Part shown: in pieces, positions 1-64,000 of the stretch
Layout of the letters: each line of letters begins with the position of its first letter
How positions within the stretch are numbered: position 1 is the stretch's first letter
Assembly (NCBI RefSeq): GCF_000242915.1
Contig: NZ_AFRZ01000001.1
Coordinates: forward strand, 62,001-126,000
DNA length: 64,000 nt
Reading direction: 5' to 3'
Origin: Sulfurimonas gotlandica GD1
GTDB taxonomy: Bacteria > Campylobacterota > Campylobacteria > Campylobacterales > Sulfurimonadaceae
Position numbers and translations under genes: made by a program
The notes under the pieces: generated by a model
What the model was told of the DNA's origin: nothing
What the model saw: the letters and a program-made list of their open reading frames with translations, nothing else
Database searches by the model: none

Positions 1-165
1 CGCTTTTATAACTAAGAGGGACTTCTCTTTGAGCAACAACTCATTTTGAATTGAGTGAATGTTTTTCATATATATGAAATAGAAAAAGAGTGGAGTTAAA
101 AGTATCACTGAAACTAGTGTAGTATATATTAGTGCATACTTTGCAGAGTATTGGCTATCTTTCAA
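1..165 (-). CDS. Sensor histidine kinase, N-terminal fragment (runs off the window)
   Basis: Reading the minus strand from a TTG at 165 gives an open frame to the window edge (55 codons). It starts with a short basic stretch, then one strong hydrophobic segment of about 20 residues, then a polar helical stretch. This is the usual start of a membrane sensor kinase. The TTG lies 11 bases inside the 3' end of the response regulator gene, so the two would be translationally coupled. No catalytic domain is visible here. That it is the cognate kinase is inferred from position and topology. Confidence 0.55.
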   Translation of the reverse strand, partial: MKDSQYSAKYALIYTTLVSVILLTPLFFYFIYMKNIHSIQNELLLKEKSLLVIKA

Positions 166-808
166 TTATATATCCTAGTCCTCTTCTGTTTTGGATAACA
201 CCATCGGGTAGTTTTTTACGTAGATTGTTTAGCTGTACTCTTATCGTAGCAGGCTCTACATATTCTCCCCAAACCTCATCTTGAAACATCTGAGTAGATA
301 CTATGGCATTTTTATTTTTTATAAGGACTTCTAAGAGATCTTGTTCTGTCTTTCTAAGGATTATCTCATTATCTTTAAGTGTTAACTTACTCTTTTTCAT
401 ATCATAAGAGATATCACAGCCAATATTTACTACTGAGCTATCATCATTAAAGAAGCTTGCCAATGCCTGATCTATGCGAAGTTCTAACTCTTCTAAATCA
501 AATGGTTTTCTTATGTAGTCACAACACCCTCTTCTGTAACCCTCTTTTAAGTCATCCATATCTGTCATAGATGTTAAAAAGATTGCAGGGGTTTTTATGT
601 CATCAAGTCTGAGTTTCTTTAAAAGTTCAAATCCATTGAGTGATGGGACATTTACATCAAGCAGCAAAATATCATAAGCCTTATCATATACAGCATCATA
701 AGCTTCGAGTCCATCCATAAAACCATCTACTTCATAACCTAAGTCTGTTAAAAACTCTTCTATACTTATTCGCAGTGAATACTCATCTTCTAATAATAAA
801 ATTCTCAT
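155..808 (-). CDS. OmpR/PhoB-type response regulator
   Basis: Two-domain response regulator of 217 aa. The receiver domain (residues 1-115) has the acidic pair E7/D8, phospho-acceptor Asp51 in LLLD, Thr/Ser79-80 and Lys101 in the RKPF motif. The C-terminal part (about 130-217) is a winged-helix DNA-binding domain with a typical ending (RRGLGYIIE). It overlaps the upstream Cache sensor gene by 4 bases (ATGA) and the downstream kinase fragment by 11 bases, so all three form one operon. Predicted cytoplasmic transcription factor; target genes cannot be read from the sequence. Confidence 0.9.
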   Translation of the reverse strand: MRILLLEDEYSLRISIEEFLTDLGYEVDGFMDGLEAYDAVYDKAYDILLLDVNVPSLNGFELLKKLRLDDIKTPAIFLTSMTDMDDLKEGYRRGCCDYIRKPFDLEELELRIDQALASFFNDDSSVVNIGCDISYDMKKSKLTLKDNEIILRKTEQDLLEVLIKNKNAIVSTQMFQDEVWGEYVEPATIRVQLNNLRKKLPDGVIQNRRGLGYIIER

Positions 809-1899
809 CTGATTTTCCCATCTATCTTTTTAACTATTTTTCTCTCTAGCATCATCTGAATAAGTTCATCTTTAGAATACTCATCAAACTTTTCATATGC
901 TTCATCTAAAAACATTTGTCTGTCTTCTTTGTCAACAACATCTTGAAGATATACCATTGAAGTGGCGGAGTAGTCATCATATATATTCTTCTCATACTTC
1001 TCTTCTTTTACAACATCATAAAGGCCACTTCTTGTAACATTTATAAGAAATGATATATCGTCTTCAGGATTTCTAAAATAGTTTAGATATCTCTCTGGCA
1101 AAACAAAAACAAATGCACCTATAGCTTTAAAATCTCCATCATACATAGTCTCATAAAAAATATACTTACCATCAGCATTTAGTACATGGCTTAGCCTTAG
1201 TTCTTTGAAGTCTATCTTGTTTAGCGTTTGAATATGACTATAGTTATAGTTTCTATTTGCTACAACGTACTTGTCAATAGCTAAATTTTCCATCATAAGT
1301 ACTGCGCTATCTATATATTTAACATCAAGTAGAGCATAAACATCAACACCCATAGAGCTAAAGAAGTCTGTGATTGATTTAAAAAAAGAGATAACTTCTA
1401 CAAAACCAAGAAGTTCACCATCTTTATATATAGGAACTGTAGCTTTTATACCTAAACGTCTTCCTACTTCTATGGAAGTACGAGGGGTTGTATGCGTCTC
1501 AAAATATTTCAAGTCAGTTCTATAGTCACCTAATGGCATCCCCGCATATACATCATCCCAACTTCTTGCAAAGATATTTAGCTCTTTAGTAATAATTTGT
1601 GATCTTATAAGTATATTTGTATTTTTTTTGATTGTAGTAGTGATGCCTGCTAGTATCTTATAACCTAAGTCTTCATCTTCATTTTCTAAAGCATCTACTA
1701 AGGCTTGGTTTTTTGATAATAATAGTGCCATCTTTAAGTCATCCATCTTATAAGACTTTAGTTCTGACTCAAGAGTTACTGTAAGCTGGTCCATTATATG
1801 GTATATCTTTTGTTCTTTTATCTCATTTTTGTAGTAAAACATTCCTATAGAGATGATAACTACAACTAATACAAAAATAACAACTATCTTTTTTAACAT
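805..1899 (-). CDS. Membrane-anchored periplasmic Cache-type sensor protein
   Basis: 364 aa with one N-terminal membrane anchor (residues 4-23), then a large extracytoplasmic region resembling double-Cache (PDC) ligand-binding domains. Typical signs are a long first helix, a W-D-D segment and a repeated 'PIYKDGELLGFVEV' style strand. No kinase, HAMP, methyl-accepting or GGDEF domain follows, so it is a sensor without its own output domain. It is the first gene of the operon with the OmpR-type regulator (4-base overlap) and the kinase fragment, suggesting it feeds ligand or redox information to that kinase. The ribosome-binding site before the ATG is weak. The Cache assignment is by fold pattern and moderately sure. 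Confidence 0.7.
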   Translation of the reverse strand: MLKKIVVIFVLVVVIISIGMFYYKNEIKEQKIYHIMDQLTVTLESELKSYKMDDLKMALLLSKNQALVDALENEDEDLGYKILAGITTTIKKNTNILIRSQIITKELNIFARSWDDVYAGMPLGDYRTDLKYFETHTTPRTSIEVGRRLGIKATVPIYKDGELLGFVEVISFFKSITDFFSSMGVDVYALLDVKYIDSAVLMMENLAIDKYVVANRNYNYSHIQTLNKIDFKELRLSHVLNADGKYIFYETMYDGDFKAIGAFVFVLPERYLNYFRNPEDDISFLINVTRSGLYDVVKEEKYEKNIYDDYSATSMVYLQDVVDKEDRQMFLDEAYEKFDEYSKDELIQMMLERKIVKKIDGKIR

Positions 1900-1964
1900 A
1901 CATATACCATTTAAAATAATTTGAGAGGATTATAACTAATAATGAATTAGTATCTATTTATCTT

Positions 1965-3155
1965 TCAAGCGTGTTTATCATAAAAAGTTTTGATTTCAGG
2001 GTATATAAGTACAAACTTCTTAACTAAGTCAGGATCAAAATGTTTTGATGACTCCTCTGTAATATAGTCAATTGCATCTTGGTGAGTCCAAGCTTTCTTA
2101 TAAGGTCTCTTAGAAACAAGAGCATCAAAAACATCACAAATGGCTGTGATTCTTCCTTCAATTGGTATAGCCAAAGCTTTTAGTGCATTTGGATAACCAG
2201 TTCCATCATACTTTTCATGATGTGTATATGCAATACTCTCTGAGAGTTTTATTAGTTTTGAGTTGCTGTTTTCTAAAATCTTCTTACCAATATTTACATG
2301 TTCTTGCATGATAGCTCTTTCATTTGCATCTAGTTTTCCCGGTTTTAGAAGTATGTTATCAGGGATTCCTATCTTGCCAATATCATGCATCCCACTTGCG
2401 TATAATATGCTGGTAACAAAATCTTCACCATATCCGCACTCTTTTGCTAAAAGACTGCAAGAGTAACTCATTCTTGTGATATGCATACCGGTCTCATTAT
2501 CTCTATATTCACCAGCTTTAGAGAGTCTACTTACAACTTCATGCTGTGTATTGAGTACACTCTCTTTATCTACGATAGAGTCGACCAAGTTTCTGTAATA
2601 GCTTCGCCCTGATATGTAAAAAAAGATGATAAGACCAGTAATAAAAACACCCGTAGCAGTATATATATCACCCTCTTGCATAAATGCATAAGTCGCACTG
2701 ATTCCAAGCATCGGAACTATAAAAGAGATATATACTTGAAATACAGCACTAAGAGTAACAACACTGGCACCTGCGAGTCCAACCACTACCGTGTACAAGA
2801 AAAACTGGTATTCTATAGAGTCTTCAAAAAAGAGAAGGACCACAGAGAGTCCCCAGACTATTCCACTTAAAAAAGTACCAATTACATAATATTTTTTATA
2901 TTTTTTGAGTGTAATCAGATCCGTGATTTTACTTTTGTTTTTTGAGTAACTCTTACAAATAGCTGTTCTGTATATAAGCACAATCACATGCATAAACAGC
3001 CCTAACAGTATCACATAGATAGGCACTATGTTGTAAAATAAGAAACCGACTATCATCATCATGACAAAACTACCGCCTATGGTAATCGGTGACATTTTAA
3101 ATAACTTATCTAATGTTATCTGTTGGACTTTAAAGTCAATATTCATTAAGCGCAC
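1965..3155 (-). CDS. Membrane HD-GYP domain protein (probable c-di-GMP phosphodiesterase)
   Basis: 396 aa from a GTG at 3155; an ATG three codons in (3146) is an equally good start. Residues 25-185 hold about five hydrophobic segments. The HD-GYP domain (about 205-390) has the metal-binding HD pair (H257, D258 in MHDIGKIGIP), HHE at 312-314 and the DGTGYP motif, so all catalytic signatures are present. The family hydrolyses c-di-GMP to GMP or pGpG. It stands alone on the minus strand, divergent from the PAS kinase gene, and probably modulates local c-di-GMP in response to a membrane signal. Confidence 0.88.
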   Translation of the reverse strand: MRLMNIDFKVQQITLDKLFKMSPITIGGSFVMMMIVGFLFYNIVPIYVILLGLFMHVIVLIYRTAICKSYSKNKSKITDLITLKKYKKYYVIGTFLSGIVWGLSVVLLFFEDSIEYQFFLYTVVVGLAGASVVTLSAVFQVYISFIVPMLGISATYAFMQEGDIYTATGVFITGLIIFFYISGRSYYRNLVDSIVDKESVLNTQHEVVSRLSKAGEYRDNETGMHITRMSYSCSLLAKECGYGEDFVTSILYASGMHDIGKIGIPDNILLKPGKLDANERAIMQEHVNIGKKILENSNSKLIKLSESIAYTHHEKYDGTGYPNALKALAIPIEGRITAICDVFDALVSKRPYKKAWTHQDAIDYITEESSKHFDPDLVKKFVLIYPEIKTFYDKHA

Positions 3156-3275
3156 TTTATCACAATTTTATGATATTGTACTTTGTTTGTCTCGTTATAT
3201 TTCTTTAATGAAATTAATAACAAATATTTTAAGCGTTAAAAAAGTCTAGCTAACATAATTTAGAAAAAATTAGAG

Positions 3276-3281
3276 TATAAT
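3276..3281 (+). promoter_or_regulatory. Candidate -10 box (TATAAT)
   Basis: A consensus TATAAT lies 55 bases before the PAS kinase ATG in an AT-rich divergent intergenic region. No convincing -35 box is visible, as is common for Campylobacterota sigma-70 promoters. Confidence 0.4.
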
Positions 3282-3336
3282 GAATTAGTTTTATTAAATT
3301 TATTAATATTTAAACTTATAGGATGGTTGAAATATA

Positions 3337-5694
3337 ATGTTAAGATCAATCGGATATAAAAGTATATTAATCTCAATTATCATCTCTCTTTTTGGACTAT
3401 TGAGTTATCTCCCTGGTATGGACTTACTTGGAAGAATAAATTACGAATATATTCCAATGGCACCGAGTACAGGAGTTGGCTTTCTTATCCTTGGTATTAG
3501 TTTAATAGTCTTATATATGCAAGAAATCTCAAAAAAGATTTTAGCTTTAGTTTTAATAGCTTCCTTGTCTGTATCTCTCTTTGGTGTATTGGAAGTAGTT
3601 GGTTATTTTATTGATATGGATTTAAATTATGAGGATTCTATTGTACCAATTCAAGGATACTTAAATGGCGTTCCAATAGCTAGAATGTCTCCTGCAACTG
3701 GAGCTCTATTTTTTACTTCAGGGCTCTCTATAACATTTTTTACAATTCAGAGATTATCATTAAAACAAAACACACTAAATAAACTTTTTGTGGCTATTTT
3801 TGGACAATTATCATTAATGGTAAGTTTTACATTTTGTTTATCATATCTATATGGACCTCCTTTTTTTTATGAAACACATAATACCATCCCTATGGCACTT
3901 ACAACAGCAGTTTCTTTTTTATTTCTTTCTATTGCTATTATATTTATAGATGTTAATTGCTTCGTAATAAATTTCTATAAAGATACCGCTACTCGTAATT
4001 ATTTATTTAAATTTATATTTCCTATTTCAACTTTATCAGTTATAGTTAGCGTGATTGCTACTATATATATAATTCAATCATCAATAATAAATCCTGCATT
4101 AATATCTGCAACTATAACAATATTAATAATGATATTCATAGGTCTACTATCTCATTATATCTCTCGTTATATGGGTATTAAAATTGATAATGCAGGGGAA
4201 GAAGAAAATAAAATAATAATAGAAAGTGAGAGAAAATTCAGAGGTACTTTTGATCAGGCAGCCGTTGGAGTAGCTCGCGTAAATTTAGATGGAACATGGT
4301 TGGAAGTCAATAAAAAACTTAGTGATATTGTAGGATATACAAAAGAGGAATTATTAACAAAAACATTTCAAGACATAACTCATCCGGATGATTTAGAAGA
4401 TGATTTAAATTACATCAATCAGCTTCTCCACGATGATATCAAAACTTACTCAATGCATAAGCGCTATTTTAAAAAGAATGGTGATATTGTCTGGATCAAT
4501 CTTACGGGAAGTCTTGTGAGAAAAACAAATAATGATCCTGACTATTTTGTTGCAATAATTGAAGACATTACGAGTCAAAAAAAAGATCAGCAAAGATTAA
4601 AAAAAAGTGAAGAGAAACTTCGTGATTTGTTAAACAGTCTGAGTGTTGGCGTTGTTGTTCATGCTCCAGATACATCCATAATCATGAATAATCCAAAAGC
4701 ATCTGAACTCCTCGGTTTAAATGATGAACAACTAAGAGGCATGCAGGCAATAGACCCTGAATGGAATTTTCTAGATGCGAGCAAAGATATTATTCCAGTT
4801 GAAGAATATCCTGTAAACAAAATTATAAGAACAAAAAAACAAATTGAAAATATGATGCTAGGCATTGTTCAGCAAAATACAATTGATGTTATCTGGGTTT
4901 TAGTAAATGGTTTTCCCGTTTTTAACGATAAAAATGAAATAATAGAAATAATTATTAACTTTGTTGATATTACAGAACTCAAACACAAAGATGAGATGCT
5001 AATCAACCAATCACGTCAAGCTGCAATGGGAGAGATGATAGGCATGATAGCTCATCAGTGGAGACAACCGATCTCCATTATCTCTATGGATGCAAACAAC
5101 ATGCTACTTGATATTGCTATGGATAAATTTAATGAAACTGAAGCAGAAAAATATGCAAACAACATCACTCTACAGACTAAACATCTTTCTCATACCATCG
5201 ATGATTTTAGAAACTTTTTTAAACCAGATAAAGTTATTTCAAAAGTCAATATAAGGGATATATTTGATATAACTTTATCTATTGTAAAAGATAGTCTCAA
5301 AAATCACAATATAGAACTCAAAATCTCCTACCAGACAGAAAAAGAAGTTTATGCTTATCCAAGGGAGCTAATGCAGGTATTTGTTAATATAATCAACAAC
5401 GCTAAAGATGCTCTCTCATTTAAAAATAAAAAAAACTCCATAATAGATATTGAAGTGTATGAAGATGAGACATATATAAATACAAAAATATGTGACAACG
5501 GTGGTGGAATAGATGCTGATATACTCTCAAAAGTATTTGACCCATACTTTTCAACTAAAGATGAAAAAACTGGAACAGGTCTAGGACTTTATATGAGCAA
5601 GATGATTATAGAAAAACATCTTAACGGTGTGATTGAAGTCTATAGTAGTAATAAAGGTGCTTGCTTTACAGTTAAGCTGTTAAAACAAGATTAA
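3337..5694 (+). CDS. Multi-pass membrane PAS sensor histidine kinase
   Basis: 785 aa. Residues 1-275 carry about eight hydrophobic segments forming an integral membrane sensor. Two PAS domains follow (about 295-420 and 425-550); the first has a PAC-like ending (FVAIIEDITSQ). The kinase core has the phospho-acceptor His573 in the epsilonproteobacterial motif AHQWRQP, an N-box (NIINNAKDAL) and G-boxes (DNGGGI, GTGLGLYMS). A GGATGG-like site precedes the ATG. No regulator gene is adjacent, so it is an orphan kinase; the next gene is a convergent c-di-GMP protein. Ligand unknown. Confidence 0.9.
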   Translation: MLRSIGYKSILISIIISLFGLLSYLPGMDLLGRINYEYIPMAPSTGVGFLILGISLIVLYMQEISKKILALVLIASLSVSLFGVLEVVGYFIDMDLNYEDSIVPIQGYLNGVPIARMSPATGALFFTSGLSITFFTIQRLSLKQNTLNKLFVAIFGQLSLMVSFTFCLSYLYGPPFFYETHNTIPMALTTAVSFLFLSIAIIFIDVNCFVINFYKDTATRNYLFKFIFPISTLSVIVSVIATIYIIQSSIINPALISATITILIMIFIGLLSHYISRYMGIKIDNAGEEENKIIIESERKFRGTFDQAAVGVARVNLDGTWLEVNKKLSDIVGYTKEELLTKTFQDITHPDDLEDDLNYINQLLHDDIKTYSMHKRYFKKNGDIVWINLTGSLVRKTNNDPDYFVAIIEDITSQKKDQQRLKKSEEKLRDLLNSLSVGVVVHAPDTSIIMNNPKASELLGLNDEQLRGMQAIDPEWNFLDASKDIIPVEEYPVNKIIRTKKQIENMMLGIVQQNTIDVIWVLVNGFPVFNDKNEIIEIIINFVDITELKHKDEMLINQSRQAAMGEMIGMIAHQWRQPISIISMDANNMLLDIAMDKFNETEAEKYANNITLQTKHLSHTIDDFRNFFKPDKVISKVNIRDIFDITLSIVKDSLKNHNIELKISYQTEKEVYAYPRELMQVFVNIINNAKDALSFKNKKNSIIDIEVYEDETYINTKICDNGGGIDADILSKVFDPYFSTKDEKTGTGLGLYMSKMIIEKHLNGVIEVYSSNKGACFTVKLLKQD

Positions 5695-5702
5695 ATAGAG
5701 TC

Positions 5703-5726
5703 AGAACCAATATCTTCTTGGTTTTT
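5703..5726 (+). terminator. Rho-independent terminator after the PAS kinase gene
   Basis: Stem AACCAA (5705-5710) pairs with TTGGTT (5718-5723) across a 7-base loop and is followed by Ts. It lies just past the stop codon, between convergent genes. Confidence 0.55.
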
Positions 5727-5733
5727 AATCTGT

Positions 5734-7035
5734 TTAAGTGAATAAAGAAGGCTCGTCTATATAAAATCCTTGTGAATAATCAATTTTTAGTTCTTTTACT
5801 TTTTCAAAAACTGCACTTGAACAAACATATTCTGCAATGGTTTTAATACCTAGCTTTTTAGCAAATTGAACTATTGATTCTACAACTATAAATGAGTTAT
5901 TGTCCTTATCAATATTTTTAACAAGAGAGCCGTCTATCTTTATATAATCAGCATTAATTTTAGTAAGGTAAGAAAAATTAGAGTACCCGCTTCCAAAATC
6001 ATCTATCGCTATTTTAGCACCATATCTTCTGACTTCTTTTATAAAACGATCTACTTTTTCAAAATCTTCTATTGCATCTGATTCTAGTATTTCAAAAGTT
6101 ACTTTATCTGATATATTAGAATTTTTTAGTTTATCCATAATAAAATCAAACATATCTTTCTTTACAATATCTTCTATTGAAAGATTTATACTAAACTCTG
6201 AGTCCAAAGTTTCAAAATTTTTGAATGATTTATCAATGATGATTTTCGTGACCATACTGTAGTATTTAATCTTTTTTGCTATTGGGATAAAAAGAAGTGG
6301 AGAGACTATTTTTCCGTTTATATCTACTAGTCTTGCCAAACACTCATACTTTTGTATTTTAGATGTCTTTGTATCCACAATAGCTTGATAGTAAGGTATT
6401 ATTCTATAATTTCCTACAGCTTCTCTGACGGTTTCAGAGAGCTGTAACTTGATTGCATAATCTTGTTCAAAATTCATTGTATCTTCATATATCCAGAAGT
6501 TTGAACCTGTGTCTTTTGCATGCCTTAAGGCCATAGAAACTTTTGAAAATATATTATAATTATCTTTACTTGCAGATGATGCAAGTGTAAAATCTACATA
6601 TATATTGGAATCAATATACTTAACAATAAAGTCTTTCATCTCTTCACAAAGATTGACTAGATGCTCTTTTATGTCATAAAAAAACATTTTCTTCGCTATT
6701 ACAAATGCGAACTCATCACCTGTGAGTCTGTATGTTTTATGATTTTGGAGATTATGTTTAAAGTATTGTCCAAGCTCTTCTATTACATAGTCACCGACCA
6801 TACAGCCGTAAAAATTATTTATTGTTCTAAAATTATCTACATTAAATATTATCAATGTAAACTCTTCCTGATTTTCTAAATCTCTTCTGAGCTGATATAC
6901 ATTAGGAAGATTTGTCATGTGATCTGTAAAATATCTACTAAAAATCATATTTCTATTCTTGATTTTACTTACAGATATTGTTTCTTCAGAATTATTCTCT
7001 GATTTCAATTCTTCACCAAATAAACCTTTATTCAT
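5734..7035 (-). CDS. GGDEF-EAL domain protein
   Basis: 433 aa from the ATG at 7035; a TTG at 7050 would add five residues. No membrane segment is seen, so it is probably cytoplasmic. The N-terminal GGDEF domain (about 35-190) carries TGDEF instead of GGDEF. The EAL domain (about 200-430) has ECL in place of EAL, keeps DDFGSGYSN, and ends with an ADYIKID-type segment. The substitutions make diguanylate cyclase activity doubtful. Phosphodiesterase activity is possible because the metal-binding Glu of E-x-L and the DDFG motif remain. It is convergent with the PAS kinase and likely takes part in c-di-GMP turnover or sensing. Confidence 0.88.
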   Translation of the reverse strand: MNKGLFGEELKSENNSEETISVSKIKNRNMIFSRYFTDHMTNLPNVYQLRRDLENQEEFTLIIFNVDNFRTINNFYGCMVGDYVIEELGQYFKHNLQNHKTYRLTGDEFAFVIAKKMFFYDIKEHLVNLCEEMKDFIVKYIDSNIYVDFTLASSASKDNYNIFSKVSMALRHAKDTGSNFWIYEDTMNFEQDYAIKLQLSETVREAVGNYRIIPYYQAIVDTKTSKIQKYECLARLVDINGKIVSPLLFIPIAKKIKYYSMVTKIIIDKSFKNFETLDSEFSINLSIEDIVKKDMFDFIMDKLKNSNISDKVTFEILESDAIEDFEKVDRFIKEVRRYGAKIAIDDFGSGYSNFSYLTKINADYIKIDGSLVKNIDKDNNSFIVVESIVQFAKKLGIKTIAEYVCSSAVFEKVKELKIDYSQGFYIDEPSLFT

Positions 7036-7295
7036 ATACTCTATTAACAAGCAAAACTAGTTCCATTAAAAATATATTTCACTATATAAAAATAATATAT
7101 AATAATATACAACAAGAAGTAAAGTTTAACTGTCGAACTATATCATATAAATTGAAACAACAGTGTTTACGCAGAATAAAAGCATGAAAAAGTGTCCATT
7201 ATGGAAGAATATAATCTTAGCATTAGCTTTAAGCATAAGTCGTATAGAATGTGTGAACGACAATATGATTTACAAATCTAAATAAAGGAGATATT

Positions 7296-7409
7296 ATGGC
7301 AAAAGGTCAAGATGCAAAGAAGACAGTTAAAAAAACAGCAACAAAAAGTTTAAAAGAGAAACGAAATGATAAAAAAACAAAAAAAGCCAAAGACTAAAAT
7401 TCTGAAATA
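7296..7409 (+). CDS. Small, very basic hypothetical protein (38 aa)
   Basis: An ORF with a strong ribosome-binding site (AAAGGAG seven bases before ATG) encodes 38 aa, about half Lys or Arg (start MAKGQDAKKTVKK). Composition and length suggest a nucleic-acid-associated or disordered peptide. I recall similar short Lys-rich proteins in related bacteria but cannot verify this. A strong hairpin (7433-7468) lies 24 bases past the stop, which supports it as a real transcript. Function unknown. Confidence 0.5.
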
Positions 7410-7432
7410 AGCATTTCAAGATCTCTCTCTTA

Positions 7433-7468
7433 TAGCTAAAAATTGAGTTCAAAAACTCACTTTTTAGC
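7433..7468. terminator. Bidirectional terminator-like hairpin
   Basis: AGCTAAAAA and TTTTTAGC arms enclose a second GAGTT/AACTC stem, giving a long hairpin with A-rich and T-rich sides. This can terminate transcription in either direction, most likely for the 38-aa ORF. Confidence 0.6.
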
Positions 7469-7557
7469 CTAAAATATTTACTTTAAATCCAACTAATTTA
7501 CCAATATTCAGATCTATGTTAAACTTACGATATTAGAACAAATAAAAGGATTTTTAA

Positions 7558-8019
7558 ATGCTTAATGAAATAATGTCTCAATTAGGACATTCCTACACTG
7601 ATGAGGACTATGAAACTGTTATTGAAAATATGTATGAAGATATTTATGATGAAATAATAGAAGATGATAAGTATGAGATGATTTTTGATGAGGACTGCTC
7701 TTTTGAAGTAAAAGAGTTAATTGCACAATATCTCAACCATGAGAATTTTCAAATGATGCAAAAAGATACAGTTGATCAAATTAACGAGAGCATCACAGAT
7801 GCTTTAGAAATTTTAGAAAAAAACAACACACCTGAATACCAATGCTTAGTAGATAATGGATTTTGTGATCCGCTTGCTGTACGTCCACCTTATGAAGGAT
7901 ATATAGATGAACAATGGCATATTGATTATATGCAAAAATTTGTAGACAAGGCGCAAGGATTTGGTATTGAGGATCATATAGCTAAGAAGATGATATCCGG
8001 CTTAGAAAATATCCTATAA
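7558..8019 (+). CDS. Acidic hypothetical protein
   Basis: 153 aa, strongly acidic (many Asp/Glu, especially residues 14-50), no signal peptide or membrane segment, mostly helical in appearance. Good ribosome-binding site (AAAGGA) before the ATG. Two cysteines sit near residues 101 and 108. It stands alone with intergenic gaps on both sides, so it is probably monocistronic. I do not recognise the family. Confidence 0.65.
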   Translation: MLNEIMSQLGHSYTDEDYETVIENMYEDIYDEIIEDDKYEMIFDEDCSFEVKELIAQYLNHENFQMMQKDTVDQINESITDALEILEKNNTPEYQCLVDNGFCDPLAVRPPYEGYIDEQWHIDYMQKFVDKAQGFGIEDHIAKKMISGLENIL

Positions 8020-8216
8020 TAAATCTCTAACTATTTTTGATATAAACTCTTCTAGCTTCTATCTTTATTTAAGCAAAATAATACAAAAAAAATTAACACA
8101 ATATTTATAGAGAACCTTTTGAAAACGAAACTGGAGATGTAAAATAATATTTTTGTTTAAAGCTAAGATGTTAATAATAAGGGGTATGATTTAGAGATAG
8201 TAAAAAAGGATTTAAG

Positions 8217-8996
8217 ATGCAAAGAATGATCAATGGTATAAGTGTTCACACTTTTGGTAAAGCAACCAACCAAGCTATAGTTTTTATACATGGATTTCCA
8301 TTTGATCATACACTTTGGGATGATGTGATAGATGAGTTTAAAGATGAGTATTATTGCATCTCATATGATATTAGAGGGTTTGGTAAGTCTGAGATAGAAA
8401 CTGCTCAGTTTACTATGGAGAGTTATGTTCAAGACTTAGAGAGTGTTGTTTTGGGATTAAAGCTAAATAAGCCCATCATTTGTGGATTTTCTATGGGTGG
8501 TTATATAGCACTTAGAGCAAATGAAAGAGAAAACTACAAGGCGTTGATACTTGCAAATACTGCAACAAACAGTGATAGTGATGAAGCAAAACTAAAAAGA
8601 GCTGCAGGCATTTCAAACATAGATGCTAAAGGGCTTGAGCCGTTTATAGATGCTTTTTTCTCGGCTGCTTTTAGTGAAGACTTTGTCAAAGAAGAGCCAC
8701 TAAAAATAAAAGATAAAGTCATGAACACTAACTCCATAGCTATAAAAGCAGCACTTTTAGCGATGATTAGCAGAACTGATACAACTCAAAGTTTAAACAA
8801 GATAGACATTCCTGTTTTACTTATTACTAGCGAAAATGACAAGATAATACCTAAAGAGACAATGGAGCAAATGGCAAGCAAGATAAAAAACTCAACGCTT
8901 GTAAGTTTAAGCGAGAGTGGTCATGTGAGTATGATAGAAAATCCAGATGAATTTAAAAGTGCAGTGAGAAGTTTTTTGCAAAGTCTTTGTCACTAA
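8217..8996 (+). CDS. Alpha/beta hydrolase
   Basis: 259 aa alpha/beta-hydrolase fold covering the whole protein, with no signal peptide. The oxyanion motif HGFPFDH is near residue 25, the nucleophile Ser92 in GFSMGG, the acid Asp208 in SENDKIIP, and the base His236 in SGHVS. The triad is complete. The order and length match small esterases, acyl hydrolases and 3-oxoadipate enol-lactonase-like enzymes. No neighbouring catabolic genes point to a substrate. Ribosome-binding site AAAGGA is seven bases before the ATG. Confidence 0.88.
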   Translation: MQRMINGISVHTFGKATNQAIVFIHGFPFDHTLWDDVIDEFKDEYYCISYDIRGFGKSEIETAQFTMESYVQDLESVVLGLKLNKPIICGFSMGGYIALRANERENYKALILANTATNSDSDEAKLKRAAGISNIDAKGLEPFIDAFFSAAFSEDFVKEEPLKIKDKVMNTNSIAIKAALLAMISRTDTTQSLNKIDIPVLLITSENDKIIPKETMEQMASKIKNSTLVSLSESGHVSMIENPDEFKSAVRSFLQSLCH

Positions 8997-9059
8997 GAGC
9001 TGAAACTAAAGCATTTCTCAACTCTATCTTCATTTTGAGGGAGAATTTTAAACTTGTGC

Positions 9060-9065
9060 TATAAT
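9060..9065 (+). promoter_or_regulatory. Candidate -10 box (TATAAT)
   Basis: TATAAT lies about 65 bases upstream of the His-rich protein gene and could drive the four-gene metal-related group that follows. Confidence 0.4.
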
Positions 9066-9129
9066 CCAACATTAAGAGTTGTGAAGTAAAACTATGACTA
9101 AGTACCCCAACAAAAGGCATTAAAACACT

Positions 9130-9462
9130 ATGAAACAGTATATTATAATTATTTTAATTGCTTTTCATTTAGCAAGTAGCAGTGCCTATGCAACAAAAAC
9201 TTTTTTAAATGAAGACCATCTTCATAATTATATTCATAAGTGTGCTATTCATATACATGGACATCATCATTCTCATAATGGTTTTAATCATCAACATAAG
9301 CATAGTCATTCACAAATAAATATAAATTATGCAGACATGATTACTAATATTTACGATATGAATTTATATGACTTTGAAAATCTAAAACAGGCATATTTAG
9401 AAACTGCTTTTTGGATTCCAAATCCTACGTTAGAGTCACTTTTTCGTCCTCCTAAAATCTAA
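9130..9462 (+). CDS. Exported histidine-rich small protein
   Basis: 110 aa with a clear signal peptide (residues 1-22, ending AYA). A His-rich block follows at about 36-62, with 14 or so His, many in HxH and HHH patterns, then a C-terminal half with aromatic residues and an RPPKI tail. The His block suggests binding of Ni, Zn, Cu or Co in the periplasm. It is the first gene of a group with the HupE-like, DUF6488 and DUF3147 genes. It somewhat resembles small periplasmic proteins encoded beside metal transporters, but I cannot assign a family. Confidence 0.65.
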   Translation: MKQYIIIILIAFHLASSSAYATKTFLNEDHLHNYIHKCAIHIHGHHHSHNGFNHQHKHSHSQININYADMITNIYDMNLYDFENLKQAYLETAFWIPNPTLESLFRPPKI

Positions 9463-9509
9463 TTTCTTTACTTTAACTTACTTTATTATCATAATTACAA
9501 AGGAACAAA

Positions 9510-10283
9510 ATGAAAATATTTTTTCTATTTGTCTCGTTTTTTTTGCTAAATACATCTGCATATGCACATGGAATTTCAGCAGCTGACACACAGGCAATGC
9601 TTGACGGAGGTAACCTTCGTTATATCTGGTTAGGTGCAACACATATGTTGAGTGGTTATGACCATTTACTTTTTCTTTTTGGAGTTGTATTTTTTCTTAC
9701 AACAACTAAAGATATTCTAAAGTTTGTAACAATATTTACTGTTGGACACAGCATCACTTTGATATTTGCTACTTTTATGAGTATCAATGCAAATTATTAT
9801 CTTATAGATGCTGTTATCGCTATTAGTGTTATCTATAAAGCATTTGATAATAACAAAGGATTTCAAAACTATTTAGGTGTAAAATCTCCTAACTTATTAG
9901 TAATGGTTCTTATATTTGGATTTATACATGGATTTGGACTATCTACAAGATTGCAACAATTACCACTTGGTGAGCAAAACTTAGATATGCTAATAAAAAT
10001 AATTTCATTCAACATAGGTGTAGAAATTGGACAGATTATTGCTCTAATTTTCATGCTTATTGTATTGACACAGTGGAGAAGAACAGCATCTTTTTTACGA
10101 CTTGGTAAAGTGGCTAATCATGTATTGATGTTTGCTGGTTTTATGTTGTTATTAATGCAACTACATGCTTATCTACATACAACAAATGAAGAAGAATTTG
10201 GATTTAACAAGGATGAGCATCATCATATTCATTTAGATATGAAAAAAGCTGAACAACAAAACTATACACATGATAGTTTATAA
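9510..10283 (+). CDS. HupE/UreJ-type membrane protein (probable metal permease)
   Basis: 257 aa with a signal peptide (to AYAHG), then six or so hydrophobic segments. HupE/UreJ_2 features include HMLSGYDHLLF (about 46-56), TVGHSITL (about 88-95) and FIHGFGLS (about 139-146), each with conserved His and Asp. The C-terminal tail is His-rich (EHHHIH). The family is linked to nickel or cobalt uptake for hydrogenase and urease. Here it sits between a His-rich periplasmic protein and a DUF6488 protein, each with its own AAAGGA site. No hydrogenase or urease genes are in the window. The metal specificity is inferred. Confidence 0.85.
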   Translation: MKIFFLFVSFFLLNTSAYAHGISAADTQAMLDGGNLRYIWLGATHMLSGYDHLLFLFGVVFFLTTTKDILKFVTIFTVGHSITLIFATFMSINANYYLIDAVIAISVIYKAFDNNKGFQNYLGVKSPNLLVMVLIFGFIHGFGLSTRLQQLPLGEQNLDMLIKIISFNIGVEIGQIIALIFMLIVLTQWRRTASFLRLGKVANHVLMFAGFMLLLMQLHAYLHTTNEEEFGFNKDEHHHIHLDMKKAEQQNYTHDSL

Positions 10284-10292
10284 AGGAAAACA

Positions 10293-10655
10293 ATGAAAAC
10301 ATTAATAAAAGCAACAGCAGTTACATTAGCACTAAGTTTCACAACACTATATGCAGGTAGTGGGCATAGCCATGATGGCGAACATGGGCATAGTCATGCG
10401 CAAGCAAAAGTAAGTCAATCAGTTGTTAAAAAACAGGCTAATCAAGGACTTACAAGATTAATTCAGTCTGGAAAAGTTGAGAAAAGTTGGTCAAATATTC
10501 CAATTAAAGATATGAATAAAAAACAATTTCATCATAATATGGAATGGGTAGTTAGCTATGAAAATAAAAAGATTACAAATAAAACGGAACAAACTCTTTA
10601 TATTTTCGTAAGTCTTACTGGTGAGATTACAGGTGCCAACTATACAGGTAAATGA
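10293..10655 (+). CDS. DUF6488-like exported protein
   Basis: 120 aa with a signal peptide (residues 1-21, ending LYA). A short His-rich stretch follows (HSHDGEHGHSHA, about 25-36), then a folded domain of about 80 residues with a W-V-V-S-Y strand and an ending like ITGANYTGK. This matches the DUF6488 family as I know it, commonly encoded beside HupE-like permeases. It starts nine bases after the HupE-like gene. Likely a periplasmic partner in metal delivery; the role is inferred from context. Confidence 0.7.
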   Translation: MKTLIKATAVTLALSFTTLYAGSGHSHDGEHGHSHAQAKVSQSVVKKQANQGLTRLIQSGKVEKSWSNIPIKDMNKKQFHHNMEWVVSYENKKITNKTEQTLYIFVSLTGEITGANYTGK

Positions 10656-10712
10656 TTATTAGCAAGCCTGTAAAGTTCAGGCGTGCTTACCCAACTATAA
10701 AGGAAATTATAA

Positions 10713-11060
10713 TTGTCTTACTATATTGTTAAATTAATAATAACTACACTTTTAATTGTATTAATCTCTGAAATAGCTAAAAGAAATAGTTTAATGGGTG
10801 CAATGTTAGCTGCAATTCCCTTGGTGTCAATATTGGCAATGATATGGATGTATGTAGATACAAATGACAGTAATAGTGCAGTGGAATTTTCAAACTCTAT
10901 TATATGGTTAATTGTTCCATCTATGACATTATTTATTGCTTTTCCGATTCTGATTAAAAAAGGATTGAGTTTTTATCCAAGTTTGTCTATTTCGATACTT
11001 ATGACTATACTCGCTTACTATAGTGTTATATTTGTTCTTACTAAGCTTGGTATTAGATGA
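10713..11060 (+). CDS. DUF3147-family membrane protein
   Basis: 115 aa starting at TTG (10713), with AAAGGA eight bases upstream. Four hydrophobic helices span nearly the whole length. Helix 1 is followed by a SEIAKRNSLMGAM loop typical of DUF3147 proteins. Function of the family is not known. It follows the DUF6488 gene by 57 bases on the same strand and may be co-transcribed with the metal group. Confidence 0.7.
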   Translation: MSYYIVKLIITTLLIVLISEIAKRNSLMGAMLAAIPLVSILAMIWMYVDTNDSNSAVEFSNSIIWLIVPSMTLFIAFPILIKKGLSFYPSLSISILMTILAYYSVIFVLTKLGIR

Positions 11061-11325
11061 TACAACTTTAGGAATTACTAGATGCTGACACTTTACAACT
11101 GTTATGAGGTATCACTAACCCACTAAAGGGCTAAATCTTCGACAGCCAATAGAGAGCCACAACTTAGAATACTATCTCTTTTTTACATCGGAATAATATA
11201 ATGTCTGCACTCTAATTTTTTTCTAAATATTCAATAAATCAAAATAACTTAAGCAATCTCTCATCATTATTTCTCTACCCTACAAATAATTTAATTTATA
11301 CACTTTTATAAATAGGAAAATTATT

Positions 11326-13260
11326 ATGCCAAATAGATTAGAAAAAGAAGATTCTCCATATTTACAGCAACATAAAGAAAATCCGGTTGATTGGTTTGCC
11401 TGGGGTGACGAAGCATTTGCAAAAGCCAAAAAAGGAAATAAAGCTATCTTCATTAGTATAGGTTACTCATCTTGTCACTGGTGTCATGTAATGGAAGAGA
11501 CAGTTTTTGAAAACCAAGAATGTGCAGATATTTTAAATGAGCACTTTGTCTGTATCAAAGTTGACCGTGAAGAGCGTCCGGATATAGACAAGCACTACCA
11601 AGAAGTTCATATGCTTCTTAACCGTCGTGCAGGCGGTTGGCCGACATCTATCTTTTGTACTCCTCAAAATAAGCCATTTTTTGCAGGAACTTACATACCA
11701 CCTGAATCCCAACAAGGGTCAATTGAAGGTATGGGGTTTAAAGAACTTACAAAACTCATAGGTTCAAAAGTAAAAGAAAATGATCCTCAACTCTATAAAA
11801 ATGCTGATGAAGTGGAAAGCTTTTTAAAAACGGAAAAACATCCAACAGAAGCAACAGTTTTAAAAGAAGAGTTTACTAAAAACTTTATGCTTCAGGTAAA
11901 AAACAATTATGAGCCAAGAGATGGAGGTTTCTCAGTATCTCCTAAATTTCCTCATGCATCTACGCTTGGTACACTTCTAACTATTGATAAACTATATGAT
12001 GACAAAGCAGCTAAGGCTATGCTTATTCACACATTGGAGTCTATGAAAAAAGGTGGTATGTACGACCTTGTTGACGGCGGTTTTTGTCGCTACTCAGTAG
12101 ACAGTGAGTGGAGAGTTCCTCACTTTGAGAAGATGCTATACGATAACGCCTTACTTTGTGACCTTTATGCAAATACTTACCTGACTTACAAAGATGAAAG
12201 TTTTTTGATTACTGCCAAAGAGATTGCAGATTTTTGGTATAACTTTATGAGTGAAGATAATCTTTTCTATAGTGCAAGTGACGCGGACAGTGAAGGTGAA
12301 GAAGGAATTTATTTTGTATATACATACGATGAAGTTTATAAGTCTCTATCAGATAATGGGTATGAGAATATAGAAGAGATGCTTGCAGAGATGGAAGTCA
12401 CACATGATGGTAACTTTGAAGGCAAAAATATTATCCGCTTTAATGGTGAAAAAATCCCTGAGTATTTTGATAAAGTAAAAATTCTTTTGCAAGATTTGAG
12501 AAAAAACAGAGAGTATCCGTTTATAGACAAAAAAGTTCAAACATCTTGGTCTAGTATGATGATAAAAGCACTTTTTACTCTTGGAACTATAGATTCTAAG
12601 TATAAAGATAGAGCTGTAAAAAGCCTAGACGCACTGCTTAGAACTATGTTTATAGACTCTAAACTTTATCACACTACTCTTATCCATAAGACTCCAAAAG
12701 TAGAAGCTTTTTTAGAAGACTATGCTTATCTTGCTCAAGCACTAATAGCTGCATACAATGCTACTCAAGATGAACTATATCTTATTCAAGCTCAAAGGTT
12801 TGCAAACATAGCTTTAGAAGAGTTTTACAAAAAAGGAAGTTGGAACTTTAGCAACGGAGAGTTTGAGACAAAAGCTGATATTGCGGACAATACTTACACA
12901 AGTTCAGTAAGTATCATGCTAGATGTTCTTATCTCTCTAGGTACTCTTCTTGAAGATGAAAAATACTCTCATTTTGCTTTTAAAACTCTGGAGTACAACT
13001 CTTATGAACTAGGAAGAAGACCTGTAATATATCCATATATGCTGCGTCAGATGCTAAGACATATTAGAGGAGACAGAGTTATAAAATCAAATGCTTATAA
13101 CCTAGGTGCAAACTCTTATGAACTAAGTTCTCTAGAATATCCATTTACACATAAAAAGTTATCTCAAGATGCCAGCTTTATGGTCTGTGGTGACAAGAAC
13201 TGTTTTGCAAATACGGATAATATAAATAAAATCAATGATATAATAAAAAATAGTTTCTAA
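11326..13260 (+). CDS. Thioredoxin-domain protein of the DUF255 (YyaL/SPATA20) family, cytoplasmic form
   Basis: 644 aa. The N-terminal thioredoxin-like domain (about 1-165) has the CHWC motif (C50, C53) in the family signature [11 protein letters not shown] long (alpha/alpha)-barrel-like region follows (about 180-640), containing [13 protein letters not shown] and [10 protein letters not shown] motifs of the family. There is no signal peptide, so it is cytoplasmic. A paralog with a signal peptide lies at 31885-33864. Catalytic role unknown; the second domain resembles sugar epimerase/glycosidase barrels. Followed 13 bases later by a short lipoprotein gene. Confidence 0.9.
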
Positions 13261-13273
13261 GAAAGGATAAATC

Positions 13274-13384
13274 ATGAAAACAACAATATTTACAATTATA
13301 CTAGCACTAGGGATTATGTCAATTTTCACAGCTTGTGAGAGAAATGACTACCAACACCCTGGTTACCGTTCAAATAACAAATAA
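13274..13384 (+). CDS. Short lipoprotein (36 aa precursor)
   Basis: A short ORF with GAAAGGA ten bases before ATG. The peptide has a basic start, a hydrophobic core and a lipobox (FTAC, Cys at residue 21), leaving a mature lipopeptide of about 16 residues (ERNDYQHPGYRSNNK). It sits in the 141-base gap between the DUF255 and acyltransferase genes and resembles small entericidin-like lipoproteins only in layout. Function unknown. Confidence 0.65.
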   Translation: MKTTIFTIILALGIMSIFTACERNDYQHPGYRSNNK

Positions 13385-13401
13385 TTTTTCAAGAGGGATT
13401 A

Positions 13402-14097
13402 ATGCTAAAAACACTAGGTAAGTTTATATTTATGATTGAGCTTGGATATAGACATATTAAAATATTCAAGCGCACATATTTTCATCCCTTTATATCACTA
13501 AAACCTGCTTATACACAGCTCTCAAAAGATAGACAATCATACTCAAATGGTGTCATTGAATTTCTAAATATTGAAATAGAATTAATCGGTGAAGTACCTC
13601 AAAAAGACAAGGTGCTCTATGCAATAAACCATCGTTCTCTGCTTGACATAATTGTTATGGAGCATATCTTCTCAAAGCATAATAAAAATGGAACTTGGAT
13701 AGCAAAACAAGAACTTTTTGATGCATTTTACGGTGACTTTTTTAGATATAGCGGATGTATAAGTGTTGATTTGGAAAACAGAAAAGGTCTATTAAAATTT
13801 TTCAAAGAAATTAAAAAGACACTCTCAAAGATAGATGACTTTAACATTTACATCTTCCCAGAAGGTGAGAGAAATAAAACACCAGATATATTAGAATTTC
13901 AAAGTGGAGCACAGAAGATTGCAAAAGCAAATAATCTTGATGTAGTTCCAGTATTTATCAACGATACTCTAGAAAGTGTGTTTAAACATGCGCCATACAA
14001 AGAGAAAAAAGTAGTTCAGGTACATATGGGTGATTTAATCGACCATACAAACTTAGAAAACGATTATATAAATTTTATGAATGAAGCAAAAGGATAG
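13402..14097 (+). CDS. 1-acyl-glycerol-3-phosphate acyltransferase-like protein (PlsC family)
   Basis: 231 aa with the acyltransferase block I motif NHRSLLD (NHx4D, about 76-82) and block III FPEGERN (about 152-158), plus a late block with a Pro-Val segment (VVPVF). It transfers an acyl chain to lysophosphatidic acid or a related lysolipid at the inner face of the membrane. Residues 1-25 hold a short amphipathic/hydrophobic start. The gene ends 5 bases before pdxJ, so it is co-transcribed with pdxJ-pdxA. Strong ribosome-binding site (AGAGGG). Confidence 0.85.
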   Translation: MLKTLGKFIFMIELGYRHIKIFKRTYFHPFISLKPAYTQLSKDRQSYSNGVIEFLNIEIELIGEVPQKDKVLYAINHRSLLDIIVMEHIFSKHNKNGTWIAKQELFDAFYGDFFRYSGCISVDLENRKGLLKFFKEIKKTLSKIDDFNIYIFPEGERNKTPDILEFQSGAQKIAKANNLDVVPVFINDTLESVFKHAPYKEKKVVQVHMGDLIDHTNLENDYINFMNEAKG

Positions 14098-14102
14098 AGA
14101 CA

Positions 14103-14894
14103 GTGAGTACAATGAAGTTAGGTGTAAATATAGACCATGTAGCAGTTTTAAGAGAAGCAAGACGCGTTAACGACCCAGACATCCTAAATGCGCTTTTCGT
14201 GGCTTGTGCTAATGGCGCTGACCAGATTACAATACATCTTCGTGAAGACAGAAGACACATTCAAGACATAGATGCAAAAAATATTATGATTCACTCACAG
14301 TTGCCTGTAAACTTGGAATGTTCAATAAACAGAGAAATTTTAAACATTGCATGTAAGCTAAAACCGCATCGTGTAACTTTAGTTCCTGAAAAAAGAGAAG
14401 AAGTAACAACAGAAGGTGGACTCGATGTTTTTACTTATGAAGATCAAATATCTTATGCTATAGAACAGCTTCACGATTCTATTATCCCTGTTTCACTATT
14501 TGTTGATCCTACTATAGAAGCAATGGAAAAGTCAAAAGAGTTAGGGGCTGAGATGGTTGAACTTCACACTGGAAGTTTTGCCAACATCTTTGCAATGCTA
14601 AACTCTTCACTTCCTCACTCAAACCACTCAGTAAAAGAGCTTGAACTTCCTCGTTATGAGTTAGCTAGCAGACTTGAGAAGTCTCTAGAAGAGATTCAAG
14701 CAGCGGCGACTCATGCAAAAAAACTCGGACTCGAAGTTGCAGCCGGTCACGGACTAAACTACCACAACGTTTCTCATATGATGTCCATTGAAGAAATCAC
14801 TGAGTTAAACATCGGTCAAAGTATCATTGCTAGAAGTGTATTTAGCGGTTTAGCAGATGCTGTTAGAGAGATGAGAAGACTCACTACACGATAA
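14103..14894 (+). CDS. pdxJ: Pyridoxine 5'-phosphate synthase
   Basis: 263 aa from GTG 14103 (ATG at 14112 is an alternative and gives the usual MKLGVNIDHVA start). A TIM barrel with the family signatures NIDHVAVLREAR, HLREDRRHI, VNLE and AAGHGLNYHN. It condenses 1-deoxyxylulose 5-phosphate with 3-amino-2-oxopropyl phosphate to make pyridoxine 5'-phosphate in the DXP-dependent B6 pathway. The pdxA gene overlaps its stop by one base, a coupling typical of Campylobacterota. Confidence 0.97.
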   Translation: MSTMKLGVNIDHVAVLREARRVNDPDILNALFVACANGADQITIHLREDRRHIQDIDAKNIMIHSQLPVNLECSINREILNIACKLKPHRVTLVPEKREEVTTEGGLDVFTYEDQISYAIEQLHDSIIPVSLFVDPTIEAMEKSKELGAEMVELHTGSFANIFAMLNSSLPHSNHSVKELELPRYELASRLEKSLEEIQAAATHAKKLGLEVAAGHGLNYHNVSHMMSIEEITELNIGQSIIARSVFSGLADAVREMRRLTTR

Positions 14895-15808
14895 TGACTA
14901 AACACAACATTGCCATCAGCGTTGGCGACTTAAACGGAGTAGGCATAGAGATAGCTCTAAAAGCTCACGAAGAAGTCTCCAAACTTTGTAACCCTATCTA
15001 CTGTATCAGCTCCGAGATGCTCTCACAAGCTACTAAACTTCTACATGCCAAAACACCAAACGATATAAACCTGCATCCAGTTAATGGTGAGTTTAACATA
15101 GAAGCCGGAAAAGTTAGTTCTGCATCTGGCAAGTACTCTTATGATTCTTTCATGAGTGGTATCAAACTTTGTGAAGATAAAAAAGCAGATGCAGTCGTGA
15201 CTATGCCGATTCATAAGGAGGCTTGGATGCTAGCTGGTTTAGAGTACAAAGGTCACACCGACCTACTCCGCCAATACTTTGACAGAGATGCTATCATGAT
15301 GCTAGGCTGTGAGAAGATGTTTGTAGCACTTTTTACAGAGCATATACCTCTTAAAGAAGTGGCTGCATCTATACAGTATGTAAAACTAAAACAGTTTTTT
15401 ATAGACCTGCATAACTCAATCGGAGATGCTAAAGTAGCCGTACTTGGACTAAATCCTCACGCCGGTGATAATGGTGTTCTGGGAAATGAAGAACTTAGAA
15501 TAACTAAAGCTATAAAAAGTGCAAATAAAAAATTAGGCTTCGAGCAGTTCATAGGTCCAATAGTCCCAGATGTAGCTTTTACACCTCATGCAAGAAAAAA
15601 CTACAAATATTTTGTAGCGATGTATCACGACCAAGGTTTAGCACCGCTAAAAGCACTATACTTTGATGAGAGCATAAACGTATCACTAAACCTACCGATA
15701 ATCAGAACATCAGTAGACCACGGAACAGCTTTTGACATTGCCTATAAAGGCGAAGCAAAGACTCTTAGTTATATCAATGCTGTTAAGAGTGCTATTTCTT
15801 TTATTTAG
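14894..15808 (+). CDS. pdxA: 4-hydroxythreonine-4-phosphate dehydrogenase
   Basis: 304 aa. Family motifs are GDLNGVGIEIALKA at the N-terminus, the metal-binding HTD segment (GHTDLLR), LGLNPHAGD, and the C-terminal YHDQGLAPLK and SVDHGTAFDIA. It oxidises 4-phosphohydroxy-L-threonine, supplying the amine substrate to PdxJ. It overlaps pdxJ by one base (TAATG) and its stop overlaps the convergent YceI gene by 8 bases. A complete, cytoplasmic enzyme. Confidence 0.97.
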   Translation: MTKHNIAISVGDLNGVGIEIALKAHEEVSKLCNPIYCISSEMLSQATKLLHAKTPNDINLHPVNGEFNIEAGKVSSASGKYSYDSFMSGIKLCEDKKADAVVTMPIHKEAWMLAGLEYKGHTDLLRQYFDRDAIMMLGCEKMFVALFTEHIPLKEVAASIQYVKLKQFFIDLHNSIGDAKVAVLGLNPHAGDNGVLGNEELRITKAIKSANKKLGFEQFIGPIVPDVAFTPHARKNYKYFVAMYHDQGLAPLKALYFDESINVSLNLPIIRTSVDHGTAFDIAYKGEAKTLSYINAVKSAISFI

Positions 15809-16424
15809 CGTGACAAAGTTCAAACTTGATGTTAGTTTGAAAACCGATAGTAACATCACTCCAAGTCTTACCTTTATGAAGATCAAAACAAGCTTCGTTG
15901 ATAGAAGATAGAGCTTTAGATGCACTGAAGTCTAAAAGGTCTATGTTTCCGCTTGCACTAAGATCACCTTCGTTAAAAATGTATGGCATAGCTACATTTT
16001 TAGTAATACCGTTCATAGTTACCGCAACACTCATTACACCAGTTTTTGGTTGACCTTTTATTCGCTTATTTGACTTAATATCTACAATTTCTGCTTTTAT
16101 ATTTCTAGAACTCATCTGATCAAAGAAAAATTTTACAAGTTTAACATCTCTATCACTATTTTTAGAGTTAACGCTTGCTGTGTCAATCATTACGCTTGAA
16201 CCTACAAGTATCTCACGAAAGTTATTTCCCTTTGGAGCAACTGCAGTGTACTTTACGCTGTCAAAAATTCCGCCTACACCTACTTTTTCAGGTGTTTTAT
16301 AAGCTTTCCAACTTACATTTACTTGACCATCTTGACTCAAGATACAAGAGCCACCTTTTGTTCCCATTTCCTCAGCATACGACATTGTCGCGACTAAAAA
16401 TAGAGCTATTAAAAACTTCATCAT
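15801..16424 (-). CDS. YceI-family periplasmic protein
   Basis: 207 aa with a signal peptide (cleavage after SYA, about residue 18 from the first Met). The mature part is a YceI-like lipocalin-fold domain, with the patterns WKAYKTPEKVGVGG near the start and GNIDLLDFSAS near the end. YceI proteins bind isoprenoid or fatty lipid ligands. The start is either of two adjacent ATGs, with AAAGGAG upstream. The single cysteine pair (about C28 and C193) could form a disulphide. Convergent overlap with pdxA; divergent from the phosphoesterase gene. Confidence 0.88.
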   Translation of the reverse strand: MMKFLIALFLVATMSYAEEMGTKGGSCILSQDGQVNVSWKAYKTPEKVGVGGIFDSVKYTAVAPKGNNFREILVGSSVMIDTASVNSKNSDRDVKLVKFFFDQMSSRNIKAEIVDIKSNKRIKGQPKTGVMSVAVTMNGITKNVAMPYIFNEGDLSASGNIDLLDFSASKALSSINEACFDLHKGKTWSDVTIGFQTNIKFELCHAK

Positions 16425-16517
16425 ATTGATTCTCCTTTTGTGTTGAGAGAGTATAGCCGTTGATATATAAATCCAAATTAAATTAATAGGTTTAGTTTTC
16501 TCTGTTATACTTTGAAT

Positions 16518-17636
16518 ATGAATCCAATACTTTTTTTCACAGCCTTTTTAGGTGTTTTTATCCTTATAAATATGTACATTTCCAAAAGACTAATTGCAAA
16601 ATTAGATATCAAAGATAAGTACAAACTCTACCTTCGCGTCTTTCTCATAGTTAACTTTTTTGGCATCATCGGCTACATGCTTGGTCGCTACTATGTAGAT
16701 ATTCCAAACTGGCTATATTTTCTCTTTTCGCTTCCTATCGGCATACTTTTTTTACTCTTTTGTACGGCTATAATTTATGATATATCCAGAGTTATACTCC
16801 ATCACTCGCCAATATCTCAAAAGAGAAGAAACTTCTTTAAACGCTCACTTGATATCTCCTCTCTAGTTGTTGCATCTTCACTTAGTGCAAGAGCAATGTA
16901 TGAGGCAAGATATGTAAAACTAGAGAAAGTAAATATAAAAATAAAAAACTTGAAAAAACCATACAAGATAGTCCAGCTTAGTGACATACACATAGGCGGT
17001 CTTATAGATAAAGATTTCATACATAAGATAGTCCAAAGAGTAAACGCACTAAATCCTGACCTAGTTGTAATAACAGGAGACCTTGTAGATATAGATGTAA
17101 AACATGCTAAAGAAACACTTGATGAACTAAAAGGATTAAACTCTAAATACGGGACTTTTTTTATAGTAGGTAATCACGAGTATTTTCATGGAATAGCAAC
17201 TATTATAGAGACAGTTAAAGCTCTTGGTATCAGAGTCCTTGAAAATGAAAATGTCTACATTGGTGAAGATGGAGAAGGCTTTAATCTAGCAGGTGTATAC
17301 GATGTCTTTGGATACAGAACTAAAACATACATGCCAGACATAGACAGAGCTCTTCACAAGCTTCAAGAGTCACCTACTATACTTTTAGCACATCAGCCTA
17401 GATACATAGAAGAGGTTAAAGATAGTGTTGACTTGATTTTAAGTGGTCACACTCATGGAGGGCAACTCTATCCATTTAAATTTTTAGTAAATCTTGTACA
17501 GCCTTACATAAGCGGTCTTCATCAGCACAATGAGAACTTACAGATTTATGTAAATAAAGGTACAGGTTTTTGGGGGCCACCTATGAGACTAGGTGCAAGC
17601 AGTGAGATAACTGATATAACAATTATCCCTCTATAA
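16518..17636 (+). CDS. Membrane metallophosphoesterase
   Basis: 372 aa from ATG 16518 (a TTG two codons upstream is possible). Three N-terminal hydrophobic segments (about 1-100) are followed by a Ser/Arg-rich linker with a twin-arginine-like KRRNFFKRS, then a calcineurin-like phosphoesterase domain (about 145-370). Metal-site motifs are LSDIHIGG, GDLVD, GNHEYF and GHTHGGQ. It is similar to YkuE/UDP-diacylglucosamine hydrolase-like families, but the substrate cannot be deduced. There is almost no 5' leader: a TATACT hexamer ends a few bases before the ATG. Confidence 0.88.
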   Translation: MNPILFFTAFLGVFILINMYISKRLIAKLDIKDKYKLYLRVFLIVNFFGIIGYMLGRYYVDIPNWLYFLFSLPIGILFLLFCTAIIYDISRVILHHSPISQKRRNFFKRSLDISSLVVASSLSARAMYEARYVKLEKVNIKIKNLKKPYKIVQLSDIHIGGLIDKDFIHKIVQRVNALNPDLVVITGDLVDIDVKHAKETLDELKGLNSKYGTFFIVGNHEYFHGIATIIETVKALGIRVLENENVYIGEDGEGFNLAGVYDVFGYRTKTYMPDIDRALHKLQESPTILLAHQPRYIEEVKDSVDLILSGHTHGGQLYPFKFLVNLVQPYISGLHQHNENLQIYVNKGTGFWGPPMRLGASSEITDITIIPL

Positions 17637-17717
17637 GTTTTTTTCTTTGCATTAGTGCTCGAACAAGTGAGCCCAATACGGAGTGAAATGCATTACTGTG
17701 AACATCCAAGTTCTTTT

Positions 17718-18176
17718 TTAATTTTTGTTTGTTATTATAGTTGTTTTGAGATAAAAATAAAATTTATTTTCATTGATTTCCTTGAACTCATATTCAATAG
17801 AATTACATCGTTTTGCAATTTCATAAAAGCCAATTCCAGCACCTTGACAATGTGTATTCTGACCACTTTTTCTTAGCTCTCTATATCTTTTTTTGATGCC
17901 ATCTCTATCTAAATATTGTATCTCTAGTAGTTTAGGTTCTATCTTTTCTTTATCTTGAATTGAAACAATATTTTGATTATGAATATGGTAGATACCTTCA
18001 CCGCTTTTTGAGACAAGGATTAATCCTTGTGGTCTTAAAGCTTTTTCATCTACCTGTGCAGATTTAGAATAATTAATCATATTTTGAGAAAGTTCGATAA
18101 ATACAGTAAAAATATTATTTGATGCATTTATACTAATATCGTTATGCTGAGCCTCTTTTTCAAGTGCTTCTATCAT
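17718..18176 (-). CDS. SiaB-like (DUF6272) protein, possibly N-terminally short
   Basis: 152 aa with an HATPase-like pattern: VFIELSQNMINYS (N-box-like helix, about 26-38) and GAGIGFYEIAKR (about 112-123). This matches the SiaB family protein kinase/DUF6272, the partner-switch kinase of SiaABCD that signals to a diguanylate cyclase. The first strand and helix of SiaB proteins seem to be missing, and an in-frame stop lies four codons upstream of the ATG. No siaA, siaC or siaD is adjacent. Orphan partner-switch component, or a remnant. Confidence 0.65.
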   Translation of the reverse strand: MIEALEKEAQHNDISINASNNIFTVFIELSQNMINYSKSAQVDEKALRPQGLILVSKSGEGIYHIHNQNIVSIQDKEKIEPKLLEIQYLDRDGIKKRYRELRKSGQNTHCQGAGIGFYEIAKRCNSIEYEFKEINENKFYFYLKTTIITNKN

Positions 18177-18269
18177 TATAGTATTACATTAATAAGTATA
18201 ATAAAATACTATGTAACTGTCCTTAAGTAGTAATATATTTCAATACATAAAGACCAAGCTCATACAGGT

Positions 18270-18911
18270 TTAATTTTTAAATATAATTGTATTTTTACTA
18301 TTATGTTTTAAAATTTGTAAGTTGAGTTCAGATGCCAGATGCTCAAATGTTTTTAGAGAAAAAAATCCTATGTGTGTCACATCTTTTATGTAAAACCACT
18401 TTAAAAACTTTTCATCATCACTTGGGTGAAAATAAGTCATCAGAAGTAAGTATCCATCTTTGTTTAGATGCAAGAGTAACTCTTTTAAAGTATCTAGAGG
18501 ATTGTTTAGATGCTCTATGACTTCAGTAGAACAAATCAAGTCATATTTTTTGTTTTCATAGGCTTTATCTGGAAAGTAAAAAAGGTCATAGCTATCGCAT
18601 GAGATGCTAGTTCTCTCCAGAAGTATAGGTAAGACTTCACCCTCTCCACAACCAAAATCAAGTGCAGTTTTTATCTCTTTGGCATTTGGAGTCACAAACT
18701 CGTCTATGAGCTTTTCAAACATCTTAACGTAACCAAGTGACTCAAGGTTGTTGTCATGATTATCGTAGTGTTTTTTCTCAAGACCAGCATCTAGGTAAAA
18801 CTTCTCATCCATAAAAACATAGTCGCACTCTAAGCATCTATGGTAAATTTTGTCTGTTTTGGCGTCGCTTATTACTGTTGTATTACAATGACATAATTTA
18901 CATTTTTTCAT
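18270..18911 (-). CDS. Class I SAM-dependent methyltransferase with N-terminal zinc ribbon
   Basis: 213 aa. The N-terminus has two CxxC knuckles (C4-x2-C7 and C27-x2-C30), a zinc-ribbon as in methyltransferases acting on sugars or tRNA. The Rossmann core follows, with motif I DFGCGEGEVLP, then a STEVIEHLNNP motif of the methyltransferase 11/23 families, and a late strand with LLMTYFHPSDD. The substrate is unknown. It is divergent from the 133-aa gene at 18965. Confidence 0.8.
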   Translation of the reverse strand: MKKCKLCHCNTTVISDAKTDKIYHRCLECDYVFMDEKFYLDAGLEKKHYDNHDNNLESLGYVKMFEKLIDEFVTPNAKEIKTALDFGCGEGEVLPILLERTSISCDSYDLFYFPDKAYENKKYDLICSTEVIEHLNNPLDTLKELLLHLNKDGYLLLMTYFHPSDDEKFLKWFYIKDVTHIGFFSLKTFEHLASELNLQILKHNSKNTIIFKN

Positions 18912-18964
18912 AAGTTAATTTTATCTTCTTTTGTTATAATTAAACATCAGAAAAAGGAATACTA

Positions 18965-19366
18965 ATGGCATATTTTAAAAAAGTAAAAGTAAAAGACAAA
19001 CTTTACGGCATGGTTTTTGGTGCTGGAAAAGTTACGCAGGTATTTGAAGACTCTCACTACAAAATGATGGTTACATTTAAAAACGGTCATGAGATTCCAT
19101 ATACAGAAGACGGTATTCCAGGCTGGGGTAACTTCAAAAAACAAACTATTTTTTACAAGACAGATATAGATCTTACCGATGTTGATTTCTCTCCTGTATC
19201 TAAAGTGCTCTCTCCTAAAAAAATCATCAAACTAAGAGAAAAGAAAAAGCTCGAAGTTAGACTTCCATCTGGCATCTGGTCAAACTGTGTAAAGTGTGCA
19301 AAAGAGTATGTTGAAGAGATGCTAGAAAACGAAAACTATCACCTTTTTAGAAAAAAAACTGACTAA
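18965..19366 (+). CDS. Hypothetical protein with an SH3-like N-terminus
   Basis: 133 aa, no signal peptide. Residues 1-45 look like a small beta-barrel (VKDKLYGMVFGAGKV then TFKNGHEIPYTEDG). A Lys-rich helix follows (about 84-95), then CVKCA near residue 105. It could bind nucleic acid or a protein partner. A good AAAAAGGA site precedes the ATG. It lies 10 bases before a DUF1566 gene, so the two are probably co-transcribed. Family not recognised. Confidence 0.65.
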   Translation: MAYFKKVKVKDKLYGMVFGAGKVTQVFEDSHYKMMVTFKNGHEIPYTEDGIPGWGNFKKQTIFYKTDIDLTDVDFSPVSKVLSPKKIIKLREKKKLEVRLPSGIWSNCVKCAKEYVEEMLENENYHLFRKKTD

Positions 19367-19376
19367 GGTTATATCT

Positions 19377-19787
19377 ATGAAAAAGCTACTATTTACAGGT
19401 CTATTACTAGTTGCGTCAACTCTATTTGCAGAACGTGTGTTTGTTGATAAAAGTACATCTTTAATCTGGCAAGATCATCAAGACAACCAAGAGCTTTCTA
19501 TTACTTACTATCAGTCTCAAGAGTACTGCGCGAATCTTGTTATTGGGAAGTATAGTGATTTTCGTCTTCCAACACTTGTGGAACTTCAAAGTATAGTTGA
19601 CTATAAAAGCTACGACCCTGCTATCAAAAAAGGTTTTGACTATGTTAGTAATGAGTACTACTGGTCTACTACACCATTTGCTGATGATGCAAAAACAGTC
19701 TGGCTTATACACTTTAGAAAAGGTGAGAGAACTGTTAAAGCTATGCACTATGATAGACACATCAGATGCGTTCAAAGTTCAAAATAG
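19377..19787 (+). CDS. Exported DUF1566 (Lcl C-terminal-like) protein
   Basis: 136 aa with a signal peptide (cleavage near LFA, residue 18). The body is one DUF1566 unit: FVDKSTSLIWQD, then DFRLPTLVELQSIVD, YWSTTPF, and a final HIRCVQ. These small extracytoplasmic domains are common in Campylobacterota; their role is unknown, possibly adhesion or carbohydrate binding. The 3' end overlaps the MEMO1-AMMECR1 gene by 22 bases, so translation is coupled. Confidence 0.82.
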   Translation: MKKLLFTGLLLVASTLFAERVFVDKSTSLIWQDHQDNQELSITYYQSQEYCANLVIGKYSDFRLPTLVELQSIVDYKSYDPAIKKGFDYVSNEYYWSTTPFADDAKTVWLIHFRKGERTVKAMHYDRHIRCVQSSK

Positions 19788-21223
19788 TACAACTATTTTT
19801 ACTACTTTTTTTACTTGAAAATCTCCATGCTCTGCGACCTACTGCAGTAGCTGGATCTTTCTACACAAACAACAAACCTGAGCTTCAAAGAGAAGTAAAC
19901 ACCCTACTCAGAGATGCTAAGACATTTCCAAAACAAAATATCAACGCTCTAATAGTTCCTCATGCTGGTTACGTCTTCTCAGCCAATGTAGCATCTACTG
20001 CATACAAAACACTAAACAAAAAATACAAAAATATCTTTCTCATAGGTTCAAGTCACTACACTAGTTTTGACGGTGCATCTGTATACAACATCGGAGACTA
20101 TAAAACACCACTTGGTAATGTTCAAGTCAACAGAAGCATCGCATCTAAGCTTATCAAAGATTCTAAGTATTTTGTCTTTAGAGCAGAAGCCCACGAAAAA
20201 GAGCACACACTAGAAGTTCAACTTCCATTTTTACAAACTATATATGGTGACGATTTAAAGATAGTTCCTATTATTATCGCTACTTCAAATCTCCAAACTA
20301 TCATCTCTATATCTAAGACTCTATCGCCCTACTTTAACGATGACAACCTTTTCATAATAAGCACAGATCTCTCGCACTATCCGACGTTCAGAGATGCTAA
20401 CATAGTAGATAAAAACATACTCGACTCACTTGTAAAAAACAGCCCAAAAAAGTTTGTAGAAGCCTTGGCAAAAAATGAAGATGCAAAGATAGAAGCACTC
20501 CAAACATCAGCTTGTGGATGGACTTCACTTCTAACACTTCTCTACATGACTCAAGACAAAGCTTACAAGTATGAAACACTAGAGTACAAAAACTCTGCAC
20601 ATTCTAAGTATGGAGACAAAAAAAGAGTAGTCGGTTATGGAGCGATGAGAGTTTACAAATCTGATGAGTTTTTTCTAACTGTGAAAGAAAAACAAGAGTT
20701 GCTAAAAATCGCTAAAGAATCTCTATATGAAGCTATCATAAATAAAAAAAGACATGTCATAGATGAGAGCAAAGTATCCGCAAAACTTAGAGAACCTCTG
20801 GGAGCTTTCGTGACGCTTCACAAAGAAAATAGACTCAGAGGTTGCATCGGTACATTTGAGCCCGATAAACCACTTTATAAAGTCATAGTGGACATGACTA
20901 TAGCATCTGCACTTAATGATGAGAGATTTAAAGAAGTGACACCTGATGAGCTTAAAAATATAGACATCGAGGTATCAGTCCTTACACCTAGAAAAAAGAT
21001 ATCTTCGCTAGATGAAATCGTCATAGGCAAACATGGAATCTACATAAAAAAAGACTCTAAGACTGGAACCTATCTGCCTCATGTTGCAACTCAAATGAAA
21101 TGGAATGTAAAAGAGTTTGTAGGTAACTGCTCAAATGAGAAAGTTGGCATCGGCTTTGATGGATACAAAGATGCAGAGCTTTTTATATATGAAGCTATAG
21201 TATTTGATAAAAAAGGATTATAA
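19766..21223 (+). CDS. Exported MEMO1-AMMECR1 fusion (AmmeMemoRadiSam proteins B and A)
   Basis: 485 aa. A hydrophobic signal sequence (residues 5-22) precedes a MEMO1 domain (about 24-290) with RPTAVAGSFY, VPHAGYVFS, GSSHY and STDLSHYP, the putative metal-site histidines. An AMMECR1 domain follows (about 310-480) with REPLGAFVTLH, LRGCIGTF and the IGKHGIYI region. The two are usually separate proteins associated with a radical-SAM partner in the AmmeMemoRadiSam system of unknown function; that partner is not in this window. The start lies inside the upstream DUF1566 gene and no later in-frame Met fits the domain boundary, so the signal sequence looks genuine. Confidence 0.88.
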   Translation: MRSKFKIVQLFLLLFLLENLHALRPTAVAGSFYTNNKPELQREVNTLLRDAKTFPKQNINALIVPHAGYVFSANVASTAYKTLNKKYKNIFLIGSSHYTSFDGASVYNIGDYKTPLGNVQVNRSIASKLIKDSKYFVFRAEAHEKEHTLEVQLPFLQTIYGDDLKIVPIIIATSNLQTIISISKTLSPYFNDDNLFIISTDLSHYPTFRDANIVDKNILDSLVKNSPKKFVEALAKNEDAKIEALQTSACGWTSLLTLLYMTQDKAYKYETLEYKNSAHSKYGDKKRVVGYGAMRVYKSDEFFLTVKEKQELLKIAKESLYEAIINKKRHVIDESKVSAKLREPLGAFVTLHKENRLRGCIGTFEPDKPLYKVIVDMTIASALNDERFKEVTPDELKNIDIEVSVLTPRKKISSLDEIVIGKHGIYIKKDSKTGTYLPHVATQMKWNVKEFVGNCSNEKVGIGFDGYKDAELFIYEAIVFDKKGL

Positions 21224-21224
21224 A

Positions 21225-21701
21225 ATGATAAAAGCAATATTGACATTAACATTAACAGCGGTTGTATCATCAGCTTGGTTTGTTCCAAGCTTTGGCAGTT
21301 ATGGCTCGGATTCTACTAATATAGATACAAACTATGTACGAGACGATAAGCAAGAGGTAGTTATAGATAATAAAAACCATAAGATGTTCTACGACTCCAA
21401 ACCTACAAAAAGAATGCACTTTATTAAAGCATGGAGCTATTGTCAAAAAATGGACTATCTGGGAAAAATAGACTGGAGAGTTCCTACAAAAGATGAGTCT
21501 CGTGATTTACTTGAACTTTCAAGGTCAAATGTAAAATCAAAACATGCTTTTAAGAATGTGGATAGAGAACGTTACTGGACATCAACTGAGTTTAGAGATG
21601 GTATTGATGGATGGTATGTTGATTTTGACTTAGGAAGATACTCTACGGAAGAGTTCACTAAGCTATATCGTGTTATTTGTGTTAGAGACTCAAAAGATTA
21701 A
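21225..21701 (+). CDS. Second exported DUF1566-family protein
   Basis: 158 aa from ATG 21225, preceded by AAAAGGATTATAAA; the frame is open further upstream to a TTG inside the fusion gene but without a site. It has a signal peptide of about 18 residues (to SSAWF), then one DUF1566 unit with WSYCQKM, DWRVPTKDES, RYWTSTEF and YRVICVRD. It begins next to the stop of the MEMO1-AMMECR1 gene, giving the order DUF1566, fusion, DUF1566. Function unknown. Confidence 0.8.
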   Translation: MIKAILTLTLTAVVSSAWFVPSFGSYGSDSTNIDTNYVRDDKQEVVIDNKNHKMFYDSKPTKRMHFIKAWSYCQKMDYLGKIDWRVPTKDESRDLLELSRSNVKSKHAFKNVDRERYWTSTEFRDGIDGWYVDFDLGRYSTEEFTKLYRVICVRDSKD

Positions 21702-22100
21702 ATCTTTTTGAATTCTCTCAAATGCTGTTATAGAATCATCTTGTGTCACTGAATCTTTTAAGTCAATATAGTAGCTGTAAAAAAGTTTTCCATCTTTAGA
21801 AATTTGTATTTTCAGATAACTTGTAGGGAAATTTGAAAGAGCTTTTTTCTGGCTGTTTTGATTAGAGTTACAGACGATTCCACTTTTATGTGAAACATCC
21901 ATTTTTATGGAACATTGCTTGTCAAAAGAATAGAGTTCATTTAAAGTCTTCTCTATCTTTTCATCTGGAGGAAAGACTACAAGTCTCATGCACTCTATTT
22001 TATTTTGAGAAATAGTTTTGTCGAAGATATTTACAGTTGCGTTATCACTGCATCCATGTAAAAAAAGAAGTAGAAAAGAAAGAGCGATAAAAGGTTTCAA
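21690..22100 (-). CDS. Lipoprotein of unknown function
   Basis: 136 aa with a lipoprotein signal peptide; the lipobox is LHGC, Cys17. The mature part has three or four more cysteines (about C37, C63, C76), which could form disulphides, and ends with a helical ITAFERIQKDL. It is the last gene of a minus-strand run of tightly packed genes starting at the FetB-like permease, with a 3-base gap to the preceding gene. It overlaps the convergent DUF1566 gene by 12 bases. Family not recognised. Confidence 0.65.
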   Translation of the reverse strand: MKPFIALSFLLLFLHGCSDNATVNIFDKTISQNKIECMRLVVFPPDEKIEKTLNELYSFDKQCSIKMDVSHKSGIVCNSNQNSQKKALSNFPTSYLKIQISKDGKLFYSYYIDLKDSVTQDDSITAFERIQKDLIF

Positions 22101-22103
22101 AAT

Positions 22104-22433
22104 TTATACTAAAGTCTCTATATCAACCAACTCTACACGTTCACAATCTTTTTTAAATAACTTTTTTGTGGTTGCATCTTCTTCAGCCAATACTAAAATA
22201 TCTGCAAAATCATCTTTTGAGACTTCAAATGTATATAACTCTTTTGTAGTCTCAACTCTAAGCTGTGCATCTTTTGCATCTGTAAGTAGTTCAATATTTC
22301 TCAAACCCTTTGCAAATTCACTTTTTATTGCCTTTGAAACCTTATCATTTAAAAGCAGTTCACTTAAGAGTACGCTCGCGTTTAAATCTGATTCACACAA
22401 AATCTTATATGTTATGACGATATTACCATTCAT
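22104..22433 (-). CDS. Hypothetical protein
   Basis: 109 aa, no signal peptide, mixed alpha/beta, acidic C-terminus. A good AAAGGA site precedes the ATG. It lies 18 bases after the 86-aa gene and 3 bases before the lipoprotein gene, so it belongs to the same operon. Two cysteines (about C13 and C96). I do not recognise it. Confidence 0.6.
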   Translation of the reverse strand: MNGNIVITYKILCESDLNASVLLSELLLNDKVSKAIKSEFAKGLRNIELLTDAKDAQLRVETTKELYTFEVSKDDFADILVLAEEDATTKKLFKKDCERVELVDIETLV

Positions 22434-22451
22434 TATTCTAATCCTTTATTT

Positions 22452-22712
22452 CTATAGCTTATCTGGAGTTAAACCAACCTCTTCTAGATAATGGCGAAGT
22501 TTACTGATTGAATCCTTAGACAAGTCGTTACTATGTGAAAGTGCCATTATGAATTCTTTATTGTTAAAAAGCAGTTTCGCTTTATTGTGCTTTGATATTT
22601 CAACTTCCACTTCGTAATGCTCAAGAGCAGATAGTAATCTTTTAACATCTATATTTCCAGATACCGGATGCTCAAACAGTTTTTCTATTTTACTTTTATA
22701 TTTATGACTCAT
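22452..22712 (-). CDS. Small hypothetical protein
   Basis: 86 aa, basic, no membrane segment. The layout is a Lys-rich start, a V-E-V-E-I strand, then a C-terminal helix (SKLRHYLEEVGL). AAAGGA lies before the ATG. It sits 9 bases after the degenerate GGDEF gene in the minus-strand operon. It might interact with that protein; nothing in the sequence proves it. Confidence 0.6.
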   Translation of the reverse strand: MSHKYKSKIEKLFEHPVSGNIDVKRLLSALEHYEVEVEISKHNKAKLLFNNKEFIMALSHSNDLSKDSISKLRHYLEEVGLTPDKL

Positions 22713-22721
22713 CTGTGTCCT

Positions 22722-23291
22722 TTAAACTATTATAACACTGTGTGTGTGATCTTTTTCTATTTCTAGAAGTGCCTTATCCAGTCTTTGAAATATCAACTTC
22801 ATATCATCATCTTTTTCAAAAATAGTAGTTGAGAAGTTTGATTTTAGATGCGATACATTTCCAAAAATATTTTGCAGTATTATTGTATTTAATTTATGCG
22901 CATACTTATCGACACCTTCTATGTCTGTGTTAGGCGCAATTATTACAAAATTTTTCTGATCATACTTTATAAGTATATCAGTGTTTCTAATCTTTAGTTT
23001 TAAGAGTTTAGTAATATCTTTTAGTATCTGCTTTGAGACTCTATCTCTAAAGATATCATCACTTCTTCCAATATTATAGACTCTAAACATCATCACACTC
23101 ACGTTTTGTGAGTTTTTATGGATTTTCTCTATATGCGACTGAAGAGAGGTATACTCTTTTAGTTTATCAAGAGCACTTACACTGTAAACTGAAGAGTCAT
23201 CATGAGAGCTATTTGCAACGCACTCTTCTATCAGCTCTATCAATTCTTCTTTAGTTTTAGAATGCAAATCTATACCTTTGATATCAAACAC
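22722..23291 (-). CDS. Degenerate GGDEF-like domain protein
   Basis: 189 aa from GTG 23291 with AGAGG upstream. After a helical start (residues 1-50) the rest follows the GGDEF fold: SVMMFRVYNIG where active enzymes have the metal-binding Asp strand, ILKDITKLLK, NTDILIKYDQKNFVIIAPN at the signature turn, then DKYAHKLNTII. The GGDEF signature is replaced by YDQKNF, so no cyclase activity is expected. It may bind nucleotide or act as a scaffold. It lies between the CHAD gene and small unknown genes in one operon. Confidence 0.7.
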   Translation of the reverse strand: MFDIKGIDLHSKTKEELIELIEECVANSSHDDSSVYSVSALDKLKEYTSLQSHIEKIHKNSQNVSVMMFRVYNIGRSDDIFRDRVSKQILKDITKLLKLKIRNTDILIKYDQKNFVIIAPNTDIEGVDKYAHKLNTIILQNIFGNVSHLKSNFSTTIFEKDDDMKLIFQRLDKALLEIEKDHTHSVIIV

Positions 23292-23320
23292 GCTTAAACC
23301 TCTTAGTATCTGTTCTTATT

Positions 23321-24115
23321 TTATAGTATATCAAAATTTTCAAATAGTGCCTGCTTCGAGGAAAGTAACTTTAACTCATAGTAATTTTGCAATTCCAAAA
23401 ACTCACTTTCCAAAAGTTCATCTTCTATGTTTTTAATAAGTTCAAGTCTTACAGAGTTGTCCTGTATCTCCCCAAAAAACTCTTGTATTATTTTTAATTT
23501 TGGCGTATCAAATTCAAATGCTCTTTCATTAGAAAAACAGTGTTCATAGATGTCAAGCGCGTAACGAAACTTCTTGAACTCTTTTCTAAGGTTATGAAGC
23601 TCATGTAATGGTGTATGCAAGTCAACTCTGCTGAGTTTTTTATATCTAATTTTTTTTGCTTTTGAGATAATTGCATATCTGTCTACACTATAAACATCAT
23701 AAATAAAAAACGCACTCTCTCTGCTCATCATAGAAAGTATTTCAAGACTGTTTTTATACTCCTTACTGCTTATGGCATCTAAGAATGATTTAAAAGCATT
23801 TTCTCGTTTTACTCTCATCAGAAGGCCTAACTTTTCTTTTAGTAAATCAGAACAAAACAAAGTTTTTATGTCCATTAAAAAAAGGTCTATATCTCTTAGT
23901 TGTGCTGTAGGTTTTAGTAATTTTTTAATAAGCTTTGAGAACTCTTTTGAAGAGTGCAAATCTATCTCTTTAGCATAGATTTCACTGCAGGCATAAATCT
24001 TTCTAAGGTTTACTCTGTATTGATGTAAAAGCTCTATATCATCTTTTATTAGCAACACAGCATGCATCTTATTCGCAAGTATCACTCTGCTGCTAAACCA
24101 CTTTCTAAACTCCAT
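23321..24115 (-). CDS. CHAD domain protein
   Basis: 264 aa, all helical, cytoplasmic. Conserved histidine and basic residues of the CHAD fold are seen in LLHQYRVNLRKI (about 29-40) and LHNLRKEFKKFRYAL (about 176-190), as in polyphosphate-granule-associated CHAD proteins. CHAD domains bind polyphosphate. The ATG is 3 bases past the FetB-like stop, so the two are translationally linked. No CYTH domain is fused or adjacent. Confidence 0.85.
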   Translation of the reverse strand: MEFRKWFSSRVILANKMHAVLLIKDDIELLHQYRVNLRKIYACSEIYAKEIDLHSSKEFSKLIKKLLKPTAQLRDIDLFLMDIKTLFCSDLLKEKLGLLMRVKRENAFKSFLDAISSKEYKNSLEILSMMSRESAFFIYDVYSVDRYAIISKAKKIRYKKLSRVDLHTPLHELHNLRKEFKKFRYALDIYEHCFSNERAFEFDTPKLKIIQEFFGEIQDNSVRLELIKNIEDELLESEFLELQNYYELKLLSSKQALFENFDIL

Positions 24116-24118
24116 TAT

Positions 24119-24808
24119 TCAGGCCTTTTTAGAGATTAATTTCAAGTACAAAATAACACTGATTCCTGAGCTTCCTAAAATCATTGCCATTACTACTATC
24201 TGGTATCTCACAGCGACTAACGGATCTACTCCTGAGAGAATCTGACCAGTCATCATACCAGGAAGTGAGACTATGCCGACTGCTAAAAAAGAGTTTATGA
24301 CAGGAATCATCGAAGCTTTAAAAGTCGCTTTTAGTGCTTCATGGGACGATGATGTTTTTACTTCTTTTTCAAACCTCTCAGCAGCCAATGAGACTGAGTT
24401 CATCGAGTTTGCATATATCATCCCCGCAATTGGTATGACATATCTAGGCTCATAAAAAGGAGTAAGATCCAAGATGAATTCTATGACTAGAACAAGGTTT
24501 ATTGTTCCACCTACTGCTATGGAGAAAAAGATTATAAAGTAAGAAGAGAGAGTGCCGTTATGAATGTTTCTCATGACTATGTAACTAGACATTGATATCA
24601 TGACAAGGACTATGAAGATACCAATATACCAAGAGTCATTTTCAAAGATGTAGATAAGAACATAACCGATAAGAAGTAGTTGAATAACCATGCGCAAAGT
24701 TGCGTATATGACCTCTTTTGAGTCATCGGCCCACTCTTTGTAGTAGTACCAAACAACAGCTAGAGGAAGAAGTAAAAATAGAAAGTTTTGGACTGGTATC
24801 AACTCCAT
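24119..24808 (-). CDS. FetB/YbbM-like ABC transporter permease (UPF0014)
   Basis: 229 aa with seven or so hydrophobic helices. UPF0014 signatures include LRMVIQLLLIGY near the start, IPIAGMIYANSMNSVSLAAER in the middle, and SLPGMMTGQILSGVDP near the end. In E. coli FetAB takes part in iron export and oxidative-stress resistance. The FetA ATPase is not in this window, so the partner must lie elsewhere. First gene of a six-gene minus-strand operon (FetB, CHAD, degenerate GGDEF, two small genes, lipoprotein). GGAG lies upstream of the ATG. Confidence 0.88.
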   Translation of the reverse strand: MELIPVQNFLFLLLPLAVVWYYYKEWADDSKEVIYATLRMVIQLLLIGYVLIYIFENDSWYIGIFIVLVMISMSSYIVMRNIHNGTLSSYFIIFFSIAVGGTINLVLVIEFILDLTPFYEPRYVIPIAGMIYANSMNSVSLAAERFEKEVKTSSSHEALKATFKASMIPVINSFLAVGIVSLPGMMTGQILSGVDPLVAVRYQIVVMAMILGSSGISVILYLKLISKKA

Positions 24809-24859
24809 ACTACTCTCCGGAATTTATATTATCCTAGTAGTATACAGTTTAATTTATTA

Positions 24860-25540
24860 CTATTTCTTTTTAAAGATAAGTAGTGTCTTGTCCTCAGTGT
24901 CATAAAGAGAAAACGTTTGTTTATCTATTAGTTTGAGGTTTGTAAGTTTTTGAAAAGTTTTTATTTTATGGAAGTATTGAACTATGGTATCTTGATGTTT
25001 TATGTACTTTCCATCAGTCTTTTCAAAAAGAGTAAACTGTGTATGAAGTTCATCATCTGCAAACTCAGCATCTACGACTAAGAACTCTTTATCATTCTCA
25101 GCACTCATAGTTCCTTCTGCAACATCGCTAAATCCATAACGAGTGTTTATGTCTGCTATGAAGATTCCATCATCATTTAGCTTAGATGCCACTGCATCTA
25201 AAAACTTTACAAGCTCATCGTTGTTCATAAAGTTTAAGACATCAAAGATAGAAACAACCGCATCATAAGTGCCTTCAATCTCTGCTACGTCTATGCACTC
25301 AGCATCTAAGCCCTGAGCCTTACACTCTTCAACCATAACAGCACTAAGGTCTACACCTTTACAACTGACACCATCACTGATCATGCGCTGCATAAAACCG
25401 CCGCGTCCACAACCCACATCTAGTAGAGTCTTGATTTTATATTCATCAAGTTCTGAACGATAGAGGTCATAAAGTGCCTCAGTTGCTTCTTCTATTCCTA
25501 AAAGATGCTCAGCTTTTGCGTATAAGTCAAGATTTGTCAT
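24860..25540 (-). CDS. Class I SAM-dependent methyltransferase
   Basis: 226 aa Rossmann-type methyltransferase. Motif I is LLDVGCGRGGFMQ (about 40-52), followed by GVDLSAVMVEECKAQG, then VVSIFDVLNFM (motif II/III position) and GIFIADINTRYGF. It has the general shape of methyltransferase domain 25 enzymes acting on small molecules. Its ATG overlaps the hisG stop by one base (TAATG), so it is expressed with hisG, but no role in histidine synthesis is known. Confidence 0.82.
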   Translation of the reverse strand: MTNLDLYAKAEHLLGIEEATEALYDLYRSELDEYKIKTLLDVGCGRGGFMQRMISDGVSCKGVDLSAVMVEECKAQGLDAECIDVAEIEGTYDAVVSIFDVLNFMNNDELVKFLDAVASKLNDDGIFIADINTRYGFSDVAEGTMSAENDKEFLVVDAEFADDELHTQFTLFEKTDGKYIKHQDTIVQYFHKIKTFQKLTNLKLIDKQTFSLYDTEDKTLLIFKKK

Positions 25541-26166
25541 TAAACGTTTTGCTCTGCTTTTATAATTTCATTTATCTTCTCATAGATATCTAGAACTTCA
25601 TCTTTTTTAGCGATATAGCTATTTTTGTTTGCGATAAGGTAAGTTGATGAAGTCATGATATCCTGAACAACTTCTAGTCCGTTTTGCTTCATAGTAGTAC
25701 CTGTCTCAACAACATCAACTATCATATCAGCAAGTCCAATAATCGGAGCAAGTTCAATAGAACCGTAAAGTTTGATGATATCTACTGATACAGCACGCTC
25801 TTCAAAGTAACGCTTAGTGATGTTAACCATCTTAGATGCTACTTTTAAGTCAGGTTTGTCAAAGTCAAGTTTCTCACCTTTTTTCATACCAATAGAAACT
25901 TTACAAATACCACGTCTAAGGTCAAGCAGACGGATAACATCTAAGCCCTGCTCTTCTAAAGTGTCTAGTCCAACTACACCGATGTCAGCAGCCTGATGAT
26001 AAACATATGTAGCTACATCTTGGTTTCTTACAAGTAAAAAACGAAAATTTGGAGTATCTAAGATAAGCTTTCTATCATCAAACTTAAAACTGTCACCAAA
26101 TATAGTCTCAAATATTTCTAAAGTCTCTTTAGCAATACGACCCTTTGGAAGTGCAACTGTTAGCAT
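25540..26166 (-). CDS. hisG: ATP phosphoribosyltransferase, short form
   Basis: 208 aa, the length of the short HisG form that lacks the C-terminal regulatory domain and works with HisZ. It starts LTVALPKGRIAKETLEIF; VRNQDVATYVYHQAADIGVVG forms the substrate domain, and DVVETGTTMKQNGL is the PRPP-binding loop. It catalyses the first step of histidine biosynthesis. hisZ is not in the window. It is followed with a one-base overlap by a methyltransferase gene. Confidence 0.96.
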   Translation of the reverse strand: MLTVALPKGRIAKETLEIFETIFGDSFKFDDRKLILDTPNFRFLLVRNQDVATYVYHQAADIGVVGLDTLEEQGLDVIRLLDLRRGICKVSIGMKKGEKLDFDKPDLKVASKMVNITKRYFEERAVSVDIIKLYGSIELAPIIGLADMIVDVVETGTTMKQNGLEVVQDIMTSSTYLIANKNSYIAKKDEVLDIYEKINEIIKAEQNV

Positions 26167-26244
26167 TTTATGCCCTTATATATATTATTATTTTTCGCAT
26201 TTTATCTAAATGTAGCTCAAAGTTTTATGAGTTATAGATAACTT

Positions 26245-29200
26245 TTACTTTACCTTCACTAACGGAAACCCTTGACCCAAAGGAGAAACAAACGGATACT
26301 GAGCACGTTTAAACTCTTTCTCCGCTATCTGAGGAACTGTGTCTTCTACAAAGTTTGCTATTTCTAATGTTTTTATATATCCATCACTATCACCATCTGC
26401 TTTTCCATTTAGTCCATCTGTTAGAACATAAGTAAGAAGACCATGACCTTTATAGCCTTCTAGTGCTTCTTGGCTTGAAGAAGATGCTGAGATTATTGTA
26501 CTTCCTACTGCACGGCTTAAAACTTTCATAGCTGTGGTTTCTGTGAGTCCACGAGTAAGAAGTGCAACTTCTAGTGTTTGACCTAATGCTCCAGAGTTAC
26601 AAGTATCCAGAACAATGAACTTTTTAGTAGTTGGAATATTTGCTATCATATCTCTTAGAGCATTTTGAGAAATAGCTTCTTTTTCTATACCTCTAGTAGA
26701 TAATGCTCCAACATTTGAAGTTATCATATTATACTTTGCATCTTCTACCATTCCGTGACTTGCTACAAAGAATATAAAGAGGTCATTTGGAGAAATAGTT
26801 TCTAAAGCTTTTAAAGTTTTAGTGATGTTCTCTTTTGAAGTCTGAGCTTTTGAAGTAAGAAGTTCTACTTTAACATCTCCATATAAACCTTTGGTTTTTG
26901 CTTTTATAGTATTTGCAAAAAGCTCTGCATCTGCTACTGCATATTTTAAAGCTATGCTTGGATTTTTATATTCGTTTATACCAATTACCACTGCGTAGAT
27001 ATTTGGTTTGACTATCGGGTTAAAAGTTGAAGTAACAGCTAAAGTATCTTCTATAGATGCCATAGTATTTTCTTCGTTATAAACTATAGCTTTTAGAGTA
27101 TGTTTGCCTTTTGCAAGTTTGATAGTATATGTTTTTAAAACTACATTTTTATCTTGTTTCTTTTGCAGTCCTCTATCTCCATCTGTTTTTATAAGAACAC
27201 CATCAAGGTAAAGTCTTATTTGACCTATGCCTCCTGAGTTTGGAGTTATTTTTAGAGTTACTTGCAGTTCTTCTTTGTTTATAGACTTTTTAGTATCTAT
27301 TATGGCTACTTGTGGTGCTGGTTTTACGTCAGATAATTTTAGTGTTGGGGTTTGAGTCGCATATTGAATACTTTTATCTTCACTCATAGCTGAGGCTACT
27401 ATGTCTGGACGGTAAAATGTTTCGTAGTACTGGTCTATTGAGCTTACTTGCATTGGTCCTGTTAATATACTTAGGTGTTTAGCTCCGTTTAGTGATGCGT
27501 TGAAGTAGCCTTCTGGGGTGATATGAACCCATTCTCCATCTTCAAATGAAGCTTTAGCAAGTACTTCTTTACCAGTTTTCACATCCCAATATCTAATTAC
27601 CCCATCCAACCCTGCAGAAATTATATATTTTTTATCCTTAGTGAACTTCACATCTTTTATATTACTCATATGTGTATCAAACGATTTTAATTTAACTCCA
27701 TTAGTTAAGTCCCATAGTGTAATATGATTATTATCACCAAGCGTTAACATAGATTTGTCATCTGATGAAATAGTTAACTTTTTAAGTCTACCAGTGTTAT
27801 CAAAAGTGTGCAGCACTTTATCCGTTTTAGTGGTAAATACTTCTAGATAACTCCCTCGTTTTTTAGTGTACCTAGGGTTAGTTACAAGAAATTCACCACT
27901 ATGAGAAATTGTCATATGATTAATCTTTCCAGTTTTCTCATATGAATTGATTATTTTTTTTGATTTGATATCAAATATATTAATCTTTGATTTTGGGTGA
28001 TATAAATCCCCTTGTAATATGTCAAAAATGATATATTTTTTATCAAACAATAGTGCTGTATGTATTATCTCTTGCGCAAAAGTAAAAGATTCTATAACTT
28101 TTGAGGATTGAATATTAAAATAATCAATTCTACTTTCATTTGCAAAACTATTGACTAAAAGTCCATACTGATTATCATCAGACAAATCAGATATAAATGA
28201 TATGTGCTTATTTATTGCCAGCTCTTTTGTTTTTTGTCCACTTGTTAAATCCCAAAAATTTATATTATTTTTGAAATCAGAAGACAATACATACTTCAAA
28301 TCATCAGATAAAACTGCACTATGTACCCAAGGTGATTTTGATAAAAACTCTTGTTTTAATTTTCCTTCATTTATATCAAAGATTTTTACCCCATACTCAA
28401 CACCTTGAATAATATAATTCTCAGATAGAGTTAAGCCTTCAATCGTAGTTCTTTGATGATTACTTGCTTTTATAGTACGTAACTTATTCCCACTTTTTGC
28501 ATCTAACATAGTGATGAGATCATTTTTGTTGTTTATAACTACATAATCTTTGTTTAAGTCAATAGAATAAAGGTCTGCATCATCCTTATAATAATCTTTA
28601 ATTTCATTAGATTCAAGATCCCACAGTTGTATATTATTAGACTTTATAAAAAAGACTTTATTATCTTTGGATGCAGCCATATCATAAACTACACCCCGTT
28701 CCGTCTTAACTCGTTTAATATTTCCAGTATTTAAGTCAATTTTATTTAAAGAGTAAATTGAAGCGTACACAATTTCTGAATCATTTAAAAGAGTACTTGC
28801 AACACTAGGCATTACAGTCTGCTCATCACTAACTGTTTTTATTTTTTGACCTGTTTGGATATTCCAGAGATTAAAACTTGTACCATCAGAATTAATTTCA
28901 ACAGAAATAATAATTTGATTATCAGAGTTCAAGAACATATCATGTAGTCTATTCTCACACTGAATCTCTCTGATTTTTTTGCCTGTTGCAATTTCCCAGA
29001 TTATAATCTTTTTATCCAAATATCCAGCAATTATAAATTTACTGTCATTTGTAACAAAAACTTTGCGTACTGCATCAGTATTTGCATATAATGTTTTGAT
29101 TTCTGCTCCACTTTGAATATTCCAAATTTTAATCGTAGCGTCGTTCCCACCAGTAACTAAATACATTCCATCAGGAGTTATAGCATTACTACGAACAGAA

Positions 29201-29379
29201 TCTGCATGTCCTAAACTAAGGAATGGTTTAGTAATTTTAAAATTTGGATCACGATAAGTTATCTCGACATCTTTTTTTGTAACTACTTGAACATCATTCT
29301 GCTTTACAGAAACTTCTGGTTGACCACAGCCAACCATAAAACTCAAAATAAAAACTAAACTAACAAAAATTTTAAACAT
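26245..29379 (-). CDS. WD40-repeat lipoprotein with a C-terminal caspase-like (peptidase C14) domain
   Basis: 1044 aa. The signal peptide ends in a lipobox (MVGC, Cys18). Residues about 55-640 are WD40-type beta-propeller repeats with IKIWNIQSG, IIIWEIATG, ITLWDLTNG and IRYWDVKTG units. A linker Ig-like segment (about 690-800) precedes a caspase domain (about 805-1035) starting YAVVIGINEYKN. The catalytic dyad is His875 in ASHG and Cys927 in DTCNSGA. Such prokaryotic caspase homologs (orthocaspases) usually cleave after basic residues. The lipid anchor places it in the periplasm or on the outer membrane. AAAGG lies before the ATG. It is next to coaX only by position. Confidence 0.9.
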   Translation of the reverse strand: MFKIFVSLVFILSFMVGCGQPEVSVKQNDVQVVTKKDVEITYRDPNFKITKPFLSLGHADSVRSNAITPDGMYLVTGGNDATIKIWNIQSGAEIKTLYANTDAVRKVFVTNDSKFIIAGYLDKKIIIWEIATGKKIREIQCENRLHDMFLNSDNQIIISVEINSDGTSFNLWNIQTGQKIKTVSDEQTVMPSVASTLLNDSEIVYASIYSLNKIDLNTGNIKRVKTERGVVYDMAASKDNKVFFIKSNNIQLWDLESNEIKDYYKDDADLYSIDLNKDYVVINNKNDLITMLDAKSGNKLRTIKASNHQRTTIEGLTLSENYIIQGVEYGVKIFDINEGKLKQEFLSKSPWVHSAVLSDDLKYVLSSDFKNNINFWDLTSGQKTKELAINKHISFISDLSDDNQYGLLVNSFANESRIDYFNIQSSKVIESFTFAQEIIHTALLFDKKYIIFDILQGDLYHPKSKINIFDIKSKKIINSYEKTGKINHMTISHSGEFLVTNPRYTKKRGSYLEVFTTKTDKVLHTFDNTGRLKKLTISSDDKSMLTLGDNNHITLWDLTNGVKLKSFDTHMSNIKDVKFTKDKKYIISAGLDGVIRYWDVKTGKEVLAKASFEDGEWVHITPEGYFNASLNGAKHLSILTGPMQVSSIDQYYETFYRPDIVASAMSEDKSIQYATQTPTLKLSDVKPAPQVAIIDTKKSINKEELQVTLKITPNSGGIGQIRLYLDGVLIKTDGDRGLQKKQDKNVVLKTYTIKLAKGKHTLKAIVYNEENTMASIEDTLAVTSTFNPIVKPNIYAVVIGINEYKNPSIALKYAVADAELFANTIKAKTKGLYGDVKVELLTSKAQTSKENITKTLKALETISPNDLFIFFVASHGMVEDAKYNMITSNVGALSTRGIEKEAISQNALRDMIANIPTTKKFIVLDTCNSGALGQTLEVALLTRGLTETTAMKVLSRAVGSTIISASSSSQEALEGYKGHGLLTYVLTDGLNGKADGDSDGYIKTLEIANFVEDTVPQIAEKEFKRAQYPFVSPLGQGFPLVKVK

Positions 29380-29389
29380 TTTTTACCTT

Positions 29390-30004
29390 TTAAATAAGTT
29401 TAGAGGAGAGAATCTTCTTCATTCCCTTAAATATCAGAGCTTCATCAATTACAGCATCTGGAAAGATTTTTGCAAACTTTTTTGCGTCTCCGCCTGTTAA
29501 GATAATGTTCATTTTATGAGAAGTAACTTCGCTGTAGAGAGTTTTTAGATAGCCATAGCTTATGGCATCTGTGGAGTTTTTCGGCAGAACATTTAAATCA
29601 AGATCAAAGTTAAATGGATAGTCTAGAGCAGATGAGATATTTTTGTAAGTTTGGCTCATGGCATTGAGTCCAGGATAGATAAAACCACCTTCAAATATAC
29701 CGTCTTTTACAACATCAACAGTTACGGCACTTCCTGCATCTATGATGATTCCATTCTCAATGGCCTCAGATGCAACCATCCTGTCAACACCCATAGTCTC
29801 GTAATATTTACTCATATCAAGTTTAGTTGAGAGGTCTATCCAGTTGTCTAAATCTTTTAAAATATTTTTTAGTTTTGGGTTTACACAAATGTAGTGAACT
29901 TCTTCTTTTATGCTTGAAGGGTCAAAGTTATTTGTATCTTTTTTGAAGTCAATGTTGTCTTGTAAGAAGTGGTATGAAGTGTTGCCTATGTCACATAAAA
30001 GCAT
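29390..30004 (-). CDS. coaX: Type III pantothenate kinase
   Basis: 204 aa of the ASKHA fold, short like other Campylobacterota CoaX. It has the N-terminal phosphate loop DIGNTSYHF, DRMVASEAI, IIDAGSAVTVDVV, GGFIYPG and ILTGGDAKKF. It phosphorylates pantothenate as the first step of coenzyme A synthesis, with a monovalent cation. Its ATG overlaps the stop of the upstream 106-aa gene by one base. Confidence 0.94.
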   Translation of the reverse strand: MLLCDIGNTSYHFLQDNIDFKKDTNNFDPSSIKEEVHYICVNPKLKNILKDLDNWIDLSTKLDMSKYYETMGVDRMVASEAIENGIIIDAGSAVTVDVVKDGIFEGGFIYPGLNAMSQTYKNISSALDYPFNFDLDLNVLPKNSTDAISYGYLKTLYSEVTSHKMNIILTGGDAKKFAKIFPDAVIDEALIFKGMKKILSSKLI

Positions 30005-30324
30005 TACTGGATTTTCCAGCCTTGGCTTTTAAAAGCGTCTTTGGCTTTAGAACACAATGGAGCATCTATAAAGATTATTTTGTGCTTGAAGTTATGCCCG
30101 AAAAAAATCACTAGCTTTGCATATATCTCTTCAAATTTACGAACATCTTTCATTAACAGTTTACTCTTTTGACTAACAGCGAAAATAGCCCAAAAATAAC
30201 CAGTTACATCTGTTGCTTTGTACATTCTTATTTTATTGCGAATTCCTAATTCTTTAGGAGGAATCTCTTGCATTTTTTTATAAATTTTCCCTTTTTGTCT
30301 TAGGGAGTCTACTACCATCTGCAT
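30004..30324 (-). CDS. Hypothetical protein coupled to coaX
   Basis: 106 aa, basic, no signal peptide. It has a YFWAIFAVSQKSKLL strand-like middle and a C-terminal IIFIDAPLCSKAKDAFKSQGW with one Cys. The stop overlaps the coaX start (TAATG), so the two are translated together, which may mean a role linked to coaX or mere packing. Family not recognised. Confidence 0.65.
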   Translation of the reverse strand: MQMVVDSLRQKGKIYKKMQEIPPKELGIRNKIRMYKATDVTGYFWAIFAVSQKSKLLMKDVRKFEEIYAKLVIFFGHNFKHKIIFIDAPLCSKAKDAFKSQGWKIQ

Positions 30325-30418
30325 ATCTATTATATTGCCTTTTTATTAAAACATTATTTTATCCAAACTACCCTTTATATACAAACAACTATGTATATTA
30401 TGTGATATAATTTCACCA

Positions 30419-31375
30419 ATGAAAGTAATTCAAACAAAAATCAGAACAGTAGAACACTTCACCTCACTGGATTTAAATTTTATAACTATTGGTGAGGTTA
30501 CAACATTTGACATTTTTATAAAAAAAGACAACAACTATCTTATAATTATTGAAGCCGGTACATTAATATCCGAAAGCCTATACGACAAACTAAAAAAGCA
30601 ATTACGCCTATATATGAAAAAAATAGACAAAAACAAAACTAAACTCACATGTGAAAGTCTTAAATTTTATATGCTTCACAACAAAGATAATCTAGAAAAA
30701 AGAATATCACTTCTGTATAAGTTAAATGATGGACTTTTTACAAACTATCTTGAACATCCCTATAATAAAATAGATTTAATATGTGTAGATTTGATTGTAA
30801 AATCAATTGTATTTTTAATAAAGTATGATGATAAATTTTTAAAAAATACTATCCCGTACTTCATAAATGAACATTGCATGAAGAACCACTCTCTTCATGT
30901 AGCCATATATGCTATGAGTCTTGGTAATGGACTTGGACTAAACAATAAAAAGCTTTTACAACTTGGAACTGCTGGACTACTGCATGATATTGGCTTGAAA
31001 AAGATTAATGAATCTCTTTTAAATAAGAGTACTACATTTGATATATCTGAACTAGAAGAAGTTAAAAAGCATGTAACAAACAGTGTAGATATCATCAAAC
31101 AAAATAATCTTCACGATCCAGACATCATAGATGCAGTACTGCATCATCATGAGCAGTATGATGGAAACGGATATCCTAATAAGTTAAGTGAAGTGGAGAT
31201 AAGTGTCTTTGCTTCTATTTTAGCTATTTGTGATGTTTTTGATGCCCTTACAAGTAGTAGACCTCATAGAAAACAGTACACATCTTTTGAAGCCATAAAA
31301 ATGATGCTAAAAGATGAGTCAATGGTCAATAAGTTTAACCAAAGCTACCTTCAAAAACTTCTCAAATTACTCTAG
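30419..31375 (+). CDS. HD-GYP domain protein (c-di-GMP phosphodiesterase)
   Basis: 318 aa, cytoplasmic. The N-terminal ~145 residues are an alpha/beta region like the DUF3391-type lead of stand-alone HD-GYP proteins. The HD-GYP domain (about 150-315) has HD at 189-190 (LLHDIG), HHE at 243-245, D248 and GYP at 251-253, so the catalytic set is complete. It is the second HD-GYP protein in the window. Monocistronic and convergent with the DUF4395 gene. Confidence 0.88.
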   Translation: MKVIQTKIRTVEHFTSLDLNFITIGEVTTFDIFIKKDNNYLIIIEAGTLISESLYDKLKKQLRLYMKKIDKNKTKLTCESLKFYMLHNKDNLEKRISLLYKLNDGLFTNYLEHPYNKIDLICVDLIVKSIVFLIKYDDKFLKNTIPYFINEHCMKNHSLHVAIYAMSLGNGLGLNNKKLLQLGTAGLLHDIGLKKINESLLNKSTTFDISELEEVKKHVTNSVDIIKQNNLHDPDIIDAVLHHHEQYDGNGYPNKLSEVEISVFASILAICDVFDALTSSRPHRKQYTSFEAIKMMLKDESMVNKFNQSYLQKLLKLL

Positions 31376-31405
31376 CTAGTTCATAAAACTAGGGTAGATT
31401 TTTTT
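31376..31405 (+). terminator. Terminator after the HD-GYP gene
   Basis: CTAGTT (31376-31381) pairs with AACTAG (31387-31392), followed a few bases later by a T-rich run. It overlaps the 3' end of the convergent DUF4395 gene. Confidence 0.5.
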
Positions 31406-31819
31406 GATTAAAAAATAGATTTTACATCCAAGACAATAGCTAAAGAAAGCTTCTAGCAGAGCACAACTCAAAAAAATAAAAGATACTACTATTGAAAATA
31501 GGTAAAAATCTAAGTTATTACTAGCAACTAACGTCAGTATAAAAAAAAGACCAAAATACCCGGCCAAGCGCTTAGCTCCACCATCGGTAAACTCATCTTT
31601 TAATCTAAATGCTTTTTTAAGAAATCTTGATATTTGAAAAAGAGGTGAATAATCTTTTTTGCAATATAGACGCATCATAAAATCAAAAAAAAGAAAATAT
31701 AGTATAACAACGTTAAAAGTCATCATATAAGCGATTAGCAAAATACTGACCATAAGAGCTACAAACCTAGCTACATAACTATCAACGCTTTCAAAATTAA
31801 GGGGACATGAGTAAGACAA
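31376..31819 (-). CDS. DUF4395 membrane protein
   Basis: 147 aa with four hydrophobic helices. It starts with the DUF4395 signature CPLNFESVDSYVAR and ends with CLGCKIYFLIKK, two cysteines in a CxxC. The family often occurs with thioredoxin-like proteins, and the next gene upstream on the same strand is an exported thioredoxin-fold DUF255 protein, 65 bases away, so a redox partnership is possible. Its stop is within the shared terminator hairpin. Confidence 0.78.
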   Translation of the reverse strand: MSYSCPLNFESVDSYVARFVALMVSILLIAYMMTFNVVILYFLFFDFMMRLYCKKDYSPLFQISRFLKKAFRLKDEFTDGGAKRLAGYFGLFFILTLVASNNLDFYLFSIVVSFIFLSCALLEAFFSYCLGCKIYFLIKKIYPSFMN

Positions 31820-31884
31820 AGTGAATAACCTTTCATATAATATATACTGAAATTTTAGTCTCTTATTCTTAAAACATTATTATT

Positions 31885-33864
31885 TTAATTTCTTATCTTT
31901 TCTTCTATCTTTATTTTAATCTTAGATAACTCTTTTTCCACCGCAAAACAGCTTCTCATTGTACATGCCAAATACTCAGAACTTGTCTCTTCTTTTTTCA
32001 TAAGAACATATGGATGTTTAATGTTTTTTATCTTTGAAACATCTCTTTCCAGAGTTTCTTTAGTGTTTTTTAATGTTACAACTTCCTCTTGAAGCATCAA
32101 AAATGCTATGGCAGATGCAGGAACATTTGACTGCTCTTTTTCTATCAAAGCATTTTGAGATTCCAATGTTTTTAAGGCTAGTTTTTCATATTTAAACGAA
32201 GCTCTCAAAGATGCAAGCTTGATGATATTTTGAGTCATTTTAGCTAAGGATGATGTGTAGTATTTGTCACGCATATCTGCTTTTATGCTCAACTTATCGT
32301 CACTCAGATACCAGATGCTCTCTCTGTAAAACTTACTTTTTGCCTTATTTAAAAAGTACTCTGCTTGAGAGAGTTTGTCATCATCCAGTTTGACTTCATA
32401 AGCTGCTAGCAATGCCGATATCAAAAAGCTGTAATCTTCTAAAAGACCTAGCTGAGTTGGTTTTGTACCGATGAGACTTTGATGATACAACTCTCCTCTC
32501 TCAAACATATAAGCTAAAAGAGCTTCGAGATGTTCATCTGCTTTTTTTGCGTACATCGCATCAAGAACTGAAGCCTTGTAAAGAGCCTCTATCATCATTG
32601 CATTCCAAGCAGTGTTTATCTTTTTGTCTATAAATGGGTACTCTTTATTTTTACGAATTTTTAGAAGCTCAGCTCTAAAGTTCTTAAAACCTTTTATTCT
32701 ATCGTTTGACATAAAGTTCAGATGCACTTTACCTTCGAAATTTCCAAACTCATCAAAAGAAAAATTTTCTCTTAAAACGCTAGCATTAGGATTGTTTTTT
32801 AGTGCCTGTTCTACTTCATCAGTTGTGAAGATAAAGTACTTGCCCTCTTCATGATGTGTGTCAGCATCTGAAGCACTAAAGTAAAGCTTATCTTGCACAA
32901 ACCTTGCGTCACACATCTCAATACTCTCTTTTACAACATCCTTGTATAACTTTTTTTTAGTTAAAAGATATGCTCTTACATACAAAGGAATAAGTTCAGC
33001 CTGATTGTAAAGCATCTTCTCAAAGTGTGGTATTTCCCAGGCAGCATCTACACTGTAACGAAAAAAGCCTCCATCGACATGATCATAAAGTCCACGCATA
33101 GCCATAGCATCTAGCATAGCCAGAGAGTTTTTCTGTAGCTTTTCATTCTTAGTTAGAAGAGCAAGATCCATCATTAGAGTTAGTTTAGAGGCTTCTGGAA
33201 ATTTTTTGTTTCTTCCAAAACCTGCATATATGCTATCAAAACTTTTTAAAATTGACTTACTTAGAGTATCTACAGAGATTTTAGCACTATCGTTTTTAAC
33301 TATCTTTAGAGGTTTATTCATCAAAGACTCCATAGCCTTTGCCTCTCGTACTACACTCTTATAATCTGTTTTATATTTATTATTTATCTTAGGTATAAGA
33401 GTATCTAATCCCTCATGATAATATTGTGAAGTTGTAGGAATATAAGTGGCAATGTAAAATGGTTTTTTATCATAAGTCAAAAAAGCGCTAAAAGGCCAAC
33501 CCCCACTTCTTTTTTTCACTTTTAGATGCAGCTGTTGGTAATAACTGTCAAGATGTGGCATCTCTTCACGATCAACTTTTATACAAATAAAATACCTGTT
33601 AAAGACCTCTGCTATAGCCTTATTTTCAAACGATTCTCTAGCCATAACATGACACCAGTGACAAGTTGAGTATCCTATAGATAAGAACACAGCTTTGTTC
33701 TCTTTTTTAGCTTTAAGAAAAGCTTCATCACCCCAAGATAGCCAATTTATAGGGTTTGTTGCATGTTGTTGCAGATATGGAGATGTTTCATAAGATAGTT
33801 TATTCTTAGTTGTATCAGATTCTAAAAACATAAAAAAAAGTAATATAACAAGTAGATGTTTCAT
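31885..33864 (-). CDS. Exported DUF255 thioredoxin-domain protein
   Basis: 659 aa. The N-terminus is a signal sequence (residues 2-14), unlike the cytoplasmic paralog at 11326. The thioredoxin-like domain has CHWC (C68, C71) in [10 protein letters not shown], and the barrel region keeps [14 protein letters not shown] and HFEKMLYNQ. Two further cysteines lie near the C-terminus (ACTMRSC), where the cytoplasmic copy has VCGDKNC. So it is a periplasmic form of the same family, encoded upstream of a DUF4395 membrane protein. Function unknown. Confidence 0.88.
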
Positions 33865-33931
33865 ATAGTGATTATATCAAAATAGATTGTTAATTTGATT
33901 TTAATGTGATATATAAAAAAGGAATATATGT

Positions 33932-33937
33932 TATAAT
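33932..33937 (+). promoter_or_regulatory. Candidate -10 box for the efflux operon
   Basis: TATAAT lies 44 bases before the TolC-family ATG in the intergenic region. No clear -35 box. Confidence 0.4.
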
Positions 33938-33980
33938 AAAAACTTAATTTTAATATAACGACGACAATAAAGGAAAATGG

Positions 33981-35363
33981 ATGAAAAAAATAGTTGGTAT
34001 GCTTCTTACAGCACTACTGCTAAATGCTTCTGATATTACTGTTTCTAATTCTTTAACACTAAATGAAGCTATAGAAATTTTAAAATCAGAAAACTTAGAG
34101 ATAAAAACTGCATCACTTGATGTAGATTCAGCAAAGGCGGAAGTTCAAACCGCTAGTGGCAATCATTGGGGTAAGCTTGACTTTGTGCAAGACTACGCAA
34201 ACTCAAATGATGCAGGAAATGTATTTGGATTTAAACTTACTTCGAGAGAAGCAAATTTTAATGACTTTGGTTTTGATGAGTTCTTAGCTCAAATGGGCGG
34301 ACTTCCAGGAAACTCAGCAACACTTTTAGCAACACAACCAAAAAACTTAAACTATCCAGATGCTAGAAACTTTTTTCAAAGCAAATTAAAATATGAGGTT
34401 CCTCTTTTTACAGGTTTTCAGATATCAAGTTATGTTGATATTATGGAGTCTATGACTAAGATGAAAAAACTAGAAAAAAAACAAGTTATAAATGAAAAAA
34501 TCTATCAAGTTAGAAAAAGCTTTTACGACATGGCTCTACTTAGAAACTCTACTAAAAATTTAAACACTATTCTTACAAATATTGACACGCTAGAAAATAT
34601 GACTGAACAAATGATCGAAGTTGGATATGCAAAAAAAGTGGACTTATTAGAAGTTCAAGCTAAAAAAGGAAATGTACAAAGATTGATTCTTCAGATGGAA
34701 TCTAATCAGAAACTTTTATATCACTATATCAGCTTCTTATTAAACCAAAAAGTAGAAAATATCTCTACTACTTCGGCTAGTGTCTCTATGCCAGTATTTA
34801 CAAACGAAGATGTTTTAAACAACAACCTTGATATACAAAGAGCCTCAACTGGTCTTGAAGTTCGTAAAAGCATGGTTGATGTATCTAAATCTTCTTATTA
34901 CCCGATGGTAGGCGCTTTTGCAGAAGCTGCTACTGCTGATGATACATTTTTAGGGAGTGCAGACGACCATAAAGCTTATACAGTTGGTGCAAGACTTACT
35001 TGGAATATATTTAATGGTGGGATTGACGAAGCTAATGTTGAGAAATCTCGTATCCAGCACATAAAAACAAAAACACAAGTAGAACTGGCAAAAAAAGGTA
35101 TAGCTCTTAAAGTTGCTAAGATAAGAACTGAGATAGAGACTTATGATGCTGAGATAGCTTCTTTAGAAAAAGAACTTGCTCTTGCAGATGAGATTTATGC
35201 TAACTACGAAGGTAGATATAGAGAAAAACTAACTTCTATGAGTGATGTTATTATCAAACAATCAGAGCAGATTCAAAAAATACTAGAACTGCAAATGGCG
35301 CAAAACAAAAGAAATGAGCGTATATTTGCCTTAGAAAAATTAGCAAACGGAGAAAATAAATAA
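33981..35363 (+). CDS. TolC-family outer-membrane efflux protein
   Basis: 460 aa with a signal peptide (residues 1-16). The body is long, mostly coiled-coil alpha-helical, with the two-fold repeat of TolC: the first repeat holds LTLNEAIEILKSENLEIK and the second LDIQRASTGLEVRKSMVD. Beta-strand segments (such as YYPMVGAFAEA and VGARLTWNIFNGG) form the barrel. It forms the outer-membrane channel for the adaptor and RND permease that follow, with a one-base overlap to the adaptor gene. Confidence 0.92.
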   Translation: MKKIVGMLLTALLLNASDITVSNSLTLNEAIEILKSENLEIKTASLDVDSAKAEVQTASGNHWGKLDFVQDYANSNDAGNVFGFKLTSREANFNDFGFDEFLAQMGGLPGNSATLLATQPKNLNYPDARNFFQSKLKYEVPLFTGFQISSYVDIMESMTKMKKLEKKQVINEKIYQVRKSFYDMALLRNSTKNLNTILTNIDTLENMTEQMIEVGYAKKVDLLEVQAKKGNVQRLILQMESNQKLLYHYISFLLNQKVENISTTSASVSMPVFTNEDVLNNNLDIQRASTGLEVRKSMVDVSKSSYYPMVGAFAEAATADDTFLGSADDHKAYTVGARLTWNIFNGGIDEANVEKSRIQHIKTKTQVELAKKGIALKVAKIRTEIETYDAEIASLEKELALADEIYANYEGRYREKLTSMSDVIIKQSEQIQKILELQMAQNKRNERIFALEKLANGENK

Positions 35364-36109
35364 TGAAAAAACTTTTAATAATAATTGCACTTGGAGCTTC
35401 GCTTATAGCTGAGACACTTGTTCTATCAGGAAGTGTTATTTCAGATAACCAGAAGATGATTACAAGCCGTTTTATGGGTTTTGTTACAGAGGTAAATGTA
35501 AGTGAGGGAGAGAAAGTTGTTAGAGATCAGATTCTTTATACTATTGACTCAAGAGAGATAGACTCTGCAAAAAGACAATCTGAGCTTAGTCTTCAAATGT
35601 ATCAAAACCAGTATTCAAACGTAAAGCTAAACCTAGACAGATACAAAAGACTTCTAGAAAAAGATATGGTTTCAAAATATGAGGTAGAAAATCTCGAACT
35701 TGCCGCTCTTAATCTTCAAGATATGATATCAATTGCACAGGCAAGACTTCAAGAAGTTATCAACCAATACAGATACCTAAATATCAAAGCACCAAATGCA
35801 GGTGTTGTAGTTGCTAAAAATATCAAAGTCGGTGAGATGGCGATGCCTGGTATGCCGGCAATCATACTTTCTGACCTGAGTGATTTAAAAATCTCTGCTG
35901 AAATTGCTGAGAGTAACTTAAGTAGTATTAAACATGGTACACAAGTTATTGTAAATATTCCATCACTTAAAATAAAAAGCATTGGTAAAATAACTGCGAT
36001 TATCCCTAGTTCAAACCCGATGACGCACACTTTTAAAATCAAAGTTTCTTTTACAAGTAACAACAAATCAGTATATCCTGGTATGTATGCAACTGTAGAA
36101 ATAAACTAA
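35363..36109 (+). CDS. RND efflux periplasmic adaptor (HlyD/AcrA type)
   Basis: 248 aa, short for the family. It has a signal peptide (to IAE), a barrel-sandwich (lipoyl-like) strand GFVTEVNVSEGEKVVRD, a single helical hairpin (about 65-130) and a second lipoyl half (APNAGVVVAKNIKVGEMA), followed by a beta-barrel domain with YPGMYATVEIN at the end. The membrane-proximal domain is minimal. It bridges the TolC-type channel and the RND pump; the gene starts in the TolC stop (TAATG). Confidence 0.9.
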   Translation: MKKLLIIIALGASLIAETLVLSGSVISDNQKMITSRFMGFVTEVNVSEGEKVVRDQILYTIDSREIDSAKRQSELSLQMYQNQYSNVKLNLDRYKRLLEKDMVSKYEVENLELAALNLQDMISIAQARLQEVINQYRYLNIKAPNAGVVVAKNIKVGEMAMPGMPAIILSDLSDLKISAEIAESNLSSIKHGTQVIVNIPSLKIKSIGKITAIIPSSNPMTHTFKIKVSFTSNNKSVYPGMYATVEIN

Positions 36110-36118
36110 GGCCTGAAT

Positions 36119-37711
36119 ATGACTGATATAAAACCTTATGAACCAACTGATTCAGCTGGTAAATTAGCCAAAGGATTTTTAAGGAATCCTCTTACGATTG
36201 TTCTTGGTGTCTTTTTACTGGCAATCGGATATCTGGCTCTTATGATTATGCCTCGTGAAGAGAATCCGCAGATGGTTGTTAGTGGATCAACCGTTATAGT
36301 TGCTCTTCCTGGAGCCAGTGCTGCTGAGATACAAAAAGTAATCGTTAAACCACTAGAGAGAAAACTAAAAGAAGTAAAGGGTGTTGAGCATATCTATGGA
36401 ACTGCCATGGATAATGTCGGTATCGTTAATGCAGCATTTTTTATCGGTGAAGAGAAAGAGGGATCAAACCTTAAAGTTTATGACAAGATTATGCAAAACT
36501 CAGATATGTTTCCAAAAGGTGCTATGAACCCTATCATAAAACCTTTGGATATTGATGTTGATATTCCTGTTGTATCAATTGCATTCTACGCAAATGACAA
36601 GAGTATGAGTAAGACTGATCTTTATGACAGAGTAAAAAAAATCCAACATCAGATAAACGGTCTGAATAATGTAGCCGTAACAGAAGTAAAAGGTGGAAAC
36701 AAGACTCAGTTTAACATAGAAGTGGATTTGCATAAACTCTCAGGCTACAACCTTTCTATGGGACAGATTGTTCAAGCTGTACAGTCACTTTCATATAGTG
36801 TTCCTGCTGTAAAAAACAGAACTAAAGACAACAAGATAATCATGGTTGGTGTTAAGAATGCTATTGAGAGTTCAAAAGATATCGGTAACATCATTGTTGC
36901 ACAATATATGGGTTCTCCAATCTACCTAAACCAAGTAGCAGACGTAGAGAAGTCTTACGACATCCAAAACTTTAAGTCAGTTCAAATTAGTGTTAGAGAT
37001 GACGCAGGCAAGTTTAAACCTCTTCAAGATCAGGTTACTCTGACAGTATCAAAACTTCAAGGTACAAATGCAGTTGTTATCGCAGATGCTGTAAAGAGTG
37101 AGCTCGAATCACATAAAGGTTATCTGCACGAAAACGGCATTAGCTATGTAATCACTAGAAATGATGGGGAAAGAGCAGATGAAGCCGTTAACGAGCTTGT
37201 ATTTCACCTTATATTATCTATTGTGATTATCGCTATCTTACTTGCTCTTGTTCTTGGTTGGAGAGAGTCTCTTATTGTTACTTTTACAGTTCCTGCGATT
37301 TTAGCTATTACTCTTTTCGTAGCATACCTAACAGACCAGACAATCAATAGAATCACACTATTCGCCTTTTTACTTTCACTTGGTCTTTTAGTAGATGCTG
37401 CGATTATTGTTATTGAAAATATTCACAGACACTATCATGATGTTGCCTCAGCTCACTGTTCTCCAGATGACTTGATGGTACGAGCAACTGATGAGATCGG
37501 ACCGCCGACAAATATCGCAACTTTAGCCATTATTATGACTATGGTTCCAATGGCGTTTGTTGGTCAGATGATGGGACAGTTTATGAAACCAATTCCGGCT
37601 AATGTTCCTGTAGCTCTAATAGCTTCACTCTTTGTTGCTTATATATTTACACCCTACTTAGCAGTTAGAATGCTTAAAAGACCGGATTTTTCTAAAAAAG
37701 GAGGTCACTAA
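36119..37711 (+). CDS. RND efflux permease, N-terminal half
   Basis: 530 aa, equal to the first half of an AcrB-type permease. TM1 (about 20-45) is followed by the first large periplasmic porter loop (from REENPQMVV to about 355). TM2-TM6 then include LGLLVDAAIIVIENIHRH, where AcrB-type pumps usually have two Asp and here only one is present. It ends in a cytoplasmic tail (RPDFSKKGGH) exactly where TM7 should begin. The second half is encoded by the next gene with a one-base overlap. Together they total 1101 aa, the size of one pump monomer. Confidence 0.9.
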   Translation: MTDIKPYEPTDSAGKLAKGFLRNPLTIVLGVFLLAIGYLALMIMPREENPQMVVSGSTVIVALPGASAAEIQKVIVKPLERKLKEVKGVEHIYGTAMDNVGIVNAAFFIGEEKEGSNLKVYDKIMQNSDMFPKGAMNPIIKPLDIDVDIPVVSIAFYANDKSMSKTDLYDRVKKIQHQINGLNNVAVTEVKGGNKTQFNIEVDLHKLSGYNLSMGQIVQAVQSLSYSVPAVKNRTKDNKIIMVGVKNAIESSKDIGNIIVAQYMGSPIYLNQVADVEKSYDIQNFKSVQISVRDDAGKFKPLQDQVTLTVSKLQGTNAVVIADAVKSELESHKGYLHENGISYVITRNDGERADEAVNELVFHLILSIVIIAILLALVLGWRESLIVTFTVPAILAITLFVAYLTDQTINRITLFAFLLSLGLLVDAAIIVIENIHRHYHDVASAHCSPDDLMVRATDEIGPPTNIATLAIIMTMVPMAFVGQMMGQFMKPIPANVPVALIASLFVAYIFTPYLAVRMLKRPDFSKKGGH

Positions 37712-39426
37712 TGTTTAAGAAGTTTGAAGATGCTGTTTTAGTTGGCATCCAGAGTGCAACGCAAAGAAGAATAATTTTAATCGCAACTCTGATAGCATTT
37801 ATACTTTCAGTTCTAATGATAGCTCCTAGTAAAATGGTTTTAGCAAAAATGCTGCCTGGGAAAAATAACGATACTTTTAATATCTATGCGACACTTGCAA
37901 ATGGAAGTTCAGTAGAGCAGACTAAACATGTAACAGACTGTATCGTAGGATATATCCAAAAAGAAGGCGAAGTTTTAGACATTGAAGTTTTTCTAGGTAT
38001 GGGTGCTCCACTTGATTTTGCAGGACTTATAAAAGGTTCACACTTTAAAAACTCTGAGAATGTTGCTGAGATAGTTTTAAATCTTACAAAGAAACATGAC
38101 AGAAGTGAACCTTCATATATGATGGTCCAACGTATGAGACCTGTAATCATAAAGAGTTGTGAATCTCTCTATCCAGATACAGTTGTATCTTTTGTTGAAC
38201 CTCCTGCTGGACCTCCAGTTTTAGCGGCTATTGTTGCTGAAGTATATGGAAGTGATGCTAAAGGTATTAGAGAGCTTTCTGCTAGAGTTTCTGATGTGTT
38301 TAAAAAGACAGAGGGCTTAGTTGACATAGATATCATGCAAGATGAGATTTATGACACTTTTGAAGTACAGATAAACAGTACAAAAGTATCTCGTTCAGGT
38401 GTAAGCATCAAGCAGTTAAACGACATACTATATCTAGCGTTTGAAGGTATGCAGATAGCTGTTAAAAACTCGGATGTTTACAATGACCAGATTCCTATCT
38501 ACCTCTCTCTTTCTCAAGAGTCAAAAAGATTTACATCTAAAGATATCAACTCTGTAAAGACAAAACTTGCATCTTTAAAGCTTATGAATCAGATGGGAAT
38601 GATGATACCTATTACTGAGTTAGTAACAATCAACCCTAAAAAGTCAAATCCACTAATCATGAGTAAAAATCTTCACCAGATGACAAATGTTATGGCTGAG
38701 ACAGATATGCTTTCTCAAGTCTACCCTCTTATGGATGCAAGAAATATGATTCTTGATACGTTTACAGACAAGTATGATATAGAAAAAATTGGTATGTTTA
38801 ACTTGAAACTTACTGATAAAACAAATCAAAATGTGTATAAAATAATCTGGGATGGAGAGATGGAAGTAACACTAGATACTTTTGTTGAACTTGGTGCTGC
38901 ATTTATCGCGGCTCTTGTTCTAATCTTCTTACTAATGGTTATCTACTACAAGAGTTATACAATAAGCGGAATTATTCTTTTAGGATCTTTTCTCTCTATC
39001 ATTGGGGTAATTGTAGGTCACTGGATAATGGATATATTTACTACAGATACATTCTTCCTGACTGCAACTTCACTCATCGGGTTTATTGCACTTATAGGAA
39101 TCAGTTCTCGTAACTCTCTGCTTCTAATAGACTTTACTAAGTCGCTTATGGATGAGAAGGGAATGCACAAGGCTGAAGCTATCGCTTACGCAACAGCAAC
39201 TCGTGCTAAGCCTATCTTCCTGACTGCTGCGGCAATCATCCTTGCATCTACGCTTCTAGCCGGAGATGCAGTATTTGGCGGTCTCGGTGTTGCTCTAATT
39301 TTTGGAACCATAGCAGCTGTAGTAGCATCTCTAATCGTTGTCCCTGTTCTTATGTTTCAAGCAGATTTAGAAAAACACTTTAACTTTCATGAGAAAAAAT
39401 CGGTACCTATTAGCGACCCGCTTTAA
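37711..39426 (+). CDS. RND efflux permease, C-terminal half
   Basis: 571 aa starting with a short amphipathic lead, TM7 (about 20-40), the second porter loop (about 50-385), then TM8-TM12. The TM10 region is IALIGISSRNSLLLIDF, where AcrB has a key Lys and here Arg. The ATG overlaps the stop of the N-terminal half (TAATG), so the halves are translationally coupled. Both have intact ends, so this looks like a stable split, not a recent frameshift. The substrate is unknown; the residues do not match the metal-type (CzcA) signature clearly. Confidence 0.9.
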   Translation: MFKKFEDAVLVGIQSATQRRIILIATLIAFILSVLMIAPSKMVLAKMLPGKNNDTFNIYATLANGSSVEQTKHVTDCIVGYIQKEGEVLDIEVFLGMGAPLDFAGLIKGSHFKNSENVAEIVLNLTKKHDRSEPSYMMVQRMRPVIIKSCESLYPDTVVSFVEPPAGPPVLAAIVAEVYGSDAKGIRELSARVSDVFKKTEGLVDIDIMQDEIYDTFEVQINSTKVSRSGVSIKQLNDILYLAFEGMQIAVKNSDVYNDQIPIYLSLSQESKRFTSKDINSVKTKLASLKLMNQMGMMIPITELVTINPKKSNPLIMSKNLHQMTNVMAETDMLSQVYPLMDARNMILDTFTDKYDIEKIGMFNLKLTDKTNQNVYKIIWDGEMEVTLDTFVELGAAFIAALVLIFLLMVIYYKSYTISGIILLGSFLSIIGVIVGHWIMDIFTTDTFFLTATSLIGFIALIGISSRNSLLLIDFTKSLMDEKGMHKAEAIAYATATRAKPIFLTAAAIILASTLLAGDAVFGGLGVALIFGTIAAVVASLIVVPVLMFQADLEKHFNFHEKKSVPISDPL

Positions 39427-39441
39427 TCACTCTTACTTATT

Positions 39442-39466
39442 CCCCATTCACTGGGGTATAATTTTT
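39442..39466 (+). terminator. Terminator of the efflux operon
   Basis: CCCCA (39442-39446) pairs with TGGGG (39452-39456), followed by TATAATTTTT. It lies 16 bases past the stop of the second permease gene. Confidence 0.6.
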
Positions 39467-39509
39467 AACTTTTAAAACTAGATACTTCTTATAACTTTAT
39501 ATCAGTATT

Positions 39510-39716
39510 TTACTTATCTAAGTTATTTATTTGAGATTCTTTTTTGCTTATGACACTAATAGTTAATATACCAATAGATACTACAAACACAGTTATTGAT
39601 GCGATAAGAGTACCTATATAAAACACAACATTTTCTTGTTCTAGATTCATACCATAAACACTATATATGATTGCTAGAATAGAGAAGATTGCTAGTAGTT
39701 TAGAAAACTTTAACAT
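39510..39716 (-). CDS. Small membrane protein
   Basis: 68 aa with two hydrophobic helices (about 7-22 and 32-54), followed by a polar KKESQINNLDK tail. The ribosome-binding site AAAGGAAA precedes the ATG. Family not recognised. It follows the 93-aa exported protein gene on the same strand by 43 bases. Confidence 0.6.
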   Translation of the reverse strand: MLKFSKLLAIFSILAIIYSVYGMNLEQENVVFYIGTLIASITVFVVSIGILTISVISKKESQINNLDK

Positions 39717-39759
39717 GTTATTTCCTTTTTATTGTTCTTGAAATTTTTTTGCATTAACT

Positions 39760-40041
39760 TTATATTTTTAAAATTGGAGGTTTGTCAATATCTATAAAAT
39801 TATCACGTAGAAAAAAAGATTGGTCATAGACAATTACGTATGAATCAAGAGTGACATACGATAACAGTAAAATAGGCTGTAAGGAATTTCGATTATCTTC
39901 AGTCTCTTCAACCTGTTCTGAAACCTCTATAGAGACTTCAGAGGTAACTACAAACTTATCCGGTGACTCAGTAGCACTACCTTGAGTTCCAAGGAAGAAA
40001 ATGGACAAGAGAAAAAAGAAAAAAAGGGTTTTGAGTTTCAT
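39760..40041 (-). CDS. Small exported protein
   Basis: 93 aa with a signal peptide (residues 1-22, ending GSA). The mature part begins with an acidic, Ser/Thr/Val-rich stretch (EVSIEVSEQVEETED), then a hydrophobic segment (LQPILLLSYV) and a PPILKI tail. It lies 44 bases after selB on the same strand. No family recognised. Confidence 0.55.
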   Translation of the reverse strand: MKLKTLFFFFLLSIFFLGTQGSATESPDKFVVTSEVSIEVSEQVEETEDNRNSLQPILLLSYVTLDSYVIVYDQSFFLRDNFIDIDKPPILKI

Positions 40042-40084
40042 AACAACATTATAAGGTTTTTATACAAATAAAAGTAAATGCAAA

Positions 40085-41923
40085 TTAATTTAAAGTATTA
40101 AAAACTCTCTTATTCCCATCTTTCTTTATCTCAGAAAAATTATCAAGATAGTCTAAATAAGTAATCAGATATTTTCTACTAAGTGGATATAACTCTTTAA
40201 AGTTTGCTATGTCTATGTAGCCATCTTTTTTTATGATATCTTTCATGTCATTTACAAGTTTGCTTAAAGAGTTTGTGTGCACAAAAAGATTGTGCTGAAG
40301 TCTAAAGACCTGTTTTTTAGAGCAGAGTGACTTTAGTATCTCATCACCCATCTTTCTGTCTAAATCTAAATCATCGTAGATATTATAAGGAGCAGTTGGA
40401 GATATGCCCTCCTCTTCTAAACGCTTTAACATCACTTGTTCGAGTGAAGTTTTAAAGTCCTCTTTTACATTGGCATTTTTAAATAGATTTCCGTCTTTTA
40501 CTAAAAATTCTTCATCTACAAGCTCATTTAAAACAAGCTCTATAAAACCTGAACTTGCCCACTTTAGTCTTAGTTTTATAGATGCATTTGATAGAAGTGC
40601 GTATTGATTTTTAGTGTAGATATTTTTAATATTGGCATAGATAGTATCTTTTGTAGCTAATGGATAGATGATAAGCTCTTTCTCATCCACGAAAGACTCA
40701 TGTAACTCTTTAGCACTATGGAGCGCTTCTTCGTGTGAGAGTGCAAACCTTTGTGCAGATGAAATTAGCCCTAAGCCTTTTTTATGTGCATAAAGTAAAA
40801 TGGAGTAAGCTTTTGGTATGTCTTGTTTTTGCAGTGCTTCAAGCAGATGCAACTTTTGAGACTTTTTCATAGGATCACTTACGGGGTTTAAAACTACCCC
40901 GCCCGCCACTGTAAAGTTTCCATCTCTGATGATTAGTTTCTCGTTATAGATGCTAAAGATATCTTCTTCACTTTTTATAGATGCAAAACCCTCTTCTAAA
41001 GAGTCTTCTGAATTAAAAAGTAAAACCTTTGCATCTATCTTTCTTGATCCTATGTAAATAGAGTATTGTCTATTATGATGTAAAAACTTATCTTTAAGTG
41101 CTTTAAATGAGATATCTATGGAGTTAAAACCTCTAAGATATCCTTTTTTGCTTATAACAAAACCTCTTTTTATGTCCTTAGCATCTACCCCGCTCAGGTT
41201 TATGGCTGTTCTATTTGAGATATTTGCCGTTTGTGCATCTACACTATGAACCTGTAAGTTCTTTATCTTGGACTCTTTTTGTATGTCACAGATAAATACT
41301 TTCTCATTCACTTCTATTGGCTTTCCAAGTACGGTTCCCGTTACAATAGTTCCTGCACCCTTTGCACTAAAGACTCTGTCAACGTAGTATCTAAAGAAAT
41401 TTTCTTCTACTTTTGTACTTGCGTCAAGAGTAAAAAGTCTCTCTTTAAGAGCCTCTACTGAAACCTCATCATATATGGAAACTCCCATACTAAATTTCAA
41501 ATCAAAATCATATCTTGATATAAACTCTTCTATCTCTAGTAGTTTCTTTTCTAGCTCTGAATCTTCAACTAAATCTTTTTTACTCACTACTAAAACAGCA
41601 TTTTTAACACCAAGCAGATTCAAAATTTCCAGATGCTCTACGGTCTGTGGTTTTATACCCTCTAACGCACTCACGACTATAAGCACACAGTCAAAAGAGA
41701 AAGCTCCGGCTATCATATTCTTTACAAGCTTTTCATGTCCTGGAACATCTATAAAAGCTATATTCTGCTCACCTTGTGCAATGTTTGAAAAACTAAGATC
41801 TATAGTAATTCCACGCTCTTGTTCTTCTTTTGTAGTATCACCCTCAAAACCGTTAAGTGCTTTGATAAGAGCCGTTTTACCGTGGTCAATATGCCCACAA
41901 GTTCCTATGATAAAGTTAGACAT
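40085..41923 (-). CDS. selB: Selenocysteine-specific elongation factor
   Basis: 612 aa from ATG 41923 (MSNFIIGTCGHIDHGKT); the seven upstream codons in frame lie inside selA and have no site. N-terminal GTPase domain with the G1 loop GHIDHGKT, effector GITIDLSF, DVPGHEKLV and SKKDLV, then two beta-barrel domains, then winged helices from about residue 360 that bind the SECIS hairpin. SelB carries Sec-tRNA to the ribosome at UGA codons followed by a SECIS. It overlaps selA by 8 bases, a conserved selA-selB arrangement. Confidence 0.97.
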   Translation of the reverse strand: MSNFIIGTCGHIDHGKTALIKALNGFEGDTTKEEQERGITIDLSFSNIAQGEQNIAFIDVPGHEKLVKNMIAGAFSFDCVLIVVSALEGIKPQTVEHLEILNLLGVKNAVLVVSKKDLVEDSELEKKLLEIEEFISRYDFDLKFSMGVSIYDEVSVEALKERLFTLDASTKVEENFFRYYVDRVFSAKGAGTIVTGTVLGKPIEVNEKVFICDIQKESKIKNLQVHSVDAQTANISNRTAINLSGVDAKDIKRGFVISKKGYLRGFNSIDISFKALKDKFLHHNRQYSIYIGSRKIDAKVLLFNSEDSLEEGFASIKSEEDIFSIYNEKLIIRDGNFTVAGGVVLNPVSDPMKKSQKLHLLEALQKQDIPKAYSILLYAHKKGLGLISSAQRFALSHEEALHSAKELHESFVDEKELIIYPLATKDTIYANIKNIYTKNQYALLSNASIKLRLKWASSGFIELVLNELVDEEFLVKDGNLFKNANVKEDFKTSLEQVMLKRLEEEGISPTAPYNIYDDLDLDRKMGDEILKSLCSKKQVFRLQHNLFVHTNSLSKLVNDMKDIIKKDGYIDIANFKELYPLSRKYLITYLDYLDNFSEIKKDGNKRVFNTLN

Positions 41924-43265
41924 CTGATATCTCTTTTGCGGCATCTATAATTTGTGCTATATCATCTTTTTGTATGGTTCTAAAATCAAGTAAAAACTTA
42001 TCATCTTCTATTCGACCGATGATGTCCCTTTGTCTAAATAACTTTTCCATCTTGTTTTGTTTATAGTTTTTAATTTTAACAGAAAGTGCAACAGTAGGAA
42101 TAGTTCTGTTTGGAGTTGTTCCTCCGCCTATAACCGTTTTAGTATCTATAATCTCACATTCTGCTATATCTGCAATGGCATCTTGAAGTGTTAAAGCATT
42201 TTCTCTTAGCTCATCAGTACTTGAAAATAGCATCTTAAGAGTAGGAATATCATCTATTTGCCCGAGTAAAATGGACTTTATATTTTCTTCTAAAATGGCT
42301 AAAGTAATCTTATCTACTCTTAACATACGAAGGAGCTGATTCTTTTTTAGTTTTGCTATGTACTCTTTTTTCCCTACTATGATTCCAGCTTGAACACTTC
42401 CAAGAAGCTTGTCGCCTGAGAAGCTAAGAAGTGAAGGATTTTCCTGCATATACTTTAGAACTGAAGGCTCATACTGGTCTAGTCCATACGGCAAATCAAT
42501 CAGATGCCCGCTTCCCATGTCGTAGTAGTCTATAACATCATTCTCTTTGGCTAACTTTATAAGTTCTTTGAACTCTACCTCAGAGCTAAAACCCTCTATG
42601 GAGTAGTTAGACTTATGGACTTTCATAAGCATCGATGTTTTGTTGTTTATAGCGTTTTCGTAGTCTCTTAAGTGTGTTTTGTTCGTAGCTCCAACTTCTA
42701 TGAGTTTTGCACCGCTGTCTCGCATAACATCTGGAACTCTAAAACTTCCGCCAATCTCCACTAGTTCACCACGACTGACAATAACTTCTTTTTTCTTTGC
42801 AAATGTATTTAGAATGAGAAAGACTGCACTTGCATTGTTGTTTACTATAAGTACATCTTCACAACCGAGAAGTTTGCATATTACTTTAGAGATGTGAGAG
42901 TATCTCTCGCCTCTTTTACCTTTTGCTGTGTCATATTCTAAGTTATTGTAACTCGTGGCTATTGTTTTTACTTTATCAAATGTTTTTTCATCTATAAGAC
43001 TTCGACCTAAGTTTGTATGAACTATTACGCCAGTAGCATTTATTAGCTTTTTAAGTGATGGGTTTATCAGCTCTTCATATTTTTGTAAAACTCTTTTTAC
43101 CAACTCATCTTCACTGAATGAATCAACAGAGTTATTTAAAATATTTTCTCTTAGATTTTGAAGAACTTCTTGGGTAAAACTTACTATAAGTGGAGTACAT
43201 AAGCCATCAAATTTTTCATTTTCAATAAACTTGTCAACCTTAGGAATTGATTTTAGTAAAAACAT
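41916..43265 (-). CDS. selA: L-seryl-tRNA(Sec) selenium transferase
   Basis: 449 aa from ATG 43265, which has AAAGGG upstream; the frame is open further upstream but would then run into the tRNA-Sec gene. A PLP-dependent fold: the N-terminal domain includes INATGVIVHTNLGRSL, VNNNASAVFLIL precedes the core, and the Schiff-base Lys lies in SFSGDKLLGSVQAG. It converts Ser-tRNA(Sec) to Sec-tRNA(Sec) using selenophosphate made by SelD, encoded just upstream. Length and motifs match the bacterial family. Confidence 0.97.
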   Translation of the reverse strand: MFLLKSIPKVDKFIENEKFDGLCTPLIVSFTQEVLQNLRENILNNSVDSFSEDELVKRVLQKYEELINPSLKKLINATGVIVHTNLGRSLIDEKTFDKVKTIATSYNNLEYDTAKGKRGERYSHISKVICKLLGCEDVLIVNNNASAVFLILNTFAKKKEVIVSRGELVEIGGSFRVPDVMRDSGAKLIEVGATNKTHLRDYENAINNKTSMLMKVHKSNYSIEGFSSEVEFKELIKLAKENDVIDYYDMGSGHLIDLPYGLDQYEPSVLKYMQENPSLLSFSGDKLLGSVQAGIIVGKKEYIAKLKKNQLLRMLRVDKITLAILEENIKSILLGQIDDIPTLKMLFSSTDELRENALTLQDAIADIAECEIIDTKTVIGGGTTPNRTIPTVALSVKIKNYKQNKMEKLFRQRDIIGRIEDDKFLLDFRTIQKDDIAQIIDAAKEISDV

Positions 43266-43325
43266 TTTTACCCTTTTTAGATTGTTTTTATATTTTATAT
43301 TGTAAACTTCAGTTGTACAAGATTT

Positions 43326-43424
43326 GGGGGGCATGTGACCCTGGTGGGCACCACAGGTTTCAAACCTGATTGGAGGTTTTTGTGTAAACGCCTCGGGGGG
43401 TTCGATTCCTTCGCCTTCTCACCA
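43326..43424 (+). tRNA. selC: tRNA-Sec (anticodon TCA)
   Basis: Anticodon arm CAGG-TTTCAAA-CCTG gives anticodon TCA (decodes UGA). The D-arm can form the six-pair Sec-type stem GTG(A)CCC/GGGCAC around a 4-base loop TGGT. The variable arm is long (GAGGTTT...AAACGCCTC). The T-arm is GGGGG-TTCGATT-CCTTC, and the gene ends with an encoded CCA. Length 99. It lies between selD and selA but on the opposite strand, 5 bases from the selD stop. The acceptor stem is odd: the 5' run of six G pairs with CTCTTC largely through G-U, and the innermost two positions mismatch. Confidence 0.8.
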
Positions 43425-43429
43425 AACTC

Positions 43430-44464
43430 TTAGTACACAATTATAGGTCTGTCACCCCTTGGGATAATAGAACCAATTATACTTGCATATCCAAAAGTCA
43501 AATCTTCAACTCTTTTTACATACTCCGCAGCATCTTCTTCATTCATAGATATTAAAAGACCACCAGATGTTTGAGCATCACAAAACATTAGTCTGTACTT
43601 TTGGCTCTCACCAATAAAGCTAACTTTATCTTCTAAGTACTTCATATTTCTCTTACTTCCACCAGGAACTACATCTTTAGCAGCAAGATCAAATGCATCT
43701 GCCATAACAGGAACAGCAGAAGCATCTATACTAAGAGATACATTATCATTAGTAGATTCGAAGGCGTGTCCTAAAAGGCCAAAACCTGTTATGTCTGTAC
43801 ATGCACTTACATCATACTCTTTGAGAAGTCTTGATGGCAGATGGTTCAAGGCTTCCATGACTTTTACAGCTTCGAGTGTTGTTGACTCTTTTAACAAGTC
43901 TCTTTTTATAGCTGTTGTTAAAATCCCCATGCCAATTGGCTTCGTCAATACTAAAACATGTCCTATTTTAGGAGTGTTGTTTCTTAGTATCTTGTTTGGA
44001 TGAATCATCCCTGTAACACTAAGACCATAGTACATTTCAAGTGATTCAATAGTATGACCGCCCATTAAAACACCACCGCACTCTTTTATCTTCTCATTTC
44101 CGCCTCTTAGAATCTCGCTAAGAACCTCGTAGTTATGATTTGTCTTATCAAAGCCTACAATGTTTAGAGCAGTTTTAACTTCCGCTCCCATGGCAAAGAT
44201 ATCCGACAAAGAGTTTGCAGCCGCGATTTTTCCATATATATACGGATCATCAACAACCGGTGTAATAAAATCAACAGTTTGGACTAAGGCTTCATTTTCA
44301 TTTATTTTAAAAACACAAGCGTCTTCGCTATTTTCAAATCCTACAAGTACGTTTTCATCATCTGGAACAAGTGAGCAAATAGTTTGTTTTAGATCTCCCG
44401 GACCCATCTTTGCTGCTCAACCAGCTGCTTGAACGAACTTAGTAAGTTTAGATTCGTTATTCAT
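43430..44464 (-). CDS. selD: Selenide, water dikinase, itself a selenoprotein (UGA at 44417-44419)
   Basis: 344 aa from ATG 44464 with AAAGG upstream. The catalytic site reads QAAG-Sec-AAKMGPGDL: an in-frame TGA (complement of 44417-44419) at residue 16, where other SelD proteins have Cys or Sec, next to the conserved Lys19. Without read-through the conserved N-terminus would be lost. The body has the PurM-like fold with QTVDFITPVVDDPYIYGKIAA and GVLMGGHTIES. It makes selenophosphate from selenide and ATP. So selD depends on SelA, SelB and the nearby tRNA-Sec. Confidence 0.95.
44390..44419 (-). promoter_or_regulatory. Candidate SECIS element of selD
   Basis: On the minus strand, ten bases after the UGA (44417-44419), UGGGUC pairs with GAUCUA around the loop CGGGA. 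This 6-bp stem includes two G-U pairs. Position roughly fits a bacterial SECIS, but the loop lacks the clear GU of the fdhA element, so confidence is modest. Confidence 0.4.
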
Positions 44465-44765
44465 TTTTTTGACCTTTAGAGTATTTGTTATGAAGGAGGT
44501 GTATAAAAGTGCAGTAAAAGATTTTATTACATTTATGTACACCCAATCCATAGGTTAATGCTTGTTGTATTCTACTAGTTCTAAAGTTAAAGGAATATTA
44601 ATAGAGTAAAATATTTTTTACCTTTTAATAAAAAATAAAGAATTCTTTCAATACAATTTTCTTTAGATTTGTGGTACAAATAGACATTTTGATTTTCTTT
44701 CTTTCTTAAAATTCATTTCTGTCACCTTTTATTTTTTACAAAAAATTTACTTAATTGGAGAAAAA
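44465..44765. promoter_or_regulatory. Divergent intergenic region between selD and fdhT
   Basis: 301 bases without a gene, very AT-rich. It must hold the promoters of the minus-strand selD-selA-selB genes and of fdhT-fdhU. Visible elements are a 6-bp inverted repeat ATTTGT-GGT-ACAAAT at 44667-44681, and ATATTTTTTACC at 44611-44622, a 12-mer that also occurs in the leader of the formate dehydrogenase operon (50301-50312). No -35/-10 pair can be chosen with confidence. Confidence 0.4.
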
Positions 44766-45983
44766 ATGAATTTTCTTGAAGAGTTAAAGAAGCATCTAGT
44801 TTCTTTTTGGTTACCGGTTCCCGCAGTTATTGCACTTGGGGTTTTATCTGTTTACTATTTCGGTATTACAGGGACATATTGGGCAGTTACGGGCGAATTT
44901 ACAAGATGGGGCGGACATGCCTTAGAATTCGCTGGTGTTGATATTAGCGATTGGGGCTATTTCAAAATCATGAATATGAATGGTAATATTTTTACTCGTA
45001 TTGATGGAGTTATGATTATTGGTATGTTTGGAGGAGTTATTGCAGCAGCCTTTTGGGGTAACAACGTAAAATGGAGAATGCCAGCAAGTAAGATAAGAAT
45101 TTATCAAGCACTTATTGGTGGAATCATCGCAGGATTTGGTGCTAGACTGGGGATGGGTTGTAACTTAGCAAGTTTGTTTACAGGTATACCTCAGTTTACG
45201 CTTCACGCTTGGTTCTTCACTTTTGCTATGATTGCCGGTGTTTATTTAGGAGTAAAAGTAACTCAACTTCCATTTTTTCGCTCGAAAGTAAAACTGGAAA
45301 AACTATCTTGTAGTACACCCACAAAAATTGATACTGATGTAGATGCAAACAAGGTTAAACGATTTTTTACTATTGGAACTTTTGTATTTATAGGCATGAT
45401 TGTTTGGGCAATCTATCTTATCATTAGCGGACATCAAAAACTTGGTATGGCTATGCTTTTTGGTGGTGCTTTTGGTCTTATAATTGCCAAAGCTCAAATC
45501 TGTTTCACATCAGCATTTAGAGATATTTTTACAACTGGTAGAAGCCAAATGGCTAGAGCTATTGTTCTTGGGATGTTAGTTTCAAGCATCGGTATTTATA
45601 GCTACATCATGATAGGAGTTCCACCAAAAATCATGTGGGCTGGACCAAATGCTATCATCGGTGGAGCATTGTTTGGTTTTGGTATCGTTGTAGCTGGTGC
45701 TTGTGAGTGTGGTTGGATGTATAGAGCAGTAGAGGGTCAAATTCACTTTTGGATAGTAGGAGTTGGTAATGTTATCGGTTCAACTCTACTTGCTTTTGTA
45801 TGGGATGATATCTCTGGGCCACTTGCAACATCTTGGCCAAAGATAAATCTACTAGAGTCATTTGGTAATTATGGTGGACTGCTTATGAACTATGTTCTAC
45901 TTGCCTTACTATTTTTAGTAGTGTTAAAACTAGAAAAGAATTATCTTAAGAAATTAAAAGGAAAAACAGACAATGCAAAATAA
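44766..45983 (+). CDS. fdhT: YedE/YeeE-family selenium metabolism membrane protein
   Basis: 405 aa with about ten transmembrane helices in two homologous halves, each with a YeeE/YedE motif: GARLGMGCNLASLFTGIPQ (about 124-142) and GAFGLIIAKAQICFTSAFRD / AGACECGWMYRAVEG in the second half. The pore-lining cysteines fit a sulfur or selenium-compound channel. The homolog pair FdhT-FdhU in Campylobacter jejuni is needed for selenium-dependent formate dehydrogenase biogenesis. It overlaps the fdhU-like gene by 11 bases. Selenium substrate is inferred from the family and the neighbouring sel genes. Confidence 0.9.
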   Translation: MNFLEELKKHLVSFWLPVPAVIALGVLSVYYFGITGTYWAVTGEFTRWGGHALEFAGVDISDWGYFKIMNMNGNIFTRIDGVMIIGMFGGVIAAAFWGNNVKWRMPASKIRIYQALIGGIIAGFGARLGMGCNLASLFTGIPQFTLHAWFFTFAMIAGVYLGVKVTQLPFFRSKVKLEKLSCSTPTKIDTDVDANKVKRFFTIGTFVFIGMIVWAIYLIISGHQKLGMAMLFGGAFGLIIAKAQICFTSAFRDIFTTGRSQMARAIVLGMLVSSIGIYSYIMIGVPPKIMWAGPNAIIGGALFGFGIVVAGACECGWMYRAVEGQIHFWIVGVGNVIGSTLLAFVWDDISGPLATSWPKINLLESFGNYGGLLMNYVLLALLFLVVLKLEKNYLKKLKGKTDNAK

Positions 45984-46218
45984 TACTAAAGCTCCTACAC
46001 CAACTCACCGTTTGGATATGCATGGTGAACCATGTCCATATCCTGCCATAAAAACACTAGAAGCATTAAGAAGTCTTAATGACGATGATATATTAGAAAT
46101 CATCAGTGACTGCCCTCAAAGCATCAACAACATTCCCATAGATGTTAGAAATCACGGGTTTAAAGTTTTACATATAGACACAAGTACACCTTCTGTTAGA
46201 TATTTTGTAAAAAGATAA
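45973..46218 (+). CDS. fdhU: TusA/SirA-like protein
   Basis: 81 aa with the TusA signature: LDMHGEPCPYPAIKTLEAL, with the active Cys in the CPxP motif (C21, in PCPYP). A typical second half ends VRYFVKR. TusA proteins carry persulfide; beside YedE/FdhT they are thought to carry selenium or sulfur from the channel to SelD or FdhD. It overlaps fdhT by 11 bases and is followed by a structured non-coding region. Confidence 0.9.
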   Translation: MQNNTKAPTPTHRLDMHGEPCPYPAIKTLEALRSLNDDDILEIISDCPQSINNIPIDVRNHGFKVLHIDTSTPSVRYFVKR

Positions 46219-46226
46219 CAATTAAT

Positions 46227-46232
46227 TATACT
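46227..46232 (+). promoter_or_regulatory. Candidate -10 box for the 46240-46525 transcript
   Basis: TATACT lies just past the fdhU stop. If used, a transcript would start near 46239-46241, at the beginning of the structured region. Confidence 0.3.
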
Positions 46233-46239
46233 TTAATTC

Positions 46240-46525
46240 ACCATGCCCCAATGGCTGGAATGCAAGCTTGGAACGATACGGTTTGTAGAATTAGGAAGGT
46301 TTAGTTACTACCTATATGACGCACACAATACCACCTCTGTAACTTCAACGAGGTGGTCTGAAATATTCACTGCTCGTTTAATTCAACGATGTGTTCAGCT
46401 AGTTACACCTCTCCCAAGGTGTAATATAATCTCTTATGTTATTTTATATATTTACTGCTGTATGCGTTCCATCTCAGGAGAGATGGAGCGAGAAAGAAAA
46501 AAGTCTTTATCTCTCTCTTTTTTTG
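46240..46525 (+). ncRNA. Structured intergenic region, candidate small RNA of unknown class
   Basis: 309 bases separate fdhU from the next gene and hold at least four strong hairpins: CCAA(TG)GCT...AGCTTGG (about 46248-46271); ACCACCTC/GAGGTGGT (46330-46337 with 46350-46357); TTACACCT/AGGTGTAA (46403-46410 with 46417-46424); and CGTTCCATCTC/GAGATGGAGCG with loop AGGA (46465-46475 with 46480-46490). A terminator-like element ends it (46490-46524). It is more GC-rich and structured than neighbouring spacers. It does not match tmRNA, 6S, SRP or RNase P signatures I can recall. Only short ORFs run through it, without supporting sites. Confidence 0.45.
46490..46524 (+). terminator. Terminator-like hairpin with T run
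   Basis: GAG/AAAGA pairs with TCTTT/CTC (two-base bulge) and is followed by TCTCTTTTTTT at 46514-46524. It would end the candidate RNA or fdhU read-through just before the convergent 64-aa gene. Confidence 0.45.
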
Positions 46526-46527
46526 AT

Positions 46528-46722
46528 TTACTGGTTTAACTGCTTAAACAGCTTTTCCAGCCATTTATCAGCATCTTCGACATTTTCAAATCTTTGTGAC
46601 TTGGCAACTTGGTCTTTGCCTTCATAAAATCTTACTCTTATGCCATCTTCCACATGGTCAATTTTTGTTCTTGTGATTTTACTGAAATTCAAGTAAACTC
46701 TATCGTTTAATTTTACAAACAT
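46528..46722 (-). CDS. Small hypothetical protein
   Basis: 64 aa: an N-terminal beta-rich half (VKLNDRVYLNFSKITRTKI then IRVRFYEGKD) and a C-terminal helix (DADKWLEKLFKQLNQ). It resembles small SH3-like or PilZ-like folds only in pattern. An AGGAGG-like site precedes the ATG. Monocistronic, convergent with fdhU. Family not recognised. Confidence 0.6.
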   Translation of the reverse strand: MFVKLNDRVYLNFSKITRTKIDHVEDGIRVRFYEGKDQVAKSQRFENVEDADKWLEKLFKQLNQ

Positions 46723-46783
46723 TTATACCTCCTGATTTTTTATATTATATCACATGAGTGTTTTATAGTCAAATATGTTTTAC

Positions 46784-47449
46784 CTAAACCAGCTCTAGTG
46801 CTTTTTCATCAAATCTATAAGTCTTATGTGCAATCTTTACTAAAATCTTCTTTTCTGAAAGCTCTTTAAATAGTTTGATTAGAGTTGGTTTTGAGATGGA
46901 AACCTTTTGCATAATATCACTATATGAAGCTACCAGTTCATTTCTTTCATTTAAATGATCCAGTATGCACTTTACAACTTCTACTTGTTTGGAGTCTGTA
47001 ATTGCCGAGATTGTTTTAATGATATTTGAGTTTTTATGTATCTCTTTTTCTTGTATAAGCGGTAAGACTATATCGTGAAGAGTATTTAGTAGCTCTTTTA
47101 GGTTTATCGGTTTAACTATATAATTTTCTATCTTTAGCTTTATAGCATCTAACAGGTATTTTGTATCTGTATGTGCTGTTGTCAGAACTGTTGGTATGTT
47201 AATATTTTTATTAACTTTGAGATCTCTAAGAAAATCTATTCCATTTTCATTTTCCAGTAAAATATCTGAAATAATAATATCTATTTTCTCTTTTTTAAGT
47301 ACCTGCAATGCTGCTTCTGAAGTTTTTACTGCAAAAACATTTTTTACAAAGTCTTCCAGCATGTCCCTTGTCTGCTTAAGTAGTGAGTCATCATCTTCTA
47401 AGTATAGTATGTTAAATTCGTTGAGTATATTTAAATTTCTAGTTGTCAT
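46784..47449 (-). CDS. Response regulator with C-terminal winged-helix-like domain
   Basis: 221 aa. The receiver domain has E18/D19/D20, phospho-acceptor Asp62 (IISD), TTAHTD at 90-95, and Lys113 in VKPINL. The C-terminal domain (about 150-215) looks like a winged helix (VASYSDIMQKVSISKPTLIKLFKEL, then a KILVKIAHKTYRF wing), so it likely binds DNA, although not of the OmpR type. It overlaps the kinase gene by 4 bases. Third gene of the binding protein-kinase-regulator operon. Confidence 0.88.
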   Translation of the reverse strand: MTTRNLNILNEFNILYLEDDDSLLKQTRDMLEDFVKNVFAVKTSEAALQVLKKEKIDIIISDILLENENGIDFLRDLKVNKNINIPTVLTTAHTDTKYLLDAIKLKIENYIVKPINLKELLNTLHDIVLPLIQEKEIHKNSNIIKTISAITDSKQVEVVKCILDHLNERNELVASYSDIMQKVSISKPTLIKLFKELSEKKILVKIAHKTYRFDEKALELV

Positions 47450-49035
47450 TGTTCTTTGCCTTCGTTAACCGGAATTGTAATTGTAAAAAGAGTACAATTT
47501 TCAAAATCTTGATTTTCTATTTTATAATAAATATTCTTACAATCAATAGTCCCTTGCATATGTTTTTCAATAATTTGTTGAGACATATATAAACCTATAC
47601 CTGTTCCTGCACTTTTATACTTTGTAGTATAGTATGGTTCAAATATATGAGGTAAGATTTCTTCATCTATCCCCCCGCCATTGTCCACCATGTTTATTCT
47701 TATCTTATTTTTTGATTTTTTTACTATTACTTCCATGAGTCTCTTCTGGTCTTTTGACCTCAGAGCATCTTTTGAATTTGAGATTATATTTAAGAAGACA
47801 TGTGAGAGTTCATTGTAAAAACCATATACTTCAATATCTTGCTTAATCTTTAGATGAAACTCTATATTCTCTTCATCTAAAAGATATTTTGACAATTCAA
47901 ATGAGTGTTCAATACAATCTTTTAAAGAGAATCTTTCTTTATCTCTATTTGGCTTGAAAAAATTCTGAAAATCTTCAAGAGTATTTGACATACTCTCTCC
48001 GAGTATAATTGCATCGTTTACCTTCTCTTCAAGAACCTCAGGAGTAAGTTTTCCTAACTCCATCTTAGTTTGAAAACCTTGAACTATCATCATAATAGAG
48101 CCTAGCGGCTGTCTCCATTGATGAGCTATATTTGAAATCATCTCACCTAAGCTGGCAAGTCTGGCTTGTTGAAACATTATCAGATCTTTTTTTCGTGAGT
48201 TTCCTACTTCATCTTGGATTCTTTTTTCTAAAGACTCATTAAGAGCTTGAAGCTCTTTTGTCTTTTCATTTACAGCATCTTCTAGACCAAAGTGAAGTCT
48301 TTTAAAATGTAAAATGATTACTATTGAGAGTATGATTGAAAACAAAAATACCCATACTATGGAAATATTTAAAATCATAGAGAGAGTATTGAAGACCTTT
48401 TGCGTATCTCTTCTCTCACTTATAGCCATATTCAAGTCGTAATTAGTCAAGTTTGTTATATAGATAGAGATTGTATTTATCTCAAAGTTTACATTGTCTA
48501 TAAGAAGTGATACTCTCTCATAGTTTTCATTTGAAAGCTCTAAAATTATCTCATCGACCAACTCTTTTATCTTTACATTTTTATCATTTATATTTGAGAT
48601 AATACTATTTTGCAAGATCTTGTTCTTATCCTGACTTCCTATAATAAAGAACTCTTTGATTATCTTGGTCACCCAGGATGTTTTATACTCCTCTGAAAAA
48701 GTTATTTCTAAATATCTACTCCAGTTTTTCTCAATAAGCTGTTCACCTAAATCAAGAACATCATATGACTGCTCAAGCGTAATATTTTTATGATAAACAT
48801 CATATAGCGTGTCATGAATATTAACTACATACGCATCTTTAATAGCTTCGAGTTTAATGATAGGTTTGGTTCTCTTTTCAAACAAAATATCAAAATCATG
48901 CTTTACTGTATATATAGATACTTGGGACAAGCCTATTATGAGTATCATCCCGCCTATAATTATGAAAAGTAAGAAAAATGTCTTATATGTAAAAGGTATC
49001 TTGTTTATATAAGAGAGTATATTTTTAATTTTCAT
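47446..49035 (-). CDS. Membrane sensor histidine kinase
   Basis: 529 aa. TM1 (about 20-40) and TM2 (about 220-243) flank a mostly helical periplasmic domain of about 180 residues. A coiled coil follows (about 250-285), then the dimerisation helix with phospho-acceptor His305 in AHQWRQP, an N-box (NIISNSKDAL) and G-boxes (DNGGGI, GTGIGLYMS). It overlaps the binding-protein gene by 11 bases and the regulator by 4 bases. The neighbouring periplasmic binding protein probably presents the ligand, as in TorT-TorS type systems. Confidence 0.92.
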   Translation of the reverse strand: MKIKNILSYINKIPFTYKTFFLLFIIIGGMILIIGLSQVSIYTVKHDFDILFEKRTKPIIKLEAIKDAYVVNIHDTLYDVYHKNITLEQSYDVLDLGEQLIEKNWSRYLEITFSEEYKTSWVTKIIKEFFIIGSQDKNKILQNSIISNINDKNVKIKELVDEIILELSNENYERVSLLIDNVNFEINTISIYITNLTNYDLNMAISERRDTQKVFNTLSMILNISIVWVFLFSIILSIVIILHFKRLHFGLEDAVNEKTKELQALNESLEKRIQDEVGNSRKKDLIMFQQARLASLGEMISNIAHQWRQPLGSIMMIVQGFQTKMELGKLTPEVLEEKVNDAIILGESMSNTLEDFQNFFKPNRDKERFSLKDCIEHSFELSKYLLDEENIEFHLKIKQDIEVYGFYNELSHVFLNIISNSKDALRSKDQKRLMEVIVKKSKNKIRINMVDNGGGIDEEILPHIFEPYYTTKYKSAGTGIGLYMSQQIIEKHMQGTIDCKNIYYKIENQDFENCTLFTITIPVNEGKEQ

Positions 49036-50167
49036 TATAGACTTCTATAAACTTAGAGTTTTTGTATTTAAACAGATAGACTTTGTTGTGCAGTTGATCA
49101 TTTTTATAATCTATATCAACACCATCTAAAATATTCTTAGGAAGCTTTTTTATCTCTTGGAGGAACTTTTCTCTTGTAATGGCACCGCCGATATTCTTCA
49201 ATGCCACAACAACTGATTTGGCTGCTAAAAATGCTTCTAAAGAAACAAAACCTAAAGGCTCATCCGGAAAGTACTTCTTCATAAGCTTTTTATACTCTAA
49301 GATAACAGGTTTAGAACTATCATCATAACTTGGAACAACTTGGGAGAAAAATAAATTTTCAGTATTGTAATCTAACTCTCTTATCATCTCATCTGCATCT
49401 CCAAAAGAGATATTACAAAAAAGTGTATCTTTAAAAATAGGATCTTTCTTTGCTGTTTTAATAAACAGAGCATTTGCTTTATACGCTCCAATCATAAAAA
49501 CTGCTTCTGGTTTTGAAGACTTTATCTCATGAAAGGCATGTCTAATGGAGAGAGTGTTCCTTTTATATGTTCCTTCTCCGCAAAGCTTCAATCCTCTCTC
49601 GTTTAGTGAGTGAAGAAGTGAGACAAAGCCCTCTTCTCCATAATCATCATTTTGATAAAAAACAGCAAATTTCGAAAGATCTCTTTTAGTTCGTAAATAC
49701 TCAACTGTGTAGTCAATCTCTTCTTTATAAGAACTCCTAAAATTGACAATATCCACACCGTCATTGTTTCTTAAAAAAGAAGCTCCTGTAAATGGAGCTA
49801 CTAAAGGTATTTCTCCAGCTCTGAGATTAGGTAATATTTTTTTTACTGTTGGAGTACCTACAAAACCAAAAAAAGCAAAAATATTTTTATCAATAAGCTT
49901 TTTAATATTCTCAACAGTCATATCAGGCTCATATTTATCATCATAAACAATGAGTTCAATTTTCACATCGCCTAGTAATTTATTTTGATTAGCATATAAA
50001 AAATAAGAATCGGCTCCACTGTAAACAGAATCACCCAGAGCATGCATAATTCCACTTCTAGGTATTGAAAGACCGAGTTTTAAGGATTTTCCATCAAGCT
50101 CATCATTTTCAATATTTAGGAAAATCAGAACAAAAGCAATTAGTACAACTACTATATATCTAATCAC
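49025..50167 (-). CDS. Periplasmic binding protein of the branched-chain amino acid (Peripla_BP_6) type
   Basis: 380 aa from GTG 50167, which has AAAGGG six bases upstream and gives a normal signal sequence or anchor (IVVVLIAFVLIFL). An ATG 13 codons earlier has no site. The mature part shows the two-lobe Peripla_BP_6 pattern: KLGLSIPRSG near the start, IFAFFGFVGTPTV, AVFYQNDDYGEEG and FVSLEAFLAAKSVV. No transporter genes are adjacent; it is in one operon with a histidine kinase and a regulator, so it is probably the sensory ligand receptor. The ligand is unknown. Formate or another substrate of the adjacent operon is only a guess. Confidence 0.82.
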   Translation of the reverse strand: MIRYIVVVLIAFVLIFLNIENDELDGKSLKLGLSIPRSGIMHALGDSVYSGADSYFLYANQNKLLGDVKIELIVYDDKYEPDMTVENIKKLIDKNIFAFFGFVGTPTVKKILPNLRAGEIPLVAPFTGASFLRNNDGVDIVNFRSSYKEEIDYTVEYLRTKRDLSKFAVFYQNDDYGEEGFVSLLHSLNERGLKLCGEGTYKRNTLSIRHAFHEIKSSKPEAVFMIGAYKANALFIKTAKKDPIFKDTLFCNISFGDADEMIRELDYNTENLFFSQVVPSYDDSSKPVILEYKKLMKKYFPDEPLGFVSLEAFLAAKSVVVALKNIGGAITREKFLQEIKKLPKNILDGVDIDYKNDQLHNKVYLFKYKNSKFIEVYNEN

Positions 50168-50292
50168 AAGAACCCTTTTTATGTTGATTATATCATAAAT
50201 ATACATTCAAAGATAAATTGTCTTACAAATAATCACACTAGGTAAAATACTTTTGACTATTTAAGGACAATATAAGTTTTATGAAGTTAAAC

Positions 50293-50314
50293 TTGGTAAT
50301 ATATTTTTTACCAA
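50293..50314 (+). promoter_or_regulatory. Inverted repeat in the leader of the formate dehydrogenase operon
   Basis: TTGGTAA (50293-50299) and TTACCAA (50308-50314) form a perfect 7-bp repeat around TATATTTT. Its right arm touches the ribosome-binding site AAAAGGA of the ferredoxin gene. It may be an operator or an mRNA hairpin that affects initiation. Confidence 0.45.
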
Positions 50315-50325
50315 AAGGATTTAAG

Positions 50326-52023
50326 ATGCAAGAATTTGTCTACTTTAGCGATAGAGGACTTGATTTTCCACTCCCAGAAAATATACTTGTTACCTCTGAA
50401 TTATCAACTGCTTCAAACAATAATTTCATAGTATCAAATTCTAAAAATGTACATGGTGAAATAATCGCAGATGAGATTGACTTCTATATAAGTAACTCAC
50501 AAGACCCTATCGCTAAAAAAATCAAAAATGTAGAAAAATTATATGAAATAAATGCCATTAGATTTGATATGGCACAAGATATTAAATACACTCAAAAAGT
50601 TTCACAAGAAGTTTTACTTGTATCTACTCAAGAACAAAAAGAAGAGTTTTTAAAATCTATGATCCCTGATGAGTTCAATCTTTTACATGTAACACCTGAA
50701 GTAGTTAAATCTATCTCTGGACATATTGGTAATCTAACAGTAATTGTAAATGACACTTTTAAAGATGCAACTCTTCATGTTTCTCAAATCGTATGGTACG
50801 ACCAAGAAGAGATAGCTACTACACAAAGTGGTGCTTTTGACCCCTTAGAGAGTTCACTAGATGATGTCCTTGCAACTCTACGAAACAATATAAGTAATTA
50901 TGAGTACAAAAAGTTTGTTGTGTATGATCAAAACATTTGTCAATATCATGGAAGAAATGAAAAGACTTGTGGAAAATGTGCAGTTGTTTGTCCTACTGTT
51001 GCTATTGAGAGAGATGATGATATCAAGCATCTACTATTTTCACAAATAGACTGTCACGGCTGTGGCGGCTGTATCTCTGTGTGTCCATCAGGAGCACTAG
51101 ACTACGCTCCGCTAAATAGAGAGAGCATCTACGATATCTCAAGAATATTCAGTGGGCATATTCCTTTAGTCATCCCTCAAAAGATGAATGTTAAAGGTTT
51201 AAATGTAGAGTTAAAAGAAAATGTTTTACCTTTTGCTATTGAAGGTGAGAAGTTCCTTCACGAAGCAACACTGCTAACTATCGCACAAGAGTCAGGCTCA
51301 CAAGTAATCTTCTACTCTGACTTCCTTTCAAAAGGAACTAAAGATGCCATCAGAATCTTAAATGACATCTATCAAAAGAGACATAACCTAGATGCAATTA
51401 TAGTCGCGATGGATGAGAGTGAACTAGTAGATGCTCTAAACAAAGTTAACTTCATAGAAGACTCAAGACACACTATCAACGAACTAAACTCAAGAAAAAG
51501 AGAAGTTTTCGCAAATAGACTTAAAAATATTGTAGGTGAAGAAGACTTAGGTGAAGTTAAAACAGGCGAGCACATTCACTATGCAAAAGTAAACGTCAAT
51601 GAAGCTAACTGTACTCTTTGTCTAGCTTGTGTAGGTGCTTGTAACGTAGATGCTCTTGTGGCAAACATAGATGACAACTCTCTAAGAATAAATCCAAGCA
51701 TCTGTACAGCATGTGGCTTTTGTGAAGTTGTATGTCCGGAGAAAGATTGTTTAACTATAGAAGAAGATGTAATCAAACTAAATCCTACTTGGTTTAAAGA
51801 ACAAGTCTTAGCAACAGACACTCTGTTTGCATGTGTGGAGTGCGGAAAAGAGTTTGCAACTACAAAAGCAATAGAGAAAATCTCTTCCATTATGTCTCCT
51901 ATCTTTGCTCACGATCCAGTAAAAGAGAGAACTCTTTACTGCTGTGAAGATTGTAAGCCTAAGGTTATGATGACAAGTTATATGGAAAATAAAAATCTAT
52001 ACAAATCACCAGGAGATATGTAA
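50326..52023 (+). CDS. Multi-cluster 4Fe-4S ferredoxin-type protein, first gene of the fdh operon
   Basis: 565 aa from ATG 50326, with AAAAGGA upstream; a start 15 codons earlier lies within the leader repeat and has no site. No signal peptide. The N-terminal half (1-200) is of unknown type. A ferredoxin pair follows: CQYHGRNEKTCGKCAVVCP (about 205-223) and CHGCGGCISVCPSGA (about 243-257). A second pair lies at CTLCLACVGACNVDA and CTACGFCEVVCPEKDC (about 426-475). The C-terminus has two CxxC knuckles (CVECGKEF, CCEDC). It is likely a cytoplasmic electron carrier or assembly factor for formate dehydrogenase. Family name not certain. Confidence 0.85.
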   Translation: MQEFVYFSDRGLDFPLPENILVTSELSTASNNNFIVSNSKNVHGEIIADEIDFYISNSQDPIAKKIKNVEKLYEINAIRFDMAQDIKYTQKVSQEVLLVSTQEQKEEFLKSMIPDEFNLLHVTPEVVKSISGHIGNLTVIVNDTFKDATLHVSQIVWYDQEEIATTQSGAFDPLESSLDDVLATLRNNISNYEYKKFVVYDQNICQYHGRNEKTCGKCAVVCPTVAIERDDDIKHLLFSQIDCHGCGGCISVCPSGALDYAPLNRESIYDISRIFSGHIPLVIPQKMNVKGLNVELKENVLPFAIEGEKFLHEATLLTIAQESGSQVIFYSDFLSKGTKDAIRILNDIYQKRHNLDAIIVAMDESELVDALNKVNFIEDSRHTINELNSRKREVFANRLKNIVGEEDLGEVKTGEHIHYAKVNVNEANCTLCLACVGACNVDALVANIDDNSLRINPSICTACGFCEVVCPEKDCLTIEEDVIKLNPTWFKEQVLATDTLFACVECGKEFATTKAIEKISSIMSPIFAHDPVKERTLYCCEDCKPKVMMTSYMENKNLYKSPGDM

Positions 52024-52796
52024 TGAATGAAGAAAAAATGAACAAAGCGAGAGCTTTATACTATGCAATGTTTTCAAGATGTTTTGTTTTTACAACGGAC
52101 ACTAAAAGATACTTTGAGCTGATTGAGTTTATAGATATTTTGAAAGAAAATCCATTAGACAAAAGCTCTGCCGAGGCTTTTGAGAAGATAAGAGCCCTTG
52201 TTAAGTCTGATTCTAACATCACTTTTATGAAAGAGTTTGATGCCATCTTTCACTCACCTGAGACTCAAACTCTCAGAACTACAGCTTCATACTATGATGA
52301 AGATATAGAGAGTGGAAAGAAAAGAATCGAGATGCAAAACTTTCTAGCTAAGACAAAAATCAGAAGAGATGAGAAATCTTACTCTGACTATGAAGACCAT
52401 ATAGGTTTTATCTTTTCTGTAATGAGCGAGCTGTGTGAACTGATCGCAAATGGAGAAGAGCAATATAAAAATACAGCACATTGTATTTTTGAGCAAATCT
52501 TAAATGATTTTGTAGACAAGTTCTCAAAAGAACTTTATGAACATGAAAGCGCAGATATCTTTAAAAATGTAGTTGTCTTACTTAAGTCATTTATCGAGTT
52601 CGAAAGACTCTACTTAGAAGTACAGACTCCAGTATATGAACAAAGTAAAGTTCAATCTAAACCAAAAGGCGAAGAACTCTCTGAAGCAGAAATTGAAAGA
52701 AGAGAGAGAAACAGACTACTGAGACAAAAAGGACCAAAGGAAGCACAAGATGCTTGTTCTATTGACATAGCCTATGATGTAGAGGATGACATTTAG
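52023..52796 (+). CDS. TorD/DmsD-like chaperone for formate dehydrogenase
   Basis: 257 aa, all helical and cytoplasmic. TorD-family pattern: MFSRCFVF near the start, a middle EFDAIFHSP segment, and a SYYDEDIESGKKRIEM region. The C-terminal tail is Lys/Glu-rich (about 210-245). TorD-like chaperones bind the Tat signal of molybdenum-cofactor oxidoreductases and hold them for cofactor loading. The Campylobacter fdh locus has a similar gene upstream of fdhA. Its ATG overlaps the ferredoxin stop by one base. Confidence 0.85.
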   Translation: MNEEKMNKARALYYAMFSRCFVFTTDTKRYFELIEFIDILKENPLDKSSAEAFEKIRALVKSDSNITFMKEFDAIFHSPETQTLRTTASYYDEDIESGKKRIEMQNFLAKTKIRRDEKSYSDYEDHIGFIFSVMSELCELIANGEEQYKNTAHCIFEQILNDFVDKFSKELYEHESADIFKNVVVLLKSFIEFERLYLEVQTPVYEQSKVQSKPKGEELSEAEIERRERNRLLRQKGPKEAQDACSIDIAYDVEDDI

Positions 52797-52806
52797 TCAT
52801 CCTCTA
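52780..52806 (+). promoter_or_regulatory. Strong hairpin across the chaperone stop codon
   Basis: TAGAGGATGAC (52780-52790) and GTCATCCTCTA (52796-52806) are perfectly complementary around ATTTA, and the stop codon TAG lies within. No T run follows. With the next hairpin it may mark an RNA processing or stability site between the accessory genes and fdhA. Confidence 0.6.
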
Positions 52807-52812
52807 TGTGAA

Positions 52813-52847
52813 ACTTAAGTAAGCCAAAGAGTTTGGTTTACTTAAGT
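52813..52847 (+). promoter_or_regulatory. Long hairpin between chaperone and Tat protein genes
   Basis: ACTTAAGTAAGCCAAA (52813-52828) pairs with TTTGGTTTACTTAAGT (52832-52847), with one G-U, around the loop GAG: a 16-bp stem. No T tract follows, so it is not a classical terminator. It sits 43 bases before the small Tat protein gene. Confidence 0.65.
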
Positions 52848-52890
52848 CTCATGATTTTATGGGGCTAATCACAAACAAAAGGAGACAACG

Positions 52891-53094
52891 ATGCAAGAGA
52901 GTAGAAGAAACTTCTTCAAAAGAAGTGCATTAGTTGTTGGAGCTGCTGCTGTCAGTGCCACGGCGTTAGCTGCTAATAAAGATGATGCTATAGAAGCTGA
53001 TTCAAACGGAGTTGTTGTAGGGACATCTACTAAGAAAGAGATTCTTTACAAAAAAAGTCAAGCTTGGGAAGATTTTTACAAACAAGCTTTATAG
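52891..53094 (+). CDS. Small Tat-signal protein of the formate dehydrogenase operon
   Basis: 67 aa. The Tat signal has RRNFFKRS (residues 5-12), a hydrophobic stretch, and an ALA cleavage site near residue 27, leaving a mature part of about 40 residues (DDAIEADSNGVVVG... WEDFYKQAL). Strong AAAAGGAG site. It stands directly before fdhA, as does the homologous small periplasmic protein in Campylobacter. Likely a small subunit or assembly partner of the exported enzyme; its exact role is not known. Confidence 0.85.
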   Translation: MQESRRNFFKRSALVVGAAAVSATALAANKDDAIEADSNGVVVGTSTKKEILYKKSQAWEDFYKQAL

Positions 53095-53110
53095 TAAATA
53101 AGGAGAGAGT

Positions 53111-55945
53111 ATGTTAGTTGACACATATGAAACACTCAAAGCTCAAATCGGTAGAAGGTCATTTATGAAAATGGCTGCTGTCGCTACGGCTGCTAGTGTA
53201 ACTAGTGCATTTGCTAATGATGGTGTAACAAGAGCTGCTACACAAGAGGAAGTTAAAAATCCTTTTCCTGGCTCAGTAAATGTTAAAACTATCTGTACTG
53301 CATGTTCGGTTGGATGCGGTATTATCGCAGAAGTACAAAACGGCGTTTGGGTAAGACAAGAAGTTGCACAAGACCACCCTATTTCATTAGGTGGACACTG
53401 TTGTAAAGGTGCTGATATGATTGATATGGTTAGGTCTGAAGTTAGACTTAAGCATCCAATGGTAAAAGAAGGCGGAAAATGGAAAAGATTAAGTTGGGAC
53501 GATGCACTAGACAGAATCGCGACTAAACTAAAAGCTTCTCATGAAACAGCAGGACCTGACTCAGCAATGTTTTTAGGATCAGCAAAAATGAGCACTGAAC
53601 AGGCATATTATTTTAGAAAATTTGCCGCAATGTATGGAACGAACAATATAGATCACCAAGCTAGAATTTGACATAGTGCAACAGTCGCCGGTGTGGCGAA
53701 TACATGGGGTTATGGCGCTATGACCAATTCACTTGGAGATATCCAAAATGCTAAAGCAATTATAATTTTTGGAGCGAATCCTGCGGTTAATCACCCAGTT
53801 GGATTTCAACATTTTCTAAAAGCTAAGGAACAAAACAATGCAAAAATAATTGTTGTCGATCCAGTTTTTACTAAAACAGCTGCAAAAGCTGACCATTACT
53901 GTCGAATAAGACCGGGTACAGATATACCATTTATGTATGGAATGCTGCATCTAATCTTCAAAAACAACTGGCATGATGAGAAATTCATCAAAGACAGAGT
54001 TTACGGTATGGAAGATATTATGGAAGAAGCTAAAAAGTGGCATCCTAAAAAAGTTGAGGATGTAACAGGTGTAAGTGCTGATCAACTTATTCAAATTACA
54101 ACACTATATGCTAGATCTAATCCTGGTACTTTAATCTGGGCTATGGGTTTAACTCAGCACTCAGTGGGTAGTTCTAATACTAGACTTGCTCCTATCTTAC
54201 AACTGGCTCTTGGAAACATGGGTGTTGAAGGTGGTGGAACTAATATTCTTAGAGGTCACGATAATGTTCAAGGTGCTACAGACATGTGTTGTTTATCACA
54301 TACACTGCCTGGTTACTATGGATTAAGTAGTGGTTCATGGAAATACTTCGCAAAATCTTGGGGTGTTGACTATGAATGGTTAGCTAAAAAAAGATTTAAG
54401 AATGAAGAATGGATGGGCAAAAAAGGATTTACACTTTCTCGTTGGTGGGCTGGTGTACTAGATGGTAAAGACGGTAATGATAAGATTCATAACGCAGGTA
54501 CTAATCTAAAAAATCTTTTTGTAATGGGTAATGGTATTACTTCAATTGCTCAACAAGCTAAGGTAAAAGAAGGTCTGGACAACCTAGATATGATTGTTCT
54601 TTGTGATCCTTTTGTTAATGAAGCAGCAATTTTAACTGATAAGCAAGATGATGTATTTATTTTACCGGCTGCTACTCAGTTTGAGACTTCTGGATCTGTA
54701 ACTGCAACTAATAGATCAGTTCAGTGGAGATCAAAAGTAGTTGAACCGATGTATGAGTCAAAAACTGACCACGACATTATGTTCGAACTGGCAAAAAGAC
54801 TCGGTTTTTACGATGAGTATACTGCCGGAATGAAAATTAAAGAGAATAAAAAAGATTTTACATGGCCTGAAGATGCTACTGATGAAATTGCAAGAATCAT
54901 TAAAACTATTGGTTTAACTGGTTGGACTGCAAAAAGAATCAAAAAGCATACTGAGAATTGGCATATGTTTGATCAAATCTCTGGACGTGGATACGGTGAG
55001 ATGAAAGGTGAATATTATGGTTTACCTTGGCCAGTATGGACAGAGACACACGGTGGAAGTCCGTTACTATACAACATCAACAGAAGTGTTGCTGAGGGCG
55101 GTATGGGATTTAGAAACAGATTTGGGCTAGAGCATGAAGGGCATGATTTATTATCAGGCAAAGGTTCTGCACCTAAAGATTCTGCTAATAAAGACGGTTA
55201 CCCAGAGATTACTGCAGAAAATATTGAAAAAGTTCTTGGCATTACGCTAAGTGCTGATGAGAAGAGCAGAATCGGTAAAAACTGGAAAGTTGATACTTCT
55301 AATATTATTGCTGAGAAATGTATGCAACGCGGTATAGCTCCTTATGGAAATGCTAAAGCGAGAGCTAAAGTTTGGACATTCCCTGACCAGATTCCAATGC
55401 ACAGAGAGCCTTTACACTCTCCAAGACAAGACTTGGTAGAAAAATATCCTTCTTATGAGGATAAAAAAGACCATTATAGAGTTGATACTAAATATATTTC
55501 TAAACAGAATGAACAAGATTGGTCGAAAGATTTCCCTATCAACCTTGTAACAGGAAGACTTGTAAATATGAATGGTGCAGGTATGGAAAATAGAGCTTCT
55601 AAATATTTAGCAGCGCTTACTCCTGAGATGTTCTGTAGTATTAACCCTAATTTAGCAGGTAAGTATGGAATCAGAGATGGTTCTATGATGTGGATTCATT
55701 CACCTGAAGGTACTAAAATTAAAGTTAAAGCAAAATATTCTTATTCAGTATCTGAAGACAGAATTTTTATGCCTTTTCACTTTGCCGGTCATTTCCAAGG
55801 TGAAGATTTATCTCATAAGTATCCAAAAGGAACTAAACCTTACGCTGTAGGAGAGAGTGCTAATACTGTTACAAACTACGGTTATGACATTATCACTCAG
55901 ATTCCTGAGACTAAAGGCGGATTATGCCGCATAGAATACGCGTAA
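53111..55945 (+). CDS. fdhA: Formate dehydrogenase catalytic subunit, selenoprotein (UGA at 53669-53671)
   Basis: 944 aa with Sec at residue 187. The Tat signal (R15-R16 in GRRSFMK, cleavage near AFA) exports it. One 4Fe-4S cluster is bound by C62-x2-C65-x3-C69 and C97/C98, and the bis-molybdopterin domains follow. The active site reads HQARI-Sec-HSATV, which matches the Sec position of E. coli FdhN. The ORF continues in the same frame right after the UGA for 757 codons, so it is recoding and not a frameshift or nonsense mutation. It oxidises formate to CO2 in the periplasm with Mo or W. AAGGAG lies upstream; fdhB follows. Confidence 0.97.
53669..53701 (+). promoter_or_regulatory. SECIS element and Sec UGA codon of fdhA
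   Basis: UGA at 53669-53671 is followed, after 13 bases, by the stem UCGCC (53685-53689), loop GGUGU (53690-53694) and GGCGA (53695-53699). The loop starts 18 bases after the UGA, as I recall for E. coli fdhF, whose loop is GGUCU. The GU in the loop is the SelB contact in known elements. Confidence 0.8.
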
Positions 55946-55955
55946 GGAGTTGGTT

Positions 55956-56564
55956 ATGAGTGAAAATGCAAGATTAAAATTTTATTGTGATGAGCATAGA
56001 TGTATTTCATGTGATGGTTGTTCGGTAGCTTGTGCGGAGGCGCATGAGTTACCGGCTAACATCAACAGAAGAAAAGTAATTACTATGAATGAAGGCATTC
56101 AAGGTTTAGAATACTCTCTATCTATTGCTTGTATGCACTGTACAGATGCTCCTTGTGAGCAAGTTTGTCCTACTGATTGTTTCTATATCAGAGAGGACGG
56201 TATCGTTTTACACGACAAAGAAAAATGTATTGGTTGTGCTTATTGTCTGTACGCTTGTCCTTTTGGTGCTCCTCAGTTTCCACTAGATGGTGCTTTTGGA
56301 GTAAAAGGTGTTATGGATAAATGTACCATGTGTGCTGGTGGACCAGAAGAGACTAACTCACATAAAGAAAGAGAACTATACGGGCAAAATAGAATCGCAG
56401 AAGGTAAAGTACCAGTGTGTGCTGCTATGTGTTCTACTAAAGCATTACTTGTTGGTGATTCACAAGAAATTTCTTCTATATATAGAGAAAGAGTATTGTC
56501 AGTTGGCCATGGTGTTAAAACACAACCTTATGGATGGTCAACAGCATATGGTTCTAAAATATAG
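55956..56564 (+). CDS. fdhB: Formate dehydrogenase iron-sulfur subunit
   Basis: 202 aa from ATG 55956 with AAGGAG upstream. Four cysteine groups for 4Fe-4S clusters: CDEHRCISCDGCSVAC, ACMHCTDAPCEQVC, CIGCAYCLYACP and CTMC with CAAMC near the C-terminus. It moves electrons from FdhA to the cytochrome b subunit. It lacks a C-terminal membrane helix (the FdhN beta subunit has one), like other Campylobacterota FdhB. It starts 10 bases after the fdhA stop and ends 9 bases before fdhC. Confidence 0.96.
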   Translation: MSENARLKFYCDEHRCISCDGCSVACAEAHELPANINRRKVITMNEGIQGLEYSLSIACMHCTDAPCEQVCPTDCFYIREDGIVLHDKEKCIGCAYCLYACPFGAPQFPLDGAFGVKGVMDKCTMCAGGPEETNSHKERELYGQNRIAEGKVPVCAAMCSTKALLVGDSQEISSIYRERVLSVGHGVKTQPYGWSTAYGSKI

Positions 56565-56573
56565 GACATTATT

Positions 56574-57470
56574 ATGAAAAGTAAATATATAATAATCGCT
56601 CTTATCGCACTCTCTTCACTAGCCTTTGGTGCTAGTGAAAGTGTAGTATGGAGCGACAACCTAGTTGATAATATCCTTGGTTACGATAAAAAAGGTTCAT
56701 TACATTTAGGACAATATTTTACTATTTTACAAAGTACATATTTCAAACCACTATTTTTAGGTGTTTTATTTGGAGTACCCGCAGTGTTTCTTTTACACTA
56801 CATGGTAATCGGTCCAATGATCTTCTCTCATGATAGAAAGAAGATCTATGTATTTACTTTGTTTCACAGAATAGTTCATGCCATTGCAGGTGTATCATTT
56901 ATCTTACTTATTCCAACTGGTCTAATTATGATGTTTGCTAGCACTTTTGGCGGTGGAGAATTTGTAAGAGTATGTAAAGAGATTCATGCGATCTCGACAC
57001 TTCTTTTTATAGTAAGTATTGTACCTATGTTTTTTATGTGGCTTAGATGGATGTTTCTCCACTTCGATGACATTAAATGGTTAATGATTGTAGGCGGTTA
57101 TCTAAATAAAGATAAGAAACCAGTTCCTGCAGGCAGATTTAATGCCGGTCAAAAAACTTGGTATTGGTTAGCTACTCTTGGTGGGTTTATAATGATAGGA
57201 ACTGGTGCGGCTATGTATTTTCAAGACTTTAGACTTGATATGCTAGACACATACCAGATCTCTCAAATTGACTTTTTAAGAGCAAGTGCTATTGTTCATA
57301 ATGCCTTAGGATTAGCTGTTGTAGCTCTTTTCTTTGTTCATATTTACATGGCAGTATTTGCGATTAAAGGTGCTATCCACAGTATGATAGATGGTCACAA
57401 AGAAGAAGAAGAAGTAGAAATTCTTCATAGTTCTTATTATAGAGAGCTAAAAGAAAAAGGCGAAGTTTAA
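56574..57470 (+). CDS. fdhC: Formate dehydrogenase cytochrome b subunit
   Basis: 298 aa with a signal-like N-terminal helix (ending FGASES), then four membrane helices (about 60-80, 98-122, 140-165, 200-225 and 245-265 are candidate spans). Candidate haem ligands include His in FHRIVHAIAG (about 98-107), EIHAIST, IVHNALG and FFVHIYM. It passes electrons from FdhB to menaquinone. Last structural gene of the operon; a hairpin with a T run follows. Confidence 0.94.
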   Translation: MKSKYIIIALIALSSLAFGASESVVWSDNLVDNILGYDKKGSLHLGQYFTILQSTYFKPLFLGVLFGVPAVFLLHYMVIGPMIFSHDRKKIYVFTLFHRIVHAIAGVSFILLIPTGLIMMFASTFGGGEFVRVCKEIHAISTLLFIVSIVPMFFMWLRWMFLHFDDIKWLMIVGGYLNKDKKPVPAGRFNAGQKTWYWLATLGGFIMIGTGAAMYFQDFRLDMLDTYQISQIDFLRASAIVHNALGLAVVALFFVHIYMAVFAIKGAIHSMIDGHKEEEEVEILHSSYYRELKEKGEV

Positions 57471-57489
57471 CAGATTAATCGGTTCATTC

Positions 57490-57519
57490 CTCCTTTTTTG
57501 GCGGAGTGTTCTTTTTTTT
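57490..57519 (+). terminator. Terminator after fdhC
   Basis: CTCC (57490-57493) pairs with GGAG (57503-57506), and a run of eight T follows at 57512-57519. The stem is short, so termination may be partial, with read-through to fdhD. Confidence 0.45.
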
Positions 57520-57562
57520 ACACTATGCAAATATTACATATTTAAATAGTTGTATTTTTAAA

Positions 57563-57579
57563 TATGCTAAAATAGCATA
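57563..57579. promoter_or_regulatory. Palindrome upstream of fdhD
   Basis: TATGCTA-AAA-TAGCATA is a perfect 7-bp inverted repeat, 14 bases before the fdhD ATG, and it contains a -10-like TAAAAT. It looks like an operator for a dimeric regulator; the ModE-like protein at 58744 is a candidate. Confidence 0.45.
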
Positions 57580-57592
57580 ATAAGGAATAACA

Positions 57593-58381
57593 ATGCCAAA
57601 CACTAAATATTTAAAGAAAATCATTATCGACAGAGTTGATGGTGATGAGATTACAGAAGTAGAAGATGTGACTATTGAAGAAGCAAGACTAAATGTTTAC
57701 CTCAATGGTGAAAAAATCATATCAATGATGTGTATTCCCAAGGATCAAAAAGCTCATGCAATTGGCTTTTTGATGAGTGAGAATGTAATCTCTGATATTA
57801 CAGACGTTGAATATATAGAAGTTAGCGAAGATGGTTTAAAAGTTGATATCAAAGCAGCAGTTGATACAGACTCATTACAGAACCTATATAAAGAAAAAAC
57901 CCTTGTAAGCGGTTGTGGTGGAGGAATTACTGGTAATATTGCCGGAAGCCTGGAAATACCATTTAACCAAACAAGTTTTGTGATTAGCCCTAAGACTATC
58001 AGCGATGAAGTTAAACTATTTTACGCTGATAGTGAACTATATAAACTGACAGGTTGTGTTCATAAAGCGATGCTTTATTTAGAAGATAAAACAACTGTAA
58101 CTGCAGAAGATATCGGAAGACATAATGCTATCGATAAAGTAGTAGGTAAATGTAAGATAGATTCTCTGGACACAACAAAAGCAGTCTTATTTGTTAGTGG
58201 AAGACTTAGTTCTGAAATGGTTGTCAAAGCTGTTATGCATAAGATTCCAATTGTAGTTTCAAGAACTGCTCCAACATATCTTGGAGTACAAACGGCAAAT
58301 ACGCATGGAATAACTCTGATAGGTTTTGCCAGAGGTAGAAAAATGAATATCTATACTCATAGTGGAAGAATTCATGGCTAA
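57593..58381 (+). CDS. fdhD: Formate dehydrogenase accessory sulfurtransferase
   Basis: 262 aa. FdhD carries sulfur from a cysteine desulfurase to the molybdenum cofactor for formate dehydrogenase. The conserved first cysteine is C108 in VSGCGGG; the second Cys of the usual CxxC loop is replaced by Gly. Other family motifs are GFLMSENVI, TGCVHKAML, EDIGRHNAIDKVVG and SGRLSSEMVVKA. AAGGA lies before the ATG. Its stop overlaps the next gene by 8 bases, starting a run of coupled genes to moeA. Confidence 0.95.
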   Translation: MPNTKYLKKIIIDRVDGDEITEVEDVTIEEARLNVYLNGEKIISMMCIPKDQKAHAIGFLMSENVISDITDVEYIEVSEDGLKVDIKAAVDTDSLQNLYKEKTLVSGCGGGITGNIAGSLEIPFNQTSFVISPKTISDEVKLFYADSELYKLTGCVHKAMLYLEDKTTVTAEDIGRHNAIDKVVGKCKIDSLDTTKAVLFVSGRLSSEMVVKAVMHKIPIVVSRTAPTYLGVQTANTHGITLIGFARGRKMNIYTHSGRIHG

Positions 58382-58760
58382 TCAAGCTGAAATTATAAAG
58401 CAATATCTAAATGAGAACGGAAAAATAAACTGTTTAGATGGCTTTAAATTGGCTAGAAAGTTAAATATAGATCCCGGCGAAATAGCTGAGCTTACTAAAA
58501 AATACGGTATCAAAATCGACAATTGCGAGCTTGGTGTTTTTGGTGACAATGACTTTGGTGAAAGAAGAGATGATATATATGAAAAGCTCTCTTTAAAAGC
58601 TGATAATGAAAAAAAGCTAGAGTGTAGTGTTGCTTGGGAAGTAGCACAGGAATTTTCTTTGAAAAAAGTTGGTTCTACCACTAAAAAAAGTGACATTGAA
58701 GTTATATATTGTCAGCTTGGATGTTTTAGAAGAAGGATTCACCATGGTAGTAAAAGTTAA
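58374..58760 (+). CDS. Two-repeat cysteine protein between fdhD and the ModE-like gene
   Basis: 128 aa from ATG 58374, overlapping fdhD by 8 bases. Two similar units are seen. Unit 1 (about 16-57) runs K-I-N-C20 ... F-K-L-A-R ... C51-E-L-G-V-F. Unit 2 (about 80-119) runs K-L-E-C84 ... W-E-V-A-Q ... C113-Q-L-G-C117-F. Each has a Cys, a helix like a helix-turn-helix, then C-x-L-G-x-F. No signal peptide. It may bind metal or act with the ModE-like protein (17-base overlap). Family not recognised. Confidence 0.75.
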   Translation: MANQAEIIKQYLNENGKINCLDGFKLARKLNIDPGEIAELTKKYGIKIDNCELGVFGDNDFGERRDDIYEKLSLKADNEKKLECSVAWEVAQEFSLKKVGSTTKKSDIEVIYCQLGCFRRRIHHGSKS

Positions 58761-59118
58761 AACTTGGATAGAAGACGACAGTGAGCACCTTATTTTTGGT
58801 GGGGGAAAAACTCAAGTCTTGGAACTGATAGATGAAACAGGTTCAATCTCAGAAGCTTCAAAAAAAGTGGGGATGAACTATAAAAAAGCTTGGACACATA
58901 TTAAAATACTCCAAGAGTATATAGAAGATGATCTTGTTGTTGTAAACAAGGGAAGAGAATCTGGCGGGACAACACTTACACCAAAAGCTAAAGAGCTAAT
59001 CTTAAAATATAAGCAACTTGAAGCAGAAGTAAAAGCCTATTCAACCAAAAGATTCCAAGAGATCTTTATAGCTGATGGCAATGTTATTCACTGTACTAAG
59101 GATAAGCAAGATGTATAA
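58744..59118 (+). CDS. ModE-like winged-helix regulator
   Basis: 124 aa from ATG 58744. ModE N-terminal DNA-binding pattern: HLIFGGGKTQVLELIDETGSISEASKKVGMNYKKAWTHI (about 14-52 region, split here only for description) and a wing with SGGTTLTPKAKELI. It lacks the C-terminal molybdate-binding (TOBE/Mop) domains of E. coli ModE, as do short Campylobacterota ModE proteins. Likely regulates the molybdate or tungstate uptake and cofactor genes around it. It overlaps the previous gene by 17 bases and the next by 8. Confidence 0.85.
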   Translation: MVVKVKTWIEDDSEHLIFGGGKTQVLELIDETGSISEASKKVGMNYKKAWTHIKILQEYIEDDLVVVNKGRESGGTTLTPKAKELILKYKQLEAEVKAYSTKRFQEIFIADGNVIHCTKDKQDV

Positions 59119-60091
59119 ATTGAACTATTTAAATTATGCAGATGCTAAAGATGTATCAATAGAAAAAGAGCTTAGTATTGATCCTTTGAGTACAAATGTT
59201 GAGTATGAAAAGTTAAGCTCTGATTTAACTTCAAAATTTGATTTTTCGCATCTGCATACATTCTCTTTTTCAAAAGAAGGGTTTCTAGGTTTAATGTTGG
59301 AATTAAAAGAAGATATCGCTGTAAGTCTTGGTGAGAGTGAAGCATTGATCCAAGCTGCCAAACTATATGAAACACTGGGTTTCAAAGTGACTTACATAGA
59401 TATAAAGCATAATGGAGAGATAGACTATAAAGATGTAGAGTCAATAAAAGAAGAGTACTTTTTTGTATCTCCATATATTATAGATACCTTTGTTAGAGTT
59501 GATTTGAAAAAAATCAAAGAATTATTTTGTGGAACTGTTATTTCAAATATATCGGCAACTCTAGATGCTTCACTATGTGATATTGCTTATTTTGATGTTT
59601 ATAAACTAAGTGGATATTGTACGCATTCAGTGCTTCTGCATGACGGTCTGTTTGAAGAGCAAAACATTGCAAGTATTGACACACTTGGAGTAAAACTAAT
59701 CTCAGATGCTCTTAACAAAAAAAGAGAAAACATAACTTGCAAAAAAGAGTTTATAGAAGCTTTAAAAGAGAGTTTGAAAGATGACTTTTTCTTTTTTGTA
59801 GGTGCAGATGCAACACTTGATAATGTAGTTCACTTTGGGCTTAAAGGTATAAAAGCCAGACAAGTTATTAGAAATTTAAGTCTATCAAATATTTTTGTAA
59901 CAAATGGAGAAGGATGTTCTTTGGGCCTTTCACGCCCCTCTAGAATTATTCAGGAAATGGGTTATACAGAGCTGCAAAGTAGACAAGCACTATCTCTATC
60001 TTTTTTTAAAGATTTAGATAGTGAAGAGATACAATTTGTGGCTTCTAAGATAGCAAAATCATACAGACAGATAAAGGCTTTACATGGATAA
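59111..60091 (+). CDS. Divergent NifS/IscS-like cysteine desulfurase
   Basis: 326 aa from ATG 59111 (overlap of 8 bases with the ModE-like gene). It is a class V aminotransferase fold, poorly conserved. The PLP Lys appears to be K165 in DVYKLSGYC, aligned with the HK of IscS. The catalytic Cys is likely C269 in GEGCSLGLSRPS, aligned with the IscS active loop, and the ending has the IscS-type helix (FVASKIAKSYRQI). It may give sulfur to FdhD or selenium to SelD. It is shorter than IscS (about 400 aa). Confidence 0.75.
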   Translation: MYKLNYLNYADAKDVSIEKELSIDPLSTNVEYEKLSSDLTSKFDFSHLHTFSFSKEGFLGLMLELKEDIAVSLGESEALIQAAKLYETLGFKVTYIDIKHNGEIDYKDVESIKEEYFFVSPYIIDTFVRVDLKKIKELFCGTVISNISATLDASLCDIAYFDVYKLSGYCTHSVLLHDGLFEEQNIASIDTLGVKLISDALNKKRENITCKKEFIEALKESLKDDFFFFVGADATLDNVVHFGLKGIKARQVIRNLSLSNIFVTNGEGCSLGLSRPSRIIQEMGYTELQSRQALSLSFFKDLDSEEIQFVASKIAKSYRQIKALHG

Positions 60092-61313
60092 GTATTTAGA
60101 TTTTAAAGATGCTGTTGCTTCATCACTTGGGATTGCTGAAGTAACAACTCTTGAAGAAACGGTTCATATCGGTGACTCTATAGGAAGAGTTTTGGCACAA
60201 AAAGTCATCTGTGTTAAGAACCTTCCATCTTTTAATAACTCTGCAATGGATGGCTTTGCAATAAAAGCTACAGATGCAGGTAAAAGATTAAAAGTTTTAA
60301 AGACTATTTTAGCTGGTGATAGTGTTGAAGCGACTCTTAGTGCTGGAGAGTGCTACAAGATAATGACTGGTGCTAAAGTGCCAAGTGATGCTGATACTAT
60401 CATCCCTATAGAAGATGTTTTAGATTATGAAAACAGTGAAGTCACAATCAAAGAAAATGTCGTAAAAAACTCATGTCTAAGATTTAAGGGTGAAGAGAAA
60501 GCTCTTGGTGATGTTTTATTTGATAAAGGTGAAGTTATCACATCCGGTATGGTAGCTCTCTTAGCTTCTCAGGGCATTACAATGCTCTCACTATATAAGA
60601 AGCTAAACATTGCCGTTGTATCGACTGGAAATGAGCTAAAAGAGCCATGGGAGATAGCAAGTGATGATGAGATTTATAACTGCAACTCTTATGCGATTAT
60701 CTCGCTTTTAAAAGAAAAAGGCTTTAACGCGACATATACAGGTGTCGTGCCTGATTCTCTTGAGAAATCAGTTGAGTTTGTTAATGGCTTAAAGAGTTAC
60801 GATCTGATTATAACAACAGGTGGCATCTCTATGGGAGATGCTGACTACATGGCAGAGGCATTTGAGCGCAATGGCCTTGAGATAGCTTTTCATGGAGTTA
60901 ACATCAAACCTGGACGTCCTATCATGATGGGAAAAATGGATAATACTTTCGTAATGTGTCTTCCTGGAAATCCATTAACAGCTATGGTAAACATGCATCT
61001 ATTTGCCTTTCCTGTTTTAAACAAGTTACAAGGTTCTTTGAAAGTTTTTCATGATGTAGATATTGCTACAAATGTTAAAGCCTTTAAAACAAAATCTGGT
61101 CGCGTTAATGTTGTTCTAGGGAGTTATGCAGATGGAAAATATTGCGTAACCCAAAATAATAAATATGGCTCTGGGATGATTAGTGTGATAGATGCTAGTA
61201 ATTGTATTCTTGTTACAGATGAATCATGTGAGAGTATATCAGAAGAAGATAGCGTCAAGATTATTAAGTTTAATTGCTTATATAGCAAAGATCAAATCGA
61301 TCTATTTAACTAA
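60084..61313 (+). CDS. moeA: Molybdopterin molybdotransferase
   Basis: 409 aa with the MoeA domain order: an N-terminal segment with NLPSFNNSAMDGFAIK, a domain with MTGAKVPSDADTIIPIED, the MoaB/Mog-like nucleotide-binding domain (VVSTGNELKEP, then TTGGISMGDADY), and a C-terminal beta domain. It inserts molybdate or tungstate into adenylated molybdopterin. It overlaps the desulfurase gene by 8 bases. The binding-protein gene follows 10 bases downstream. Confidence 0.95.
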   Translation: MDKYLDFKDAVASSLGIAEVTTLEETVHIGDSIGRVLAQKVICVKNLPSFNNSAMDGFAIKATDAGKRLKVLKTILAGDSVEATLSAGECYKIMTGAKVPSDADTIIPIEDVLDYENSEVTIKENVVKNSCLRFKGEEKALGDVLFDKGEVITSGMVALLASQGITMLSLYKKLNIAVVSTGNELKEPWEIASDDEIYNCNSYAIISLLKEKGFNATYTGVVPDSLEKSVEFVNGLKSYDLIITTGGISMGDADYMAEAFERNGLEIAFHGVNIKPGRPIMMGKMDNTFVMCLPGNPLTAMVNMHLFAFPVLNKLQGSLKVFHDVDIATNVKAFKTKSGRVNVVLGSYADGKYCVTQNNKYGSGMISVIDASNCILVTDESCESISEEDSVKIIKFNCLYSKDQIDLFN

Positions 61314-61323
61314 GGAGAAAAAG

Positions 61324-62283
61324 ATGAATAAAAAAATATTACTAAGTTTAGGGTTTAGTGCCCTACTCGCTTCTAGTTTATTAGCAAAAGAGAGTGTATC
61401 AGTTTTTCATGCAGGATCTTTAGCAGTTCCATTTGCTGAGATTGAAAAAGCATTTGAATCAAAGTATCCTCAATACGATGTACAAAGAGAAGCAAGTGGC
61501 TCTATTGCAGCAGCTAGAAAAATTTCTGAAATTGGCAGAGCGGCAGATGTTATGGCAAGTGCTGATTATAAGGTAATTGACAATCTGCTAATTCCAAAAG
61601 ATGCTAAGTTTAATGTGCAGTTTGCAACAAATGAGATGGCAATTGCTTATACATCAAATGCAAAATATGCAAAAGAGATAAATGCACAAAACTGGCCGGA
61701 GATTTTTTTAAGAGATGGGGTTAAGGTCGGTCATTCAAATCCTAATTTAGACCCTTGTGGATATAGAACGATGCTAGTTACTAAGTTGGCAGAAAAGCAT
61801 TATAAGTCTCCAGGGTTATTTGACAAACTATTTGGTTATGGAGAGTCATACAAAGTCGGTGACGAAAAAAAGAGCAAAATCATAGTAAGACCAAAAGAGA
61901 CTGATTTATTAGGTTTAATGGAAGCTAATGCTTATGATTATCTCTATATTTATAAATCAGTAGCACAGCAACATGGTCTGAAATACATAGAGTTGCCTAA
62001 AGAAGTCTCTTTAGTTGATAATGAGTTTAAAAATTTTTACAAAACTGTAAGCTTTAAAATCAGTGGCAAAAAACCTGGATTGTTTGTAACTAAATACGGA
62101 GGTGCTATGGTTTATGGCATAACCGTTGTAGAAAATAATAAGTCTCCTAAAAATAAAGATGGTGCAATTAAATTTGTCAACTTTGTACTTTCAGATGAGG
62201 GAAAAAAGATAATGGCCAGTAATGGTCAAGGTACATTTTCTTCACCAACAATTACAGGAGATGCTTCCATAATAGGAAAGTAG
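61324..62283 (+). CDS. Tungstate/molybdate ABC transporter binding protein (WtpA-like)
   Basis: 319 aa from ATG 61324 with AAGGAG upstream. A signal peptide (ending LLA, about residue 21) precedes a type-II periplasmic binding fold: SVFHAGSLAVPFAEIEKAF, EASGSIAAARKISE, RAADVMASADY, GHSNPNLDPCGYR. This is the WtpA/ModA-type oxyanion-binding layout with Ser and Asp near the N-terminus. It is closer in pattern to WtpA (tungstate and molybdate) than to ModA. It is followed by an ATPase gene, but no permease gene is adjacent. Confidence 0.85.
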   Translation: MNKKILLSLGFSALLASSLLAKESVSVFHAGSLAVPFAEIEKAFESKYPQYDVQREASGSIAAARKISEIGRAADVMASADYKVIDNLLIPKDAKFNVQFATNEMAIAYTSNAKYAKEINAQNWPEIFLRDGVKVGHSNPNLDPCGYRTMLVTKLAEKHYKSPGLFDKLFGYGESYKVGDEKKSKIIVRPKETDLLGLMEANAYDYLYIYKSVAQQHGLKYIELPKEVSLVDNEFKNFYKTVSFKISGKKPGLFVTKYGGAMVYGITVVENNKSPKNKDGAIKFVNFVLSDEGKKIMASNGQGTFSSPTITGDASIIGK

Positions 62284-62290
62284 CTAAACA

Positions 62291-63277
62291 ATGGACTATT
62301 TAAAAATAAAAAACTTATCAAGTAAAACAAATGATTTTTCGCTTGATAAAATAACTTTTGATATACAAAAAAATGAATATTTTGTACTTCTTGGGCAAAG
62401 TGGAAGTGGAAAGACTATGCTTCTCGAAACCATTGCAGGACTCAATCAATGTGAAGGAGAAATATTTTACAAAGGAGAGGACATCTCTCTTTTAGCAACT
62501 GAAAAGAGAGATATCGGCTTTGTATATCAAGACTTTGCACTATTTCCAAACTTAAATGTAGAAGAGAATATTAGATTTTCATCTAAGTATAAAAAAGTAG
62601 TAGATGCAGATACACTCTTTGAAGATATTGTAGAATTTTTAAAGTTAGATAGTCTACTAGATCGCGATACTAAAGACTTAAGTGGTGGAGAAAAACAGCG
62701 TGTGGCAATAGCTAGAGCAATATTTTCCAGACCAAAAATATTACTTTTGGATGAACCACTTAGTGCTATTGATCCAACATTTAGAAACTCTATTATGAAG
62801 AGTTTAAAAGATATTCATAGAAGATATGATGTTACAACAATCCATGTAACTCATAACTTTAGGGAAGCATCGTATCTGGCTGATAAGATAGCAATAATTA
62901 TGGATGGAAAGATTCAGCAGGTTGGTAAAGCCGAAGATGTTTTGAATCACCCTATAAACATAGAAGTAGCAAGGTTTTTAGGATTTAAAAATATTTTTCC
63001 GGCAACTATGCTTGGATTTAGTTCAAGTTCAAAAGTTTTTTCTGTTGATCCAAATGTCATCAAGGTATCAAAAAATGGAACAATGGAAGCTGACTATATT
63101 TTAGAGGGAGTAGTTGAAGAGTGTATGGGGATAGTAGATCACTATAAACTTTTTGTAAAAGTTAAACAACATCAGTTTTTTATTAAAATCTTAAAGAGGG
63201 ATTATGAAGGGTGCTATGCAGATAGGACCAATATAATCCAAATTGGGTTTGATAAAAAAGACATAAGTTTTATATAA
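62291..63277 (+). CDS. ABC transporter ATP-binding protein (molybdate/tungstate type)
   Basis: 328 aa. Walker A is GQSGSGKT (about 35-42), Q-loop in VYQDFALFP, signature LSGGEKQRVAIARA, Walker B ILLLDEPLS, H-loop in VTHNFREA. A C-terminal region (about 240-328) has beta-strand repeats of the TOBE type. It has the ModC/WtpC/PotA arrangement. It begins 7 bases after the binding protein stop. The integral permease (WtpB/ModB) normally encoded between them is absent here. Confidence 0.88.
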   Translation: MDYLKIKNLSSKTNDFSLDKITFDIQKNEYFVLLGQSGSGKTMLLETIAGLNQCEGEIFYKGEDISLLATEKRDIGFVYQDFALFPNLNVEENIRFSSKYKKVVDADTLFEDIVEFLKLDSLLDRDTKDLSGGEKQRVAIARAIFSRPKILLLDEPLSAIDPTFRNSIMKSLKDIHRRYDVTTIHVTHNFREASYLADKIAIIMDGKIQQVGKAEDVLNHPINIEVARFLGFKNIFPATMLGFSSSSKVFSVDPNVIKVSKNGTMEADYILEGVVEECMGIVDHYKLFVKVKQHQFFIKILKRDYEGCYADRTNIIQIGFDKKDISFI

Positions 63278-63291
63278 AAAAAGGAAGAAAA

Positions 63292-64000
63292 ATGAAGAAA
63301 AAATCAACTCAGATAAGCCTCTTAGTGAGTGCTTTAATAATATCAACAAGTCTTTATAGTGCAGATGAAATATCAAAGCGCACATTGAAAACAAACTATC
63401 AAGAAGTTTATAATGAAAAACCTGGTTCTGTTGAAAACTTCAGAGACATGTTTTTAGATGGTAAGTTTTACGGACGCCTGCGTTCTAATACTTTTTACTA
63501 TGCTTGGGAGAAAGAAACTGCAACACAAGACTCTCATTTAATCACTGCTCTTGGTGGCTCAGTTGTATATAAAAGTGCAACATATTCTAACTTTGATTTC
63601 ACTGCTGGTCTATACTATACACAGGCATTTTTTGATGATAACAGCGACCCTGTTAACCTCTTAAAAGCTGGGAAAGATGTTCTAAGCAGATTTGACAATA
63701 CTAACACCGGAAGCAAATCAATGGGCGTTCTTGGTCAAGCTTACATTAGCTACAAAGGTATACCTAAAACAGAATTGCTAGTGGGTCGTCAGCTAGTTGA
63801 GACTTTTTATACTAAATCAAATGATACAAAAATGATTCCAAATACATTTGATGGTATAGTGATTGAAACAAAAATAATTCCAGATACTACTGTAAAACTA
63901 GGATATCTAGCAGAGCAGAAACTTCGTGACCATACCGAATCACACTCTGCTCTAATGTATGGAGATAGTAATTCAACTTCTTCAAACAATCCTGCATGGA
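63292..64000 (+). CDS. OprD-like outer-membrane porin, N-terminal part (runs off the window)
   Basis: The frame opens at ATG 63292 with AAGGAAG upstream and stays open to the end of the window (236 codons). A signal peptide (to LYSA) is followed by a region with DGKFYGRLRSNTFYYAW, alternating beta strands and SNFDFTAGLYYTQAF, typical of OprD-family barrels of Campylobacterota. It may carry substrate across the outer membrane for the neighbouring uptake genes. The 3' end is missing. Confidence 0.75.
   Translation, partial: MKKKSTQISLLVSALIISTSLYSADEISKRTLKTNYQEVYNEKPGSVENFRDMFLDGKFYGRLRSNTFYYAWEKETATQDSHLITALGGSVVYKSATYSNFDFTAGLYYTQAFFDDNSDPVNLLKAGKDVLSRFDNTNTGSKSMGVLGQAYISYKGIPKTELLVGRQLVETFYTKSNDTKMIPNTFDGIVIETKIIPDTTVKLGYLAEQKLRDHTESHSALMYGDSNSTSSNNPAW

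What the first reader, a model, noticed from the sequence alone, without database searches (positions are those of the whole stretch)
58374..58760. Unassigned two-repeat cysteine protein fused into the fdhD-modE-moeA gene run
Two units share K-[IL]-x-C, a helix [FW]-x-[LV]-A, and C-x-L-G-x-F. The gene overlaps fdhD and the ModE-like gene at both ends, so it is translated with them. The repeat and cysteines suggest binding of a metal or persulfide, perhaps in Mo/W sensing or sulfur delivery to the cofactor.
Basis: partly seen in the sequence, partly recalled or inferred. Interest (0 to 1): 0.6.

Follow-up and report, generated by a model that had tools for sequence, protein, structure and literature searches.

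The report
Split cysteine-repeat half of ModE regulator
The gene encodes two copies of a small, unnamed, cysteine-bearing helical domain that in many related bacteria is the front half of a ModE-like regulator beside the formate dehydrogenase genes, and it is a good candidate for the part that senses or serves the tungsten or molybdenum cofactor.

Summary
The ORF is real: 128 aa, 58374-58760 (+), overlapping fdhD by 8 nt and a short ModE-like gene by 17 nt, under purifying selection. It holds two diverged copies of one ~57-aa unit (profile comparison P 2e-15). Four cysteines are invariant in 61 of 61 aligned sequences. No curated family or PDB sequence matches. New: in Campylobacter, Sulfurospirillum, Sulfurovum and Nautiliaceae the same two units are the N-terminal half of a ModE-type protein without a TOBE/Mop metal domain; the window's clade has them as a separate gene. 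One- and two-unit stand-alone forms occur in a deltaproteobacterial group. Before fdhD lies a palindrome, TATGC-N7-GCATA, exact in 40 of 78 two-unit+ModE loci and 0 of 27 other fdhD loci; it also precedes FDH-operon and tungstate-uptake genes. Best reading: cysteine-based effector half of an FDH/tungsten-linked ModE regulator. Main rival: FDH-maturation (sulfur-relay) factor; the published loss of FDH activity in a C. jejuni modE mutant fits both. Metal or persulfide binding is untested.

The parts
58374..58760 (+). two-unit cysteine-repeat gene (128 aa), the separate counterpart of the N-terminal half of FDH-linked ModE-type proteins
58383..58544 (+). unit 1 (residues 4-57), KINC ... CELGVFG; invariant Cys20 (58431-58433) and Cys51 (58524-58526)
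58569..58727 (+). unit 2 (residues 66-118), KLEC ... CQLGCF; invariant Cys84 (58623-58625) and Cys113 (58710-58712); Cys117 nearly invariant
57593..58381 (+). fdhD, FDH accessory sulfurtransferase; carries SGCG, with a single cysteine at that motif
58744..59118 (+). short ModE-like HTH gene (124 aa), no TOBE/Mop domain; homologous to the C-terminal half of the fused relatives
59111..60091 (+). diverged NifS-like cysteine desulfurase homologue; K164 and C268 (putative PLP lysine and catalytic-loop cysteine, assigned by eye) kept in 14 of 14
60084..61313 (+). moeA (molybdopterin molybdotransferase)
61324..62283 (+). wtpA, tungstate-binding protein
62291..63277 (+). wtpC-like ABC transporter ATPase
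57563..57579 (.). candidate operator, perfect palindrome TATGCTAAAATAGCATA, upstream of fdhD
57524..57540 (.). second candidate operator copy, TATGCAAATATTACATA (one core mismatch)
53111..55945 (+). fdhA, with in-frame TGA (53669-53671) read as selenocysteine by context

Best explanation
The gene is the separate counterpart of the N-terminal half of an FDH-linked ModE-type regulator. It is made of two helix-strand-helix-helix-strand units, each with an invariant cysteine pair. In 25 of 41 genes read it is covalently joined in front of the ModE-type HTH half, and those proteins have no TOBE/Mop domain. Proposed working: the two overlapping genes give a two-protein regulator. The ModE-like protein binds TATGC-N7-GCATA palindromes before fdhD, the FDH operon and tungstate-uptake genes. 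The cysteine pairs bind a ligand that reports W/Mo-cofactor or sulfur supply (a metal, a cluster or a persulfide) and change DNA binding. Shown here by sequence: the repeat, the cysteine invariance, the fused and separate forms, the missing TOBE, the conserved neighbourhood, the palindrome. Inferred: protein-protein contact, what binds the cysteines, which protein binds the palindrome, and the direction of control.
For: Fusion: 25 of 41 two-unit genes in 40 loci are fused to a ModE-type half; TIGR00637 hits, below cut-off, in the C-terminal half of 4 of 4 fused proteins. No TOBE in 8 of 8 fused proteins scanned (4, 4), while the second, ordinary ModE of the same genome, beside modABC, has it. 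Cysteines invariant. fdhD directly upstream in 36 of 41. Palindrome: as scripted, exact in 38 of 76 two-unit+ModE loci and 2 of 29 others (p 3e-5); the 2 are two-unit+ModE loci cut by the contig end, so 40 of 78 against 0 of 27 (p 3e-7; loci share ancestry). Permuted half-sites hit at most 1 of 76. In 119 loci, 81 exact sites: before fdhD 51, a TorD/NarJ-like first gene of the FDH operon 15, tungstate-binding proteins 9 (5 WtpA-like, 4 TupA), NifS-like 2, other or none 4 (15 and 4 TupA assigned by eye, 2 TupA and 3 TorD/NarJ-like checked). Control: three genomes without the domain hold 13 exact sites, none at FDH genes. Literature: the C. jejuni protein represses Mo and W transport genes although it is said to lack a metal-binding domain (PMC7011364, passages, citing Taveirne 2009).
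Against: The two units also occur without a ModE HTH gene next to fdhD (L037, L052, L063) or elsewhere (L033, L051, L064, second copy of L032), and as stand-alone one- and two-unit proteins in a deltaproteobacterial group in mixed contexts, so the unit's basic function need not be regulation. The exact palindrome is missing before fdhD in half of the two-unit+ModE loci, including the C. jejuni group; the C. jejuni genome of L114 has one exact site, inside a gene with no mod or tup gene in the 2.2 kb read. The loci sampled surround the FDH genes, so part of the site count near FDH genes is by construction. In one of five two-unit genomes placed (G225) the only intergenic site lies before a porin gene. 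A ModE-like HTH gene without two-unit exists at L228. TIGR00637 scores are below its curated cut-off (71.9 against 98.5). Nothing shows ligand binding.
Confidence: 0.5

Rival explanations
1. FDH maturation factor: the cysteines pass sulfur (persulfide), or hold cofactor, between a cysteine desulfurase (here the NifS-like neighbour) and FdhD, which sulfurates the W/Mo cofactor of FDH. Fusion to ModE would then couple maturation to regulation.
For: Deletion of modE (the fused protein) in C. jejuni abolishes FDH activity, complementation restores near wild-type activity, and the authors infer functions in FDH biogenesis beyond repression (PMC11237541, passages). fdhD - two-unit - NifS-like without ModE in L037, L052, L063. 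One-unit genes lie directly before fdhD in two deltaproteobacterial genomes. FdhD motif: SGCG in 34 of 37 FdhDs beside a two-unit gene, but a double cysteine ([ST]GCC) in 18 of 20 FdhDs from 18 genomes without it, as if a thiol had moved to another protein.
Against: 69 of 192 FdhD-bearing Campylobacterota genomes lack the domain and 21 of 144 domain-bearing ones lack FdhD. No NifS-like gene was found near any of the 25 fused forms. The FdhD motif follows FDH lineage, so shared descent may explain it. SGCC FdhDs beside a two-unit gene exist (L037, L052, L063, L105, L136, L152). No match to TusA, rhodanese or IscU families was found.
Confidence: 0.25
2. Extra DNA- or RNA-binding units: tandem HTH-like domains that extend the operator specificity of the ModE HTH, with structural cysteines only.
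For: Predicted unit is three helices and two short strands; weak, sub-cut-off HTH hits for three of eight stand-alone members; nearest solved folds are the ribosomal L11 RNA-binding domain and homeodomains, all weak (Z at most 5.9).
Against: Over 103 units only two Cys, one Gly and one Phe are invariant; a DNA-reading helix would hardly be so free, though it may vary with the operator. Foldseek finds nothing at E 1 or below.
Confidence: 0.15
3. Plain thiol/redox switch (disulfide formation) reporting oxygen or redox state to the FDH operon, without metal or sulfur chemistry.
For: Two cysteines per unit, one after each strand of the model; hosts are mostly anaerobic or microaerobic by general knowledge.
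Against: Nothing specific; does not explain the sites before tungstate-uptake genes.
Confidence: 0.1

Closest known systems
ModE (E. coli type molybdate-responsive regulator)
   Same: LysR-like HTH of the ModE domain; control of Mo/W uptake reported for the C. jejuni relative
   Different: No TOBE/Mop domain; a two-unit cysteine region stands at the other (N-terminal) end, and here on a separate protein; candidate operator TATGC-N7-GCATA differs from the ModE consensus printed in PMC2700814 (passages)
C. jejuni ModE-like protein Cj1507c
   Same: C. jejuni locus L114 carries the two units in one 266-aa ORF with a ModE-type half, overlapping the end of fdhD
   Different: There one polypeptide, here two overlapping genes; the passages seen do not describe the N-terminal half as a repeat or domain. 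That L114's gene is Cj1507c is inferred from its neighbours; its HTH half matches Pfam HTH_1 only weakly (E 0.024)
FdhD, FDH accessory sulfurtransferase
   Same: Neighbour and possible partner
   Different: A separate, adjacent gene; no relation claimed
Ribosomal L11 C-terminal domain / homeodomain-like three-helix folds
   Same: Weak overall helix arrangement (Z at most 5.9 over 49 residues, rmsd 2.4)
   Different: No sequence match; a common arrangement

Membership tests
ModE (canonical) | ModE-type HTH domain (TIGR00637) | tested here: inconclusive
   Not in the finding's own protein. Overlapping neighbour 58744-59118: 71.9 bits, E 3.5e-20, below curated cut-off 98.5; four fused relatives 63.8-73.6 bits
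ModE (canonical) | C-terminal TOBE/Mop molybdate-binding domains | tested here: not met
   None in the window gene pair or in 8 of 8 fused relatives; positive control: own genome's second ModE has TOBE, E 1.9e-24
ModE (canonical) | binding to the E. coli type ModE site | tested here: inconclusive
   A recalled E. coli-like pattern gave 7 three-mismatch hits in the window (mean 2.6 in shuffles, 2 of 100 reach 7), none between 44246 and 64000; another palindrome is there instead
known metal- or Fe-S-binding domain | match to a curated family | tested here: not met
   No match over cut-off in Pfam or NCBIfam for this protein, for 8 stand-alone relatives in Pfam or 7 in NCBIfam
sulfurtransferase families (TusA, rhodanese, IscU) | family match | tested here: not met
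   No such match at E up to 1 for this protein, nor for stand-alone relatives
winged-helix / HTH superfamily | three-helix core with recognition helix and wing | tested here: inconclusive
   AF2 unit model pLDDT 87.8, H4-14 E20-22 H23-33 H35-43 E48-50; fold matches weak
metal- or persulfide-binding protein | bound ligand on the cysteines | not testable with these tools
   needs purified protein

The most novel reading that the evidence does not exclude
The cysteine unit is a new small domain, present alone, doubled, or joined to ModE in at least two bacterial phyla, that senses or handles the W/Mo cofactor by thiol chemistry. In Campylobacterota it has taken the place of the Mop domain of ModE and governs an FDH/tungsten regulon through TATGC-N7-GCATA, which would explain how the C. 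jejuni ModE responds to metals without a metal domain and why its loss abolishes FDH activity.
Probability: 0.35. Interest if true: 0.75.

Novelty: new variant of a known kind. Interest (0 to 1): 0.6.

Why it matters
Two published points about the C. jejuni ModE are unexplained: it is said to have no metal-binding domain yet represses both Mo and W transport genes, and its deletion abolishes formate dehydrogenase activity. The fused protein has an unnamed two-unit cysteine half in front of the HTH half. The window and its clade carry the two halves as separate genes, which allows each function to be removed on its own. A candidate operator gives a direct binding test. The same cysteine unit in many deltaproteobacterial genomes, one or two per protein, is an unannotated family.

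Tried and rejected
Rejected: chance ORF (purifying selection; relatives in 144 of 397 phylum genomes); antisense reading (the reverse strand of the exact interval holds stops; a 104-aa antisense ORF at 58382-58696 was not pursued); known-family match; RNA element (no Rfam hit over the gathering score, 50000-64000); plasmid-borne spread (one hit at E 5, none). Fold search gave no confident match; absence of a family from those lists is not evidence against it.

Weaker than hoped: in the deltaproteobacterial group the link to Mo genes is modest. MoeA/FdhE, MoaE and MobA-like neighbours occur in few loci and no neighbourhood control was run. By my count nearly half of the roughly 150 places listed have E above 1e-6 or stops in the matched frame (one-unit genes matched past their end, by my reading of a few); all are counted in the 137 genomes as the tool gives them.

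Choices made by me: the 40 Campylobacterota loci and 40 deltaproteobacterial loci were picked for spread from the hit lists; the 20 domain-free FdhDs come from 18 of the 69 FdhD-only genomes. Rows dropped before counts: duplicates and rows under 100 letters; FdhDs of identical sequence, bit score under 150 or under 250 bases of upstream window. One search's 81 sites include loci of the same genomes fetched twice; its 23 'other/none' were read by eye as TorD/NarJ-like 15, TupA 4, unrelated or none 4. Background: an exact site lies before 9 of 400 other ORFs, some of which may overlap FDH genes.

Sites genome-wide: in five two-unit genomes (G000, G134, G209, G324, G225) 22 exact places: 8 intergenic or 5' of a gene by my reading, 7 of them at fdhD (4), FDH operons (2) or an aldehyde ferredoxin oxidoreductase (1), and 1 before a porin gene (G225); 14 inside genes, one of these near the start of NifS-like. 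One of the 7 (L275) falls in the script's longest ORF and was re-read as upstream of a second FDH-type operon. In three genomes without the domain (G328, G071, G030) 13 places: 10 inside ORFs, 3 intergenic beside one repeated ORF (rRNA-like to my eye), none at FDH genes; G254 and G366 have none.

They turned the two outliers into members of the two-unit+ModE class and added the control above; L112's second half has no Pfam match, so its ModE nature is by eye. I left the odds as they were.

Full report
Observation. The ORF at 58374-58760 (+) is as described. It overlaps fdhD by 8 nt and a 124-aa ModE-like ORF (58744-59118) by 17 nt. The run continues with a diverged NifS-like gene (59111-60091), moeA, wtpA and a wtpC-like gene, with short overlaps up to moeA. 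Upstream lie a ferredoxin-type protein, a TorD-like chaperone and fdhA, fdhB, fdhC. fdhA holds an in-frame TGA in the context HQARI-U-HSATVAG, so the enzyme is most likely a selenoprotein. The internal repeat is real: 0 of 2000 shuffles reach the score, and the two halves match as profiles with P 2e-15. The gene is under purifying selection, and its own genome has one copy.

Family. No curated family covers it: the best Pfam and NCBIfam hits are far below cut-off, and the PDB gives no significant sequence match with the protein or its profile. Relatives are common in the phylum: 144 of 397 Campylobacterota genomes at E 0.001 with the profile (143 at E 0.01 with the single protein). C20, C51, C84 and C113 are kept in 42 of 42 aligned sequences and 61 of 61 (partly the same genomes); over 103 separate units only C, C, G and F are invariant.

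Fused and separate forms. In 40 loci with 41 such genes, 25 are the N-terminal half of a 235-270 aa protein whose C-terminal half is ModE-like, and 16 are separate. Fused proteins come from Campylobacter (including a C. jejuni), Sulfurospirillum, Sulfurovum, Nautiliaceae and a Desulfurellaceae bacterium, L112, whose second half has no Pfam match. In a tree of 111 rows, 53 of the 54 separate Campylobacterota forms make one clade, SH-aLRT 96, with the window, five Sulfurimonadaceae/Sulfurovaceae MAGs and the Arcobacteraceae; L056 lies apart among fused forms; with the outgroup L074 the label changes 3 times (few columns, many forks unresolved). So the window's gene is either a detached half of an FDH-linked ModE-type protein or the unfused state of one clade; direction is not proven. 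The fused proteins lack TOBE in 8 of 8 scanned, while the same genome's second ModE, beside modABC, has it.

Neighbourhood. fdhD lies directly upstream, from 77 nt overlap to 52 nt gap, in 36 of 41. The five exceptions are L044 (FDH genes but no fdhD found), L064 (contig end), L033 and L051 (beside a HAD-type phosphatase by eye) and a second copy in L032. Downstream of the 16 separate genes: ModE-like in 8, NifS-like directly in 5 (three of them with fdhD upstream), neither in 3. Over the phylum the domain and FdhD co-occur: both 123, domain only 21, FdhD only 69, neither 184 of 397 (genomes share ancestry, so the p-value is not a fair probability). Among 37 FdhDs beside a two-unit gene (window included) 34 read SGCG and 3 SGCC; of 20 FdhDs from 18 genomes without the domain, 18 read [ST]GCC and 2 SGCG. 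This may reflect FDH lineages rather than function.

Wider family. A genome scan (165 stretches, 122 confirmed, best 80 kept) found the same two-unit protein in a genome deposited as 'Deltaproteobacteria bacterium' (L074). In that phylum's sample 137 of 297 genomes match at E 0.001, many weakly. Of 40 loci read, 23 are two-unit and 17 one-unit proteins; every unit has both cysteines, and C-x-L-G-x-F ends the protein, give or take two residues, in 39 of 40. Contexts vary: one-unit genes directly before fdhD (L213, L216) or between FdhE-like and MoeA genes (L212), two-unit genes beside MoaE (L187) or near a MobA-like gene (L198), and one-unit genes just before a radical SAM protein and a large BcrAD-type activase (L206 by profile; L207, L210, L215, L223, L224 by similarity and eye).

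Structure. AF2 gives a fair model of the whole protein (pLDDT 80.9, pTM 0.63) and a good one of a single unit with 103 rows (pLDDT 87.8, core above 90, pTM 0.74): helix, short strand, helix, helix, short strand. The first cysteine follows the first strand and the second follows the last strand. Fold searches give only common three-helix arrangements.

Operator candidate. A perfect palindrome TATGCTAAAATAGCATA lies at 57563-57579 before fdhD, with a one-mismatch copy at 57524-57540. Non-redundant by FdhD sequence, the exact core TATGC-N7-GCATA occurs near the fdhD start (220 nt upstream to 90 nt inside) in 38 of 76 two-unit+ModE loci, 1 of 8 two-unit loci without ModE, 0 of 1 with ModE only and 1 of 20 with neither. 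The two outliers, L146 and L125, do carry two-unit and ModE, cut by the contig end, so the count is 40 of 78 against 0 of 27. Permuted half-sites reach at most 1 of 76. The site also lies before TorD/NarJ-like first genes of FDH operons and tungstate-binding protein genes (TupA in L096 and L091, chaperones in L061, L060 and L043 checked), and in one genome before an aldehyde ferredoxin oxidoreductase gene, a tungsten-enzyme family by general knowledge. In five two-unit genomes 7 of 8 intergenic sites are at such genes; in three genomes without the domain 0 of 13 sites are. It is absent before fdhD in the C. jejuni group. That the ModE-like protein binds it is inferred from co-distribution.

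Literature. I saw passages of PMC11237541: deletion of cj1507c (modE) in C. jejuni abolished FDH activity, complementation restored near wild-type activity, and the authors infer functions in FDH biogenesis beyond repression. I saw passages of PMC7011364: citing Taveirne 2009, the C. jejuni ModE represses Mo and W transport genes, lacks a metal-binding domain and has a protein-protein binding site instead. Taveirne 2009 is not held; it may describe the N-terminal region. In the listings I saw no paper on the two-unit domain or the palindrome; the library is open-licence only and most listed papers were not opened.

Mechanism. The fusion, the missing TOBE, the sites before tungstate-uptake genes and the published repression make a regulatory effector role the best single reading (0.5). 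The ModE-free operons, the one-unit genes before fdhD and the C. jejuni FDH phenotype keep a maturation or sulfur role well alive (0.25); both could be true of one protein. What the cysteines bind is unknown.

Verdict. A real, conserved, unannotated domain with a clear regulatory link and testable chemistry; a new variant of ModE-type regulation rather than a wholly new system on present evidence.

Noticed in passing
window 53669-53671: In-frame TGA in fdhA (HQARI-U-HSATVAG): the formate dehydrogenase is most likely a selenoprotein.
   Followed up: partly
window 59111-60091: Diverged NifS-like protein, also next to fdhD/two-unit genes in Arcobacteraceae-type loci; K164 and C268 (NGEGCSLG) kept in 14 of 14. 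It may be an FDH-dedicated cysteine desulfurase.
   Followed up: partly
L073:6243-7022 (own genome, outside the window): A second, ordinary ModE with TOBE domain beside modABC; the genome thus has two ModE-type proteins.
   Followed up: yes
L206, L207, L210, L215, L223, L224: One-unit 57-69 aa genes directly before a radical SAM protein, followed in five of them by a ~1390-aa BcrAD/DUF2229 activase-like protein, in deltaproteobacterial genomes; in L223 the contig ends before that gene.
   Followed up: partly
FdhD of Campylobacterota: FdhD cysteine motif splits into SGCG and [ST]GCC types that follow the presence of the two-unit gene with few exceptions.
   Followed up: partly
   Followed up: partly
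window 52780-52806: Perfect 11-nt inverted repeat with 5-nt loop spanning the end of the TorD-like gene.
   Followed up: no
L033:8007-8417, L051:7788-8195: A third type of two-unit gene, next to a HAD-type phosphatase by eye and without FDH markers nearby.
   Followed up: no
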